This document shows, piece by piece, positions 1 to 64,000 of a DNA stretch of 64,000 nucleotides. Within the stretch, counting starts at the first letter, position 1, and each line of letters begins with the position of its first letter. Position numbers and translations under genes: made by a program. The stretch covers positions 1 through 64,000 of the forward strand of contig DUMB01000080.1 of NCBI GenBank assembly GCA_012840085.1, given 5' to 3'. The stretch comes from Clostridiaceae bacterium (GTDB lineage Bacteria; Bacillota; Clostridia; Acetivibrionales; DUMB01). The notes under the pieces are model-generated. The model did not search any database and was not told the DNA's origin. It saw only the letters and a list, made by a program, of their open reading frames with translations.

Positions 1-2
1 GA

Positions 3-272
3 GCAAAAGTTGTTTACGAATATCTCTATAGGCAAATCAACGATAAAGGCGTAAGGGATACAATCGACTTTTTACTAAACCGTGAAGAAGCCCATAATAC
101 TATGTTTAGAGAAGCGTTTAATAGAATCCAGGATACCGGTTCATTAAAAGATTGGGGAATTACAAAAGACTCTAAGCTGTATTTCAATCTTTCTACACCG
201 GGTGGCCAGTTCTTTAATGCTGATAACCCACAGCCAGCAAGCTTTAATAATCCAAATCAAAGTAATCACTAA
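3..272 (+). CDS. Manganese catalase family / CotJC-like spore coat protein, C-terminal part (5' end outside window)
   Basis: Frame 3 reads AKVVYEYLYRQINDKGVRDTIDFLLNREEAHNTMFREAFNRIQDTGSLKDWGITKDSKLYFNLSTPGGQFF..., stop TAA 270-272; typical Mn-catalase/CotJC C-terminus. Confidence 0.85.
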   Translation, partial: AKVVYEYLYRQINDKGVRDTIDFLLNREEAHNTMFREAFNRIQDTGSLKDWGITKDSKLYFNLSTPGGQFFNADNPQPASFNNPNQSNH

Positions 273-300
273 ATGTAAGACTTTACAGATAAATGAGGAA

Positions 301-332
301 GGCTCGTGACCCAAACGAGTCTTTTTTTGTCT
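301..332 (+). terminator. Rho-independent terminator after CotJC-like gene
   Basis: GGCTCGT-gacccaa-ACGAGTC followed by TTTTTTT. Confidence 0.75.
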
Positions 333-356
333 AATAGCTTGCCACTCCCAGATAAA

Positions 357-394
357 ACAAAAAACCCTTGGAACACAGTGTTCTCAAGGGTTTT
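357..394 (-). terminator. Rho-independent terminator downstream of tRNA-Lys
   Basis: AAAACCCTTG...CAAGGGTTTT inverted repeat; T-rich tail on minus strand. Confidence 0.75.
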
Positions 395-398
395 CACT

Positions 399-474
399 TG
401 GTGAGCCATCGGCGACTCGAACGCCGGACACCTTGATTAAAAGTCAAGTGCTCTGCCTGCTGAGCTAATGGCTC
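399..474 (-). tRNA. tRNA-Lys (anticodon TTT)
   Basis: Reverse complement GAGCCATTAGCTCAGCAGGCAGAGCACTTGACTTTTAATCAAGGTGTCCGGCGTTCGAGTCGCCGATGGCTCACCA; 7-bp acceptor stem, CTTTTAA anticodon loop, GTTCGAGTC T-loop, encoded CCA. Confidence 0.95.
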
Positions 475-679
475 ATAACTTTTAAGCATTTCGCCTTTTT
501 GTCTCACAGGAATATATAATACATTAGAAAACATAACTTTGTCAACCAAGGAATTAAAAAAATTTTTTCCATGGCATAAAAACAGCATTTTTAATAAAGT
601 TTTTAACAAAATTTTTAGATAAATAGCCAAAATAAAATCCGCTACACATAAAGCGTAACGGATTCCATTCATTTATTAG

Positions 680-889
680 TTAGCCTTCCTTCTTTTCAAA
701 GAATTCATTCAGCTCTCTGACAAGCTTATCAGCATCAAGTCCATGTATAGCACATGCATCTTCTATGCTTTCTCCTGATGAAGAAGGACATCCAAGACAG
801 TGTAGTCCATTGTTCAAGAAAATCGGTACTGTACCTCTATCCATCCTTAAAACATCAGCAATAATCATATCGCGTGTAACTTTTGGCAT
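680..889 (-). CDS. DUF1858 (hybrid-cluster-associated redox disulfide) domain protein
   Basis: MPKVTRDMIIADVLRMDRGTVPIFLNNGLHCLGCPSSSGESIEDACAIHG...; SD AGAGGAGGGG before the internal ATG. Confidence 0.8.
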   Translation of the reverse strand: MPKVTRDMIIADVLRMDRGTVPIFLNNGLHCLGCPSSSGESIEDACAIHGLDADKLVRELNEFFEKKEG

Positions 890-1191
890 AAATTCCCCTC
901 CTCTTATTCTCAGGACGCATTTACTTTTGTAAACGTCCATTTGCTACGCCATTATAATTTAGAAATCTGCCTCGGGTACAGGTCATTAATTATCGCAGTT
1001 TTCTGTAACTAATGCCATATACCAAAGTTTTTTCACATTATTTGCTTTCTTTATTATAATATATTCCTTTTATAAAATATACCCCTGAAAACGTATTTTA
1101 AAACTAACATCATTAGCCTAATTTAATAGTTTTACTCGAAAGCTCCGCTTGATTAATATTTTCCAATAATCCTCCATTTAATAAATTGCAA

Positions 1192-1746
1192 TCAAATCTT
1201 GTATTTTGCTTTTCCAATTTCGTAAAGATTTTTGCCAGAACTGTCGATTATAACAATAGCAGGAAAATCTTTCACAGTAAGCTTTCTAAGAGCCTCAGGG
1301 CCTAGCTCCGGAAAAGCAATTATTTCCTCTGAAACAATACTTTTTGCAATCAATGCACCTGCTCCGCCAGTCGCTCCGAAATATACAGCCCCGTACTTAA
1401 TCATTGCATTTATTACATCAGCATTTCGGGCTCCCTTGCCAATCATACCTGTAAGCCCAATTTCAATTAGTTTTGGAGCATATGCATCCATTCTCCCGCT
1501 TGTAGTCGGCCCTGCCGAACCAATTATTTCTCCTGGCTTTGCAGGGCATGGCCCAACATAATATATTACCTGGCCTTCTATATCAAATGGAAGCCTTTCA
1601 CCATTTTCCAACAGCTCTGTCATGCGCTTGTGTGCTGCGTCCCTTGCAGCATATACAATTCCGTTTATGCTCACTATATCGCCGGCTTTAAGTTCCTTTG
1701 CCATTTCTCTGGTTATCGGAGTATTGACCTTTATTACATTGCTCAT
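1192..1746 (-). CDS. Fumarate hydratase class I, beta subunit (C-terminal domain type)
   Basis: GDIVSINGIVYAARDAAHKRM...IYYVGPCPAKPGEIIGSAGPTTSGRMD, typical FumB/TtdB family; downstream of alpha subunit. Confidence 0.9.
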   Translation of the reverse strand: MSNVIKVNTPITREMAKELKAGDIVSINGIVYAARDAAHKRMTELLENGERLPFDIEGQVIYYVGPCPAKPGEIIGSAGPTTSGRMDAYAPKLIEIGLTGMIGKGARNADVINAMIKYGAVYFGATGGAGALIAKSIVSEEIIAFPELGPEALRKLTVKDFPAIVIIDSSGKNLYEIGKAKYKI

Positions 1747-1759
1747 GTGAACCTCCATA

Positions 1760-2602
1760 TTAAATTACTATTTCTGCATGCCTGGTTACATGGCAGCCTA
1801 TATTGACCGCGACAGGCAATCCTGCAATATGTGTCGGGAATACCTCCACATTAACTGCAAGAGCTGTTATACGCCCACCCAGACCCGCAGGACCTATACC
1901 AAGTTTATTAATACTGTTCAGCAGTTCCTCTTCAAGCTTGCTTATATAATCTAAACTGTTCCTTTCTCCTACCGGCCTCAACAGAGCCGTTTTTGCCAGA
2001 AGCGCCGCCTTCTCCATTGTTCCGCCAATTCCTACTCCGACAATAATAGGTGGACATGGATTTGGTCCGGCACTTTCAACTGTTTCTATTACAAATTTTT
2101 TTACTCCTTCAACGCCGTCAGACGGTTTAAGCATCTTAACGGAACTCATATTTTCACTTCCGAAACCTTTTGGCGCAACGGTTATTTTCAGCGAATCGCC
2201 TTCTACAATATTGTAATGAATAATTGCCGGGCTGTTATCTCCGCTGTTTACCCTGTTTAAAGGATCAATAACAACTGATTTGCGCAGATAGCCTTTCTTA
2301 TAGCCTCTTCTTACTCCCTCATTTATTGCTTCTGTAAGTCCCCCGCCTTTTATACAAACATCCTGGCCTATATCAATAAATACCACAGCCATTCCGGTGT
2401 CCTGGCAGACAGGAAGGCTCTGTGCTCTTGCTATTTCGGCATTATCCACAATTTGCTTCATTACATTTTTGCCAATCTCTGATTCTTCATTTTCATAAGC
2501 ACATTTCAATGCTTTCATAAGGTCGCTGCTAAGGTAGTAATTTGAGTCAATACAAAGCTTTTCAACCGCCTCAGTCACTTTTTCAGCACTTATCTCCCTC
2601 AT
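1760..2602 (-). CDS. Fumarate hydratase class I, alpha subunit (Fe-S)
   Basis: LPVCQDTGMAVVFIDIGQDV...GFGSENMS...GPNPCPPIIVGVGIGGTMEKAALLAKTALLRP. Confidence 0.9.
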   Translation of the reverse strand: MREISAEKVTEAVEKLCIDSNYYLSSDLMKALKCAYENEESEIGKNVMKQIVDNAEIARAQSLPVCQDTGMAVVFIDIGQDVCIKGGGLTEAINEGVRRGYKKGYLRKSVVIDPLNRVNSGDNSPAIIHYNIVEGDSLKITVAPKGFGSENMSSVKMLKPSDGVEGVKKFVIETVESAGPNPCPPIIVGVGIGGTMEKAALLAKTALLRPVGERNSLDYISKLEEELLNSINKLGIGPAGLGGRITALAVNVEVFPTHIAGLPVAVNIGCHVTRHAEIVI

Positions 2603-2865
2603 AAAATCCTCCACTTAATAGCAATTTACATTACTGCACAATTACCAAATAATCATAAATATATAAAAAATCCATACATTTTTTATCACTGCACATCATA
2701 TATTGCTTTATACCTGACACAAAAATTTTATTATAAAGCATTTCAAAAAGCAACATGAGCTTAATTAGGGGATTATCATTAAAAAATTAACAATCCTTTA
2801 ACAGACAAGATTGAAACAATTTGATATAATAACAGTGTAAGTTTACAAAGGAGGTCGTATTACAT

Positions 2866-3252
2866 TTGGGCCAATATAAAAATATTCTTGTATGTGTAAC
2901 ACAGCAAAAAACCTGCGAAAGATTAATTAGAAAAGCTGCAGATATTGGTGGTGAGACACATGCAAACTTATTCGTAATTCATGTTGCAAAGAACGAATGG
3001 AATTTTCTTGATAATAAAAAAGAAGGTGAAGCGCTGGAATACTTGTTTAATATATCAAAATCAGTAGGAGCCAACTTATCCGTATTAAAATCGGACGAAA
3101 TTGCCAAGACAATTTCTAATTTTGCAAAGGACAATAACATTGATTGTATAATTATGGGAGAATCTCCTGACGACCACAAGGAAAACAATTTTTATAATGA
3201 ACTGAAAGCATTGCTGAATGATGTCGAAATAAAAGTGATACCAAACAACTAA
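2866..3252 (+). CDS. Universal stress protein family (UspA-like)
   Basis: YKNILVCVTQQKTCERLIRKAADIGG...LFVIHVAK...IDCIIMGES; TTG start after AAAGGAGG. Confidence 0.75.
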   Translation: MGQYKNILVCVTQQKTCERLIRKAADIGGETHANLFVIHVAKNEWNFLDNKKEGEALEYLFNISKSVGANLSVLKSDEIAKTISNFAKDNNIDCIIMGESPDDHKENNFYNELKALLNDVEIKVIPNN

Positions 3253-3355
3253 ATCCGACAGTAAATACGATTTATTTTATCCATAAATTAGTAGTCACTA
3301 AGGCACTTTACCCTCAAAAAAAATAGGTCTTGATGACTATTTTATCGCCAAAAGC

Positions 3356-3393
3356 TTGACTTCATGCTACTTTCAGTATAAAATAATGTCGAA
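3356..3393 (+). promoter_or_regulatory. Sigma-A-like promoter with Spo0A-box-like TGTCGAA at the predicted start of the HU gene
   Basis: TTGACT-N17-TAAAAT, then TGTCGAA at 3387-3393. Confidence 0.45.
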
Positions 3394-3416
3394 TTCCAAA
3401 ATTAGGAGGTTTGTAT

Positions 3417-3695
3417 ATGAATAAAACTGATTTAATTAATTCGATTGCTTCCAAATCTGGTTTGAACAAGAAAAACAGTGAAGCTGCTCTCAACGCTTTT
3501 ATAGCATCCGTTGAAGAAGCTCTTCAGGCTGGAGACAAAGTTGTTCTTGTTGGTTTCGGTACTTTCGAAGTAAGACAAAGAGCTGAAAGAAAAGGCAGAA
3601 ATCCTCAAACTAAACAAGAAATCACCATCCCGGCTTCATATGCACCAGTATTCAAAGCAGGTAAAGGTTTAAAAGATAAAGTTAACAAGAAATAA
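3417..3695 (+). CDS. hup: HU family DNA-binding protein
   Basis: MNKTDLINSIASKSGLNKKNSEAALNAFIASVEEALQAGDKVVLVGFGTFEVRQRAERKGRNPQT; SD AGGAGG. Confidence 0.95.
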   Translation: MNKTDLINSIASKSGLNKKNSEAALNAFIASVEEALQAGDKVVLVGFGTFEVRQRAERKGRNPQTKQEITIPASYAPVFKAGKGLKDKVNKK

Positions 3696-3712
3696 ATCAA
3701 AAATGTCAAAAT

Positions 3713-3746
3713 ATAAAGCCCTAGTTTTTAGGGCTTTATATTTTGC
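3713..3746 (+). terminator. Rho-independent terminator of HU gene
   Basis: AAAGCCCTAG-ttttt-AGGGCTTT followed by ATATTTTG. Confidence 0.75.
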
Positions 3747-3863
3747 TTATTATTATTTTATTTATTAATTATTTTAATTATTAACTTGCTTATTATGACC
3801 TATCTTTCTTCTTAATTATCTATTAATCCGTAACACTTTTATCAAACTTTTCAATTGACTTTT

Positions 3864-4685
3864 TCATTCAACATTCTTTATTCCCATTATTCTTAACCTG
3901 TCAGATACCATAGCAATAAACTGGGAATTAGTGGGCTTACCCCGTCTGAAACTCATCTGACAGCCGTACACTTCCTCTAATCCTTGTGGATTTCCTCTAT
4001 TCCACGCACATTCAATAGCATTCCTTATTGCGCGTTCCACCTTCTGAGGTGTCGTACTGAACTTTTCGGCTACTGCCGGATAGATTACTTTAGTAACAGA
4101 ATTCCTGGCCTTTCCTGAGTCCTTTAGTGACAGTTTTACTGCTTCTTTCAGATACTTGTATCCTGTCATGTGCGGAGATATACCCAGTGTTTTTAGAAGT
4201 TTAGCTATATCTATCTCAAGTTTCTTGGCAACAGTCATCTGTTCATTGTTATCTTGAGAAAAACCTTCACTGACAATGCCGCTGTAGACAGGAAATATCT
4301 TTCTCTTCTCACTATAAATTTGCCGTATCCTTGAAATCAACACATTCAGGTCAAAAGGTTTTACAATATAGTAATCTGCACCAAGTGATATGGTTTTTTG
4401 TATCAAGCCATCCTGATTTAAAGCTGAGAGAACAATAAATATTGGTTTTGGTTTTAGTTGCATTTCAGATACATTTTCCAGTACGCCTATTCCATCCAGA
4501 TTGGGCATAATTATATCAAGTATTACTACGTCAGGTGTAAAAGCTTTTATCATTTCAATGGCTTGAAGGCCATCAAGTGCAACTCCCACAACCTTTATGT
4601 CCTTTTGCTGATTCATATATTCATGCATCAAATTTCCAAACTCAACGTTGTCATCTACTATCAATACAGAGATCATATCCGTCAT
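3864..4685 (-). CDS. spo0A: Stage 0 sporulation protein A
   Basis: Receiver domain SVLIVDDNVEFGNLM...DVVILDIIMPNLDGIG plus Spo0A C-terminal domain (HMTGYKYLKEAV...VYPAVAEKFSTTPQKVERAIRNAIECAWNRG). Confidence 0.97.
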   Translation of the reverse strand: MTDMISVLIVDDNVEFGNLMHEYMNQQKDIKVVGVALDGLQAIEMIKAFTPDVVILDIIMPNLDGIGVLENVSEMQLKPKPIFIVLSALNQDGLIQKTISLGADYYIVKPFDLNVLISRIRQIYSEKRKIFPVYSGIVSEGFSQDNNEQMTVAKKLEIDIAKLLKTLGISPHMTGYKYLKEAVKLSLKDSGKARNSVTKVIYPAVAEKFSTTPQKVERAIRNAIECAWNRGNPQGLEEVYGCQMSFRRGKPTNSQFIAMVSDRLRIMGIKNVE

Positions 4686-5121
4686 TACAAACTTACATCT
4701 CCCATTATAATAATAGGGTTGATTACTTGAAAGTAATTGTCAAAACAAAAAAATAATATTAATCTACTATTTTAGTTTTATTTATCAATATTTTAGTTTA
4801 TTAAACGTTCAAAGTAACATGAAATTAGCCTATCATAGCCCAAGTTACCAAATAAAGCTTTAGTAATATTATTCTATAAAAAAATACACAAATCCTTTTT
4901 TATATACGTTTTCATATATATTATTTTACCAAAAATAATATAATGTTCAATTGCTGCCTTCATTTATAAAGATTTCTTGAAATACACTGCGAACCCATAA
5001 AAAAAGGATATATTTTACACATAAACAGGGACAGTCTCCTGGACACGAAGTAGCACTTCCTGCCTAAAACTGTCCCCTTATGTTCCTGTTAATAAATCAT
5101 TGGTGACATTCCCCTAAGTAT

Positions 5122-6300
5122 TTATAGCCTATCCCACTTATCAGATATATTTGCAAGTGCGCGATATCCCTTAGCCATAAAGAGAGCATCTACTATAGCA
5201 ATTCTTACCATAGCCTCACATACGGGATAAATTCTTGGCAAGAGAGTCGGATCTCTGCGGGTTATTGGCTCAAGCACAACATTTTCAATTTTTTCCATAT
5301 CAACTGTTTCCTGAGGAACAGATACTGTAGGTGTAGCTTTTACAGCCACTCTTATTCTTATATCCTCCCCGTTTGAAATGCCTCCCAGCATTCCACCTGC
5401 TTTGTTGGTCCTAAACCTTACTCTTCCTGTGGATTCATCCAGGTATGGCCTGTCGTTGGATTCAGAACCTCTCATTCTGGCATGCTCAAATCCATCCCCA
5501 AACTCCAATCCTTTTATTGCTCCTATTGACATCAATCCATGGGCAATGGTAGCGCTTAATTTATCGAACACCGGCTCACCAAGTCCCGCCGGAACACCTC
5601 TGGCAATAATTTCTACAACGCCCCCGCAGGTATCGCCTTCTTCCTTTACTTTCAAAATGTCTTCTATCATTTCGCGGGCTTTTTCAAGATCGGGGCAGTT
5701 TAATTCATTTTTTCTGTAGTTAGCTTTCGCCATCTCATAAGTTATCGGACCGGCTTTTATACCGTTTGATTCTGTTACGAAACCAATAACATCGATTCCC
5801 AGGGGATCCAATATAGCTTTTGCAACAGCTCCTGCGGCAACCCTGGCAGCAGTTTCTCTTCCCGAAGCACGCCCTGCTCCTACCCAGTCGGCATACTCTC
5901 CGTATTTTTTAAAGAATGTATATTCTGCATGTCCTGGCCTTACTATATCTTTATAACTTCTGTACTGTTCAATGTGTATATCTTCTATATCCACGTTAGG
6001 TATGACCATTCCTACAGGAGCGCCTGTAGTCAAATCACCTTCCATTACTCCTGAAAAAATATACACTCTGTCTATCTCTTTTCTCGGGGAGTCCAGCTCT
6101 GACTGACCGGGCTTGCGTTTATCAAGTTCCTGCTGTATCATATCCGCAGTTAATTTTATTCCTGGCGGAACTCCGTCAACTATTGTTATTAGTCCTCCGT
6201 ACAGTTCTTTTGGTATATTGAGATGCTTGCGAAAGCCTCCTGCATATGATTCACCACAGGTAGTAACCCTGAACATTCTTCCAAAAGTGTTTCCCATCAT
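5122..6300 (-). CDS. aroC: Chorismate synthase
   Basis: MGNTFGRMFRVTTCGESYAGG...RPGHAEYTFFKKYG...GRASGRETAARVAAGAVAK; overlaps aroA. Confidence 0.95.
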   Translation of the reverse strand: MMGNTFGRMFRVTTCGESYAGGFRKHLNIPKELYGGLITIVDGVPPGIKLTADMIQQELDKRKPGQSELDSPRKEIDRVYIFSGVMEGDLTTGAPVGMVIPNVDIEDIHIEQYRSYKDIVRPGHAEYTFFKKYGEYADWVGAGRASGRETAARVAAGAVAKAILDPLGIDVIGFVTESNGIKAGPITYEMAKANYRKNELNCPDLEKAREMIEDILKVKEEGDTCGGVVEIIARGVPAGLGEPVFDKLSATIAHGLMSIGAIKGLEFGDGFEHARMRGSESNDRPYLDESTGRVRFRTNKAGGMLGGISNGEDIRIRVAVKATPTVSVPQETVDMEKIENVVLEPITRRDPTLLPRIYPVCEAMVRIAIVDALFMAKGYRALANISDKWDRL

Positions 6301-7580
6301 CTTTCATCATCTCCTTTTAAATATATTTTTCCACCGCATTGATATATTAAATCCACAAATTCCGGGAATGTAACGTTTACTGCCTCTGCAGTATCAATAG
6401 TCGTCTCGCCTTCAGCATTTAGTCCGGCTATCGCAAGAGCCATAACAACCCTATGGTCGTAATGCCCACTGACGTGGCAGCCCTTTAGCTTGCTCTGCTT
6501 TATAACCAGGCCGTCAGGCAGTTCTTCAATGCATGCCCCCATCTTTTTCAGTTCCTGACACATTGTATGTATCCTGTCTGTCTCCTTGAGTCTTGCCTGA
6601 GGTACATTTACCAACCTTGTTTCCCCTTCTGCAAAGCATCCTGCTACAGCAATGGCCGGAAGTGCATCGGGTATGGAATTCATATCAATCTCCATACCTT
6701 TCAGCTTATCTCCTTTTATCACTATTGAGTCATTTTGTATTGATACCTTTGCCCCCATGTTTTCAAGAATGTCAAAGACTTTCTTGTCACCTTGCGGGTC
6801 TGACATATCGAGATTTTCCAGGATAAATTCCTCGCCTGATATGGCTGCAAGTACAGCAAAAAATGTGGCAGAAGAAAAATCAGCGGGAATGACAATACTG
6901 AAAGGATTGTATTTTTGTCCCCCCGATATGTGAAATGATTTGAAGTTGTTATTGAAATATTTAATATTTTGCTTATCAAGCCACCACAATGTCATCTCGA
7001 CATAGGGAACTTCATTCAGCCTGACTATGTTAATTTCTGAATCATTTGCTACAAGAGGCAGGCTCAAGAGTAATGCTGAAAGATATTGAGACGTAACACT
7101 GTCCAAATCTGTCCGACCACCGTTAACCGGCCCTTTCACAACTACTGGAGCCGCACCGTTGTTGCGGGTCGAAAATACGTGGGCACCAAGATTGTTCAAT
7201 GCATCTATGAGCGAGCCAAGAGGCCTTTTTCTTATCTGGTGGTCACCTGTAAAAACAGTGTAGCCATGGCCTAGAGCCGCACATGCAACACCAAATCTCA
7301 GGGTCGTCCCTGAGTTCCCTACATTTACTACATCTTCAGGAGTTTTTATATTTCCTCCTGTTCCTGTTACAATAAACCTGTCAGTTTCCACGCAGATATT
7401 TGCCCCTAATGCCCTGCATGCCTCCACGGCAGATAATGTGTCAGATGATGACAGGGGTCTGATAATTTCTGACTGTCCATCAGCCAAACTGGCAATGAAT
7501 AATGCTCTGATTGTATGCGATTTAGAGCCCGGGATAACAACTCTTCCCCGGGGTTTTGATTTGTTCACTTTTAAAACCAT
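6297..7580 (-). CDS. aroA: 3-phosphoshikimate 1-carboxyvinyltransferase (EPSP synthase)
   Basis: GSKSHTIRALFIASLADG...GNSGTTLRF...TGDHQIRKRPLGSL...LKETDRIHTM. Confidence 0.95.
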   Translation of the reverse strand: MVLKVNKSKPRGRVVIPGSKSHTIRALFIASLADGQSEIIRPLSSSDTLSAVEACRALGANICVETDRFIVTGTGGNIKTPEDVVNVGNSGTTLRFGVACAALGHGYTVFTGDHQIRKRPLGSLIDALNNLGAHVFSTRNNGAAPVVVKGPVNGGRTDLDSVTSQYLSALLLSLPLVANDSEINIVRLNEVPYVEMTLWWLDKQNIKYFNNNFKSFHISGGQKYNPFSIVIPADFSSATFFAVLAAISGEEFILENLDMSDPQGDKKVFDILENMGAKVSIQNDSIVIKGDKLKGMEIDMNSIPDALPAIAVAGCFAEGETRLVNVPQARLKETDRIHTMCQELKKMGACIEELPDGLVIKQSKLKGCHVSGHYDHRVVMALAIAGLNAEGETTIDTAEAVNVTFPEFVDLIYQCGGKIYLKGDDER

Positions 7581-7704
7581 TTTGACCTACCTTCCTACCA
7601 TGCTACATTACAATATTTTTAATATGATATAATAATAGTTACCACATTTCAAGCCCTTCTTACAATTTAATTTTTAATTCAACTGTGCTGGTATGGCAAA
7701 AACC

Positions 7705-8850
7705 TTAAATATCACTCTTTTTTGGTGGCGGAGGCCCGAAAAACTGATAATAATTACACAAAATTCTTCCGTTGTACAGTTTCCTCTTTTTATCGGCCTT
7801 TCGCCCAAAAAGCCTTTCAAATTCAGGGTGCGAAGTAATTATATAAAATGACCAGGTATCAAATTTCTTAAAAACATTACCCATAAGCCTGTATAGTTTC
7901 TCAACCTCACGGTTTTCACCAATGCGTTCACCATATGGAGGGTTACATATTATAAATCCGTATTTATGTTTGGAGCTTATATCTGCCACGTCACGTCTTT
8001 GAAGATGAATAAACTTGTCCACACCTGCCTGCTTTGCATGATACCTCGCAAGGCTTATAGCCTCCTCATCTATATCCGAGCCCTGTATATTAAGCTCGAT
8101 ATCATTTCTTACTGCATCTTTTGCTTCCTCTCTGGCTCTGCTCCACAGTTCTTTGGGAATTATGCCCCATTCTTCGGCTGCAAAACTACGGTTAAGCCCA
8201 GGTGCAATGTTTTTGGCAATAAGTGCAGCCTCTATGGGAATTGTCCCGGAACCACAAAAAGGGTCCAACAATACTCTGCTGTCCTTCCACCTGCTTATGA
8301 GGAGCATGGCGCTGGCTAAAGTCTCTTTAAGCGGTGCATTACCCACTAGCTTTCTGTAACCTCTCTTATGCAATCCCGCTCCACTGGTATCAATAGTCAG
8401 GGTAGCCATATCCTTTAATAAAGATACTTCTATTCTGTAAAGAGGTCCCTTTTCCTCAAACCAATCCCGCTTATATTTCTTTTTCATACTCTCAACAATT
8501 GCCTTCTTGACAATTGCCTGGCAGTCAGGAACACTTGCCAGTTGTGAATCTACCGATTTGCCTTCAACAGGGAATTCAGCATTTTCAGGTATCCATTCAG
8601 CCCAGGGAAGTGCCTTTGTCTTCTCAAAAAGTTCTTCAAAAGTTACAGCTTTGAATTCACCCATCTTCAAAAGCACTCTGTCAGCTGTCCTCAGCCATAG
8701 ATTTGTACGGCATATAGCCAGTTCATCTCCCGCAAAAGTTACCTTCCCGTTTTCAACAAACTGATCATCATAGCCCAGCCACTTCAATTCCCTCCCAACG
8801 ACAGCTTCTATACCGAATGCTGAAGTCGCTATCAGTTGTATTTTTGACAT
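7705..8850 (-). CDS. THUMP-domain class I SAM-dependent RNA methyltransferase (RlmL/YpsC family)
   Basis: LDPFCGSGTIPIEAALIAKNIAPGLNRSFAAEEW...IICNPPYGERIG. Confidence 0.9.
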   Translation of the reverse strand: MSKIQLIATSAFGIEAVVGRELKWLGYDDQFVENGKVTFAGDELAICRTNLWLRTADRVLLKMGEFKAVTFEELFEKTKALPWAEWIPENAEFPVEGKSVDSQLASVPDCQAIVKKAIVESMKKKYKRDWFEEKGPLYRIEVSLLKDMATLTIDTSGAGLHKRGYRKLVGNAPLKETLASAMLLISRWKDSRVLLDPFCGSGTIPIEAALIAKNIAPGLNRSFAAEEWGIIPKELWSRAREEAKDAVRNDIELNIQGSDIDEEAISLARYHAKQAGVDKFIHLQRRDVADISSKHKYGFIICNPPYGERIGENREVEKLYRLMGNVFKKFDTWSFYIITSHPEFERLFGRKADKKRKLYNGRILCNYYQFFGPPPPKKSDI

Positions 8851-8929
8851 ATGTTCCTCCTATGAAATCCTCTTATAATATCCTCCCAAAAGTAAAATCC
8901 TCCTGAAAGCAGATATCCTTTACCAGAAA

Positions 8930-9075
8930 TTGACACTCCCCATGACTGAAGTCAGAGGATTCTTTGGTGGTAGTCGGAAGTCCATTTCTGGTATCCGTAG
9001 TTCCCCAAAGTTTAGGGTGTGCCATCACCCCTCCTAAGACAGTGCATATAGCATCTTAGGCTGGCAGACTATCGC
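8930..9075 (-). mobile_element. IS200/IS605-family right-end region with possible omega-RNA scaffold
   Basis: Minus strand after the tnpB stop: ...AACTTTGGGGAACTACGGATACCAGAAATGGACTTCCGACTACC...CTGACTTCAGTCATGGGGAGTGTCAA; IS605-like terminal hairpin ending TCAA. Confidence 0.7.
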
Positions 9076-9246
9076 TTACGCTACACCATCTGCCACAGGT
9101 ATATTCATTATATTTATTGCACCTATTCTATCTCTATGTGTACTAAATCCACATTCTTTACATACATATTTCCTATCTTTTGCTTTGTTTGAACTTCCAC
9201 AATGCGGACATCTTTGGCTTGTATATTCAGGATTTACATGTTCTAC
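9076..9246 (-). pseudogene. tnpB (OrfB) remnant: C-terminal zinc ribbon and RuvC-III motif only
   Basis: Reads VEHVNPEYTSQRCPHCGSSNKAKDRKYVCKECGFSTHRDRIGAINIMNIPVADGVA*; in-frame TAA just upstream; rest of the gene absent. Confidence 0.85.
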
Positions 9247-9286
9247 TTATATTTCCGAATGCCTCAAAAACTTATCCTGAAACAAT

Positions 9287-9736
9287 TTATATTGAATCCT
9301 TCCACATAATCAGTGCGTCTTCATTGTTATCGGCATAGTAGGACTTGCGTATACCACAAGTAATAAAACCATATTTTTCATATAGATTCTGGGCTATTAT
9401 ATTGCTCTTTCTCACCTCAAGGGTCAATCTTGTTATTCCTGCCTTTCTCGCCTCTTCAATTAGGCCTTCCAGCAAAAGACTTCCGATTCCGTTTCCCCTG
9501 AATTCAGGATGTACCGCTATATTGGTAATATGCCCTTCCCCGCATACATTCCACATGCCCGCGTATCCTACAATAACATTATTAAGAGATGCAGACAGGT
9601 AAATCGCAAATTTGTTTTTTGTAATCTCTTCTATAAATGATTGCCTTGACCAGGGAATAGCAAAACTTAAATTTTCTATAACCATAATATCATCAACATG
9701 ATCAATGCTTGTTTTTATTATTTCAACTTTATCCAC
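9287..9736 (-). CDS. rimI: Ribosomal-protein-alanine N-acetyltransferase (GNAT)
   Basis: ITNIAVHPEFRGNGIGSLLLEGLIEEARKAGITRLTLEVRKSNIIAQNLYEKYGF; next to tsaB/tsaE. Confidence 0.92.
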   Translation of the reverse strand: MDKVEIIKTSIDHVDDIMVIENLSFAIPWSRQSFIEEITKNKFAIYLSASLNNVIVGYAGMWNVCGEGHITNIAVHPEFRGNGIGSLLLEGLIEEARKAGITRLTLEVRKSNIIAQNLYEKYGFITCGIRKSYYADNNEDALIMWKDSI

Positions 9737-9758
9737 CTCTTAACACCCTCACAACAAA

Positions 9759-10478
9759 TCATTCCACATTACAGCTTATGCAATGATTTTTTTCATATTC
9801 CCTTTCAGCCTGCGACTTTCTTAGATAGAAAGGAACCAGGTCAAAGCAGTTCTCCGTTTTTCCGTCTGAAAGCCTTACAGTTGCAAGCTGTGCCACCGAT
9901 GAAGCCCTTTGAAGCAGCAGGCTCTCCTGTGCGAATTCACACATTTCGCCAAGTTCCTCTTTTAAGAAGTCTCTATGAATCCCAACTGCATCTCCTGTAA
10001 AAATTACTCTGCTGTTTTTCCCCTTAATAAGCTGTACCAGTTCTGATACATGTACACCCATATATTCTGTAATATTCACCTGAACATTTTTTTCCCACTT
10101 GTAAACAGCTGTATAAACCTGGTTATTCCGGGCATCCATTATTGGACATATGAGCGAATCTGTAGGGGATACATTGAACGCAAGAGCATCCAGCGTAGGT
10201 ATACCCATAACAGGCTTATTTGCAGCATATGCAAGTGCTTTAACGGTTGTGACGCCTATTCTCAATCCGGTAAATGACCCAGGCCCGCTTGAAACAGCAT
10301 ATATATCTATGTCAGCAGGCTTAAGCTCCAGGTTGTCCATTAGTCCTTTTATCAAAGGCATTAACTTTTGGGAATGGGTCTTTTTATGGTTTAAAATGTA
10401 TTCTCCCAGCAACCTGCCATTTTCCATTATCGCAACGGCTGCCACTCCGGCAGATGTATCAACTGCTAATACTCTCAT
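9759..10478 (-). CDS. tsaB: tRNA threonylcarbamoyladenosine biosynthesis protein TsaB
   Basis: MRVLAVDTSAGVAAVAIMENG...SSGPGSFTGLRIGVTTVKALAYA. Confidence 0.93.
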   Translation of the reverse strand: MRVLAVDTSAGVAAVAIMENGRLLGEYILNHKKTHSQKLMPLIKGLMDNLELKPADIDIYAVSSGPGSFTGLRIGVTTVKALAYAANKPVMGIPTLDALAFNVSPTDSLICPIMDARNNQVYTAVYKWEKNVQVNITEYMGVHVSELVQLIKGKNSRVIFTGDAVGIHRDFLKEELGEMCEFAQESLLLQRASSVAQLATVRLSDGKTENCFDLVPFYLRKSQAEREYEKNHCISCNVE

Positions 10479-10932
10479 AATATCTCTCCCTGTCCTCATA
10501 TCTTTTACCTGAAAACTCTATTGTTATAATCCTTGCATCCTGACCCTTTTCCCGGTCCTTACATATATCAACCCGGATGTATTCTTCAGGTAAAATATCT
10601 TTTATCATATTTGCCCATTCTATTACAACCACTCCATTACCATACAGGTATTCTTCAAAACCCACTTCAAACATTTCAGATGAATCAGATATTCTGTATA
10701 CGTCAAAATGGTAAAGAGGGAGCTTTCCTTTGTACTCATTAACGATAGTAAATGTCGGGCTTTTGATGTATCCGTCTATTCCCAGAGCCTTTGCTATTCC
10801 GCTGGTAAATGCTGTCTTGCCTGTTCCCAGGGCTCCTTCAAGACAGATTACGTCACCTTTTTGCAATATGCTGCCCAACAGTCTCCCTGCTTCAATTGTC
10901 TGGTCCACCGAATAAGTTTCAATCCTTTTCAT
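10459..10932 (-). CDS. tsaE: tRNA threonylcarbamoyladenosine biosynthesis ATPase TsaE
   Basis: GDVICLEGALGTGKTAFTSGIAKALG...SPTFTIVNEY...LYHFDVYRI. Confidence 0.93.
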   Translation of the reverse strand: MKRIETYSVDQTIEAGRLLGSILQKGDVICLEGALGTGKTAFTSGIAKALGIDGYIKSPTFTIVNEYKGKLPLYHFDVYRISDSSEMFEVGFEEYLYGNGVVVIEWANMIKDILPEEYIRVDICKDREKGQDARIITIEFSGKRYEDRERYYESISS

Positions 10933-10942
10933 TTTCTACCTC

Positions 10943-12133
10943 TCATCTCTGTGCCCTATATACAATATTTCCGTTTATAACAGTCATCATAACCTTTGTC
11001 CTTAATTCAAAGGGATGACCGTTAAATATGACTATATCGGCATCCTTACCTTTTTCAAGGCTACCAACCCTGTCGCTTATACCGGTTATTTCAGCCGCAT
11101 TTATGGTAATAGCCTTCATTGCTTCGTATTCGTCCATGCCCTCTCTTACAGCCATTGCTGCACAAAGGCTCAGGTATTGTATCGGTATACATGGATGGTC
11201 GGTCATTATAGCCACTTTGACCCCTGAATCAGACAATATTCCAGGCGTTTTAAGACTCTGATTGCGAAGTTCCGGCTTTGACCTGTCTGTAAGCGATGGC
11301 CCGACAATAACTGCTACTCCTTCTTCTGCAAGTATGTCTTTGATAAGATGCCCTTCTGTGCAGTGTTCAATTGTAATCTTTAAATTGAATTCCTTTGCAA
11401 TCCTTATAGCAGTCAATATGTCGTCTGCCCTGTGTGCATGGGCTTTAAGCGGAATTTCGCGGTTAATAACCTTCAGCAGGGCTTCCATTTTCATATCAAA
11501 ATCAGGTTTACTGTTGTTTTCCTTATCATTATCGTAATCTTCCAGTTGCTGCTTATACTCTGCAGCCTTCATTAAGTTTTCCCGCAAAAGTGCAGCTGTG
11601 GCCATGCGTGTCATGGGCATCTGCCTTTTTTCATAGTAGACGGTTTTTGGATTTTCCCCAAAGGCCACCTTCATAGCTACAGGCTCCTTAACTATCATTT
11701 CCTCAATCCGCCTGCCATAGGTTTTCAATGCTGCAAACTGTCCTCCGATGACATTTGCACTTCCAGGGCCGGTAACCACCGTCGTAACTCCGTTTTCCCT
11801 GGCTTCAACAAATGACCTGTCTGCATGATACACCCCATCTATTGCTCTCAACTGTGGTGTAACAGGATCAGTCGCTTCATTTCCGTCATCGCCCTCAAAT
11901 CCTATTGAATCTTCCCACATTCCTACATGGCAATGTGCATCTATAAATCCGGGCAGTACATAACCACCCTCCGCATCAACTACTTCAACTTTTTTTTCGC
12001 CTGTTGCACTGATTGCCGGCATGTCTTCCATATTCCCCAGTTCAATTATTTTTCCCTCATCTGCTAAAATATATCCTTTTTCGAAAGTTTGACCTGTCAT
12101 GGTTATTATTTTTCCGTTTGTAATTAAAAGCAT
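10943..12133 (-). CDS. Amidohydrolase (imidazolonepropionase-like metal-dependent hydrolase)
   Basis: GGYVLPGFIDAHCHVGMWEDS...KAHAHRADDILTAIRIAKEF...ITINAAEITGISDRVGSLEKGKDADIVIFNG. Confidence 0.88.
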   Translation of the reverse strand: MLLITNGKIITMTGQTFEKGYILADEGKIIELGNMEDMPAISATGEKKVEVVDAEGGYVLPGFIDAHCHVGMWEDSIGFEGDDGNEATDPVTPQLRAIDGVYHADRSFVEARENGVTTVVTGPGSANVIGGQFAALKTYGRRIEEMIVKEPVAMKVAFGENPKTVYYEKRQMPMTRMATAALLRENLMKAAEYKQQLEDYDNDKENNSKPDFDMKMEALLKVINREIPLKAHAHRADDILTAIRIAKEFNLKITIEHCTEGHLIKDILAEEGVAVIVGPSLTDRSKPELRNQSLKTPGILSDSGVKVAIMTDHPCIPIQYLSLCAAMAVREGMDEYEAMKAITINAAEITGISDRVGSLEKGKDADIVIFNGHPFELRTKVMMTVINGNIVYRAQR

Positions 12134-12149
12134 ATTGTCCCCCAACTCA

Positions 12150-12250
12150 AAAGTATATGTCTATAAAAGTATATACCTATAAAAGTATATATCTATCAAA
12201 GCATATGTTTACTAAAAAATTCTTTAGCAAAGCACATGTTTTATCAAAGA
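12150..12250. repeat. Degenerate tandem repeat, ~16-bp unit AAAGTATATGTCTATA
   Basis: AAAGTATATGTCTATA / AAAGTATATACCTATA / AAAGTATATATCTATC / AAAGCATATGTTTACT and weaker copies. Confidence 0.85.
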
Positions 12251-12455
12251 ACTATTGGTGTAAATATAACATAAAAAATACCGTTTATACAGTAAAGAAT
12301 GTACAACTGTTTCGTATATAAAATATATTACTGTTATATACGGTACAATTTCGATTGAAATATATATATTATAATAAATGCTATTAGCAAACACAACATT
12401 ATAAACTGTCCATTCAATGATTATCATTTTAGCGGGCAGACAATTATTTTTTTCC

Positions 12456-13415
12456 TTAGAATTCAATAACAGCTCCCCTGATGAATTTTATGTCCTTATA
12501 GTGCTTCAAATCATCCATTAGCTTCAAAAGAGCTACATCCTTGTTTTTTGCTTCCAGCATGACATCAAAGTTCTTGTCCAGCTTTTTAGCTTTGAGAAGA
12601 AACTGATAAAAAGCCTCACTGTCAACATAGTCGGCGTGGCTTCTTATGCTGGATTGAGATTTGGGAGTAGAATAGTGAATTTTAGGCGGCAGGCTTTGAT
12701 TTTCCCATGTATTAAATACAGGGCCCAGAAGCTCTTCTACCGTCAGGCCATCGGGATTGCACAGATGATGATGCACATCGAAAACCATTGGAATATGCAG
12801 CTCCTGACATAATTTAAGTGTCTCGGAAGCAGTATATGATTTATCATCGTTTTCAAGGATAATGCGTTCCTTTATGTTCTGAGGCAGAGCAGAAAAGTTG
12901 CTTTTAAAAATGTCTATTGCCTTTTCCTTGTCCTTATAAACGCCTCCTATATGCAATACCAGTTTCCCTTCGGAGCCTTTGCCCATAGCACTTAGTATCC
13001 GGTCATGGTATATAAGATCACGTATGGACGCTTCAATCACTTCTTCCCTCTGACTGGTAAGCACGGTAAAATGATCAGGATGAGCACTGATTCGAATACC
13101 TGTTTCTTCAAGATATTGTTTTATTTTTTGAAACTGTTGAGATAACTCACCTGTGTAGTCCCAGTCAATTACATCCTTGTGTGTAGACAAGGGAACCAGT
13201 TTTGATGTAATTCTGTATACTTCTATGCCGTTTGCATGGGCATTAATCAAAATTCTGAGAGTATTGTTAAGGTTTTCCTCTGTCAGCTTTTTTAATCGAA
13301 ACAGCCTGGATCTGTCATCAGTCAACTTGGCATAATTTGTGTATGATATTGTTTTAGAAGGAGATGCATTATATAATTCCAAAGACATTGCCACAAAGCC
13401 AAACCTTACAATCAT
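12456..13415 (-). CDS. uvsE: UV DNA damage endonuclease UvsE
   Basis: MIVRFGFVAMSLELYNASPSKTISYTNYAKL...SAHPDHFTVLTS...ENDDKSYTASETLKLC...VFDVHHH; SD AGAAAGGA before the ATG at 13415 (ORF extends to 13445). Confidence 0.92.
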   Translation of the reverse strand: MIVRFGFVAMSLELYNASPSKTISYTNYAKLTDDRSRLFRLKKLTEENLNNTLRILINAHANGIEVYRITSKLVPLSTHKDVIDWDYTGELSQQFQKIKQYLEETGIRISAHPDHFTVLTSQREEVIEASIRDLIYHDRILSAMGKGSEGKLVLHIGGVYKDKEKAIDIFKSNFSALPQNIKERIILENDDKSYTASETLKLCQELHIPMVFDVHHHLCNPDGLTVEELLGPVFNTWENQSLPPKIHYSTPKSQSSIRSHADYVDSEAFYQFLLKAKKLDKNFDVMLEAKNKDVALLKLMDDLKHYKDIKFIRGAVIEF

Positions 13416-13433
13416 TCGTATAATCCTTTCTGC

Positions 13434-13462
13434 AATTCTGCGCATTTATTATGCGCAGAATT
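13434..13462. promoter_or_regulatory. Perfect 12-bp inverted repeat upstream of uvsE (candidate operator)
   Basis: AATTCTGCGCAT-TTATT-ATGCGCAGAATT. Confidence 0.55.
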
Positions 13463-13591
13463 ACAGGACTTTATGACTTGATTCCAGGTGACTTGATTAT
13501 AGCTGAATTATGAGTGAATTATGGTTCCTACATCACCTGGCTTACTTTTATGGAAACAACATTACCGTTCCGTACTGTTACAAAGAATAAA

Positions 13592-14290
13592 TCATAGCCG
13601 CTTGCTGAAGAATAAACCGTATTTACTTGCAAGTTCCTCATCGTACGGCGCCCTTCTTCCGGGGCAGTTTTCCCTCTTGCACAACCGGCAATTTTCATAA
13701 TTACTTTCGGTTGGAAACTTTATACCGGATACAGATTTTATCGGAACCATCAAAAAACTGTCAGTCAGCACAACCCCTGTCTTTTCCCTGGCATCGCCCA
13801 GGACCCGGAACAGTTTTTCCTGTTCACTGATTGGCCAGTCTTCCAGTGACCCCGGATTCATACTTGCTGTTTTTCCGATCTTAAAGCAGTTTTCAAGATG
13901 AATGTCAATGGCTTTGGATGCGTGTTGCAAAGCCTGTATTTTAATTACATCAGCCCAATATTGCTCCAGTACATCTTCTATTGAGTTGGACCAGTTTTCA
14001 AGCTCAACTCCGCAGGTAGCTACATAAGGAAACACTCTATGGGCATCTTTCAGGTTTACACTCATCACGTGGCTCACGAACTTTACACCATCAATTACTA
14101 CATAGTCATCGCCTTTCTCATCTATGTAGGAAACCATGTAAAGAGCTTTAGGCCTGGCTATGGCCTCAGCCTCCCTGGCCATTTTTATTACAGTTTCTGC
14201 ATCATCATCTGTCTTGTCCATCCTTATTGCCTCGAAAAGCGCATCAAGGTCAACTTTGAATTCCAGATTGTCGAGCAAAAATTTTTCCAT
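13592..14290 (-). CDS. Vitamin B12-dependent methionine synthase activation domain-containing protein
   Basis: YWADVIKIQALQHASKAIDIHLE...MNPGSLEDWPISEQEKLF...MVPIKSVSGIKFP...CRLCKRENCPGRRAPYD. Confidence 0.85.
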   Translation of the reverse strand: MEKFLLDNLEFKVDLDALFEAIRMDKTDDDAETVIKMAREAEAIARPKALYMVSYIDEKGDDYVVIDGVKFVSHVMSVNLKDAHRVFPYVATCGVELENWSNSIEDVLEQYWADVIKIQALQHASKAIDIHLENCFKIGKTASMNPGSLEDWPISEQEKLFRVLGDAREKTGVVLTDSFLMVPIKSVSGIKFPTESNYENCRLCKRENCPGRRAPYDEELASKYGLFFSKRL

Positions 14291-14415
14291 TATGTAATTC
14301 CCCCTACTAATCATTAGCTTTTTTGCTATTTTTCATAAGTTTTTTTGACTCTTCCTATTAAGCTTCTGTTGTTCTACATAAGCCTTTTTTACTATTTCTA
14401 ATTAGACTCTTATTA

Positions 14416-15078
14416 TTATTCCTCATAAGCTTTTTTTACTCCGCTTATCTTATGGAGGTCATTGATAAATGTGCTTGTCTTCAGCTTGCCGGGAAGCTTT
14501 ACAACCAGTTTCATCAACATTTCTGCATCCTCTTCACCGTTTACGAAATCAATCTTTTTTATCACTATACTGTACTTGTCAAGCACACTGCTAATCTTGG
14601 CAATCTGTCCGGGTATGTTGTCCGCCTCGATATAGAGAATTGAATGCCTGTTTCTTTTTGAAATATTCCATTCAATCCTTTTTAATAATATCAAAGTTGC
14701 AAATATCAGGGCGGTAGCCATTATTGCACCTTCATAAAAACCTATGCCCACTGCTATTCCAACAGCTGATACTGCCCAAAGACTTGCTGCGGTAGTTAAT
14801 CCTCTGACATTAAAGCCATCGCGGATTATTGTGCCGGCACCCAGAAAGCCTATGCCGCTGATAATCTGTGCTCCTAACCGGGCAGGATCGATATTTGCTC
14901 TATCTGCATACATTTCAAAAATGTATTGTGAAGTCACCATAATAAGCGCAGAGCCTACACAAACGACTATATGAGTTCTAAAACCGGCAGGTCTGTTCAT
15001 ATGCTCCCGCTCAAACCCAATAACACCGCCTAAAAAACAGGCGAGTATCAACTTCAGTAAAATTTCTAAATGAAACAT
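14416..15078 (-). CDS. MgtC/SapB family membrane protein
   Basis: GGVIGFEREHMNRPAGFRTHIVVCVGSALIM...ARLGAQIISGIGFLGAGTIIRDG...VRGLTTAASLWAVSAVGIAVG. Confidence 0.92.
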   Translation of the reverse strand: MFHLEILLKLILACFLGGVIGFEREHMNRPAGFRTHIVVCVGSALIMVTSQYIFEMYADRANIDPARLGAQIISGIGFLGAGTIIRDGFNVRGLTTAASLWAVSAVGIAVGIGFYEGAIMATALIFATLILLKRIEWNISKRNRHSILYIEADNIPGQIAKISSVLDKYSIVIKKIDFVNGEEDAEMLMKLVVKLPGKLKTSTFINDLHKISGVKKAYEE

Positions 15079-15098
15079 ATATTTACCTCCGCATTTAA

Positions 15099-15174
15099 TT
15101 ATGGTAAACATATTTAGTTATGATAAACATATCTAGTTATGGCAAACATATTTAATTATTATAAACGTATTTTT
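15099..15174. repeat. Four-copy 19-bp tandem repeat overlapping the 3' end of the GH18 gene
   Basis: TTATGGTAAACATATTTAG / TTATGATAAACATATCTAG / TTATGGCAAACATATTTAA / TTATTATAAACGTATTTTT in exact 19-bp register. Confidence 0.95.
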
Positions 15175-16909
15175 TATCAGCAATTCCTTCTTTCCATTGC
15201 TGATAGCTTTCCACAAATTTTAAATTAGTATTTATAACCTCCCATACTTCCTGTATGCCGAAATTTTTGCTCCACGATGCAGCTCCTGCAAGCTTATACT
15301 TGTGAACAAGCCCAAGGCGCAAGTTTATTGAGTTCTTATCTTCCAGCCACATTTTATATACAACATTCTCATCCATGGCTTCTACATAAAACTGCCCGCT
15401 CTCCTCATCCCATTGCACATTGGCAACATTTTTCTCAATAAAATCTTTTGCCTGTTCCATGGATAATGCTTCACTTGACAAGCTAATTCCTCCGTCCTCT
15501 CCCGTTTCTTCCTTCCACAAACGAGTGTAAAGCGGCATTCCCAGCACCATCTTCTCATTAGGAATAGTTTCAAGGTATTTCTGAACCATTTTTTCCACCC
15601 AGCTTACTTGCGCAACCGAGCCTGCTTTAGGGCTTCCCTTCCAGTGCTGGTCATAAGTCATTACTATAACATAATCCACTACCTTAGCCAGTTCTTCACG
15701 ATCATAGCAGGCAGATGAATTAATGTCTATCGATACCGTTAATCCCTGCTCCCTAAGAAGGGGAGTTATCTCTCTGACAAACTGGGTTAGTGCATCCTTA
15801 TCCTGAGCTGTCAAATTCTCAATATCTATATTGATACCATCCAGCTTGTAAAGTGCCGAATAAGCAAGTATTTTCCTTATCAGATTATCTCTTGAATCAG
15901 TATTGTTAAGAAACTCTCTGGTTGCTTCCATATCATTAAAACTGTTTGATAAAAGAGCCCACACTTTATAACCGTTATTGTGGGCCCATTCAACATATCT
16001 AATATCCGCTCTGTTTATAAGGTCTCCTTCCTTATTGCTGAGTTGAAACCAGGTAGGTGAAATAACATCAAGCCCATCTATTGCCTCAACTTTTGACATG
16101 TCCGTCTTAGTCCATATCTGATCCCATACAAGGTTTATCTTTCCTTTTATTGGAGTCCATGTGGGGCTGTCGGAATCTCTTTCAGGTAATTGCCCTACCG
16201 TCATATGTTTTACAACCACAAATTTCTTTTCTATATATCCAATCACACCGTCAGATAACCTTACCTTGTACCATTTTTCATATTCCTCAAATACTCTCAT
16301 GGTATTGTCTTCTTCACTGTTTATGTCTATCCTTTTTATTATGGGATTGCGAATTGACCTGCCATTTCTCACAACCGCATTTTCATCTATAGGTTCTGCA
16401 AGTTGCTTTATGCTGTGTTTAAAGTCTATTATGACCACGTTGTTATTTTCAGGCCTTTGAATCTCAATATTATAAAAATCACTTAAAAACTCGATGGGAA
16501 CATATACAGTGCCATTTTCTTCTTCAACAGGTATATCAAGTGTCATTGGTTCGTTATTAACCATAGCATCCAGGCTTTCAGTTTTCATCCTAATAACCCT
16601 GTCTTTTGTAGTGACCGTAACTTTACCCAGTTTTTCATCCCAGTGGATATAAGGATCAATGTACTCCTTGATAGTCTCAAACGCCAGAAGAATTTCCTCT
16701 TCAACAATTCTGATTTTGTCTCCGGATGCGGCAAGCTCTCCTTCAACCACAAGATGTGGTCCCGCTTCACTGAAAGCAGGCACTACATTATTATTAGGTT
16801 TATAAAAAAAATAATAAACTGAGGATGATGCTAAAGCAAGCAATATTACAAAAGTATAAAACACAGGAAACTTCCTGGTACGCTTCCTCAAATTTTGTCC
16901 CCCATTCAT
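15152..16909 (-). CDS. Membrane-anchored GH18 glycoside hydrolase with copper-amine-oxidase-N-like and SH3-like regions
   Basis: N-terminal TM; KLDGINIDIENLTAQDKDALTQFVREI (DGxNxDxE GH18 motif); VIVMTYDQHW. Confidence 0.88.
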   Translation of the reverse strand: MNGGQNLRKRTRKFPVFYTFVILLALASSSVYYFFYKPNNNVVPAFSEAGPHLVVEGELAASGDKIRIVEEEILLAFETIKEYIDPYIHWDEKLGKVTVTTKDRVIRMKTESLDAMVNNEPMTLDIPVEEENGTVYVPIEFLSDFYNIEIQRPENNNVVIIDFKHSIKQLAEPIDENAVVRNGRSIRNPIIKRIDINSEEDNTMRVFEEYEKWYKVRLSDGVIGYIEKKFVVVKHMTVGQLPERDSDSPTWTPIKGKINLVWDQIWTKTDMSKVEAIDGLDVISPTWFQLSNKEGDLINRADIRYVEWAHNNGYKVWALLSNSFNDMEATREFLNNTDSRDNLIRKILAYSALYKLDGINIDIENLTAQDKDALTQFVREITPLLREQGLTVSIDINSSACYDREELAKVVDYVIVMTYDQHWKGSPKAGSVAQVSWVEKMVQKYLETIPNEKMVLGMPLYTRLWKEETGEDGGISLSSEALSMEQAKDFIEKNVANVQWDEESGQFYVEAMDENVVYKMWLEDKNSINLRLGLVHKYKLAGAASWSKNFGIQEVWEVINTNLKFVESYQQWKEGIADKKYVYNN

Positions 16910-16930
16910 TTTATCAGTATGAACTATGGT

Positions 16931-17452
16931 TTAATAACTTTCAACTTTTCTAGGTATAAAAGTCTTGAATGCCTTAAGTATTCTCTCGTCTGGCTCAAAA
17001 AACACTGCAGTTCTTTCACCATTATAATTCAGTGTAATGAAATAAACACCTTTGGACTCCATTGAACTGACAGCTTTTATCTGCTTTGTCGCATTTGCAA
17101 GCCTGCTGTCGTGGCTTTGACTCTTATATGGAGCTACAACATCAAATTCCTTGCAGTTTGCACTGAATATTCTTTTTCTTTTCCTTTGTGCAATGATCAT
17201 GTCAATATCAAGATCACCATCTGTGACAATATATTCATATTCGATATTTCTTGAAGTTATGAACCTATATATTCCATATATTACACCTGCAGCTATCAAC
17301 AGCCAAATACTTCCAAGGAAAGGCACAAGCTGGCTCAAAAATGGAGATGCCAATATAACAATAGCCCCGGCAAAGCATATTGCTAATGTAAATAAATAGT
17401 CTTTTGCATCTTTCTTTTTTGTTATAAGTTTCTCGATAAATATATTATCCAT
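16931..17452 (-). CDS. Conserved membrane protein of unknown function (two TM segments, soluble C-terminus)
   Basis: LFTLAICFAGAIVILASPFL and IWLLIAAGVIYGIYRF; intact ORF between GH18 and groEL. Confidence 0.65.
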   Translation of the reverse strand: MDNIFIEKLITKKKDAKDYLFTLAICFAGAIVILASPFLSQLVPFLGSIWLLIAAGVIYGIYRFITSRNIEYEYIVTDGDLDIDMIIAQRKRKRIFSANCKEFDVVAPYKSQSHDSRLANATKQIKAVSSMESKGVYFITLNYNGERTAVFFEPDERILKAFKTFIPRKVESY

Positions 17453-17576
17453 TGAGTTTACCCCCTAAGTCTGGAATTAATTCTTTAACAGCAATATCGT
17501 AAGAAATGCAAAGTTTCAAAATTCTCTCATTAAATTTTAACATTAACCTATCAATAAAACAACTGACAATAAATAA

Positions 17577-17620
17577 AAATGGGAAACGCCTCACCCGCAG
17601 GAAAGGGTTTCCCATCTTAG
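17577..17620 (-). terminator. Rho-independent terminator downstream of groEL
   Basis: ATGGGAAAC...GTTTCCCAT hairpin with TTTTTATT tail on minus strand. Confidence 0.75.
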
Positions 17621-17736
17621 CATCCATAAAATTCTCTTACTTGTTGTCTATAAGCTGCTTCTCCATTGATTCTGTTTCCTGTTTTTCCGGCTCACCTTCC
17701 GGTTAATGCCCTTTACCTTTAGTTATGGGCTATATC

Positions 17737-19377
<1,641 letters not shown>

Positions 19378-19477
19378 TTATTGAATTAGAACACCTATTA
19401 ATTTAGAACACGAATAAGTAAGTATAATAAGTAATATTTTATAAAAACTATGAATATAATTATAGTGTAATAATATA

Positions 19478-19780
<303 letters not shown>

Positions 19781-19814
19781 TTAAATTTTTTTGCAATCTT
19801 TTTTTTGCAATTTA

Positions 19815-19841
19815 TTAGCACTCATTGTCAATGAGTGCTAA
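19815..19841. promoter_or_regulatory. CIRCE element (HrcA operator) of groESL
   Basis: TTAGCACTC-ATTGTCAAT-GAGTGCTAA, perfect consensus. Confidence 0.98.
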
Positions 19842-19978
19842 TTACACCTATAATATAATATATTATCTAAATTTTTATCAAATATTTGTTTTTTCTATTT
19901 AATCTCAATTTCGGAGAATAAAGCCGAATTTTCTTACCAAACTTAAGAATTTCATTGTTTTGCTTCATTTACCGAAAA

Positions 19979-20839
19979 TTATCTCTTTGGGTCAAGTAAT
20001 TGAATTTGTTTCAACTGCAATACATTAACAATTTTCATCTTGAAACATTCCTCAACATCTGTATCTCTTAAAACAGTTTTAAGGAATTGTTTCATATCCG
20101 CAGAAAAATCCTTCTCTGAATTAATATCAAGCTCTTTCAGTATCTTAATCTGTTTTGAATATGATTTGAAATCATATTTACAGGCATAAAATAATGCAAG
20201 ATTGCAAATTGCCTGAATATTCTGACTGTCGAGCATTAAAACGCTTTTGGCTATACTGATTGCCCTGTCAATTTGCCCGCAATGAAAGCACGCAATTGAA
20301 AGACCGTTTCTTGCCGCTATAAACCTCGGCTCAGCATCCACTGCTTTTTCTAATTTCGTGCGGGCTTTGCGATAGTCTCCCTTATCAATCAGTTCTTCAC
20401 CTTCAGCAGTTAACACTGATGCACTTTTACTGTTTCTTTTGCTTATACCAAGTACTTCATCAAAATAATAGATTATTTCTTTGGCTTCTTCAAAGAATTC
20501 CCCTTCACAGCCAAACTGAAGATACTTATCCAGATATTCCTTGGTTTTTGTCAAGTTGTCCATTTCATAATAATTGCAGGCTATGGCAAAGTAACACTCT
20601 GAAATGGTGGGGTCAATGTTTCTCAATATCCACTTAAATATATTATTGGACTTTTTTATTTCTCTGAGCTCTGCAAGAATGCAGGCATAGTTGAACTGAT
20701 ACTCTGCATTGAACGGCTCTTTCCTTGCAGCTGTACCCAGAAACTTGATAGCATCCTCATATTGATGCTTCCTTGCGTACTTTATTCCAACTTTATAATT
20801 TATTTCAGCATCACGCCTATAAGCTAAAACTTTCCCCAA
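19979..20839 (-). CDS. Tetratricopeptide repeat protein at the end of the his operon
   Basis: Repeated TPR-like helices (AIKFLGTAARKEPFNAEYQFNYACILAEL; ARTKLEKAVDAEPRFIAARNGLSIACFHCG). Confidence 0.8.
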   Translation of the reverse strand: MGKVLAYRRDAEINYKVGIKYARKHQYEDAIKFLGTAARKEPFNAEYQFNYACILAELREIKKSNNIFKWILRNIDPTISECYFAIACNYYEMDNLTKTKEYLDKYLQFGCEGEFFEEAKEIIYYFDEVLGISKRNSKSASVLTAEGEELIDKGDYRKARTKLEKAVDAEPRFIAARNGLSIACFHCGQIDRAISIAKSVLMLDSQNIQAICNLALFYACKYDFKSYSKQIKILKELDINSEKDFSADMKQFLKTVLRDTDVEECFKMKIVNVLQLKQIQLLDPKR

Positions 20840-20851
20840 TGTGAAACACCA

Positions 20852-21511
20852 CTACCTTCTTTTTCTCAACTCATCATATATATCGTCAGGTTTTAGCCCT
20901 CTCTCCACCATAAGTACAAAAAGATGATATAACAGATCGGCAATCTCATACCTGATTTCTTCAAAGGATTTGTTCTTTGCTGCAATAATAACCTCTGCCG
21001 ATTCCTCTCCTACTTTTTTAAGTATCTTGTCCAGGCCTTTTTCAAAAAGATAATTTGTATAGGAACCCTCCTTGGGGTGTTTTTTCCTGTCCACTATAAC
21101 GTCATAGAGTTCCCGGAGAATGGCTGACTTGTCCTTGCTCTCAACAAGCTCACCGGAAATGTTATCTTCAACCTCTTTAATACCTTCCCCGTCAAGTTCT
21201 CTGTAAAAGCAGGAATAATGCCCTGTATGGCACGCAACCCCTTTCTGCTCCACCATTATCAGCAGCGCATCCCCGTCACAGTCAACTCTAATGGATTTTA
21301 CAAGCTGATAATTTCCGGACGTCTCACCTTTTAGCCATAGCTTGTTCCTGCTCCTGCTCCAATAATGCACTCTCCCCGTCTCTAGAGTCTTTTTAAGAGC
21401 TTCCCTGTTCATATATGCAAGCATTAATACTTCGCCACTGTTAACATCTTTAGTAACAACAGGTATCAAACCTTTCTCATCAAACTTAACTTCCATTAAA
21501 ATACTGTTCAT
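20852..21511 (-). CDS. hisIE: Bifunctional phosphoribosyl-AMP cyclohydrolase / phosphoribosyl-ATP pyrophosphatase
   Basis: [40 protein letters not shown]...[10 protein letters not shown]...[15 protein letters not shown]. Confidence 0.97.
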
Positions 21512-21595
21512 AAAGACAACTCCTCATTCATTAGTTCTTTATTGCAACCTTGCGGAATTCATTCAGTGAGTCCCGGCATTGCAGTTAACTTACTA

Positions 21596-22357
21596 CTATA
21601 TTCTGATTTCAAGGCCTTTATCTTTCAGATACCTTTTAAGGTCTGCTATTTCAATTTCCCTGAAATGAAACAGAGAAGCAGCAAGTACCGCATCTGCCTT
21701 GCCATCTGTAAGAGCCTGATAAAAATGCTCCATTGTCCCTGCTCCGCCTGAGGCAATAACAGGTATTCTCAAGCTTTCAGATACAGCCCGTGTCAGCTCT
21801 ATGTCATATCCGTTTTTAGTCCCGTCACAGTCCATACTGGTGAGCAGAATCTCGCCGGCGCCAAGCTTTTCAACCTCTATGGCCCATTCCACAACATCTT
21901 TGTTGGTGTTTATCCTTCCACCGTTTATATAGACATCCCAGCCCTTTTCGCCCGCTCTTTTTTTGGCATCAATGGCTACAACAACACACTGGCTGCCAAA
22001 CTGGTCTGCCGCCTCGCTGATAAGCTCAGGTCTCCTTATTGCCGCAGAATTAATGGAAATCTTATCCGCTCCTGCTTTCAGTATCTGCCGGATGTCATCA
22101 ACAGTTCGTATTCCGCCGCCAACTGTAAAGGGTATAAACACCTGCTCAGCAACACGCTTAACCATATCCAGCATTATTTCTCTTCCATCTGAAGTAGCTG
22201 TAATATCAAGAAATGTAAGCTCGTCAGCCCCGGCTTTATCGTAATACGCTGCTGCTTCGACAGGGTCCCCTGCATCTTTCAGGTTGACGAAATTTACACC
22301 TTTTACCACTCTTCCCCCGTTTATATCCAGGCAAGGGATTATTCTCTTTGTAAGCAT
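21596..22357 (-). CDS. hisF: Imidazole glycerol phosphate synthase cyclase subunit
   Basis: [59 protein letters not shown]. Confidence 0.98.
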
Positions 22358-22461
22358 AATAATTCCTCCACAGCAAATTTTGTAGTCTCCCGGATTTTTT
22401 CTTTCAAGCTTTCACCTTAAACCGTCACCGGAAAAATAACCTCAATCACCGAAATTTAAAT

Positions 22462-23172
22462 TCAAACTGACGATATGGCCTGTGCAAGATCAATATTTCC
22501 GGTATAAAGTGCCTTTCCGACAATAACTCCTGCTACTCCTGTACTTTTCAAATTAATAATATCCTGCAGGCTGCCAACGCCACCTGAAGCTATAACGTCA
22601 ATGCCGACAGCCCCGGCCATTTCCTCCATTGCTTTCAAATTTGGTCCTGCCAGCATGCCGTCTCTGGAGATATCTGTATAAATTATAGTTTTAGCGCCCA
22701 TATCTTCCATCTTTTTTGCAAAATCTATGGCTGAATAATTGCTGGTTTTTTCCCATCCTTCAACAGCAACCATTCCATCTTTGGCATCAATGGCTATTGC
22801 AATGTTGTTTTCAAAATTTCTCAGAGCATTTTTAACAAGTTCAGGATTGTTTACTGCCGATGTGCCGAGAATCACTCTTTGTATTCCTTCATTTATTATA
22901 TACTCAATGGACTCTATTGTTCTTATTCCTCCGCCCATTTGTACAGGTATGCCAAGCCTTGCGGCAATGTCCCTTATTATATCGAAATTTTGAAGTTCGC
23001 CGGTTCTGGCTCCGTCGAGGTCAACGATATGGAGGTATGCAGCCCCCTCACGCTCCCACTTAAGAGCCATTTCCACAGGGTTATCTGAGTAAACCGTCAC
23101 ATCATCAAACTTTCCCTGAATAAGTCTTACACATTTTCCTTCCTTTATATCAATTGCCGGATATATTATCAT
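22462..23172 (-). CDS. hisA: ProFAR isomerase
   Basis: MIIYPAIDIKEGKCVRLIQGKFDDVTVYSDNPVEMALKWEREGAAYLHIVDLDGA. Confidence 0.98.
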   Translation of the reverse strand: MIIYPAIDIKEGKCVRLIQGKFDDVTVYSDNPVEMALKWEREGAAYLHIVDLDGARTGELQNFDIIRDIAARLGIPVQMGGGIRTIESIEYIINEGIQRVILGTSAVNNPELVKNALRNFENNIAIAIDAKDGMVAVEGWEKTSNYSAIDFAKKMEDMGAKTIIYTDISRDGMLAGPNLKAMEEMAGAVGIDVIASGGVGSLQDIINLKSTGVAGVIVGKALYTGNIDLAQAISSV

Positions 23173-23292
23173 GGGCAGTTTTCCTCCTTGAACTACATCT
23201 GCTTGAAGTACATTTGTCTATTAAATGTACCTTTTGCTTAAGTGATTCTTTTACCTTTTGTTTAAGTGGTTATTTCAGGGCTGCCGTTTTGT

Positions 23293-23949
23293 TTATTTAT
23301 CATGTCTGTATACCAGTTCCGCCCAGTTCCTCAATATCTTAAGTCCTACGTCGCCGCTTTTCTCAGGGTGAAACTGTGTAGCAAAAACGTTCCCGCTCCA
23401 TACTGCCGCATTGAACTCTATGCCGTAATCTGCAGTTGCAGCAACAATATTCCTGTCACATGTGTTGTTCAGGTAATACGAATGTACAAAATAGACATAA
23501 GGACGTTCAGGCAAACCTTCAAACAATGGACATTTGCTTTTAATATTCAGCGAATTCCATCCCATATGCGGGATCTTCAGGTAATCACCAAAGGGAAGCT
23601 GCTCAATTGAGCCCTTGAATATGCCAAGTCCTTCAGCCCTTTGTCCCCCTTCTTCGCTGTATTCAAATAACAGCTGCATTCCAAGGCAAATTCCCAGAAA
23701 AATTTTGCCTTTTTTTATTACATCCTTTATAACCGCAGTCAGACCGGCATTGTCAAGACTCCTTACTGCACCTGCAAACGCGCCTACACCAGGCAATACT
23801 ACGGCATCAGCGGCGAAAATTTTCTCCGGACTGGAAGTGGCAGCTGCGTTTACTCCTATAAAACGGAATGCGTTTTCCACACTTCCCAGATTTCCTACTC
23901 CATAGTCAACTATAGCTATCAATATGGTACCACTCCAATCATAAACCAA
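23293..23949 (-). CDS. hisH: Imidazole glycerol phosphate synthase glutamine amidotransferase subunit
   Basis: IAIVDYGVGNLGSVENAF...VVLPGVGAF...FLGICLGMQLLFEYSEEGG...ATQFHPEKSG. Confidence 0.97.
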   Translation of the reverse strand: MVYDWSGTILIAIVDYGVGNLGSVENAFRFIGVNAAATSSPEKIFAADAVVLPGVGAFAGAVRSLDNAGLTAVIKDVIKKGKIFLGICLGMQLLFEYSEEGGQRAEGLGIFKGSIEQLPFGDYLKIPHMGWNSLNIKSKCPLFEGLPERPYVYFVHSYYLNNTCDRNIVAATADYGIEFNAAVWSGNVFATQFHPEKSGDVGLKILRNWAELVYRHDK

Positions 23950-24008
23950 TATTTTCCTGCTGCATCCCGACTCCTGCTACTTCCTGCATGCGTTTTTAAG
24001 CTTAATGC

Positions 24009-24917
24009 TTAAACTTCCAGCTTCCTGCCGGTAATACGCTCATAAGCTTCCAAATACTTTGCTTCTGTCTTCTTTACAACCTCTTCCGGAAGCTCGGGTG
24101 CCGGTGGCTTTTTGTCCCAATCCAATGTTTCAAGGTAATCCCTCAGATATTGTTTGTCAAAGCTCTTCTGTGGCCTTCCAGGCTCGTATTCATTCATATC
24201 CCAGTATCTTGAAGAATCCGGCGTAAATATTTCATCTGCAAGTACAAGCCCGTCATCGGTCATTCCAAATTCAAACTTTGTATCTGCCAGAATTAGCCCT
24301 CTGCTTTCTGCATAGCTTGAAGCAATATTATAGAGTTTGATACTTATATCCCTCAGTTGCTGAGCCAGGTCGCTTCCTATCTTGTTTGCCAGCTGTTCAA
24401 ACGTTACATTCTCATCATGCCCCTCACTGGCTTTTGTACTCGGAGTAAATATAGGCTCCGGGAGCTTATCAGCTTGCCTAAGTCCTGCAGGAAGCTTGAC
24501 TCCGCATATACTTCCCGTCTTTCTGTATTCTTTCAGACCTGAACCTTCAAGATAGCCTCTGACTATACACTCAGCTTCTACCATCTTTATCTTTTTTACG
24601 AGCATTGATCTTCCCTGCAGTTCTTCCTTAAAGCTGGAAAGCCCTTCAGGATAGCTTTCAACGTTTGTGGTCAGCATATGGTTGGGTATCACATCGGAAG
24701 TCTTATTAAACCAGAATTCAGAAATGCTGTTAAGAACTTTTCCCTTATTGGGAATAAGGTTAGGGAACACAACATCAAAAGCTGAAATTCTGTCAGTTGC
24801 TATAATCAACAATTTATCCCCAAGATCATATACATTCCTTACTTTACCCTTAATATAAAGAGGTAGTTTAATAAAATCGGTATCATTTATTAATTTTGCC
24901 ATTTTCATTCCCTCCAA
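24009..24917 (-). CDS. purC: Phosphoribosylaminoimidazole-succinocarboxamide synthase (SAICAR synthetase)
   Basis: YIKGKVRNVYDLGDKLLIIATDRISAFDVVFPNLIPNKGKVL...VECIVRGYLEGSGLKEY-type motif (AECIVRGYLEGSGLKEYRKTG); located between hisB and hisH. Confidence 0.95.
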   Translation of the reverse strand: MEGMKMAKLINDTDFIKLPLYIKGKVRNVYDLGDKLLIIATDRISAFDVVFPNLIPNKGKVLNSISEFWFNKTSDVIPNHMLTTNVESYPEGLSSFKEELQGRSMLVKKIKMVEAECIVRGYLEGSGLKEYRKTGSICGVKLPAGLRQADKLPEPIFTPSTKASEGHDENVTFEQLANKIGSDLAQQLRDISIKLYNIASSYAESRGLILADTKFEFGMTDDGLVLADEIFTPDSSRYWDMNEYEPGRPQKSFDKQYLRDYLETLDWDKKPPAPELPEEVVKKTEAKYLEAYERITGRKLEV

Positions 24918-24991
24918 AAAATCAATCTTGTCATTTTTATTTCGCCTTAATTTGCTTTAGTTCTGTCTTAATTTCATCTTATAAATTCGTC

Positions 24992-25579
24992 TTATAAAAT
25001 ACCCTTTGTCGACATTACACCTTCTATGCGGCCATCTATGTTTGTAGCTTCATCAAGTGCCCTTCCGAACGCCTTGAATATAGCTTCGGCAATATGGTGA
25101 TTATTGCTGCCGTAAAATACCTTTATGTGCAGGGTTATGCCTGCATTATAAGCCAGAGCCCTGAAAAACTCCTCCACAAGCTCTGTATCCATCTCTCCAA
25201 TGCGGTCAGCTGTAAACTTTGCATCAAACACTAAAAACGGCCTTCCGCTCAGGTCTACAACTACCATTGCAAGAGTTTCATCCATTGGAACGAAAGATGT
25301 GCCATAGCGTTTTATATTACTTTTACTACCCAGGGCTTCTTTAAGCGTTTGTCCCAATGTAATTCCCACGTCCTCCACGGTGTGGTGGGCATCAACACAT
25401 AGGTCTCCAGTTGCTCTTATATTTACATCAAAAAGTCCATGTCGGGCAAAAAGCGATAGCATGTGATTAAAAAAACCTATGCCGGTATCAACTTCACATT
25501 TGCCACTTCCGTCTATATCCAATTTCACCCACACATCAGTTTCGTTTGTCTTTCTGCTGACTTGAGCACTTCTTTCCAT
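24992..25579 (-). CDS. hisB: Imidazoleglycerol-phosphate dehydratase
   Basis: TGIGFFNHMLSLFARHGLFD...DAHHTVEDVGITLGQTLKEALG...GSNNHHIAEAIFKAFGRAL. Confidence 0.98.
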   Translation of the reverse strand: MERSAQVSRKTNETDVWVKLDIDGSGKCEVDTGIGFFNHMLSLFARHGLFDVNIRATGDLCVDAHHTVEDVGITLGQTLKEALGSKSNIKRYGTSFVPMDETLAMVVVDLSGRPFLVFDAKFTADRIGEMDTELVEEFFRALAYNAGITLHIKVFYGSNNHHIAEAIFKAFGRALDEATNIDGRIEGVMSTKGIL

Positions 25580-25681
25580 AATAATAAGACCTCCAAAAAA
25601 TATTACAGCTTTCCTTTTTTTAGGTCAAGCTTAATTATATCAATACGACATGTAAAATTCCATATTTTTTATCCAAGTTAT

Positions 25682-25766
25682 AGGGACCCGTGACAGGGGC
25701 CCGTGACAGGGGACGGTTCCTTGTCACACTGCCACACATGACAGGGAACCGTCCCCTGTCATATGT
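25682..25766. repeat. GC-rich dyad-symmetric intergenic repeat (GTGACAGGGGACGGTTCCTTGTCAC ... ATGACAGGGAACCGTCCCCTGTCAT)
   Basis: ~23-25-bp near-perfect inverted arms plus direct repeats of CCGTGACAGGGG, at the hisC stop codon. Confidence 0.8.
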
Positions 25767-26833
25767 CATATTACGATTTCCCTTATAGCTTTCAAAAAGG
25801 AATCCATTTCCTCATCGGTTCCGATACTGACTCTCAGGTAGTTGTCGATTCTTGCCTCATTAAAATACCTCACCAGTATGCCCCTGTCTCTCAATCTTTT
25901 AAAAATATCACGGGCATGCATGGTTTCGTGGCTTATAAATATGAAGTTGGCCCTGGAATCGATAACCTTAAACCCAATTTGGACAAGTTCCTTTGAGACA
26001 CGTTCTCTCGTATTAATTATCTTTCTTATGGTTTCTTCAAAATGTTTCTCATCTTTAATCGCTTGAACAGCGGCAGCAAGAGCAATCCTGTCAAGGGTGT
26101 ATGAATTTATGGAATTTTTCACCCTGTCCAGCCCTTCAATCAAATCATTGTTGCCTAAAGCCATACCTATGCGCAGACCTGCAAGCGACCGCGATTTCGA
26201 AAAAGTTTGAATTATAAGCAGGTTAGGATACTTTTCTATAAGGGCTACCGCAGACTCACCGCCAAAGTCGACATAGGCTTCATCTATAATAACAACACTG
26301 TTTTCGTTTCTCTCAAGTATGCTTTCTATATCCCTTAAAGGCAAAAACTTTCCGGTAGGTGCATTGGGATTAGGTATAATTATGCCTCCGTTTGTTTCAA
26401 AAAAAGCTTCCACCGGTATTGAAAAATCGTCGTTGAGAGGAACTTCCCTGTAATCTGTCCGGAAAAGGGAAGCATAAACCCTGTAAAAACTATATGTAAT
26501 GTCAGGAAAAAGCACCGGACTGTCTGAATCAAAAAAAGCAAGAAATGAGAATGCAAGCAATTCATCTGAACCGTTTCCCACAAAAACCTGCTGCTTTTCC
26601 AATTTATAATAGTCCGCTATTGCGCATCTTAGTTCTTCACATGTGGGATCAGGATATAGCCTTAGATTTTCCCCTGCTTCTCCGGCAGCTTTGGCAATCG
26701 CCTCCATAGCTTTCGGAGAAGGAGGATAGGGATTCTCATTGGTGTTAAGCTTTATATATTTCATGTCCTTTGGCTGTTCTCCCGGTGTATATGGCTTAAT
26801 GTTTCGTATAGCCTTGCTCCAGTATTTGCTCAT
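25766..26833 (-). CDS. hisC: Histidinol-phosphate aminotransferase
   Basis: YIKLNTNENPYPPSPKAMEAI...FVGNGSDELLAF...IQTFSKSRSLAGLRIGMALG. Confidence 0.97.
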   Translation of the reverse strand: MSKYWSKAIRNIKPYTPGEQPKDMKYIKLNTNENPYPPSPKAMEAIAKAAGEAGENLRLYPDPTCEELRCAIADYYKLEKQQVFVGNGSDELLAFSFLAFFDSDSPVLFPDITYSFYRVYASLFRTDYREVPLNDDFSIPVEAFFETNGGIIIPNPNAPTGKFLPLRDIESILERNENSVVIIDEAYVDFGGESAVALIEKYPNLLIIQTFSKSRSLAGLRIGMALGNNDLIEGLDRVKNSINSYTLDRIALAAAVQAIKDEKHFEETIRKIINTRERVSKELVQIGFKVIDSRANFIFISHETMHARDIFKRLRDRGILVRYFNEARIDNYLRVSIGTDEEMDSFLKAIREIVI

Positions 26834-26836
26834 CTG

Positions 26837-28165
26837 TCAGCCCACCTCACCCGAATTGCATTTGCATGAGCCGTCAGACCATCTCACCTGAATTGCGTTA
26901 GCGTGAGCTGTCAGTCCTTCTGCCTCTGCAAATCTGATTATGTCGTCCTTTACCTTTTCAAGGGCTTCCCTGGAATATGAAATCACGCTTGATTTCTTCA
27001 GGAAGTCACCTGTATTAAGGGGTGAAAAAAATCTGGCAGTACCTCCTGTCGGCAGCACATGATTTGGTCCTGCGAAATAATCTCCAAGGGGTTCTGAAGA
27101 ATATAAGCCTAAGAATATAGCTCCCGCATTTTTTATTTCTCCCAAGAGGCTAAAAGGCTCCCTTACGCAGAGTTCAAGATGTTCAGGTGCTATATTGTTT
27201 ACAATATCCACCGCTTCTTTTACACTTCCTGCAATTATAATTGCACCATAGCTGTCCAGTGACTTTCTTATAATATCCTTTCTCGAAAGATATCCGCACT
27301 GTCTGCCAATCTCTTTAACGACTTCTTCAGCCAGCCTTTCGCATGTTGTTACCAGAATTGATGAAGCAAGAACATCATGCTCTGCCTGGGACAGGAGGTC
27401 TGCTGCCACATAAGCAGGATTTGCAGAATCATCAGCTACTACCGCAATCTCACTTGGCCCTGCCACCATATCTATATCACAATATCCGTAAACCATTCTC
27501 TTTGCTGTAGCGACATATATATTGCCCGGTCCCACTATTTTGTCCACCCTTGGTATGATACCGGTGCCGAAAGCCATGGCCGCTATCGCCTGGGCGCCTC
27601 CTACTCTGTAAATTTCATCAACTCCCGCTTCTCTTGCCGCAGCAAGTATTACGGGGTTTAAAGATTTATCCTTCCCCGGTGGTGTCACCATTATTATTTT
27701 CGCTACATCGGCCACTTTTGCAGGAATTACATTCATAAGCACCGAGGAGGGGTAGGCTGCAGTTCCGCCTGGAACATATACGCCTACTTTTTCAAGAGGC
27801 CTGTACAACTGTCCAAGTATTACTCCGTCTTTTTCCGTGCTGAACCAGGAATTCTCTTTTTGTTTCATATGGAATTCTCTTATATTATCAGCAGCCTTTT
27901 TTATTGTCGCCAACAGTGCTTCGTCAACCTCACGGCATGCAGCGTCAATTTCTCTTTGTGACACTTTTATTTCATCTTCAGTAAGTGCCACGCCATCAAA
28001 CATTTCTGTATATTGCAAAACAGCTTTATCCCCATTTTGATTTACATTCTCAAGTATTTCGCTTACCATGCGTGTTATTTCCGGGGATTCTTTCACATTC
28101 CTGCCTGAAAGCATTTTATAAAACTCATCCCCAGCGCCATTCCTTACATCATATACCTTTATCAT
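26837..28165 (-). CDS. hisD: Histidinol dehydrogenase
   Basis: [31 protein letters not shown]...[32 protein letters not shown]. Confidence 0.98.
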
Positions 28166-28815
28166 TTCGAAACCACCCCCTTTTCCAGCTGCTTTCTCAA
28201 GGAGCTTATTATCTTATTAATCCTCTCACTTTCCATCTTCATGCTAACCCTGTTAACAATAAGCCTTGCGCTTATTTCCGCAATCTCATCAAGTACAACA
28301 AGTCCGTTTTCCTTAAGTGTCCTCCCTGACTCCACTATATCAACAATAACCTCTGCAAGCCCTATAAGGGGGGCAAGTTCTACCGAACCGTGCAGCTTTA
28401 TTACCTCAATGGACTCACGTCTCTTGTGTTCAAAATACTCCCTTGCTATTCTGGGATACTTTGTTGCCACTCTTTTATCCTTTAAGCTGTCAAGCTTTCC
28501 CGCAAGCTCGGCAGGACCGGCCAGAACCATCCTGCATGCGGCAAAGCCCAGGTTCAGCACCTCATAGAGGTTCCTTCCTTCTTCAAGCAGAGTATCTTTT
28601 CCCACGATACCCATGTCTGCGGCTCCATATTCTACGTAAGTTGGAACATCCGCAGGTTTTACAAGGAAAAACTTAATTTTGTTTTTTTCATCACTCATTA
28701 TAAGCTTGCGTGATGAGCTCTTCAGTTCAGAACAATCTATACCGATAGCTTCAAACATCTCTATCGAGTAATCTGTCAACCTTCCCTTTGACAGGGCTAT
28801 AGTTAAATACCTCAT
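28162..28815 (-). CDS. hisG: ATP phosphoribosyltransferase, short form (catalytic subunit)
   Basis: [27 protein letters not shown]...[27 protein letters not shown]...[12 protein letters not shown]. Confidence 0.97.
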
Positions 28816-28838
28816 GTTAACCTCCACATATTTTCAGT

Positions 28839-28947
28839 CTCTGTGTTAACCCTATATCTCTGTGCTAATCTATTGTTCTGTGCTAACCTGTTGCTCTAAG
28901 TTAAACCATTGCTTTGCTTTAACTTATTGTTCCGCTCTACCCTGTTG
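28839..28947. repeat. Degenerate tandem repeat, ~17-19-bp unit CTCTGTGCTAACCTGTTG
   Basis: CTCTGTGTTAACCCTATAT / CTCTGTGCTAATCTATTGT / TCTGTGCTAACCTGTTG / CTCTAAGTTAAACCATTG / CTTTGCTTTAACTTATTGT / TCCGCTCTACCCTGTTG. Confidence 0.8.
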
Positions 28948-28975
28948 TAATCCGGGCTATTTATTCTCAGGTTTA

Positions 28976-30232
28976 TCATTTGTTCTCAAGTTCTTCAATG
29001 CTTGTAACTGTTGTCTTCCCTGTATTTACATCATAAAGCTCAATTTCTCCGCCGTTTCTCACAAACATGATTCCGCCTGTTTTTCTGTTTTTTGCATATT
29101 TCTTTATTTCTTCAAGGTTTTTACCGGAAACATCCATTTCCACGCTCATTCCCTGATTCCTCAATTCTTCACACAGCTTAAATGCTATTTTTCTGCTGTC
29201 TTTATCATAACAAACCAATGTCTGCACACCGGGTTTCTTTACTTCAATTTTTTGCTTCTCCAGTGCTATCATAAGCAGGTTAACCCCCATTGAAAATCCC
29301 GTAGCACTGCACCTTTTCCCAAACTTCTCCACAAGATTGTCATACCTGCCTCCGCTGATTACAGGAAAACCTACACCATAAGTAAAACCTCTAAAAACTA
29401 TTCCCGTATAGTAATTGAGGCTCTGAACCATTCCGAGGTCAATAGATATATATTCACTAAGTTCATAATCATCAAGTATCTGCAGCACCTTCCTCAGATT
29501 TTGCAGTGCAGCTATAGAGCGGGCATTGTCTGTCCTCTTTTCTACACTGTCAATTATACCAACCGGACCAAATAATCGTGGGAGATCCAGTATCAGATTC
29601 TTCAAATCAGCAGAAATATTGTACTTCTCAACAAGTTCCTCGATTCCTATAAAATCTTTTTTGTCAATAAGTACCCTCATCTGCTCCGTGTCCTCATCAG
29701 AAAGCCCTGTCTGCTCCATAATTCCTTTAAAAAAATCCACCTGGCCTATATCAATCTGGAAATTCTCAATCCCAACAGCTTTCATAGCTGCAGCAGCAGT
29801 GGCAATAACTTCTGCATCAGCTTCAGCAGTGTTAACCCCAAGAATTTCTATTCCTGCCTGTGTAAATTCCTTTTGCCTGCCTCCCCCAAGCTCATTGTAC
29901 CTGAAGGTATTTCCGATATATGATACTTTTAAAGGGTACTCCACATCCTTTAATTTAGTGGCTGCAACCCTTGCCACAGGAATAGTGGCATCCGGCCTTA
30001 AAACAAGGATGCGCCCCTGAGGATCAAAAAATTTAAACATGGTTTCCTGCGGCGTAAGATCCCCATCAGCAGAAAAAGTATCATAGAATTCCAGTGTCGG
30101 AGTTTCAATTTCATAAAATCCGGATGACCTGAAAAGATTTCTTAGTTTGTACTCCAGATCTCTCTTAAGAAAACAATCTTCAAAAAGTATATCTTGCACA
30201 CCCTCTGGGGTATATATTTTCCACTTCGGCAT
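28976..30232 (-). CDS. hisZ: ATP phosphoribosyltransferase regulatory subunit
   Basis: HisRS-like: PEGVQDILFEDCFLKRDLEYKLRNLFRSSGFYEIETPTLE...LRPDATIPVARVAATKL...GRQKEFTQAGIE; lacks anticodon-binding domain; in his operon. Confidence 0.95.
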   Translation of the reverse strand: MPKWKIYTPEGVQDILFEDCFLKRDLEYKLRNLFRSSGFYEIETPTLEFYDTFSADGDLTPQETMFKFFDPQGRILVLRPDATIPVARVAATKLKDVEYPLKVSYIGNTFRYNELGGGRQKEFTQAGIEILGVNTAEADAEVIATAAAAMKAVGIENFQIDIGQVDFFKGIMEQTGLSDEDTEQMRVLIDKKDFIGIEELVEKYNISADLKNLILDLPRLFGPVGIIDSVEKRTDNARSIAALQNLRKVLQILDDYELSEYISIDLGMVQSLNYYTGIVFRGFTYGVGFPVISGGRYDNLVEKFGKRCSATGFSMGVNLLMIALEKQKIEVKKPGVQTLVCYDKDSRKIAFKLCEELRNQGMSVEMDVSGKNLEEIKKYAKNRKTGGIMFVRNGGEIELYDVNTGKTTVTSIEELENK

Positions 30233-30311
30233 ATTTGACACTTCCATTCACTTTAATACTTTAACACACTAAAGCTCTAAATTGATAAAATCATTATAAT
30301 TCACAATCTAA

Positions 30312-30363
30312 AATTTGTCAATACGACACAAATCTATAATTTGTCAATATGGCACAAATATTC
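30312..30363. promoter_or_regulatory. Two tandem 26-bp near-identical sites upstream of hisZ (candidate operators)
   Basis: AATTTGTCAATACGACACAAATCTAT / AATTTGTCAATATGGCACAAATATTC. Confidence 0.4.
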
Positions 30364-30560
30364 ACGCTATGCTTGAATATCAAATACATAAGTGTAAAAT
30401 TGTTATAGAAAAATGAAGGAGAAAGCTCTCAGCAACTTCCTTGTGAAACAGAAAATTATATTGTAAAATGTAAAAAGCAAGTCGGCCGAAAGCTTTATAG
30501 GGCTTTTAGTTTCAATCTCAGTGCAATGTGTTTGCAGAAGTAATTGCTGAACATATAAGA

Positions 30561-30820
30561 GCTGAAAGTGTATTTGTTGAAAGTGTATTAGCTGGAGGTG
30601 CATTAGTTTAAATGTATTAGCTGGAGGTGCATTAGTTTAAGGTGCATTAGTTGAAAGCTTATTAGCTGAAGGTGTTTAAGCTGAAGGTTCATCATCTGAA
30701 GGTGCATTAGCTAAAGGTGTTTTAGCTGAACTATAGAAAAGTTGAAAAAAGCTGAATACGCTGAACACATTATTAAAAAGCTGAACACATTATATAGATT
30801 AATTTGCTGAATACATGCTG
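30561..30820. repeat. Degenerate tandem array, 15-bp unit GCTGAAGGTGCATTA
   Basis: At least 11 consecutive 14-15-bp copies from GCTGAAAGTGTATTT to GCTAAAGGTGTTTTA, then shortened GCTGAA-starting copies. Confidence 0.9.
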
Positions 30821-30888
30821 AATACATTACGTAGATAAATCTGACGGATACACGATATAGATAAACTTGATAGAAAGGACAGTTGGTC

Positions 30889-31539
30889 ATGAAATATAAA
30901 GCAGTAATTTTTGATCTTGATGGGACATTACTTAATACTATAGATGATATAGCCAATTCCGTAAACTCAGTATTGGAAAAGTCCGGTTTTCCTGTCCACA
31001 GCACAGAAGAAATCAAGCTTTTTATTGGAACAGGCTTTTATAATTTGATCCGGCTCGCACTTCCGGAAGAAAACCGTGATGACAGTACCATAAAAAAACT
31101 TGTTGAGATGCTGAGAGAAGAATACAACACACGATGGAACCAGTATACCCGTCCATATGAAGGAATACCTGAATTATTGGATGAACTGACAAAAAGGAAT
31201 ATTAAGAAAGCAGTTTTATCAAATAAAGCAGACAATTTTACAAAAATAATAATAGCCCAATTACTTCCGAAATGGCAATTTGAAGTAGTTTGGGGCGAGC
31301 GTCCGGATGTTCCGAAAAAACCTGATCCAACAGCCGCCCTTGAAATAGCTGATATGTTGAATATTTCGCCGGATGAGATTATTCTCCTTGGCGATTCCTC
31401 ATATGATATTCAAACAGCGGTTTCTGCAGGTATGTTTGCCGCAGGAGCATTATGGGGGTTCAGGTCTGCAGATGAACTTAAATCTGCGGGTGCAGACATT
31501 CTTATTGAGAAACCGTTGGATTTACTTAAATTGTTTTAG
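30889..31539 (+). CDS. HAD family hydrolase (phosphoglycolate phosphatase-like)
   Basis: MKYKAVIFDLDGTLLNTIDDIANSVNSVL...VLSNKADNF...KKPDPTAALEIADMLNISPDEIILLGDSSYDIQTAVSAGM. Confidence 0.92.
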   Translation: MKYKAVIFDLDGTLLNTIDDIANSVNSVLEKSGFPVHSTEEIKLFIGTGFYNLIRLALPEENRDDSTIKKLVEMLREEYNTRWNQYTRPYEGIPELLDELTKRNIKKAVLSNKADNFTKIIIAQLLPKWQFEVVWGERPDVPKKPDPTAALEIADMLNISPDEIILLGDSSYDIQTAVSAGMFAAGALWGFRSADELKSAGADILIEKPLDLLKLF

Positions 31540-31566
31540 CCTAATATCTTGTTTTAGCCAAATATC
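31531..31566. repeat. Tandem 18-bp duplication spanning the HAD-gene stop codon
   Basis: TTGTTTTAGCCTAATATC / TTGTTTTAGCCAAATATC, 17/18 identical; TAG stop at 31537-31539 lies in copy 1. Confidence 0.9.
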
Positions 31567-31569
31567 AAT

Positions 31570-31900
31570 AATTCCTGTTTTGACAAAATGCCAAAACTGT
31601 TTAAGCAATAATATTTATAATAATATTTATAGTATTATTTTTTACGGTAATAATATTTAGCAATGATATTTATTAATTATGTTCAGCAATGATATTTAAC
31701 AATCACATTTGGCAACTTTTAATTGGACAATTATGTTTGAAAATTATATTTTTCAATTATAATTGACAATTACATTTAGCATTCAATTACATTTAGCATT
31801 TATAATTAAACAGTTTAGTTAGAATTTATAAATTAACAGGTATATTTATCATTTATTTATATTTAGCATTTATAATTGACAGTCATATTTAACGTTTTGG
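31570..31900. repeat. AT-rich degenerate repeat tract built on ATATTTAGCAAT(T)-like words
   Basis: Recurring ATTTAGCAATGATATTTA / ACATTTAGCATT / ATATTTAGCATTTATAATTGACA words. Confidence 0.6.
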
Positions 31901-31949
31901 TTGTTTAAAACTTTAATTGAGATTATTTAAAAATTTGATATTGATACCC

Positions 31950-32264
31950 TCACCCACTGATTTTGAATTCCACATCTCGCGGAAGGGCAAGCCCGCATGC
32001 AATTTCTATTCCCTTTATTATCGCAGATGGTACGGGACATGCGGCATGCTTGCAGTATTTGCGTGCAAGCTTGTAAACCTCTCCAACTCCGATTTGCGCA
32101 AAGCATTCCTGATATCCGTCAACCTTATTAAGCTCACTTGCCATTGCCTTAATGTATGAACAATCAGTTTCAATATTTACCGCAACTTCCTGCATGTCTT
32201 CCGATTCAGTATTTATCGTGGTTATAAAACCACAAACGCCTGCACATACTTTGACTGTAGCCAT
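31950..32264 (-). CDS. Small cysteine-rich conserved protein of unknown function
   Basis: MATVKVCAGVCGFITTINTESEDMQEVAVNIETDCSYIKAMASELNKVDGYQECFAQIG...CKHAACPVPSAIIKGIEIACGLALPRDVEFKI; SD GGAGG before the internal ATG. Confidence 0.7.
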   Translation of the reverse strand: MATVKVCAGVCGFITTINTESEDMQEVAVNIETDCSYIKAMASELNKVDGYQECFAQIGVGEVYKLARKYCKHAACPVPSAIIKGIEIACGLALPRDVEFKISG

Positions 32265-32392
32265 AACAGTACCTCCGTTTATTTTCTCATGGCATAAATA
32301 TACCCCTATCCATGACTGGTAAAACACAAAGCAAGTGCAGGCAATAATTACCAACAGCATAATCACTATCCGTAAGCTTCTATCTCAAATTA

Positions 32393-32587
32393 CTAACCTT
32401 CAAAGCTATCAAATACACTATCGTATGAATCTGTCAAGCAATTGGAACCATCCCAATACCTGCAGATGTCACAGGATAATTCTCCATCTTCATTACTAAA
32501 CCTGTTGTTTCTCGGTCTTCCCGGTATAAATCTTTTACAGGTCTGGGCCCTTGCAGTAACTCTGTAATCATTATCATAGTCCTGCAC
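32393..32587 (-). CDS. Small Cys-containing protein of unknown function
   Basis: MQDYDNDYRVTARAQTCKRFIPGRPRNNRFSNEDGELSCDICRYWDGSNCLTDSYDSVFDSFEG; SD AAAAGGAGG upstream. Confidence 0.55.
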   Translation of the reverse strand: MQDYDNDYRVTARAQTCKRFIPGRPRNNRFSNEDGELSCDICRYWDGSNCLTDSYDSVFDSFEG

Positions 32588-32699
32588 AGTGACACCTCCT
32601 TTTAAGAGAGTTCGGTATTATGCAAACTATTATTTGCTTATACAATTAAAATTATTCCAGACCTCATTACAAAAGATATCAATACAGGGTTTATCATGT

Positions 32700-32771
32700 T
32701 TTATATTACGCTTTATGCTGCGCTTTATATTGTGCTTAGTATTGTATTTAATATGACACTTAAAATTATCC
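32700..32771. repeat. 12-bp tandem repeat in strict register
   Basis: TTTATATTACGC / TTTATGCTGCGC / TTTATATTGTGC / TTAGTATTGTAT / TTAATATGACAC / TTAAAATTATCC. Confidence 0.8.
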
Positions 32772-32859
32772 TTCTACTAATATTTTGTTATTTTATTTAT
32801 TTTTTTATCAGCATTTTTTGTTATTATTTTAAAAATTATAAATATCAATTGCATAATAT

Positions 32860-32890
32860 TTGGCACTTCCCATGACTAAAGCCATGGACC
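32860..32890 (-). mobile_element. Solo IS200/IS605-like right-end hairpin abutting the pcrA stop
   Basis: Minus strand GGTCCATGGCTTTAGTCATGGGAAGTGCCAA, resembling the end at 8930 (GACTTCAGTCATGGGGAGTGTCAA). Confidence 0.6.
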
Positions 32891-32895
32891 TTCTG

Positions 32896-35148
32896 CTAAA
32901 CTTTTGTCAGATTCGCATATGCAGCCATAAGTCTTTTCATTCCGGCATTTTTAAATTTTATTTCCAGTTTAAGGTTTTCTCCTTCTCCTTCAGCAGCAGT
33001 AACCGTACCTATTCCGAACTTTTTGTGGACAACTGTGTCTCCGACATTGAACTGCTCTGTACTTCTACCGGTGGTTGCCGTATTTTGCACTTTCGGTTTG
33101 GAATTAGATACAGAAAAATAGTTGTTGTAATTACTGAAACTGTTGCTGTAATTACTGTAATTATTGTAATCATTGAAATACTGTCCTGACATGTAAGATG
33201 CTGCAGGTTCTTCCATGCCAAATACATCCTTCCCGTCCAGCAAGTCATCAGGAATTTCATCTACAAACCTCGACGGCCTGTTGTAGGAAGTATTTCCAAA
33301 CAGTGTCCTGCATTTGGTATTGGTGAGATACAGAAGTTCTTGTGCCCTGGTGATTCCAACATAGCACAATCTTCTTTCCTCTTCCAGTTCACTTTCACTA
33401 GACATTGACCTGTAGCCTGGGAAAATTCCTTCTTCCATTCCCGGAATAAAAACAACAGGAAATTCCAGCCCCTTTGCACTGTGAAGTGTCATCATGGAAA
33501 CACAGTCACTCTCTTCTTCGAAATTATCAATGTCCGAAACAAGAGATATCTGCGACAGGAAAGCCTCCAGGCCGCGTTCCTCACTCTGTTCCTCAAACTC
33601 CAATGCAATAGTCCTGAACTCTTTTATATTTTCAATACGGGAATTTGCTTCTTCCGTACCTTCCTGTTTCAATTCCCCAAGTAATCCCGATTTCTCTATT
33701 ACTTCATCAATCAGCTCAGGTACACTTACTGTTTCAGCAAGTATTTTAAATTTATTTATCATAGAAACAAAATCCTGAAGCCTTCTAGATGCTCTCTGGA
33801 GTTCAGGTATTTCTTCCGATGCGGAAATTACGCTAAATATGCTGCAGCCACGCTCAGAAGCTATTCTTCCCGCAGTCTCAATCGTGGTGTCGCCAATTCC
33901 TCTTCGCGGCGTATTTATTATTCTTTTTAAAGCCATGTCATCTGAAGAGTTCTGAATAAGCCTCAAATACCCAATTACATCCTTAATTTCCTTTCTGTCA
34001 TAAAACCTCAGACCGCCATAAATTTTGTAGGGTATTCCTTCTGTCATAAAAATATCTTCAAGCACGCGAGATTGTGCGTTCATGCGGTATAGTACAGCAA
34101 TATCCCTGTATTTTTTGCCTCCTCCTTCTACAAGCCGCTTAATCTCATTTGCAACATACATAGCTTCCTCGTGCTCATTTCCGGCTTGAAAGTACTGCAG
34201 TTTGGAACCCTTTTCATTTTCAGTCCAGAGTCTCTTGCTCTTTCTGCCGCCATTATTTCTTATAACATGGTTTGCAGCTTCAAGTATATTTTGTGTTGAT
34301 CTGTAGTTTTGTTCCAACTTAATTACTTTGCATTCATTAAACTCTCTCTCAAAATCCAAAATATTCCTTATATTTGCTCCGCGCCACATATAAATACACT
34401 GGTCATCATCGCCCACAACGCACAGGTTCCGGCTTCCCTGTGCCAAAAGGCTTACGAGTGCGTATTGTGCAGTATTTGTATCCTGGTATTCATCCACAAG
34501 TATATACCTGAACTTGCGATGATAATAGTCCAGTACCGGAGGATTATCCAGTAAAAGCCTGATGGTATGCAGTATTATATCATCGAAATCAACAGCATTA
34601 TTTGACTTAAGCTTCTTCTGATAGAGTTCATATATCCTCGCCACCTTGCCCAGACGATAGTCAGAAGCATTTATTTTGCTGTAAGTTTCGGGCTCAATCA
34701 TCTCATCCTTGGCTTTTCCTATTATTTCTAATACCATTTTGGGCGGAAAGTTCTTTTCATTAAGGTTAAGTTCTTTGAGGCAATCTTTTATTAATTTTTG
34801 CTGGTCGTCTGTATCAAATATTACAAAATTGTTGTTAAAACCGATCTTTTCAATATCTCTTCTGAGTATCCTCAGGCAAGTATAGTGAAACGTGCCCACC
34901 CAGATGCCTTCAGCCATATCCCCAAGAAGCGCCTCTGTTCTTTCCTTCATTTCCCTTGCAGCCTTGTTTGTAAAAGTAATGGCGAGAATATTGCCTGGAT
35001 GCACACCTTTCTCTTTTATTAGGTATGCAATTCTGTGTGTCAGTACACGGGTTTTTCCACTTCCCGCACCTGCAAGAATAAGAAGTGGTCCATCAGTATG
35101 TAGTACAGCTTCTCTTTGCTGTTTATTCAGTCCTTCTAAAATATTCAT
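32896..35148 (-). CDS. pcrA: UvrD/PcrA family ATP-dependent DNA helicase
   Basis: MNILEGLNKQQREAVLHTDGPLLILAGAGSGKTRVLTHRIAYLI...LVDEYQDTNTAQYAL...VVGDDDQCIYMWRGANI...MTLHSAKGLEFPVVFIPG. Confidence 0.97.
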   Translation of the reverse strand: MNILEGLNKQQREAVLHTDGPLLILAGAGSGKTRVLTHRIAYLIKEKGVHPGNILAITFTNKAAREMKERTEALLGDMAEGIWVGTFHYTCLRILRRDIEKIGFNNNFVIFDTDDQQKLIKDCLKELNLNEKNFPPKMVLEIIGKAKDEMIEPETYSKINASDYRLGKVARIYELYQKKLKSNNAVDFDDIILHTIRLLLDNPPVLDYYHRKFRYILVDEYQDTNTAQYALVSLLAQGSRNLCVVGDDDQCIYMWRGANIRNILDFEREFNECKVIKLEQNYRSTQNILEAANHVIRNNGGRKSKRLWTENEKGSKLQYFQAGNEHEEAMYVANEIKRLVEGGGKKYRDIAVLYRMNAQSRVLEDIFMTEGIPYKIYGGLRFYDRKEIKDVIGYLRLIQNSSDDMALKRIINTPRRGIGDTTIETAGRIASERGCSIFSVISASEEIPELQRASRRLQDFVSMINKFKILAETVSVPELIDEVIEKSGLLGELKQEGTEEANSRIENIKEFRTIALEFEEQSEERGLEAFLSQISLVSDIDNFEEESDCVSMMTLHSAKGLEFPVVFIPGMEEGIFPGYRSMSSESELEEERRLCYVGITRAQELLYLTNTKCRTLFGNTSYNRPSRFVDEIPDDLLDGKDVFGMEEPAASYMSGQYFNDYNNYSNYSNSFSNYNNYFSVSNSKPKVQNTATTGRSTEQFNVGDTVVHKKFGIGTVTAAEGEGENLKLEIKFKNAGMKRLMAAYANLTKV

Positions 35149-35374
35149 AAATGTCTCCCTCTGTAAAGTGAATATGTTAGCTCTAAAGCTATCCGCAATG
35201 CTGTCTCATTATCCGGCACAGCCAGTTATATTAACATTACACTATATTAATATTTCACTATGGCTGTATCACAATGTGCCATAAATCAGAAAGGGACATT
35301 CCCCTTATCGGGTTATGTCCCTTAACATTATACTTTATTTAATATTGTATAGCAAATTAATGCTATTTCATAAA

Positions 35375-35905
35375 TTAGTACTCAGGCTCAATAAGCCCGT
35401 AATTTCCATCTTTTCTCTTATAAACTACATTAGTATCTTTTGTCTCGGCATTAAAGAAAACAAAAAATTCATGCCCCAAAAGATTCATCTGCAGTATTGC
35501 TTCCTCAACAGTCATTGGTTTTGGTGAGAACTTCTTTGAGCGAACAACCTTGAATTCCTTTTCTTCCTCTATTTCCTCCTGTATAGCATAGTTCTCGATC
35601 CTTAAAGAGCCTTCACGAAGTTTCTTGGCAAGACGTGTCTTATATCTCCTTATTTGTCTTTCAAGAATATCAACGGATTTATCGATAGCAGCATACATAT
35701 CATCATTTTCTACTTCTGCTCTTAATAGCACACCATTGAATAAAATAGTAACTTCAAAAATATGCCTGTTCTTTTCCACACTCATCGTGACATTTGCTTC
35801 AGTATCTGCATCGAAGAACTTATTCAACTTGCTCAGTTTCTTGACTGCTCTTTCCTTCAAAGCATCTGTAACTTCCATGTTCTTTCCGCTTACTTTAATT
35901 TTCAT
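35375..35905 (-). CDS. hpf: Ribosome hibernation promoting factor, long form
   Basis: MKIKVSGKNMEVTDALKERAVKKLSKLNKFFD...VVRSKKFSPKPMTVEEAILQMNLLGHEFFVFFNAETKDTNVVYKRKDGNYGLIEPE. Confidence 0.97.
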   Translation of the reverse strand: MKIKVSGKNMEVTDALKERAVKKLSKLNKFFDADTEANVTMSVEKNRHIFEVTILFNGVLLRAEVENDDMYAAIDKSVDILERQIRRYKTRLAKKLREGSLRIENYAIQEEIEEEKEFKVVRSKKFSPKPMTVEEAILQMNLLGHEFFVFFNAETKDTNVVYKRKDGNYGLIEPEY

Positions 35906-36166
35906 GCTTCAACAACTCCTTTCGTAATACTGTTAAAGCTTATAATTAATATATTCTATAATTAAAAAATAAATCCTTCACAAAAAATTTTTTATTTGTC
36001 ATTTTTAGAAAAAAAAGGACATTTCAATCTATAAACTGACAAATAATTTACAATTAGATTCTCAATGCACATTTTATTTTCACAATTATTACAATTACCT
36101 GTAATAATTTTTACCACCTTTAGACAAGTTTTAATCACAAAACGGGTGTTTTGTGTATATAATTAC

Positions 36167-36226
36167 TGTGGATAATGTGGATAAGACTGTGAATAAGTCA
36201 ATACCAAATATCTGAGCTGTGGATAA
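36167..36226 (+). promoter_or_regulatory. Cluster of four DnaA boxes in one orientation
   Basis: TGTGGATAA at 36167-36175, 36176-36184 and 36218-36226; TGTGAATAA at 36188-36196 (reverse complements TTATCCACA / TTATTCACA). Confidence 0.75.
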
Positions 36227-36273
36227 CCTTGTTACTTCTTTTTAACAGCATTGTTCTTATGTAGACTTTTTTA

Positions 36274-37398
36274 TTATCCCAGTGCCTTTGCCGTTTCTTT
36301 CAACTGCTTGCGGATTTCAATCTTCTGAGGACATTTCTTTTCGCACAATCCGCATTCTACGCACTCTTCAGCTTTCTTTTCCTTGTTGTTTTCACCTGTT
36401 CCTATTTTGCTGTATTCATTTCTGGCATAGTCAGTAAGACCATATACCTTGTGATAATTCATCAACAGGAAATTGTGAGGAATATTTATTCCCTGCGGAC
36501 AAGGCATACAATAATTACATCCTGTACAGTAAAGTTCTGCAAGGCGTTTTTTCTCTTCTATTGCCGCATTTACCGCTTCAAGCTCCTCAGCGCTCAGGCA
36601 GTCCTCGTTGGAAGCTATAAGTGCATTATCTTCCACCATTTTGATATTCTCCATACCAGAGAGGGCACAACTCACGTTTCTGTTGGCAATAACAAATCTG
36701 AGAGCTATTTCTGCACTGCTTTTAACTTTCCCGGGAAGAAGGTTTCTTATGACTTCCGAAGGAGCTCCAAGCCTTCCTCCTCCAACAGGTCCCATAACCA
36801 CAACGCCGAGGCCTTTATCATGAGCATACGCAATAGCCTGCTCATTACTGCTATCAAGAAGATTGTACTGACACAAAACAGTTTCAAAATACCCTGTATC
36901 GATAAGTTTTATCATATTTTCCGGCTTATCGTGAAATGAAAACGATATGTGTTTTATCAGCCCTTCCTCTTTTGCTTTGATGGCCTCAGACATAGGACCG
37001 TTTTTTACATTTATTTTCTCTTCGAAAAGAGCCCAGTTTATTCCCCACATGTGATAGAAATCTATATATTCTACATCCAACTCTTTAAGGGAACTTTCAA
37101 GCCTCTTTCTGTAATTTCTTCCCGAGCTGTCCTCAATAGGATTTTTCGTGGACACATATACCTTGTCCCTCCAGCCTTTAAGCGCCTTTCCTACAATAGA
37201 CTCACTCTTTCTTTCACAATAGCCGGGAGCGGTATCTATATAATTTACCCCAAGTTCAAAAGCCCTGTGGATAATTTTTATGCTTTCATCTTCATCATAA
37301 ACATTCTTTCCGTTTATTACCTTATATGGAAGTCTCATAGCTCCAAAACCAAGGGTCGAAATCTTTATACCTGTATTGCCGAAATCGCGGTACTGCAT
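36274..37398 (-). CDS. Aldo/keto reductase with C-terminal 4Fe-4S ferredoxin-type motifs
   Basis: MQYRDFGNTGIKISTLGFGAMRLPY...YIDTAPGY...CTGCNYCMPCPQGINIP...CVECGLCEKKCPQKIEIRKQL. Confidence 0.95.
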   Translation of the reverse strand: MQYRDFGNTGIKISTLGFGAMRLPYKVINGKNVYDEDESIKIIHRAFELGVNYIDTAPGYCERKSESIVGKALKGWRDKVYVSTKNPIEDSSGRNYRKRLESSLKELDVEYIDFYHMWGINWALFEEKINVKNGPMSEAIKAKEEGLIKHISFSFHDKPENMIKLIDTGYFETVLCQYNLLDSSNEQAIAYAHDKGLGVVVMGPVGGGRLGAPSEVIRNLLPGKVKSSAEIALRFVIANRNVSCALSGMENIKMVEDNALIASNEDCLSAEELEAVNAAIEEKKRLAELYCTGCNYCMPCPQGINIPHNFLLMNYHKVYGLTDYARNEYSKIGTGENNKEKKAEECVECGLCEKKCPQKIEIRKQLKETAKALG

Positions 37399-37582
37399 AA
37401 TATGCCACCTCTCCTTGTAATTTTATACTTGTAACTTTTTACATATGTATATCTTTTTATCATGTATTTATTCTATCAAAACTTATTCAAAAATCCAAAT
37501 GCAATAAGGATCGGTCGCGCTAACCGCTCCCTTTCAAAATCCGGCCGTCCTTCTTACTTGATCCTTCTCCGCTCCCCATCTC

Positions 37583-40804
<3,222 letters not shown>

Positions 40805-41048
40805 TTACATTAGCAGGAATGATTCCTGGTGGTAAATTTCTCCTGCACACTGTTATTTGCCTGTCTGATTGTATTGAAAACCATATTGCAAATTGAAGAC
40901 CAGCATAAACAACAGCAGTAAACATTATGTCTGTAATTTTGTCATATAATTATGATATAATTTTATTGATATTTTATATTATGCCAAAATCGCTTTCAAT
41001 CTAAATATATTTGCATTACTATAAATATATTGATATAGGGAGTTCATT

Positions 41049-41867
41049 ATGGAAACTATATACCCGGTTATAACTACGATGGATATGCAATTGCCTTTCT
41101 ATGTTACAGGAGTAGGTTGTCAGAAAAATCAGGAAAATGTAAACAGGCCTTCCGGCTTTATGCACTACCAGTGGGCGTGCTCCCGGAAGGGAGAAGGCTG
41201 CCTTGAGATAGGCGGAAATGTCTATTCCATACCGGCGAAAACAGCTTTCTTTTTCAGGCCTGGAATTCCGCATAAATATTATGCAGTTAAACAACCTTGG
41301 GAAGTGCAATGGCTTACATTTGACGGGCATACCCTGCCTTCGCTTCTGGACTATCTTGGCATTGGGGATTGGGAAGTTGCACCGGATTTTAATACCGAAT
41401 ATTTTTATAACATAGCTATGAAAATTACTGCTCATTTGAAAAGCCAAAAAAGCAATTCCGTTTCAGAATGTTCAGCACTTTTATATACTTTTCTCACACG
41501 TACCGGGGCATTTGCCGGCAAAAAAGGAAACGATGAATATAATGACAGATTTGCTGCACTTAAGCCTGTTATCAGTTTCATGGAGAAAAATCTTTCTTCA
41601 GATATTTCTCTTTCAGAAATAGCACAAGTTATAGGTGTTACGCCCTCGCACCTCTGCAGGATGTTCAAGAAATGTTACAACATGTCAGTGTTCCAGTTTC
41701 TCACAAATATGAGAATACAAAAGAGCAAGCAGCTTCTTACACAGCATCCTGAGATGAAAATTAAGGAAATCTCCAAAAAAGCCGGCTATAATGATGCCAG
41801 CTATTTCAGCATGGTTTTTAAAAAGCTCGAGGGCATAACACCTCAGGAATTCAGAGGGACATACTGA
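41049..41867 (+). CDS. AraC family transcriptional regulator, divergent from lacZ
   Basis: N-terminal cupin-like sensing domain; SDISLSEIAQVIGVTPSHLCRMFKKCYNMSVFQFLTNMRIQKSKQLL...AGYNDASYFSMVFKKLEGITPQEFR. Confidence 0.93.
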   Translation: METIYPVITTMDMQLPFYVTGVGCQKNQENVNRPSGFMHYQWACSRKGEGCLEIGGNVYSIPAKTAFFFRPGIPHKYYAVKQPWEVQWLTFDGHTLPSLLDYLGIGDWEVAPDFNTEYFYNIAMKITAHLKSQKSNSVSECSALLYTFLTRTGAFAGKKGNDEYNDRFAALKPVISFMEKNLSSDISLSEIAQVIGVTPSHLCRMFKKCYNMSVFQFLTNMRIQKSKQLLTQHPEMKIKEISKKAGYNDASYFSMVFKKLEGITPQEFRGTY

Positions 41868-41952
41868 TTTGAATATATCTTGAACTTTTGCTAATAAATA
41901 TGATCAGAAAAGGGCGTGTACTGGAAAACAAGAAAAAACCGGAATAAGTGTT

Positions 41953-42138
41953 ATGGAATTTTACAGAAATCTTATAATAGAAAAAGCAAAAAAAATGATA
42001 AGAGAAGGGTATCATAACTTTACGGAGATATCGGATATACTCGGCTATACTTCAATCCACTACTTCTCCAGGGCTTTCAAGAAAGCTACCGGTATGACAC
42101 CCTCTGAATATGCCATATCTGTTAAAATGAAAATTTAA
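41953..42138 (+). pseudogene. Truncated AraC-family C-terminal half (second HTH only)
   Basis: IIEKAKKMIREGYHNFTEISDILGYTSIHYFSRAFKKATGMTPSEYA; no first HTH or sensing domain. Confidence 0.6.
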
Positions 42139-42164
42139 TTTTATAGAAGAAAATATAATTACAC

Positions 42165-43403
42165 TTAACCCTTGTTTTCTATTTCAAATCTTTTTCCTTC
42201 CCAGTTGCGTAAAACTGCTTTTTCCTTTCCTATCCACATTAAATAGTTGGGCAGAATAGGCGTCTTACCCAATCCTCCGGGACCGTTAACAATATATGTC
42301 GGTATAGCCAATCCCGAAGTATGCCCTCTCAGAGATTCCATGATCTCCAGGCCTTCTTCAAGCTTTACCCAGAAATGCGACGTGCCTTTAACCGTCTTTG
42401 GATGAAAAATGTAGTATGGTTTAACTCTTATCTTAAGAAGGCTTTGATTTAGTTTTCTTACCACATACTTGTTATTGTTGACGCCATTTAGCAGTACCAT
42501 CTGATTACCCAGAGGAATACCTGCATCAGCCAGCATTTCACACGCCCTTTTTGACTCCTCTGTAATCTCCATGGGACTGTTAAAATGTACATTCACATAA
42601 ACGGGATGGTATTTTTTCAGTATACTCACCAATTCAGGAGTTATACGCTGAGGGAGTGTTACAGGTGCTCTTGTTCCAAAGCGTATAATCTCTACGTGCT
42701 TAATGCTTCTCAGCTCAGAAAGAATCCATTCTATAGTTAAATCACTGAGCATAAATGCATCTCCGCCCGTTACCAGAACATCCCTTATTTCCTTGTTCTC
42801 CCTGACATAGTTTATGGCTTTGACCAATTTATCCTTTGAAGAGTGGGTATCGCATTCTCCTATTAACCTTCTCCTCTGGCAGAACCTGCAATACATGCCG
42901 CACATGTTTGTAACTTTAATAATAAGCCTGTCGGGATATCTCCTTGTTATCAGCTCTTCAGGTGTCGACCCGCTTTCATCCATAGGATCAAGCTCTCCCC
43001 TTGGATCAAGCTCACTTATGGAAGGTATGGCTTGCCGTCTTATGGGGCATGATGGATTATCAGGGTCAACAAGCGACAGATAATACGGAGATACAGCATA
43101 TCTGTATAATTCTCCGACCTTCGCAATACTTTCCTTATCCTCAGCGGAAAGATTAATTATGTCACTGATATCCTCTACACTGCTAAATCTGTTTTGAAGC
43201 TGCCATTTGTAGTCGCTCCATTGCTCTTCTGTGGCATTGAGCTTTTCAAGAATCTTTCTCTTCTGATATTTAATTCTTTCATCATCTTCTATACCTGTTT
43301 TGATTTTGTGCTTAACAGCTTCATAATCATCGATGCTATGTTTTAATCTTAAAAACCTCTCCTGATTTGTATTTAATTCCTTACACAAATTATTATTTAA
43401 CAT
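42165..43403 (-). CDS. eam: KamA-family radical SAM aminomutase, probable glutamate 2,3-aminomutase
   Basis: MCGMYCRFCQRRRLIG (CxxxCxxC), DVLVTGGDAFMLSD, PVYVNVHFNSP; HPKTVKG (K336) and TYIVNGPGGLGK (N373) replace the two substrate-binding Asp residues of lysine 2,3-aminomutase. Confidence 0.82.
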   Translation of the reverse strand: MLNNNLCKELNTNQERFLRLKHSIDDYEAVKHKIKTGIEDDERIKYQKRKILEKLNATEEQWSDYKWQLQNRFSSVEDISDIINLSAEDKESIAKVGELYRYAVSPYYLSLVDPDNPSCPIRRQAIPSISELDPRGELDPMDESGSTPEELITRRYPDRLIIKVTNMCGMYCRFCQRRRLIGECDTHSSKDKLVKAINYVRENKEIRDVLVTGGDAFMLSDLTIEWILSELRSIKHVEIIRFGTRAPVTLPQRITPELVSILKKYHPVYVNVHFNSPMEITEESKRACEMLADAGIPLGNQMVLLNGVNNNKYVVRKLNQSLLKIRVKPYYIFHPKTVKGTSHFWVKLEEGLEIMESLRGHTSGLAIPTYIVNGPGGLGKTPILPNYLMWIGKEKAVLRNWEGKRFEIENKG

Positions 43404-43459
43404 ACAACCTACCCCCCTGATTTTAGTAAATCCATTAATACCATTGCCACCTTATTTTT

Positions 43460-43519
43460 TATGCGAATTCATATAATCAGCGCAAACTTAGCATAATCAG
43501 CACGAATTTCGTATAATCA
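43460..43519. repeat. Three-copy 20-bp tandem repeat in the leader of the aminomutase gene
   Basis: TATGCGAATTCATATAATCA / GCGCAAACTTAGCATAATCA / GCACGAATTTCGTATAATCA. Confidence 0.85.
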
Positions 43520-43713
43520 ACACAATTACAGAAACTTTATTGGTATAAAACCACATTAATCCCATTATGCCCCAAAATGTTTACATGTAGCTAATAAAGG
43601 CGGCTTACCAGGTATGTAAAAATTTTACGGTCACTTTTTTATAAGTCCACTTTATTTGCTATAAAGCTTTTATATTTATGAAATATTGCATTAGTAACAA
43701 GTCTATTTATTAT

Positions 43714-43782
43714 GCATGGGAAAACGTATTTCTTTTGCCTGAAAAAATCCGTTTACTTTGCCTGGGAAAACACACTTCCCTT
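43714..43782. repeat. Three-copy 23-bp tandem repeat just downstream of the riboswitch terminator
   Basis: GCATGGGAAAACGTATTTCTTTT / GCCTGAAAAAATCCGTTTACTTT / GCCTGGGAAAACACACTTCCCTT. Confidence 0.8.
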
Positions 43783-43789
43783 AGGCGAT

Positions 43790-43832
43790 AAAAAAAGCAG
43801 TTCATCACCTAACCTAAGTGAAAACTGCTTTA
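43790..43832 (-). terminator. Intrinsic terminator after the c-di-AMP riboswitch
   Basis: AAAGCAGTTTTCACTTAGGTTAGGTGATGAACTGCTTTTTTT on minus strand. Confidence 0.85.
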
Positions 43833-43844
43833 TAGGCAAAATTA

Positions 43845-43978
43845 GAAACAATCTTCCCTTCAAAGCTTTCGAGGTTAGCTGACGGATTCGGACTGAAAGG
43901 AAATTAGCCCTACCGGAAAATATTCCGGATTCACCCCATAATTGGTTCCCCCGTATCCTGTTATTTCAGAAAAACAGG
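43845..43978 (-). ncRNA. Cyclic di-AMP riboswitch (ydaO/yuaA class)
   Basis: GATACGGGGGAACCAATTATGGGGTGAATCCGG...GGTAGGGC...CAGTCCGAATCCGTCAGCTAACCTCGAAAGC...GAAGGG matches conserved ydaO blocks. Confidence 0.92.
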
Positions 43979-44079
43979 AATTCAGCAATTAACATATTGA
44001 CTTTTTGATAAACATTAGTATTAATTTACTTAATTGTTATAATCATTATAATATATATGCGGCAAATTAGTCAAATTGT

Positions 44080-45123
44080 TTAAAATAAAATACAACTTTT
44101 TTGGTATATACTTAAACAAGAAATAATATATGATATAATGCTTTCGGCCCCCATATTATGATTTACCCCCTGAGCTGTCAGGCCGTCAAAGCAGCCGCCG
44201 GTTTCATTTTCAATCAGACATAAGCCTTTGGAGTTGCTTCCCTCGTACCATGCGTGACAGTCTTTTGCCTTTTTTAGGTATTTCCCGTTCCCCGTAGCTT
44301 CATAGGCCTCCATATATGCCAGCACAGCTTCGCAGGCTTCCACAGGCTGCTCATCGAACTCTGCCGCTTTTCCGCCTTTTGTAAGCCACCCGTTGCAACC
44401 AACAGGTTTGAAATACCCTTCCTTAAACAATATATTTTCAAGAAAGCTCATACTTTCCTCTGCTGTTTCAAGAAACTTATTATTTCCCATAACCCTGTAT
44501 GCGGCAAAAAGAGACCATGGCAAAACACTGTTGCAATATGTAACGGTATTTTCGAACCATTTCCAGTCATTATCAGCATGTTTGTCGTATAAGCAGCAAA
44601 GAGACTGTGCCATATCATAAATAAGGTTTTTTATTTCAATATTGTCAAGAAAAGAAAGGCCTATAACAGAATAAGCTTTAGCTCTGGGATAACTGAGTGA
44701 TTTTATATTGGGCAAAGCTTTTTTGAACACATATGTAAGTGCCTGTTTTACCCCCTTGGGTGTATATTCACTGGAAAGCGCATATCCCAATGCCCAGATA
44801 CATCTGCCGAAACAATCCTCTGACCCCTCGTCTTCAAGCCATTTCCTGTCATAACTCATAAAATTCTTAAATTTTCCCTGTTCATTTTGTGCATTCAATA
44901 AAAAGGATGAATATCGGTATATAAGGTCAACATACTTTTTCTCTCCATATGTCTTATATAGCATAATCGACATGATGAGAGCTCTTGCGTTGTCGTCGGT
45001 GGTATACCCGTGGCGGGGATCAGGAACCCAGCACTTTGAGTGCTGGAGCATTCCCGTATCATCAGTAAGCCTGAAAATGTGATCATCTTTCACAATATTG
45101 TTATCATATAATCTGCTTATCAT
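44080..45123 (-). CDS. Predicted (alpha/alpha) toroid glycosidase-like protein associated with GT4
   Basis: SKCWVPDPRHGYTTDDNARALIMSIMLYK...KAEFDEQPVEACEAVLAYMEAYEATGNGKYLKKAKDCHAWYEGSN; overlaps the upstream GT4 gene by 4 bp. Confidence 0.7.
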   Translation of the reverse strand: MISRLYDNNIVKDDHIFRLTDDTGMLQHSKCWVPDPRHGYTTDDNARALIMSIMLYKTYGEKKYVDLIYRYSSFLLNAQNEQGKFKNFMSYDRKWLEDEGSEDCFGRCIWALGYALSSEYTPKGVKQALTYVFKKALPNIKSLSYPRAKAYSVIGLSFLDNIEIKNLIYDMAQSLCCLYDKHADNDWKWFENTVTYCNSVLPWSLFAAYRVMGNNKFLETAEESMSFLENILFKEGYFKPVGCNGWLTKGGKAAEFDEQPVEACEAVLAYMEAYEATGNGKYLKKAKDCHAWYEGSNSKGLCLIENETGGCFDGLTAQGVNHNMGAESIISYIISCLSIYQKSCILF

Positions 45124-46295
45124 ATAGCCATAATGCCCCCAAATCTATCTTTCTCAAGTATATCAGTAAAGAGCTTCGAGTATTGTATTGCAATATTCTC
45201 CCACATCATGCCTCTTCCAATTCTAAGAGTTCTCTTTTCCATTTCCTTTTTTGCTTCAGGATTATTTAATACATATTTAATCTGCTTTGCCAGCGAAGCT
45301 GCATCTTTAAACTCTGCCAGAAGTCCCCTTCCGTCGGCAAGCATTTCTTTTGCATAACTGTATGGGGTGGATACTATCACTTTTCCATATCCTACAGCAT
45401 AGGCAAGGGTGCCGCTAACCGCCTGATCCCTGCCGATGTATGGCGTCATATAAATATCTGACATCTGAATATATAAGATTATTTCTTCTTTGGAAAGATA
45501 CTTGTTAATAAACCACACATGCTCTTTTATCCCCAGCTTGTTGACCATTTCCATAAGCATTTCCCTGTATGCCTCTCCGGACTTTCTTACTATGCACGGA
45601 TGTGTTTGTCCAAGTATAAGGTAAACAACGTCTTTATGCTCTTTCACAACCTCTGCTATGGCCTCAATGCCATATTCAAGCCCTTTTCCCGGACTGAGAA
45701 GGCCAAAAGTGCTGATTACATTGCGATTTGAAAGTCCATGCTTCTTCTTAAGTTTATCCCTGGGTTCAACGGCTATGCAAGGTACTCCGTGATGTATGAC
45801 CTCTATTTTTGAACGGTCTATGCCATAAACTTTTTCAAGCACAGGTAAGGTATTCTTTGCCATTGTAGTAACTTTAGCGCTTTTCCCGCAGAGTATCTTC
45901 AATATGTCCCTCTGTTTATCAGAAGGATTATGAAGAACGGTGTGCAGCGTTACTACAAAGGGTATATGGAGATTATCAACAAGATCTAAAATATATTCGC
46001 CGTCTTCTCCGCCAAAAATGCCATATTCATGTTCAATTACAAGCAGGTCTGTATCTGAGTTGTTAATGGCATGAGCTGTCTTGATGTAACTCTCCCTGTC
46101 GTGCTGTTGAAGTTCCATAATTACTCTGTCACTGTAATTATAGTGTCCGTCACTTATAGCTATAACCCTTGGTTTATTTAAATAATCTGACCTGTCCAGT
46201 TCCCTTACAAGGTCCTGGGTAAAGGTAGCGATTCCACACTCCCTTGAAGGATAAGTACTTAAAAAAGCAACGTTCTGTTTTCTGTTTATAAACAT
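45120..46295 (-). CDS. Glycosyltransferase family 4
   Basis: NVAFLSTYPSRECGIATFTQDLVREL...VIEHEYGIFGGEDG...STFGLLSPGKGLEYGIEAIAEV...GTLAYAVGYGKVIVSTPYSYAKEML. Confidence 0.9.
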   Translation of the reverse strand: MFINRKQNVAFLSTYPSRECGIATFTQDLVRELDRSDYLNKPRVIAISDGHYNYSDRVIMELQQHDRESYIKTAHAINNSDTDLLVIEHEYGIFGGEDGEYILDLVDNLHIPFVVTLHTVLHNPSDKQRDILKILCGKSAKVTTMAKNTLPVLEKVYGIDRSKIEVIHHGVPCIAVEPRDKLKKKHGLSNRNVISTFGLLSPGKGLEYGIEAIAEVVKEHKDVVYLILGQTHPCIVRKSGEAYREMLMEMVNKLGIKEHVWFINKYLSKEEIILYIQMSDIYMTPYIGRDQAVSGTLAYAVGYGKVIVSTPYSYAKEMLADGRGLLAEFKDAASLAKQIKYVLNNPEAKKEMEKRTLRIGRGMMWENIAIQYSKLFTDILEKDRFGGIMAI

Positions 46296-46306
46296 TTAAA
46301 TCCCTC

Positions 46307-46400
46307 CTCTTCTATACCTCTTCAAATCTCTTCTAATTTCTTCTAAATCTCTGCTATGCCTCTTCTTATATCTTCTATGCCTCTTCTCATCTCTTCTATA
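46307..46400. repeat. Degenerate ~21-bp CT-rich tandem array downstream of the nucleotidyltransferase gene
   Basis: CTCTTCTATACCTCTTCAAAT / CTCTTCTAATTTCTTCTAAAT / CTCTGCTATGCCTCTTCTTATAT / CTTCTATGCCTCTTCTCAT / CTCTTCTATA (last copy contains the TAG stop). Confidence 0.85.
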
Positions 46401-47439
46401 CCGCAATCGGATAACTGGATTCTTTGGTAAGAATGCTGTTGTATTCCTCACTGTATCTGTCAACCCTGCAGTTGGACATAATTACGGAGTTAGTCACAGT
46501 AGCTCCTTTTTCTACCGTCACATTATCCCACACTACACTTTCAAGAACCTTTGCCCCTGTACCTATGCATGAGTTATCACACAAAACAGTATTAGGGCCG
46601 ACAACAGCATTGGAATTAATCTGCACATTGCTGCCTATATAAACAGGAGCTATAATTCTTGCACTTTGAGCTATTTTTGCAGTTTTGCTGATGTACTGCA
46701 TCTCTTTTTTGAAATTATGAGTACCGATTTCCACTGCGCCCTTCAGTATGTCCTTGTGCACTTTGAGATATTTCCCGGGTGTTCCCAGATCAAGCCAATA
46801 AGAGCACCGGTTGTAAAGTGCAATTTTAAATCCTTTCTCAAGCAGTAATGGATAGGTCTCCCGTTCAATGGATACAGGCCTTCCGGATGGAATTTCATCA
46901 AAAAGCTCCGGTTCAAATATATAGATACCTGCATTAATCAGGTTTGAACGGCTCTCATGTGGTTGCGGTTTCTCAATAAATGCTGTTATATAATCCTTCT
47001 CATCATGTTCAATAACACCATAGGCCGACGGATTGTCTACATGTGTTGCGGCAATGGTGGCAAGAGCCCCCTTTTTCTTATGAAAGCGTATCATGTCGGA
47101 AATATTAATATCACTTAATATATCTGCATTAAATACCAAAAATGTATCATTGAAAAAGTCCTGAGCATTTTTAATTGCACCGGCAGTACCCAGGGGCATA
47201 TCCTCAGATATATAGCTGATTTTTACCCCGAACTTTTTTCCGTCTTCAAAATAATTTTTAATTTTATGAGGTTTATAACAGGTGCTTAATACTATTTCAT
47301 CTATGCCATGCTTTTTCAGATTTTTAATATTTAATTCAAGAAGCGGCTTGCCCATAATGGGCACCATAGGTTTGGGCAATTCATTTGTGATAGGTTTCAG
47401 GCGTGTTCCAAAACCTCCGGCTAAGAATAAAGCTTTCAT
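46396..47439 (-). CDS. NDP-sugar pyrophosphorylase (mannose-1-phosphate guanylyltransferase-like) with left-handed beta-helix
   Basis: MKALFLAGGFGTRLKPITNELPKPMVPIMGKPLLE...FNADILSDINISDMIRFH...C-terminal hexapeptide-like repeats. Confidence 0.92.
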   Translation of the reverse strand: MKALFLAGGFGTRLKPITNELPKPMVPIMGKPLLELNIKNLKKHGIDEIVLSTCYKPHKIKNYFEDGKKFGVKISYISEDMPLGTAGAIKNAQDFFNDTFLVFNADILSDINISDMIRFHKKKGALATIAATHVDNPSAYGVIEHDEKDYITAFIEKPQPHESRSNLINAGIYIFEPELFDEIPSGRPVSIERETYPLLLEKGFKIALYNRCSYWLDLGTPGKYLKVHKDILKGAVEIGTHNFKKEMQYISKTAKIAQSARIIAPVYIGSNVQINSNAVVGPNTVLCDNSCIGTGAKVLESVVWDNVTVEKGATVTNSVIMSNCRVDRYSEEYNSILTKESSYPIAV

Positions 47440-47582
47440 ATGTAATTCCCCCTAACTATGTTGTTTTTTAGTACATAAATAAAAAGCGTTCTAACCCCTC
47501 TAATTTCAAGACAATACATCAATAACGAGTAACCGTTATCAATATAAACATTCTTAAAATAAAGGAAGATTATAACGCTTTG

Positions 47583-47609
47583 TTAGCACTCGTTAGTACT
47601 GAGTGCTGA
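47583..47609. promoter_or_regulatory. Second CIRCE-like element (candidate HrcA operator)
   Basis: TTAGCACTC-GTTAGTACT-GAGTGCTGA: left arm perfect, right arm 8/9, canonical N9 spacer. Confidence 0.88.
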
Positions 47610-47613
47610 TAAT

Positions 47614-47642
47614 ATTATAGTAAACATTAACTTTTTTGTCAA
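47614..47642 (-). promoter_or_regulatory. Consensus sigma-A promoter overlapping the CIRCE start region
   Basis: Minus strand TTGACA (47642-47637), 17-nt spacer, TATAAT (47619-47614). Confidence 0.88.
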
Positions 47643-48151
47643 ATTTCCAATTGATACAGGGGAAATATTGATATATTATTGCCCGGTGAATATGCTAAAC
47701 AGCAGTCATAAAATTGTTGCTGATTTCCCTTCTCCTTGCCGGGTATCCGTTTACCCTGATTTCCTTATCAAATAATTACGTTATAAACTGCAATATAACA
47801 CTCTTATTAACAGGCAATTTCGTATACCCTACGTTTATTCTAAAAAATCTGCGTCTTTCTTTGCAGGGGTTCATTGCATCACACTTAGCCATAAGCTGGT
47901 ATTATTAATTTAAAGTTATTCGTTGACTATATTTGCGTATGTTTTATACAACCTTTGCCGTTACAAATGCTACGTTTTCATATTATGTTGATTTACTTAT
48001 TTATTGTAAAATTTTAACAATAAGGATTGTTTCTTTTTGGCACAACATATTATACTCAATTGAAACAGGTATATTTATTAAAATGGATGCATTTATTGAA
48101 ATAAATGTATTGAGGTGGGAAATAAGCAACATTGCTGCATAATAAAAAAAT

Positions 48152-48234
48152 CCATTAAAAAATGGCGAACCGTACTGCATGCCACTTAAGCTCTGGCAGT
48201 TCTGATTCACCATTCTAATGGATGTTGTCCGAAT
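48152..48234 (-). terminator. Long structured hairpin followed by T7, downstream of PfkB gene (terminator or small RNA)
   Basis: ATCCATTA-GAATGGTGAA...TTCGCCATT...TAATGGAT-TTTTTT on minus strand. Confidence 0.55.
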
Positions 48235-48272
48235 TAATAGAAGACTATATCCGAAACCATATCCAGAGAAAA

Positions 48273-49283
48273 TTAAAGTTTTCTCTTGGGCATTTTGGTT
48301 ATCATCTCACGAATTGTCTCCACACTCTTCATTCCGTCAGTCGCATTTGCTTCTGAGAGACAGCACACTGCCGCTGCACTTGCAAATTCCAGGCTGTAAT
48401 TATAATCCCATCCTTTGTAAATCGAATACATGATACCTGCGCAAAATGCATCTCCCGCCCCTACTTTACCTTTAATATAACCCGGTGGAAGCTCTATAGA
48501 AGGCTGCATGTAGAAATTTCCGCTTTTGTCCATGGCAAAACCGGCTTCCGGACAATGGATGACAACTAAATCATTGACTCCCATTTCAAAGAGCTTTGTA
48601 CATATATCTTTTATATTCTCACAATTAATATCTTCTTCGTCCCTGGCAGGTATTCCTGATATCATGGATGCTTCTACTTCATTGATTACGCAGTAGTTTG
48701 TGTATTTAAGGCTTGGAGGCACTATTTTGGAAAATCTTTGACTATTTTCGCTTACGACATCTATCAAAGTTTTTAAATTATGGCTTTGCGCTTCTGCCAG
48801 AACTCTTGCCATAACAGTGCCATATTCCTTGTCTTCACTGTCTAATGTGTCCAGTAATAATATGTACCCTATGTAAAGTATATCAGCATTAATTTTTGAA
48901 AAATCAAAATGCTGAGGTCCCAAAACAGCATTTGCCCCTCTGTAATGAAAAAAGGTGCGTTCACCTGTCTGTTCATTCATAACGTCCGTAAAGGATGTGT
49001 TTTTAGAATCATCCTTGCAGATCATACCGGTGTCAATATTGTATTTTTTCAGATAATCAATTATGTACTCGCCATCACTGTCATTTCCCACCACTCCTAT
49101 GGCCTGAAGAGGTATTTGGGAATCCATTTGGGCCAGATCTACAAGACAGTTGACAGGTCCTCCTCCTACGGATTTCTCAATTGATAGTACGGTAGAAAGG
49201 TTTCCTTTTTTAGGATAGGTATCTACTGTCTTAACGTAGTCAATAATCAGGTTTCCTGCAGCAGCAATGCCTTTTCTACTCAT
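48273..49283 (-). CDS. PfkB family carbohydrate kinase
   Basis: AAAGNLIIDYVKTVDTYPKKGNLS...SVGGGPVNCLVDLAQM...GKVGAGDAFCAGIMYSIYKG. Confidence 0.92.
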   Translation of the reverse strand: MSRKGIAAAGNLIIDYVKTVDTYPKKGNLSTVLSIEKSVGGGPVNCLVDLAQMDSQIPLQAIGVVGNDSDGEYIIDYLKKYNIDTGMICKDDSKNTSFTDVMNEQTGERTFFHYRGANAVLGPQHFDFSKINADILYIGYILLLDTLDSEDKEYGTVMARVLAEAQSHNLKTLIDVVSENSQRFSKIVPPSLKYTNYCVINEVEASMISGIPARDEEDINCENIKDICTKLFEMGVNDLVVIHCPEAGFAMDKSGNFYMQPSIELPPGYIKGKVGAGDAFCAGIMYSIYKGWDYNYSLEFASAAAVCCLSEANATDGMKSVETIREMITKMPKRKL

Positions 49284-49440
49284 ATGATGCTCCTCCTGTT
49301 TTTTTATTAATTACAAAAAAATTAACAACATTATTGTTTCGTCTTCTGCAAGATACGCACTTCAACTAATATATTAACAGAATGAATTATTCTTTTCAAT
49401 TGTTTTAAATTTCACACCCAAATCAATTGAGAATTTCCTA

Positions 49441-50790
49441 TTATGAGAGGGCTTGCTTCTGGCAGCTGTTATATACCTCAACGCTTGATATGACGGGCAG
49501 AGCCCTTGAACGAGTAATTTCAATTCTAATGTATCTTGCAGACAGCTCTTTGAAACAGCAGATTTTCTTATATCCTATTACCGTACCCCAAAAAAACTCC
49601 TTCCAACCGTTTTCATCCCGGTATGCCAATGAGAAATTTTCTACCCTCTGTCCCAATCTTATATCCTCCATCAATACTACCCTGTCAAAAGTCTGAACCC
49701 TGTTCAGATCCACTTCAATTTTCAGCTTCGTAGTTGCATCTTCGGCAAGATTGTTTCTGAAAGACTGTCTGATAGCATTTCCAAGTTCCTTTAGCCTCTG
49801 TACATCATTTTCATGGATGAGTCCCCTTTTGTCGGGGGGTATGTTAAGAAGAAAAGCCGCATTCCCTCCAACAGAGCGGTAATATATTGTCAGCAGCTCG
49901 TCAAGGGATTTTACCATATTATCTTCCGAAGGGTGGTAAAACCATCCGGGTCTTATGGAAGTATTCACTTCTGCAGGATACCAGACCAGCTCCCGGGCAT
50001 TCTTTATCTTTTCCCTGCTGCCCAGGTCTTCATCTTCGCTGTTTATCCTTTTAGAAAAAGCCCTGTCGTCGGTTTTTTGAGACTTTTCCCGTGTTCTTTC
50101 CGCATCAAGCAGCTCGGCAGGCACCACGCTCCACTCTGATTCTCTGCAATGGCCTGCCTCGTTGCCGCACCATCTGACATCCGGACCGCAAACGCTTATA
50201 ACCGCTTTAGGTTGCAGCTCACGTATCAGTTTGTAATAACCTTCCCAGTCATAAACCTGCCTGCGGCCGTCAGGCCCCTCTCCGCAAGCTCCGTCAAGCC
50301 AGACGCAAAATATTTCACCATAAGATGTTAAGAGCTCCCGAAGCTGGTTTTTATAGAAAGTGTTGTATTTTTCAGAGTCTCCATAGGTTTTTTCATGTCT
50401 GTCCCAGGGCGACAAGTAAATTCCAAACTTTATACCGGCCTTGCGGCAAGCCTGGGATACCTCCTTCACTACGTCCCCCTTCCCATCTCTCCATGGGCTG
50501 TTTTTGACAGAATACTCGGTAAACTTGCTTGGCCACAAACAGAACCCGTCATGATGCTTGCATGTAAGTATCAGTCCTTTCATTCCGGCGGAAACACATG
50601 CTTCAACCCATTGTTCAGCATTAAATTCAGTAGGATTAAAAAGTTCGGGGCTTTCATTTCCTAATCCCCACTCCCTGTCGGTAAAAGTGTTTATACCGAA
50701 ATGTATAAATGCATAAAACTCCAGCTCCTGCCATGCAAGCTGCCTCTCTGACGGCCTGACCATTACAGCTCTTTTAATATAATCATCCAT
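49441..50790 (-). CDS. GH29 alpha-L-fucosidase family protein
   Basis: LAWQELEFYAFIHFGINTFTDREWGLG...MKGLILTCKHHDGFCLWPSKFTEYSVKNSPW...KFGIYLSPWDRHEKTYG...FLLNIPPDKRGLIHE. Confidence 0.92.
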   Translation of the reverse strand: MDDYIKRAVMVRPSERQLAWQELEFYAFIHFGINTFTDREWGLGNESPELFNPTEFNAEQWVEACVSAGMKGLILTCKHHDGFCLWPSKFTEYSVKNSPWRDGKGDVVKEVSQACRKAGIKFGIYLSPWDRHEKTYGDSEKYNTFYKNQLRELLTSYGEIFCVWLDGACGEGPDGRRQVYDWEGYYKLIRELQPKAVISVCGPDVRWCGNEAGHCRESEWSVVPAELLDAERTREKSQKTDDRAFSKRINSEDEDLGSREKIKNARELVWYPAEVNTSIRPGWFYHPSEDNMVKSLDELLTIYYRSVGGNAAFLLNIPPDKRGLIHENDVQRLKELGNAIRQSFRNNLAEDATTKLKIEVDLNRVQTFDRVVLMEDIRLGQRVENFSLAYRDENGWKEFFWGTVIGYKKICCFKELSARYIRIEITRSRALPVISSVEVYNSCQKQALS

Positions 50791-50834
50791 AAGCTTTTTT
50801 CTCCACCTCAATATAGATTCATAGTTTCTATTCT

Positions 50835-50897
50835 ATATGCCATCTGTCTGTCATGATATATTACCTGTTTGTCCTGATATGTTATCTATCTGTTCTG
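50835..50897. repeat. Three-copy 21-bp tandem repeat spanning the PpiC stop codon
   Basis: ATATGCCATCTGTCTGTCATG / ATATATTACCTGTTTGTCCTG / ATATGTTATCTATCTGTTCTG; third copy encodes the terminal TDR* codons. Confidence 0.9.
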
Positions 50898-52117
50898 ACT
50901 TTCTTATATACATTGTCATAAATTAAAACATTGGCTTCTTCCACAAGCTTATCGATATATTCAGAATATTTGTCATCTATATACCGTGCCCTCAAATTTT
51001 CTTTCACTTCATCAAAGGGCTTATATGACAATACAATACTCTCCAGGCATTTAACAATATAAAAGGCATTGCCTTCCTCTATTACATCACTTATTTCACC
51101 TGCATCCATTCCCATGACAATCTCTCTCAATACCGGATTCAACCGGGCATCCACGCTTGCAGTTTTGTTGTCAAATATGCGTTCAGAATCATCATCACTA
51201 ATATTTAATTCTTCAATAATCTTCTCAAAACTTTCACCGTCATTTATCCTCTTTTTTATTTCATCACACTTGTCTCTTAAATCATCTTTCATTTCTGCTC
51301 TGACTTTGCCGTCTTCATCGGCATAGGATAGCTTGATTATTTTGGTTTTTACCCTCTTTCCCTGCGTATAGTAAATGTCTTTTACCTGTTCATAATAGTC
51401 CCTGATTTGTTCATCCGATACATTCAGCTTTGCAAGTAACCTGCTTTTCAGCTCTTTTGATAATTCAGCCATTTTATAAAAGAGATAGGTTCGTGGGTCA
51501 TACTCTTTCAGTCCGAATATTATCTGTTTTTTCTCAATTGCTTCTTTCCTTTTTTTGTTCTCTTTCTCCATCTCCCTTAAAAGTGATTCATAGCTGATGT
51601 TTTCGATAATGCCTTCTTTCTGTGCCATTAACAGTTGTACTTTTGTCCTTTTTATTTCATTAATGGCATTTCTCTTTACTACTTCCGACGGATTTTCACC
51701 ATTGTATGAAGATGACCAGAAATCCGGATCATCCTGAACACCGTATTTATTCCTGAAATACTCAATTACCGCTCCTCTTTCCTCAAGAATGTAATGCCTG
51801 AACTCTTTTACGGTCACAGGCTCATTTTCAATTAATGCAACAATATCGGAATCTGCAGGTTTTGCTTGTAAGAGGCAAATTACTATAACGCTGAAAACAA
51901 TAACGCAGCATATGATTGTTGCAAATAAAACTTTTCTATTCTTTAAGCCATTATTGCAATTCTTTTTCTTAGCATTATAGTTTTCCTTCCCGCTATTTTT
52001 ATGGTTCTTCATAACGTTCATAGCTTTATAGTTCTGCTTGACGTTCGTAGCTTTATAACTCTTCTTAGTGTTCATAGCTTTATTGCTCTTCTTAACGTCT
52101 ACGCTTTTCATCTTCAT
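50882..52117 (-). CDS. Membrane-anchored PpiC/SurA-type peptidyl-prolyl isomerase (foldase)
   Basis: TM VLFATIICCVIVFSVIVICLL; parvulin-like region KRVKTKIIKLSYADEDGK...INDGESFEKIIEELN...MDAGEISDVIEEGNAFYIVKCLE. Confidence 0.82.
   Translation of the reverse strand: MKMKSVDVKKSNKAMNTKKSYKATNVKQNYKAMNVMKNHKNSGKENYNAKKKNCNNGLKNRKVLFATIICCVIVFSVIVICLLQAKPADSDIVALIENEPVTVKEFRHYILEERGAVIEYFRNKYGVQDDPDFWSSSYNGENPSEVVKRNAINEIKRTKVQLLMAQKEGIIENISYESLLREMEKENKKRKEAIEKKQIIFGLKEYDPRTYLFYKMAELSKELKSRLLAKLNVSDEQIRDYYEQVKDIYYTQGKRVKTKIIKLSYADEDGKVRAEMKDDLRDKCDEIKKRINDGESFEKIIEELNISDDDSERIFDNKTASVDARLNPVLREIVMGMDAGEISDVIEEGNAFYIVKCLESIVLSYKPFDEVKENLRARYIDDKYSEYIDKLVEEANVLIYDNVYKKVRTDR
51983..52090 (-). repeat. 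27-bp (9-aa) tandem repeat in the cytoplasmic N-terminus of the PpiC protein
   Basis: KSNKAMNTK / KSYKATNVK / QNYKAMNVM / KNHKNSGKE. Confidence 0.8.
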
Positions 52118-52244
52118 AAAAAACACCTCCCAGGCAAAAAGCACATTTACATCATTTTCTCAAATCTTGCAAGCCCCTTCGAAATATTAATCCGTTAAGT
52201 CCACACCGCACATTAAAGTGCAGTGCGGACCTAACTTCATACTG

Positions 52245-54359
52245 CTATTTCACGAGGCTTATAGCCAATACATGCATATGTGTATTATTGGGCAGACGTA
52301 TGCTGGTAACGGTCTTTCCGCTGGCAGGTGTCAGATAATATGCATAAATATAGTTTGTCTGCGGCGAGTCAGATGTCTGGCTATGCCTGTGAGCCATTGT
52401 CTGGACTATTTTCTGCCCTGAGCTTCCGGTACACCAGTCTCTCATCGTTACACTTACATTGGTGTAGGTACCGTCCGAATAGTTTATTCTGAATGTCCCG
52501 GTTTTATCCCCGGCAGTAGCCGATCCTAAAATCCTTATTGAGATGTAACTATCCGGGGTTAAGGCAATAGTCTGGTTGCTGCAGTTGACAACATTGTTCT
52601 GTCCGTTTGCAAAAGGCCCCATTTGGTATTCAACATTTTCGAATACAGGTGCCGGATTTACCAGATCAGCTGAATAGGTATAACCACTGTCGTCATAGTT
52701 ACCGTCATTTCTTTTGGTATCGTAGCTAAATCCATCAGCGTTAAAGTATGAGCTAAGATCTACTTTTGTAAATGCAGGCTGCTGAACAGTTCCCTCATAC
52801 TCATGGGCGCCTCTGTCAGGTGAACCGTTATACAAAGGATTACCCCAGTAGTCTTTACCTCCGTTGTTTGAAATGATCATACCCGTATTGATACATGGTG
52901 AATTTGGCTTAAGTTTATACCCATCTACCGTCGTTCGTCCGTTTCCGCCGCTTCCCGGGTTTACAAGCATAGGATCTGATGTTATCTTGTTTGCATCATT
53001 TGGAGTTGTTGCAAAGTTTCCATAAAATACGTTGTTACTCCATGTGAAATTACCATAGGGATTATATCCTGTGCCCATGCTTCCACCCATGTTGTAGAAT
53101 ATATTGTTGTAGAAAGCAGCAGTACCTTTCTTCGAATCAGTATCAGGTCTAAACATTGGCACCGTCAGTCCTGATTTAATATATATAGTGTTGTTGTAAA
53201 TCTTGGTGTTATAGCTGGCAGCCCTGTGGTCGAACAGTCCTGTTCTGTCATTCTGGCTGATGTTGTACCTGCAAACTGAGTCAAAGACCTTGCAGGAGCT
53301 GAGGCTGCACACCAGGAAAAACCCGCCGTTATTGTCGTGACTGTAATTGTACTGGAATATGCATCTGCGGCAAGCCCCATCGTTGTCGAAAGATTGGCCG
53401 TCAGCCGTTCCATTCGTGTTCATGACTTCATTATACTGGTATATACAGTCTTGTGATGACCAGGTTGAGCAGGCTACACCAGCTACATTGGCAGGTACAT
53501 TGCACTGGGTATTGTCAAGTATGTTGTATTCCACGATTGCTCCATCACATGAACACAGGCATGTTCCTGTCCCGGGAATGTCAACAGCATAATTGTTGCG
53601 CACCACTACATTTGTGGAATTGAACATTGCTCCTGCTCCGCCGGACATGCCCAGTTCAGAATCATTATACCAGGGCGAATCGAAGAAATAGAACATATTC
53701 CTGTCTGTATTTCTGAAGGTGCAGTTTTCTATCCTTACATCATTGAACCTGGTAGGCACTGTGTTTCCGAATATGCGTCCCACAATAGCTCCTGTAAAGG
53801 ACCCTGCGCTTTCATGGGAACCGGGCGAATAGTTGGGAGCCTTGCTCCTGATATCATGAAAATACACGTTTTGCACATAAATATGGTTCAGTGTACCTGC
53901 ATCAGTTGCAGTAATATAGAGCCCTATTCTCAATGCATCAGTGCTGGCAGTATTCATTATTTCTATATTCCGGATTTCCCAATATTGCTGGTTATGAAGT
54001 CTCATTGTGTAACTTGCTCCTGCGCCGTCTATAATCGGGTCAGCCCCGGTTCCGTATTTCGTTATAACAATTGGATTGCCGCTGCTTCCGGACCCTTTGG
54101 GCAACAACTGTCCTGTCCATGAGCCTCCTGCTTTGAACTTAATCTGGTCCCCAGGTTGGAAAGTCATGCTGTTCACCTTTGATAGTGTCTTCCAGGGCGT
54201 GCTTTCACTTGTTCCATTGTTATTGTCGTTGCCGTTTACTGAGTCGACATAGTAAACCGTGCCAGCTGCATGAACTTTAACAGGAGTAAACACGCTTACA
54301 CTCAGAAACGTCGTTAGAATGACAACTATGGTTGCAAGTGTCCTCATGTGACTTTTCAT
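52245..54359 (-). CDS. Secreted right-handed parallel beta-helix protein (polysaccharide-active candidate)
   Basis: Signal peptide MKSHMRTLATIVVILTTFLSVSVFTPVKVHAAG; YYVDSVNGNDNNNGTSESTPWKTLSKVNSMTFQPGDQIKFKAG; Asn-rich beta-helix rungs. Confidence 0.85.
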   Translation of the reverse strand: MKSHMRTLATIVVILTTFLSVSVFTPVKVHAAGTVYYVDSVNGNDNNNGTSESTPWKTLSKVNSMTFQPGDQIKFKAGGSWTGQLLPKGSGSSGNPIVITKYGTGADPIIDGAGASYTMRLHNQQYWEIRNIEIMNTASTDALRIGLYITATDAGTLNHIYVQNVYFHDIRSKAPNYSPGSHESAGSFTGAIVGRIFGNTVPTRFNDVRIENCTFRNTDRNMFYFFDSPWYNDSELGMSGGAGAMFNSTNVVVRNNYAVDIPGTGTCLCSCDGAIVEYNILDNTQCNVPANVAGVACSTWSSQDCIYQYNEVMNTNGTADGQSFDNDGACRRCIFQYNYSHDNNGGFFLVCSLSSCKVFDSVCRYNISQNDRTGLFDHRAASYNTKIYNNTIYIKSGLTVPMFRPDTDSKKGTAAFYNNIFYNMGGSMGTGYNPYGNFTWSNNVFYGNFATTPNDANKITSDPMLVNPGSGGNGRTTVDGYKLKPNSPCINTGMIISNNGGKDYWGNPLYNGSPDRGAHEYEGTVQQPAFTKVDLSSYFNADGFSYDTKRNDGNYDDSGYTYSADLVNPAPVFENVEYQMGPFANGQNNVVNCSNQTIALTPDSYISIRILGSATAGDKTGTFRINYSDGTYTNVSVTMRDWCTGSSGQKIVQTMAHRHSQTSDSPQTNYIYAYYLTPASGKTVTSIRLPNNTHMHVLAISLVK

Positions 54360-54637
54360 CTATACCGCCTCCTTTTTATTTGCTTTTGTATGTTAATCTT
54401 ATTAATTCTGAGAATATGAAACAAAAAGTGCCGGATAAAACTACCCTCCTTTCTTTGACAGATTGCGGCAAGAACCCGAAAGCATTTTGCATTCCAGGTT
54501 CCTGCCTTAACATCTCAACATCTTCCGGAGTCCCTGTTGTTCCATATATCCCAAAAATAATAAGTTATTTTTAAGCTTGTACATTTATGGCTTATGTCTC
54601 ATCAGCATTAGCCTGACCTGATACATTGAACCTTTTT

Positions 54638-54830
54638 CCGACAGTGTGAAATAAATTTTCAGACGGTATAATGTAATTTTTTCAGACGGTTTAGTGTAAA
54701 CTATCCCAGACAGTATTAAGTCTCTTGAACTTTTGCACTATCACCTTAAACTTTCGGTTTTAACCTTCAACTTTAGACTTTTAACCTATGACTTTAGTCC
54801 TCTAGACTTTGGCTTTATACTTTCAGCTTT
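54638..54830. repeat. Two adjacent degenerate arrays (~23-bp CAGACGGTATAATGTAATTTTTT unit, then ~21-bp CTTCAACTTTAGACTTTTAAC unit)
   Basis: CCGACAGTGTG... / CAGACGGTATAATG... / CAGACGGTTTAGTG... / CAGACAGTATTAAG...; CTTAAACTTTCGGTTTTAAC / CTTCAACTTTAGACTTTTAAC / CTATGACTTTAGTCCTCTAGA. Confidence 0.8.
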
Positions 54831-54874
54831 TATGCTATAGCCCTTCAGTTATTTAATTACTCCCGCAATGCAAA

Positions 54875-57046
54875 TTATATCTCCAGCCACTTATATCCCA
54901 TAGGCTGCAAATCCAATTCAATTATCTTCTCCCCATACCTTATAACGCTTGTTCTCTGGGGTTCCAACGTGTTGTTTATCACCACAAAACGCCCGGCCTC
55001 AGGATAGACAGCACATTCAGTGTTTGAATTGTCGCAGTACCAATCGAACATCTCCGATTCCTTTGAAGCAGCCCAATATATAGCCCTCATCAATAACCGT
55101 GCATTTTCAATGTTGTAAGGCAAACCTGCCAAATATACCGCTCTTCCTTTTACAAAATTGTTGGCAGAAAGAGCAATGCTGTTGTTTTGAATATTTAGCA
55201 CCTTTAAATTGTCAGAATACTTGTAGATGGAATCAATTCCCTCGCCATGGTCAATATTGCCTTTAACATCATCTATTATAAAGTGCTTCTTCTCCGGCAC
55301 AACTTTCGGCTTGTTATGGCTCATGGTAAAGCCAGTCTCTTTTTGCACTCCAAGGATGTCAGCTAACTGGAAAAATGAACCGTTATATTCAAACGCCGTT
55401 GGCTCACCAACACCTATAAAACCTCCGCCATTGGCGACCCATTCCCGTATGGTTGTCTGAATCTTTACGTCACTCCAGTACTCCCCTCCGGACCACGAGG
55501 TTCCTGCATCGCCCACACTGATAATTACTCCTGTTTCCTTCGGTATTCCACTTTCTTTTATATCATTAAAGCTAATGAACTCTACTTCAAAGGGAAGTCC
55601 TGCAAGTGCTTCGAATACACCCAGATAGGAATAGCATTTCTGATTCCAGAGAGAATGAGCAATCTGATGTGTCATCCAGGATCTGATTTTTCCCCACGTA
55701 TTCAGGACAGCAACTTTGAAAGATGCGCTGTAAGGCTTTGTCCCCCGGGACATGGTATGGATATCTCTAAATTCCTGACATATTTGCGCAACACGTTCAA
55801 TAAAATCAGGAAAACGCCAGGCAAGGCTCAAATAGCCACCGTATCCCATTCTATCTGCAGGTTTTCTCAGCAGTGCCCGCCTTGACTTAAGCCACACCTT
55901 AAGAAGTTCTCCCACCGGGTCTCCTCCATCGCAAAAAATATCCGGGAAGAAATAAGGATAAAACCTTACCTCCGTAGCTTTAACAGGTATATCCGTAATC
56001 ATCCTGGTTGTAACTCCGTCGCCGGCGGCTCCTACTACTGCATCAAGGCCAATTCTGTTAAAATATTTTCCGTATGGCTCCGTACCTGCCCAGTGGTCCC
56101 CGAGAAACATTACAGCTTTCTTTCCGGCTCTATGAACTCTTTCCACACATTCCGCTGCAAGCTCTGCTATAAACCGCTGGTTAAAGTCCATCCAGTCAAG
56201 ATATTTTTTTGTAGGGTTCCTGAAAGGTGTATTATAATAACCCATGTCAACAAAATCTTCAGGCCTTAACCTGTATCCGTATTCTTTCTCAAACTGTTCT
56301 ATCGCATAGGGACTGACACAGCTCAAATAACCAAACCAGTCAACCTGTCTTTCCTTTCCCTCATTATCATATATCAGGTCAAAGTTGTAAAAAAACGTCG
56401 TAAACCTCACAATACTTGTGTTTGGGTGTTCCTGCAGCCATCTGTCAAGTGTTTCAAGCAAATGTGCCCTTGCCTTAGGATGCCTGGGATCAACCGGCAG
56501 CCTGTGTTCCGTCTGCCAGTTGTTCGTTTTATGATTATACATTGATACAGGTTCCCAAATTTGATATGCCAGGAAGGATACAGTATATCTGTGCCATTTT
56601 TTTGCTTTCCTTATGATTACAACTTTCTTTTCCCTGTCAAAACTCCAATGTTCCGGATCAACAACTTCTCCCGTAGTCCTGTCAATTACTTCCCACCATT
56701 TTTTCGGGTCATGGAAAGTATCCAATTCAAACTGTTCCGAATAATAATGTTCTATTGGATTTATTTCCAGAACATCACTTACAGCCGTACAGCAGTCAGA
56801 CATCAGATAAATCTGCTGAAGGCAGTCTCTGTTTGCTTTAGCCCACTCGTTGTCCTCCCTGATCAGACAAAGGGTGGAATATACTTCAAAGCCCATCTTC
56901 ATTATTTCCTCGGACATTTCGGTTCCATCACTGTCGCGTACAGCATCTATTCCCCATTTTGATGCAAGTTCCAGCACCTCTTTCTCCATGCCCTTCTCCA
57001 CAGGAAGAGTAACTCTTCCGGAAGATATAGGAGTTCCTGATGTCAC
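54875..57046 (-). CDS. GH112 phosphorylase (1,3-beta-galactosyl-N-acetylhexosamine / galactosyl-rhamnose phosphorylase family)
   Basis: GRVTLPVEKGMEKEVLELASKWGIDAVRDSDGTEMSEEI...VRFTTFFYNFDLIYD...AVMFLGDHWAGTEPYGKYFNRIGLDAVVGAAGDGVTTRMI. Confidence 0.93.
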   Translation of the reverse strand: MTSGTPISSGRVTLPVEKGMEKEVLELASKWGIDAVRDSDGTEMSEEIMKMGFEVYSTLCLIREDNEWAKANRDCLQQIYLMSDCCTAVSDVLEINPIEHYYSEQFELDTFHDPKKWWEVIDRTTGEVVDPEHWSFDREKKVVIIRKAKKWHRYTVSFLAYQIWEPVSMYNHKTNNWQTEHRLPVDPRHPKARAHLLETLDRWLQEHPNTSIVRFTTFFYNFDLIYDNEGKERQVDWFGYLSCVSPYAIEQFEKEYGYRLRPEDFVDMGYYNTPFRNPTKKYLDWMDFNQRFIAELAAECVERVHRAGKKAVMFLGDHWAGTEPYGKYFNRIGLDAVVGAAGDGVTTRMITDIPVKATEVRFYPYFFPDIFCDGGDPVGELLKVWLKSRRALLRKPADRMGYGGYLSLAWRFPDFIERVAQICQEFRDIHTMSRGTKPYSASFKVAVLNTWGKIRSWMTHQIAHSLWNQKCYSYLGVFEALAGLPFEVEFISFNDIKESGIPKETGVIISVGDAGTSWSGGEYWSDVKIQTTIREWVANGGGFIGVGEPTAFEYNGSFFQLADILGVQKETGFTMSHNKPKVVPEKKHFIIDDVKGNIDHGEGIDSIYKYSDNLKVLNIQNNSIALSANNFVKGRAVYLAGLPYNIENARLLMRAIYWAASKESEMFDWYCDNSNTECAVYPEAGRFVVINNTLEPQRTSVIRYGEKIIELDLQPMGYKWLEI

Positions 57047-57900
57047 CCCTTAATCCCTCCCATCTGCATACCGCTGGTCAGTTTTCTCTGTGTCAGAGAA
57101 TATATAACAACAGTTGGAACAAGCACAATTACAAGCCCTGCAAACAGTGCACCCCAATCGGTGGCATAACGTTGAATTTCCATCAGGTTCGCAAGACCTA
57201 TGGGCAGAGTCTTTTTCTCTTCACTGGAAAGAAGTGTTAAAGCCAGCGGGAACTCATTCCAGAATGAAAAGAAACCGAATATTGTTATGGTAATTATCCC
57301 TGGCTTTGCCAGAGGGACAATAATTTTTATCAATGTCCCCAAATGTCCGCACCCGTCTATCATTGCCGAATCCTCATACTCTCTTGGTATCGTCTTCATA
57401 TAGCTGGTTAACAGGTATATTGAGAATGGCAGCTGCAAAACAGCATATACCACAGAAATCCAAAACCTGTTATCATCCATATTCAGACTGCTCATCATGA
57501 GGTAAAGAGGTATGACGATAAATATTGATTGAATAAAAATACCGCACATATATATATTGTTAATCAGGTTGTTGAGCCTGAATTTATATCTTCCCAGAAC
57601 ATAGGAGGAGCTTACTGACAGAAACAGCAATATTATAATAGACAGAACTGTGACTAAAACGGAATTGACTGAGTAGTAACCTATTTTTGCTTTGGTAAAT
57701 GCATTTATATAATTTATCAGATTAAGCCCTTTCGGAAGATACCATGGATTTTCAAGAATTTCAGTGTTTGTCTTAAAGGAGGTAAACACATTCCATAAGA
57801 GCGGATATACTACTACAATAGTGTTTATGATTAATATTAAATAAATAATTATGCTTACAACTATATCTGTGCCCCTTATTTTGCTCCTCATAGTTATCAC
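57043..57900 (-). CDS. Carbohydrate ABC transporter permease (MalG type, CUT1)
   Basis: EYEDSAMIDGCGHLGTLIKIIVPLAKPGIITITIFGFFSFWNEFPLAL (EAA loop). Confidence 0.95.
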   Translation of the reverse strand: MITMRSKIRGTDIVVSIIIYLILIINTIVVVYPLLWNVFTSFKTNTEILENPWYLPKGLNLINYINAFTKAKIGYYSVNSVLVTVLSIIILLFLSVSSSYVLGRYKFRLNNLINNIYMCGIFIQSIFIVIPLYLMMSSLNMDDNRFWISVVYAVLQLPFSIYLLTSYMKTIPREYEDSAMIDGCGHLGTLIKIIVPLAKPGIITITIFGFFSFWNEFPLALTLLSSEEKKTLPIGLANLMEIQRYATDWGALFAGLVIVLVPTVVIYSLTQRKLTSGMQMGGIKG

Positions 57901-57903
57901 CTC

Positions 57904-58788
57904 TTAAATTTCTACTGTCTGCTCACCTGTCAGCCGGTTGCTGATCACTGAGAGGATTATTGAGATAATAAACACCACTACTACTACTGCCATGGCATAA
58001 CCCATGTTCGCATTAACAGCATGATTGTACATGAAAGTTAACAGCACCTCTGAATCCCTGTCGGGTCCTCCGTTTGTCATTACTTTCACTATTGTGAAAC
58101 TGTTTGTTATGACTCCATTTATTATAAATATTATCGTAGTTCTGATAATCCCCCACAGCAGCGGTACGGTTATCCGCCAAAATTGCTGGAAGCTGCTCGC
58201 CCCGTCTATTTCTGCCGCTTCGTATATATCTCTTGATATACTATCAATTCCTGCCATATACATAACCATATAATATCCTGCCGCCTGCCATATCATTGTA
58301 ATTGCCAAAGCCCACATTACCGTATATTTGTTGCCTAACAGAGGCAATTCAAGTTCCATTCCGAATATACCTAAAAATGAGTCCACAATTCCCATTGTCG
58401 GATGGTATATAAAGGACCAGAGAATAGAGATTACAACAAAGGACAAGATACTGGGAAAGAAAAATACAGTTCTGAAAAAATTACTGTACTTAATCTTTCC
58501 TGAAGTCAGCAGAGCCGCAAAAAACAGTGCTATTAAAAGTGTAGGAGCAATTGTTGTTGCTGCAAGAAAACCTGTATTTTTTAGTGCTATATAAAAAACT
58601 TCATCATTGATCATTGTCTTAAAGTTCTCCAGCCCTATAAATACTGCCTTATTTCCCAAGCCTGAATCCTGGTATAAAGAAGTCTTAAAAACATTTATAG
58701 CCGGATAAACGATAAATAATGAAAACAACAACAGCGAAGGCAGGATACAAAAGGCAATAAATACATTTCTTCTTATACTTTTTTTCAT
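57904..58788 (-). CDS. Carbohydrate ABC transporter permease (MalF type, CUT1)
   Basis: DIYEAAEIDGASSFQQFWRITVPLLWGIIRTTIIF EAA loop; six TM segments. Confidence 0.95.
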   Translation of the reverse strand: MKKSIRRNVFIAFCILPSLLLFSLFIVYPAINVFKTSLYQDSGLGNKAVFIGLENFKTMINDEVFYIALKNTGFLAATTIAPTLLIALFFAALLTSGKIKYSNFFRTVFFFPSILSFVVISILWSFIYHPTMGIVDSFLGIFGMELELPLLGNKYTVMWALAITMIWQAAGYYMVMYMAGIDSISRDIYEAAEIDGASSFQQFWRITVPLLWGIIRTTIIFIINGVITNSFTIVKVMTNGGPDRDSEVLLTFMYNHAVNANMGYAMAVVVVVFIISIILSVISNRLTGEQTVEI

Positions 58789-58871
58789 TTTGCGCTCACA
58801 TCCAGTCTGATAGAAGAGTGATGGCCACCGGAGAAGCTCAGGGCCTCTCCGGTACAATTCATATCCCTGAA

Positions 58872-60323
58872 TCAGTTACCCTGTGCTGCCAATTCTTCTC
58901 TTACCTGTTTATATATTTTTTCCATTTTTTCTGCATATTCTTCTACAGTCATCTGCCTGTTCATTATACTGGAGAACGGCTTGTAAACCTCATCGCTTAT
59001 GTTAATCTTGCTGCCGCTTGCTACCGGTTTGAAAGATCCTACAACAGGCTGCATTCCGCTTTCAACTGCCTTGTAGCAGTTGTATGCTGAAGGTGTGATG
59101 TAATCTTTTACAGCATCAACAGCACCCTTTACAGCCAACACAGCTTTTGCCTTCTCACCATTTAACCTGATTCCTTCATCGGTGTAAACAAATTTCAGGA
59201 ATTCCTTTGCCAGTTCAGGATTTTTGGCTTTAGCCGGAATGTACATCTGTTCAATACCTACCAGTGCAACTACAGGATCTCCTTCTTTAAAAGCAGGAAC
59301 ACCTGCAAATCCAAACTCAAAGCCTTCTTCTCTCGGAGCATCCTTCATTTCACCTTCGAACCAGCTGCCGTTTACGCAGAACATCGCCTTGCCCTGCATG
59401 AATTCCGTCTGGGCCTGAGTATGGTTAAGTGCTACGGTTCCTTTCATAAGCGCATTATCCGTTGTTGCAATCTTTTTGAATATTTCCAGGGTCATCTTTG
59501 CGGCCTCTGAACTCCAGAAACCTTCCCCATATCCAAGGAATGCATCAACTGCATCCTGTCCGCCTGCGGAATACAACGCAGGTATCATAATTTCTTCAAG
59601 ATAACCCGGATAAATTCCCTGGTATGTAAACAGGGCTCTTCCGTCTTTTTTCGCCGCCTCATTCAGTGCAAAGAATTCATCCCATGTCTTTGGAGGTTTA
59701 TAGCCCTTTTCATCGAAATAGTTTTTGTTGTACCATAAGCCCATTACACCATAGTTGTAAGGAGCACCGTATATCTTTCCGTCACCGTACGGAGTACAGA
59801 ACACAGTCTCCAAAAATCCCGGAAGTATCAGGTCCTTAATAGGTACATCCTTATCAAGCGCCTTGCTGTTAAATACATCTGTGAGTTCCATCAGAGCATT
59901 ATCTTTAATTAGCCCTTTAATAACACCTGACGGGTCGTCAACGTTGAGATAAATGAAGTCAGGCAGATTTCCTGCCACCACTTTGGGCTTTATCATATCA
60001 CCCAATTTGGGATTGGCAGTAATGTTTATCTTAGTACCAGGATACTTTTCCATAAATTTTTCTGCCAGGGCATCCCAGAATTCCCTTCCATATGCGCCCT
60101 GGAAAATTGCAATATCCAGTTCTTTATTTTCAAATTCTTTTGCGTCAGATTCCTTTTCAGGCTGCACATCAGTTTTTTGCTCTTCAACTTGTTTCGTGTC
60201 TTCTGCTGTGTTCGTATCTTCAGAAGAAGGCTGTTCCTTCTTGCCGGCGCATCCTGCGAACAGAGAAACTGCCAATGTCAACATGCACATAAGTGCAATA
60301 ATTCGTATGATTTTTGACTTCAT
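58872..60323 (-). CDS. Extracellular carbohydrate-binding lipoprotein (ABC transporter SBP)
   Basis: Lipobox LAVSLFAGCAGKKEQ; NKNYFDEKGYKPPKTWDEFFALNEAAKKDG; FCVNGSWFEGEMK. Confidence 0.95.
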   Translation of the reverse strand: MKSKIIRIIALMCMLTLAVSLFAGCAGKKEQPSSEDTNTAEDTKQVEEQKTDVQPEKESDAKEFENKELDIAIFQGAYGREFWDALAEKFMEKYPGTKINITANPKLGDMIKPKVVAGNLPDFIYLNVDDPSGVIKGLIKDNALMELTDVFNSKALDKDVPIKDLILPGFLETVFCTPYGDGKIYGAPYNYGVMGLWYNKNYFDEKGYKPPKTWDEFFALNEAAKKDGRALFTYQGIYPGYLEEIMIPALYSAGGQDAVDAFLGYGEGFWSSEAAKMTLEIFKKIATTDNALMKGTVALNHTQAQTEFMQGKAMFCVNGSWFEGEMKDAPREEGFEFGFAGVPAFKEGDPVVALVGIEQMYIPAKAKNPELAKEFLKFVYTDEGIRLNGEKAKAVLAVKGAVDAVKDYITPSAYNCYKAVESGMQPVVGSFKPVASGSKINISDEVYKPFSSIMNRQMTVEEYAEKMEKIYKQVREELAAQGN

Positions 60324-60525
60324 TTTTTGATTCCCCCTCAAATTGAATTTTCGTTCTGCTTTAATTCTAGTTTTGAACTCCGTCTTTTGGAATTAACAAT
60401 ACTTTGATAAATATAGATAATTTTTGTTGTTTTTTCGTGCAAAAAATATAGCAAAAAAAACAGAACATGGATTATTTTATCAATTTCAAAAATAAATCCA
60501 TGTTTCTCAGCATCTACGTTCATTA

Positions 60526-62133
60526 TCATATTTTTCTGACTTCCTTTGGTGTAATACCAAAATACTTTTTAAATAACCGGTTAAAGTAAAACTGGTCATC
60601 TATACCTACTGCAGCTGCAGCCTCCTTCACCAATATATCCCCGCTGGCCAGAAGTTCATATGCTTTAGTCATTTTTACTTCGTTTATGTATGAAACTATG
60701 CTTTTTCCGGTATTCTCCCTGAAGATTTTACAAAGATATGTTTCATTCAGGTTAACTATAGCCGCAATGTCACTCAAGGATATTTTTTCGCATGCATGTT
60801 TTTCAATAAACCTTACAGCATCGCGAATTTCCTTCCTCTGGTACTTGGCTGAAGCATCAATCCTGGCTGCAGCCTTTTTCACAATATCATCAATTATATT
60901 CAGCAGTTCACCATCTGAAGACGCTTTAAGAATTACGTCTTCATCGTCTATATATTCATCAAACACTTCATCTACGGCAAAACCGTCATTGATCAATTTC
61001 CTTTCTACTTCCCTCAGAGCTTTTTTAACACATTTTTTTAACCTATACTGGTTTAAACCTTTCTCTGCCGCCAGCAGAAAAACATTTTCCAAATCCTCGA
61101 TGACCGCTGTCAGCCTTAATTCCTTCAAATTAGCATATATCTTTTGCACTAACGATTTAAAAGCTTCCGAAACAACTTCCTCATTTTCAGAAATTCTAAA
61201 ATCCGCTTTCAGGGTTTGGCCTAAAAATTTGCTGTAAAAAAATATTGAAGAAACCTTAATGCATTTTAGCGATTCTTCCAGAAATGCCTTATAGTCTTCT
61301 GCGGTATCAGAGTAAATAACGCCTATCCTTAGATTATAGTAAACAGCGGCAAGTTCAAGCATTCTTTTTGCCAGCTTTTCAGACATATCACCATTAACCT
61401 TTTCAGATATGCCGCCATTATCCCTGTTATTATATGCTGCAGCTACATAAACCGTATTTGCGTCAATTTCTATAACTGAATACCAAATACTTGAAACCAG
61501 TACTTCTCCGGCAATATTTTTCACAACATCCGCTGTATAATTTGAATCTTCCGCAAGAATATTCTGTCCTTTCTCCTTCACGATTGCAAAAGCAGTGAGA
61601 AAATCATCCTTTTCAGACAACTGTAAACTTGCAAGTTTTGCTACAGCAGTGTCCAGATTGGTATTCTCATATAACAAAACATCTTTTAATACGGCATTCC
61701 TGATTGTGTCCGGGCTTAGTTCCCTGGAATTTGCATACTCGCTTTGTCCCCGCTTTTCTCTCAGTTTTGCCGTCATTTCTCCCAGTAGTCTTGAGAAATC
61801 TTCTGTTTTTACCGTTACCTTCAGTACATAATCATAAGCCCCAAGCCGCAAAGCATCTCTGACCAGATCGAAGTCGTTATAATTGCTCAGCACCAGAATC
61901 TCGCCGTCATATCCTTTTTCTTTCAGCCTTCTGATTAACTCGACACCGTCCATGGCCTGCATTTTAATATCTGTTATGATTATATCGGGGTTGAATTTTT
62001 CAACAATCTTTAGCGCCGCAATTCCATTACTGGCGGTACCACAGAGTTCCAACCCGTGCTCTTCCCAGTTTATCATGGATTTTATTGCCAGCCTGACAAT
62101 TTTTTCATCATCCACAATCAAGACCTTATACAT
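60526..62133 (-). CDS. YesN-type response regulator (receiver + AraC HTH)
   Basis: MYKVLIVDDEKIVRLAIKSMINWEEHGLELCGTASNG...DIIITDIKMQAMDGVEL; C-terminal YLCKIFRENTGKSIVSYINEVKMTKAYELL...YFNRLFKKYFGITPKEVRK. Confidence 0.96.
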   Translation of the reverse strand: MYKVLIVDDEKIVRLAIKSMINWEEHGLELCGTASNGIAALKIVEKFNPDIIITDIKMQAMDGVELIRRLKEKGYDGEILVLSNYNDFDLVRDALRLGAYDYVLKVTVKTEDFSRLLGEMTAKLREKRGQSEYANSRELSPDTIRNAVLKDVLLYENTNLDTAVAKLASLQLSEKDDFLTAFAIVKEKGQNILAEDSNYTADVVKNIAGEVLVSSIWYSVIEIDANTVYVAAAYNNRDNGGISEKVNGDMSEKLAKRMLELAAVYYNLRIGVIYSDTAEDYKAFLEESLKCIKVSSIFFYSKFLGQTLKADFRISENEEVVSEAFKSLVQKIYANLKELRLTAVIEDLENVFLLAAEKGLNQYRLKKCVKKALREVERKLINDGFAVDEVFDEYIDDEDVILKASSDGELLNIIDDIVKKAAARIDASAKYQRKEIRDAVRFIEKHACEKISLSDIAAIVNLNETYLCKIFRENTGKSIVSYINEVKMTKAYELLASGDILVKEAAAAVGIDDQFYFNRLFKKYFGITPKEVRKI

Positions 62134-63971
62134 TTTGACTCCCTTCTCTCAATAAAAGGCAGCGTTATTCTTACATTAGTGCCCTTACCTGGTTTACTTT
62201 GCACCTTAATCCCATATTCATTGCCGTAATTGATTTTGATTCTCTCATCAACATTGGATAAACCAATGCCCGAAAGTTTTTTATTTTTTCCTCTATGCTC
62301 TATGCTATGAATATCAAAGCCTTTTCCATTGTCCTTAATATCAATCAGCAGTTTATCATTCATTCTGTATATGTCAATTTTTATTTCAATTTCTGATTGC
62401 TCATCATCACTTATTCCATGGATAATTGAATTTTCAACAATAGGCTGCAGAATAAATTTTAAAATCGGAACATTTTTCAGATTTTCCTCAATATCATATA
62501 CCAGGGAAAATGCATTACCATAGCGAATGCGCTGTATAGTAGCGTAATTGTTCAAATTGTTAATCTCATTTTCAATTGTTACCATTTCATTTTTATTGAT
62601 TATGGTATCCTTAAGGAGGCCTGAAAGAGCTTCGAGACCTTCGCACAATGTGTTGTTCTTGCTCAGCATTGCGGTCCATTTCAGAGAATTCAGAGTATTA
62701 AAAAGAAAATGCGGATTTATTTGAGCCTGAAGCATTTTCAACTCGGCTTCGCGCTTCGCTGTCTGCTCTTTTTTTACATTCTCAAGCAATCCTTTTAACT
62801 TTTCAACCATAATTCTTATTCCTTTTGCCAAAAAGCCCACTTCATCATTGTTACTGTCATCTATAGATGTATCAAGCTTGCCAAAGCTGATTTCCATTGC
62901 AGCTTCAACAATTCTTTTCATTGGGATATTTACGCTCAGGTATATAAGCATGCATAAAACAACTGAAATAGTTGCAACTATAATGCTGACCAGTACAACG
63001 CCATTTCTTACTTCAACCGATTCAGAGTTTATATAACTAAATGGTATCTGAGCGACAAGATACCATTTAGCAGGACTGATTTCCGCAATTGCTATCAGAT
63101 TTTTATTTTTGCCGTCATAATCAATATATGTAAAATTATTTTTTTTGTAGTTTTCCATAAGCCTGTCAAAAAAACCATTTTTATTATACGTACTTCCTTT
63201 TTGTATTTCAGCGGAAACTGATGACACTACGACACCATTGCTGTCGCAAATAAAAATTTTGCTGCCTTTTCCCATGTTTACGTTTTTGTATATCTGATTT
63301 GCAAAAACTTTTTCATCAACTACAATCATCAGATGTCCCAATTTCTGATCAGGGTCTTCTTTTAAATTAATCCACCTGCTTATAACAATACAATCCGAGC
63401 CACTCACCGATCTGGTATATGTAAAATACAGATTGCTCTTTGATTCATCGGTACCTTTTAGAATTCTTGCTGTCTCACTGTCCCTGTAAATCTCATAGCC
63501 AAGATCATATAATACCCTTCCGTCAAGAAGTCTGATGTGTATATTTTTTAAATTGTTGAAACCATATATTCTTCGATTCAGTTTTTGAGTGCTGAGTTTG
63601 TCCAGATACTCAAATTTATCAAGATCACTCATTTTATCATAATTCTTAAGCCCATCCTGGATATCCTCATCAATTATTATTTCTTCAGTCAGGGATTCAT
63701 ACCTGAACAAAACATTGTTAATATTCTTGGATATTTCCGTAAGTACCTGTTCTGAATATAGTGAAAGCTTTGACTGGAGAGATTTTTCATAACTGTAAAT
63801 AGAGTATATTCCGACAATTATTATCGGAAATATGGAGATTGAGGTAAAAGCAAGCAGTAATCTTTTCCTTATGGAAATTTTTCTTAATATAAATACAATG
63901 CGCTCAATGAGTGACCTCATTTTTTTTGCCATTTTTGATTTACTCAGAAATGCATTAAACAAGCATTTCAT
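62118..63971 (-). CDS. YesM-type sensor histidine kinase (Cache-HAMP-HisKA_7TM/His_kinase)
   Basis: MLQAQINPHFLFNTLNSLKWTAML...ILQPIVENSIIHGI...IDIKDNGKGF...GIGLSNVDERIKINYG. Confidence 0.96.
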   Translation of the reverse strand: MKCLFNAFLSKSKMAKKMRSLIERIVFILRKISIRKRLLLAFTSISIFPIIIVGIYSIYSYEKSLQSKLSLYSEQVLTEISKNINNVLFRYESLTEEIIIDEDIQDGLKNYDKMSDLDKFEYLDKLSTQKLNRRIYGFNNLKNIHIRLLDGRVLYDLGYEIYRDSETARILKGTDESKSNLYFTYTRSVSGSDCIVISRWINLKEDPDQKLGHLMIVVDEKVFANQIYKNVNMGKGSKIFICDSNGVVVSSVSAEIQKGSTYNKNGFFDRLMENYKKNNFTYIDYDGKNKNLIAIAEISPAKWYLVAQIPFSYINSESVEVRNGVVLVSIIVATISVVLCMLIYLSVNIPMKRIVEAAMEISFGKLDTSIDDSNNDEVGFLAKGIRIMVEKLKGLLENVKKEQTAKREAELKMLQAQINPHFLFNTLNSLKWTAMLSKNNTLCEGLEALSGLLKDTIINKNEMVTIENEINNLNNYATIQRIRYGNAFSLVYDIEENLKNVPILKFILQPIVENSIIHGISDDEQSEIEIKIDIYRMNDKLLIDIKDNGKGFDIHSIEHRGKNKKLSGIGLSNVDERIKINYGNEYGIKVQSKPGKGTNVRITLPFIERRESKCIRS

Positions 63972-64000
63972 ATTTTGCGCTTCCTTTATATGATATTATA

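Follow-up and report, generated by a model that had tools for sequence, protein, structure and literature searches.

The messenger c-di-AMP is central to K+ and osmotic regulation in Gram-positive bacteria, and, to our knowledge, there are few descriptions of it directly controlling osmolyte synthesis, in comparison with osmolyte transport. The closest described system is the ablA leader of Dehalobacter sp. CF, in which a Na+ riboswitch, a c-di-AMP aptamer, and a terminator precede the gene of a KamA-family lysine 2,3-aminomutase that serves a beta-amino-acid osmolyte; nucleotides of the aptamer core pair there with the left arm (the left shoulder) of the terminator, and c-di-AMP turned the leader off when tested in vitro (PMC9337991). 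The same work (White et al. 2022) showed a c-di-AMP riboswitch controlling beta-lysine synthesis and listed eam, the glutamate 2,3-aminomutase (EAM) gene, among the genes under Na+ riboswitches, where it is read as serving osmoprotection by beta-glutamate; that a riboswitch directly controls the synthesis of a beta-amino-acid osmolyte is therefore not new. Beta-glutamate counts among the established compatible solutes (PMC1224877) and has been reported from few bacteria.

The locus considered here lies on the minus strand of a 64,000-nt stretch of contig DUMB01000080.1 of a Clostridiaceae bacterium (assembly GCA_012840085.1), which we refer to as the window, and consists, in order, of a promoter-like site, a c-di-AMP aptamer, an intrinsic terminator, a 384-nt leader, and an eam gene (43403-42165). 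The first-pass annotation had proposed a c-di-AMP riboswitch on this strand from conserved sequence blocks, and a search with the Rfam model RF00379 recovered it at full length at 43849-43997, spanning model positions 1-134 of 134 with 99.5 bits (gathering score, 38) and an E value of 2.1e-22 computed for the whole window. The interval assigned earlier (43790-43978) does contain the elements named, although it is shifted, starting inside the aptamer and ending at the terminator tract. The promoter-like site (44074-44045; TTGACT-18-TATAAT, 11/12 consensus positions) precedes the aptamer by 47 nt, directly past the stop of the upstream gene at 44080-45123, and was equalled in 0/100 shuffles; such a site also stands before the aptamer in most of the 23 riboswitch loci examined, where no more than 5% of shuffles equalled it. 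Past eam, the same strand has no long ORF for about 1.4 kb, until a beta-galactosidase (40744-37583); AraC-type sequences occupy the opposite strand between the two. A 61-codon AraC-type C-terminal fragment (41953-42138, plus strand), convergent with eam, is probably a pseudogene remnant.

The terminator that had been noted behind the riboswitch is a long hairpin (AAAGCAGTTTTCAC...GTGATGAACTGCTTT) followed by a T-run at about 43831-43787, and the hairpin scan placed it 17-20 nt past the aptamer; nearly all of the 23 loci examined have a terminator-like hairpin close behind their aptamer. Folding the RNA from 43888 to 43787 gave a minimum free energy structure of -31.8 kcal/mol in which the conserved 3' core of the aptamer and the 3' strand of P1 (GUCAGCUAACCUCGAAAGCUUUG) pair with the left arm and loop of the terminator (43884-43803), and only 1/200 dinucleotide shuffles folded as well (z -3.8). 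The terminator by itself amounts to about -17.5 kcal/mol. By predicted folding the locus thus has both a terminator and a competing antiterminator, the latter predicted to form in the ligand-free RNA, and from these two energies the ligand is expected to switch the gene off, the same logic as in the ablA leader. A pairing of the GCUUUG/UAAAGC type is possible in most relatives, with no real excess over partners swapped between loci (5.50 of 6 pairs for a locus's own partners, 5.32 for swapped ones); the helix is conserved at the P1 strand mostly by identity, so that covariation lends it almost no support and the test is neutral.

The product of the gene (42165-43403), which is preceded by a G-rich ribosome-binding site, is a KamA-family radical SAM/PLP enzyme of 412 aa. 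It had been described as glutamate 2,3-aminomutase-like, and this name is borne out. Its score against the NCBIfam EAM model TIGR04368 was 641.6 bits, 8 under the cut-off of 650, while the lysine 2,3-aminomutase model AblA reached 457.2 bits (184 lower) and the arginine mutase model 368 bits (274 lower). Pfam returned Radical_SAM and LAM_C, and the radical SAM CxxxCxxC cysteines (C168, C172, and C175) as well as the PLP lysine K380 are invariant throughout the alignment. Residues K336 and N373 align to the two substrate-side aspartates, Asp293 and Asp330, of the solved lysine enzyme 2a5h; all 60 EAM sequences of our first tree share this K/N signature, and the 7 lysine-type outgroup rows have D/D. 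The lead of TIGR04368 and this distribution of residues make the identity of the gene as EAM well supported at the sequence level, and the enzyme probably converts glutamate to beta-glutamate. The EAM of Clostridioides difficile, reportedly the subject of Ruzicka and Frey (2007), belongs to the same family and carries the same signature residues, there presumably K332/N369; unlike it, the window enzyme falls in a lineage that scores just under the TIGR04368 cut-off.

The pairing of riboswitch and enzyme recurs. In a class-wide sample EAM was present in 42 of 391 genomes, and intersecting the coordinates by hand placed a c-di-AMP riboswitch immediately before 16 of these 42 genes and in the same orientation, the window included; a separate collection added loci from Carboxydothermus islandicus, Alkalibacter mobilis, and several MAGs. 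A phylum-wide sample returned a match in 143/399 genomes and a riboswitch at 22 of the 30 best-scoring EAM loci, as called by a motif test with a sensitivity of 23/23 that agreed with Rfam in 40/40 loci scanned both ways. On the combined phylum tree the riboswitch lies directly upstream in 50/105 EAM rows, clustered in two EAM lineages, and well-supported branches require three or more changes of riboswitch state. All of these counts include loci that were retrieved by searching with the protein of the window, and some clades are made up of closely related genomes. An earlier impression that the pairing is confined to a single EAM lineage (23/35 against 0/25) was overturned by the second lineage in the phylum-wide sample. 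Since genomes with any c-di-AMP riboswitch hold only 1 to 7 of them, chance placement is negligible at these frequencies, and recurrence in many genomes means that the pairing is no accident of one assembly. About half of the sampled EAM genes are without the riboswitch, so c-di-AMP control is not essential to EAM function; a search at E 0.1 upstream of riboswitch-free EAM genes at nine loci returned no degenerate remnants.

Gene neighborhoods in relatives supply further context. Directly upstream of riboswitch and EAM, three loci carry an operon that we named by eye from sequence as a Mrp-type Na+/H+ antiporter. At locus L119 (1306-1760), from a genome of the same order, a Na+ riboswitch, a c-di-AMP riboswitch, and EAM follow one another, a series that is probably a two-input gate on eam and that bridges the Na+-eam and c-di-AMP-eam systems by placing both sensors before the gene. 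A further c-di-AMP riboswitch in the genome of L119 is preceded by a sub-threshold match to the Na+ riboswitch and followed by a dapB-like gene, an arrangement described for Acetivibrio cellulolyticus. Neither the window nor its genome contains a match to the Na+ riboswitch model RF03071, so that no such tandem precedes eam here; in this, and in having EAM in place of a lysine 2,3-aminomutase, the locus differs from the Dehalobacter ablA leader, and from the published Na+-controlled eam genes, which have the same enzyme under a riboswitch, it differs in the ligand. Three further c-di-AMP riboswitches occur in the genome, each before a cell-wall hydrolase-type gene, and one diadenylate cyclase is encoded. 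The window's riboswitch shares its aptamer family with the ydaO/yuaA riboswitches on cell-wall hydrolase or K+ transporter genes, unlike which its target is a solute-making enzyme.

Closely behind EAM in six relatives is a gene resembling HMGL or homocitrate synthase, and at locus L011 a gene of this family (557-1942, plus strand) separates the riboswitch from EAM; even the best of its matches to curated families fall far below cut-off. Re-citrate synthases frequently carry a wrong annotation as homocitrate or isopropylmalate synthase (PMC12016533), from which we infer that the HMGL-family gene in an operon with EAM is a putative Re-citrate synthase. In four other loci the leader is a relic of this gene, holding collinear decayed pieces of it with matches up to E 3e-14. 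The window's genome has a homologue of the putative Re-citrate synthase elsewhere (65% identity) in addition to an ordinary citrate synthase. The tandem Na+ riboswitch, the Mrp-type operon, and the putative Re-citrate synthase together point to an osmotic and ionic function, and the last of these partnerships suggests that c-di-AMP directs carbon towards glutamate as well. We put forward, tentatively and as somewhat less than an even prospect, that c-di-AMP riboswitches in anaerobic Firmicutes control a dedicated carbon-to-osmolyte module of Re-citrate synthase and EAM, the former being the point of carbon entry towards 2-oxoglutarate and glutamate, and that the window's genome represents a lineage in which the two genes became separated. 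If so, c-di-AMP would set both the supply of glutamate and its conversion to beta-glutamate at the level of the transcript. This would parallel the known control of pyruvate carboxylase by c-di-AMP.

We regard the window's switch as a real, conserved, and conceptually expected case of osmotic control, and the locus as probably an OFF switch by which c-di-AMP stops transcription of a gene for beta-glutamate synthesis. The transcript would begin about 40 nt ahead of the aptamer. At low c-di-AMP, when turgor is needed, the 3' core of the aptamer would pair with the left arm and loop of the terminator and block it, and polymerase would read through the long leader into eam, whose product would isomerize L-glutamate, yielding beta-glutamate as a compatible solute that is metabolically inert. 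At high c-di-AMP, when turgor or K+ is sufficient, two molecules of the ligand would lock the aptamer, the terminator would form, and eam would be off. The aptamer, the terminator, the promoter-like site, the enzyme family, and the recurrence are computational findings, the switch in folding is a prediction, and we infer the ligand response in vivo and the osmolyte role. The earlier suggestion of riboswitch control over osmolyte synthesis is upheld, with less novelty than had been implied, eam having already been named in PMC9337991; our search of the available literature, by comma-free terms, found no paper joining glutamate 2,3-aminomutase and a riboswitch. The present analysis contributes the wide occurrence of the c-di-AMP/EAM pairing, together with the putative Re-citrate synthase that is co-transcribed with EAM. 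Occurring in half of the sampled EAM genes, the pairing makes beta-glutamate a testable and probably widespread compatible solute of anaerobic Firmicutes, for which it offers a ready reporter.

Three other readings compete with the OFF switch on beta-glutamate synthesis. KamA-family paralogues are close in sequence and the window enzyme scores just under the EAM cut-off, so that a lysine or arginine 2,3-aminomutase might have been mistaken for EAM, with beta-lysine or beta-arginine as its product; the leads of 184 and 274 bits over the respective models, and the K and N that stand, in this protein as in all EAM rows, at the positions of the lysine enzyme's substrate-side aspartates, with D/D in the outgroup, make this very improbable. 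A somewhat less remote reading, still an unlikely one, is that eam is expressed mainly from a second start within the 384-nt leader which would leave the switch as a vestige or as the source of a separate short RNA; the length of the leader and its 20-nt tandem array, a possible protein-binding site, might speak for this. Such a start had been named beforehand as an observation that would count against riboswitch control, and the promoter scan of the leader gave no site better than shuffled sequence, the best being equalled by 86% of shuffles, against 0/100 for the site before the aptamer. Long leaders among the loci examined likewise held no promoter-like site above chance; moreover, the aptamer and the start codon are just 77-102 nt apart in many relatives, too short for a separate leader promoter.

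Slightly more weight, though well short of making it likely, attaches to the possibility that c-di-AMP controls EAM while beta-glutamate is destined for catabolism or is a secreted or cell-wall precursor, so that the control would reflect the state of the envelope. The three hydrolase-associated riboswitches of the same genome are in keeping with this reading. Set against it are the Na+ riboswitch in tandem at L119, the Mrp-type antiporter neighbors in relatives, co-transcription with a putative citrate-forming enzyme that would supply glutamate carbon, and the treatment of eam as an osmolyte gene in published work.

The untranslated leader itself (43404-43786) measures about 384 nt from terminator to ATG, close to the roughly 390 nt estimated at first, and, as had also been stated, nothing substantial is encoded between terminator and eam, the leader's ORFs being 22 codons or shorter. 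Past the terminator the window's leader is without conservation in relatives, and its single match in the genome is itself, on which ground we rejected a mobile element or dispersed repeat; a relic of a lost gene was likewise rejected, the window's leader matching neither the HMGL-family gene of L011 nor the genome's own copy. Its description as repeat-rich holds insofar as it contains two degenerate tandem arrays beyond what shuffles produce, one with a 20-nt period and 2.7 copies (43473-43525, or 43464-43534 in the window-wide list of arrays; TRF score 64; 0/300 shuffles) and one with a 23-nt period (43699-43775). Many other gaps of the window hold arrays of this sort, so this richness does not set the eam leader apart; the leader has the appearance of the genome's ordinary intergenic sequence rather than of a second regulator, though a protein may bind its 20-nt array. 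The window holds nine degenerate arrays in all, with periods of 18-23 nt, a different unit in each, and nearly all intergenic (15085-15177, 28851-28917, 40755-40830, 43464-43534, 43699-43775, 46340-46410, 48058-48114, 50833-50905, and 54758-54824), and block-shuffled controls contained none. At the end of the leader, on the minus strand, an eleven-codon ORF (43404-43444, MVLMDLLKSGG) with its own AAGGTGG ends inside the ribosome-binding site of eam, to which it is possibly translationally coupled.

Follow-up and report, generated by a model that had tools for sequence, protein, structure and literature searches.

The nucleotidyltransferase-GT4-toroid operon at 44080-47439 of the window, the 64,000-nucleotide stretch of DNA analysed here, very probably belongs to the class I heat-shock regulon of HrcA and encodes a GDP-mannose-dependent cytoplasmic mannoside pathway. 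The assignment draws on the operator site, its promoter, their conservation, the gene content of the operon and the published heat induction of two orthologous genes in Clostridium thermocellum. Accounts of HrcA commonly confine its control to operons for chaperones. With a conserved operon for carbohydrate biosynthesis under CIRCE, the reach of class I heat shock would extend to small-molecule or glycan metabolism. The features of the locus are collected in Table 1.

Table 1. Predicted HrcA operator, promoter, leader and genes of the operon, with the groESL operator of the same window for comparison
Feature	Position	Strand	Evidence or remark
-35 hexamer TTGACA	47637..47642	-	12/12 promoter match, 17-nt spacer; TTGACA-17 kept in relatives
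-10 hexamer TATAAT	47614..47619	-	4-nt gap to CIRCE, the commonest geometry in relatives
CIRCE element (predicted HrcA operator) over predicted transcription start	47583..47609	-	17/18 arm matches; conserved in orthologous operons
Untranslated leader, CIRCE to first gene	47440..47582	-	143 nt; no Rfam match
Sugar-1-phosphate nucleotidyltransferase (NTP_transferase + left-handed beta-helix)	46396..47439	-	Pfam PF00483
GT4 glycosyltransferase (GT-B fold, retaining type)	45120..46295	-	PF00534 above cut-off
(alpha/alpha)6-toroid protein	44080..45123	-	AF2 pLDDT 94; Foldseek to YPO2471, AGE/cellobiose-2-epimerase family
Canonical groESL CIRCE (comparison site)	19815..19841	-	0 mismatches; groES-groEL directly downstream, minus strand

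The site at 47583-47609 reads TTAGCACTC-GTTAGTACT-GAGTGCTGA (TCAGCACTC-N9-GAGTGCTAA in the minus-strand sense) and departs from the HrcA operator TTAGCACTC-N9-GAGTGCTAA at one of the 18 arm positions, an outer-arm mismatch that is also found in relatives. It lies 4 nt from the -10 hexamer of a minus-strand promoter, TTGACA-N17-TATAAT, which runs from 47642 to 47614 and is the sole 12/12 sigma-A match within 43300-48300; weaker promoter-like matches occur there at chance frequency. Lying 4 nt past the -10 hexamer, the CIRCE covers the expected transcription start, the overlap of operator with sigma-A promoter or start that characterises the HrcA/CIRCE regulon. The window holds two CIRCE-like sites with at most three mismatches, and shuffled sequence would be expected to hold 0.02. 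The preliminary description had placed a 17/18 CIRCE around the start of a perfect promoter directed into the nucleotidyltransferase, GT4 and toroid genes, and had put the canonical groESL CIRCE in the same window. The sequence bears out all of this: the three genes lie on the minus strand as described, and groES-groEL directly follow the groESL site. Upstream of the operon, the PfkB gene (48273-49283) has the same minus-strand orientation. No divergent gene can therefore own the site at 47583-47609, and a role as the operator of a divergent chaperone gene was ruled out on this ground. No Rfam element was found in the operon and leader apart from one weak lncRNA match at chance level, and no tandem repeats were found in the leader.

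A search of the 4.09-Mb assembly for the exact CIRCE core gives five sites, and the reversed control pattern gives none. The genes behind the five sites are htpG, groESL (28 kb from the mannoside operon), hrcA, a gene of the ribosomal protein L25 family and the nucleotidyltransferase-GT4-toroid operon. The hrcA gene, which lies behind its own CIRCE, scores 341.6 bits against TIGR00331 (cut-off 197.2). Genomes of the order carry only 1-5 CIRCEs each, which places the mannoside operon among a handful of targets. With groESL and hrcA-grpE-dnaK-dnaJ, the class I operons of the Bacillus subtilis type, the operon shares the 9-9-9 operator over a sigma-A start, in the same genome and with the regulator gene present; unlike them, it has sugar-nucleotide and glycoside genes as its targets and one outer mismatch in its operator. 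The CIRCE before the L25/Ctc-family gene (contig C94, 34645-34671; L007, 4646-4672) is perfect. In several relatives L25 is itself a member of the CIRCE-mannoside operon, following the toroid gene, and it looks like another recurrent HrcA target.

The best NCBIfam model for the first gene product is man1P_GTase (NF052502), whose score of 290 bits is below the cut-off of 440, so the protein is classed only as a sugar-1-phosphate nucleotidyltransferase; its best PDB match is a UDP-glucose pyrophosphorylase. Judged together with its partners in relatives, the product is probably a mannose-1-phosphate guanylyltransferase. The second gene product has the GT-B fold and Glycos_transf_1 domain of GT4 enzymes, and its AlphaFold (AF2) model (pLDDT 91) matches MshA, BshA, PimB' and sucrose-phosphate synthase in Foldseek. 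The third is an (alpha/alpha)6 barrel with a Foldseek TM-score (query) of 0.80 to YPO2471 and about 0.66-0.73 to epimerases; the model suggests likeness to the AGE/cellobiose-2-epimerase family in fold only, and we claim no epimerase activity for it. The GT4 and toroid genes overlap by 4 nt, are paired in nearly all loci, and are fused in Actinomycetota and Bacteroidota. The next gene 3' of the operon is 676 bp away and has a promoter-like site of its own (44074-44045). It occupies 42165-43403 and resembles glutamate 2,3-aminomutase (641.6 bits, cut-off 650). The product of that enzyme, beta-glutamate, is an osmolyte, and such a neighbour would fit a stress-solute neighbourhood.

In relatives, the genes behind the CIRCE include those for GH130, the nucleotidyltransferase, GT4, the toroid protein, phosphomannomutase, mannose-6-phosphate isomerase (ManA) and L25. 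The GH130 partner carries the Glyco_hydro_130 domain (PF04041, 188-193 bits, cut-off 26). In a group of Sporomusaceae/Peptococcaceae type, the nucleotidyltransferase is replaced by ManC with a mannose-6-phosphate isomerase domain. ManC is a recognised GDP-mannose enzyme, and this replacement argues for GDP-mannose despite the guanylyltransferase score below cut-off. The GH130, phosphomannomutase, ManA and ManC partners together suggest that the pathway is specific to mannose and GDP-mannose. The source genome has an orphan GH130 gene on contig C91 (L179, 4059-5051), 84-88% identical to the operon GH130s of relatives; it is unlinked to the operon and has no CIRCE within five mismatches. The operon GH130s are closest to beta-1,4-type phosphorylases, and a beta-1,2-mannan was for this reason not adopted as the glycan. 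In one genome (G014; loci L032, L099 and L132) the GT4 gene and the toroid gene are both broken into a pair of overlapping frames, which may reflect sequencing error or decay of the operon.

Conservation was assessed in homologous GT4 loci from GTDB genomes. After removal of loci with GT4 proteins at least 95% identical, 89 distinct loci remained, with Negativicutes and Actinomycetota thinly sampled, and a CIRCE with at most three mismatches was sought within 3 kb upstream of GT4. One was found in 42 of the 89 loci: 18 sites are perfect, 13 have one mismatch, 10 have two and one has three. Sorted by GT4 identity, 33/39 loci with at least 60%, 8/34 with 50-60% and 1/16 with less than 50% have the site. 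No CIRCE arose in twenty rounds of dinucleotide shuffling of the same 248 kb; the 644 kb of flanking sequence contain a single one, which precedes a GH130 gene. The histogram of best mismatch counts is bimodal, with 42 loci at 0-3, none at 4 and the rest at 5-8. Positions in the arms are mostly 80-100% conserved, a figure partly built in by the search, against mostly 32-59% within the spacer. Most CIRCE loci have TTGACA-16/17-TAnAAT immediately upstream, and the consensus promoter stands 4-8 nt from the CIRCE, most often 4 nt. An absence of CIRCE upstream of orthologs had been named beforehand as a ground for giving up HrcA control, and the proposal came through this comparison.

Some lineages lack the arrangement. 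No CIRCE precedes the operon in A. mesophilus, A. alkalicellulosi, Defluviitalea, Pelosinus, several Sporomusa and others. Genomes of this kind still carry CIRCEs elsewhere, and the link between CIRCE and the operon is thus not obligatory. Upstream of the CIRCE-lacking operons we found no convincing CtsR box or HspR (HAIR) site and no CIRCE with an 8- or 10-nt spacer. Loci with a CIRCE cluster strongly on the GT4 tree, and about 11-13 changes account for their distribution, which indicates a widespread arrangement with repeated loss or gain. The single site below 50% identity is in a Micromonosporaceae locus (L108), where a divergent groEL and a gene for a GT4-toroid fusion flank two CIRCE-like sites (1640-2080). 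Since the groEL is divergent and the sites are assignable from sequence to neither gene, this locus was not used as support; it is a possible actinobacterial parallel.

In the 3,843,301-bp genome that we take to be C. thermocellum ATCC 27405 (G015), a CIRCE without mismatches is followed by genes for GH130, the nucleotidyltransferase, GT4, the toroid protein, ManA, three small proteins and pyruvate:ferredoxin oxidoreductase. The last is Cthe_3120 (PMC3492117) and the ninth gene of the locus, so that by gene counting the operon is Cthe_3112-3116. A microarray study lists Cthe_3112 ('glycosidase related protein') and Cthe_3116 ('mannose-6-phosphate isomerase, class I') among its ten most heat-induced genes, with 30-min values of -2.61 and -2.78; the scale is control minus stress, so that induction gives negative values (PMC3848806). 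The induction published there covers the first and last genes of the orthologous five-gene operon, in another organism than the source of the window. The paper labels the two as 'glycosidase related' and central carbon metabolism; its main text does not mention CIRCE and recognises neither their common operon nor a link to HrcA. The step from promoter to heat induction is thereby supported in a relative, and the expectation of heat induction survived as far as those published data reach. The broader claim of the preliminary description, that HrcA control of a carbohydrate operon would tie heat stress to the making of a glycan or solute, gains support from the conservation and from this reported induction, with HrcA binding as its predicted part.

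The preliminary description had also held that the operon serves a purpose other than chaperone synthesis. This stands for the source operon and for nearly all related loci, where no chaperone genes were found, and fails for Pseudobacteroides and Thermoclostridium, in which groES-groEL form the tail of the operon and have no CIRCE or near-CIRCE of their own. The distance from the toroid stop to the groES start in Thermoclostridium is less than 100 nt. Such tails were seen in six records (L033, L037, G002, G030, G032 and G097), some of which may be the same species. These operons raise the alternative that the CIRCE is hitch-hiked ancestry, in that groESL once followed the operon and then moved away, leaving the operator behind with the mannoside genes, which would have no selected heat role; a divergent groESL with its own CIRCE in Propionispora and the groESL 28 kb away in the window also point this way. 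However, dozens of loci without a nearby groESL have near-perfect arms around a drifting spacer, the mismatch histogram lacks decayed intermediates, and the C. thermocellum operon, with no groESL within the region examined, contains two genes reported as strongly heat-induced. We regard the ancestral explanation as good for the origin of the arrangement and poor as a full account of it, and in the latter sense very improbable.

For the preferred reading, HrcA control of a mannoside pathway, the B. subtilis regulator supplies the model: HrcA stays active through free GroESL, and repression ends when unfolded proteins draw GroESL away (summarised in PMC3828012). From the evidence above we infer HrcA binding, the sugar, its acceptor and a physiological role as follows. 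In the absence of stress, GroEL-activated HrcA would sit on the CIRCE over the transcription start and block the sigma-A promoter. Titration of GroEL by unfolded proteins would cause HrcA to release the CIRCE, and the nucleotidyltransferase, GT4 and toroid proteins would be made alongside GroESL, HrcA-DnaK, HtpG and L25. The nucleotidyltransferase would most likely form GDP-mannose from mannose-1-phosphate, GT4 would transfer mannose to a cytoplasmic acceptor, and the toroid protein may act on or regulate the GT4 product. A GH130 phosphorylase, encoded in the operon in many relatives and on contig C91 in the source genome, may recycle or extend that product, most likely a stress solute or reserve in the form of a soluble mannoside or short mannan. 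GT4 enzymes are of the retaining type, whereas the bonds cleaved by GH130 are beta-mannosidic, and the two may therefore act on different substrates. The Thermoanaerobacter GH130s are beta-1,2-mannoside phosphorylases (PMC4264767), whereas the operon GH130s are beta-1,4-like, so that the mannoside linkage may be of either type.

The genes could instead mannosylate the cell surface or proteins under HrcA control, as envelope repair under stress. The GT4 family includes the envelope glycosyltransferases PimA and PimB', and the only certain output of the operon would be GDP-mannose, a general donor. Against this, the related operons have no recurrent flippase, exporter, polymerase or secreted partner, soluble acceptors are used by several of the closest structural matches (MshA, BshA, sucrose-phosphate synthase), and the GH130 partner suggests an intracellular product. 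The cytoplasmic-looking enzymes and the lack of a recurrent exporter or flippase thus favour a soluble mannoside or short mannan reserve over an envelope glycan, and we consider the envelope role unlikely, though the strongest of the competing explanations.

Among the closest described systems is the GDP-mannose/beta-1,2-mannoside phosphorylase cluster Teth514_1785-1796 of Thermoanaerobacter, in which 1787 corresponds to the guanylyltransferase, 1786 to the GT4 and 1785 ('hypothetical') probably to the toroid protein. It is presented as a salvage pathway, CIRCE and heat being unmentioned (PMC4264767). In that account (Chiku et al. 2014), GH130 phosphorolysis of imported beta-mannooligosaccharides yields mannose-1-phosphate for GDP-mannose, and the cluster does hold ABC importers and two proven beta-1,2-mannoside phosphorylases (PMC4264767). 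In the Thermoanaerobacter genomes examined, however, a CIRCE with two mismatches stands before the guanylyltransferase and after the two GH130 genes, so that its promoter drives only the nucleotidyltransferase (mpg), GT4 and toroid genes. The source-genome GH130, unlinked and without CIRCE, likewise lies outside such control, and the constant HrcA-controlled core is thus biosynthetic. Relatives further add ManA and phosphomannomutase, which would feed the pathway from fructose-6-phosphate. Salvage is accordingly a rather improbable explanation of the operon as a whole.

Mannosylglycerate-type solutes of thermophiles are GDP-mannose-dependent stress solutes, but they are made by GT55/GT78 enzymes, whereas the window operon has a GT4-toroid pair. 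The mannogen cycle of Leishmania presumably has a role in thermotolerance. It handles a beta-mannan reserve with GH130-fold enzymes (GT108, PMC8950772) and is in this respect alike; it differs in being eukaryotic, without a GT4-toroid pair and without HrcA.

The operator, the regulator and the enzyme families are known. In the literature searched we found neither a link of HrcA to mannose or to this operon nor a description of this class of CIRCE target, its breadth or an operon shared with groESL; RegPrecise lies outside that search and may already list such a link. The analysis offers a role for the GT4-toroid pair and assigns a candidate regulator to C. thermocellum genes whose heat induction the main text of the 2013 paper leaves unexplained. 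Going by the comparison of loci, the synthesis of a mannose-based compound looks like a standing part of the heat-shock response in dozens of related bacteria. We give about even chances to the wider proposition that in Clostridia and parts of Negativicutes the HrcA regulon holds a dedicated mannoside-synthesis pathway, in some genomes in one operon with groESL, by which a small-molecule or glycan protectant is made in step with the chaperonin.

A few other CIRCEs were seen among the genomes compared. One precedes a gene for a PF06541 membrane protein in three loci of Acetivibrio-type genomes (L186, L187 and L189; G015 position 2197584). Mapped by position, the gene at L189 is probably Cthe_1851 (DUF1113), which is reported among the ten most heat-induced C. 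thermocellum genes (PMC3848806), and it is a candidate for a further non-chaperone HrcA target. Another CIRCE (L184, 3736-3762) is near an Hsp20 gene that lies downstream of it, and a third (L190, 4440-4466) is at the 3' side of a ClpB gene and before another co-oriented gene; these two may represent variable edges of the HrcA regulon.
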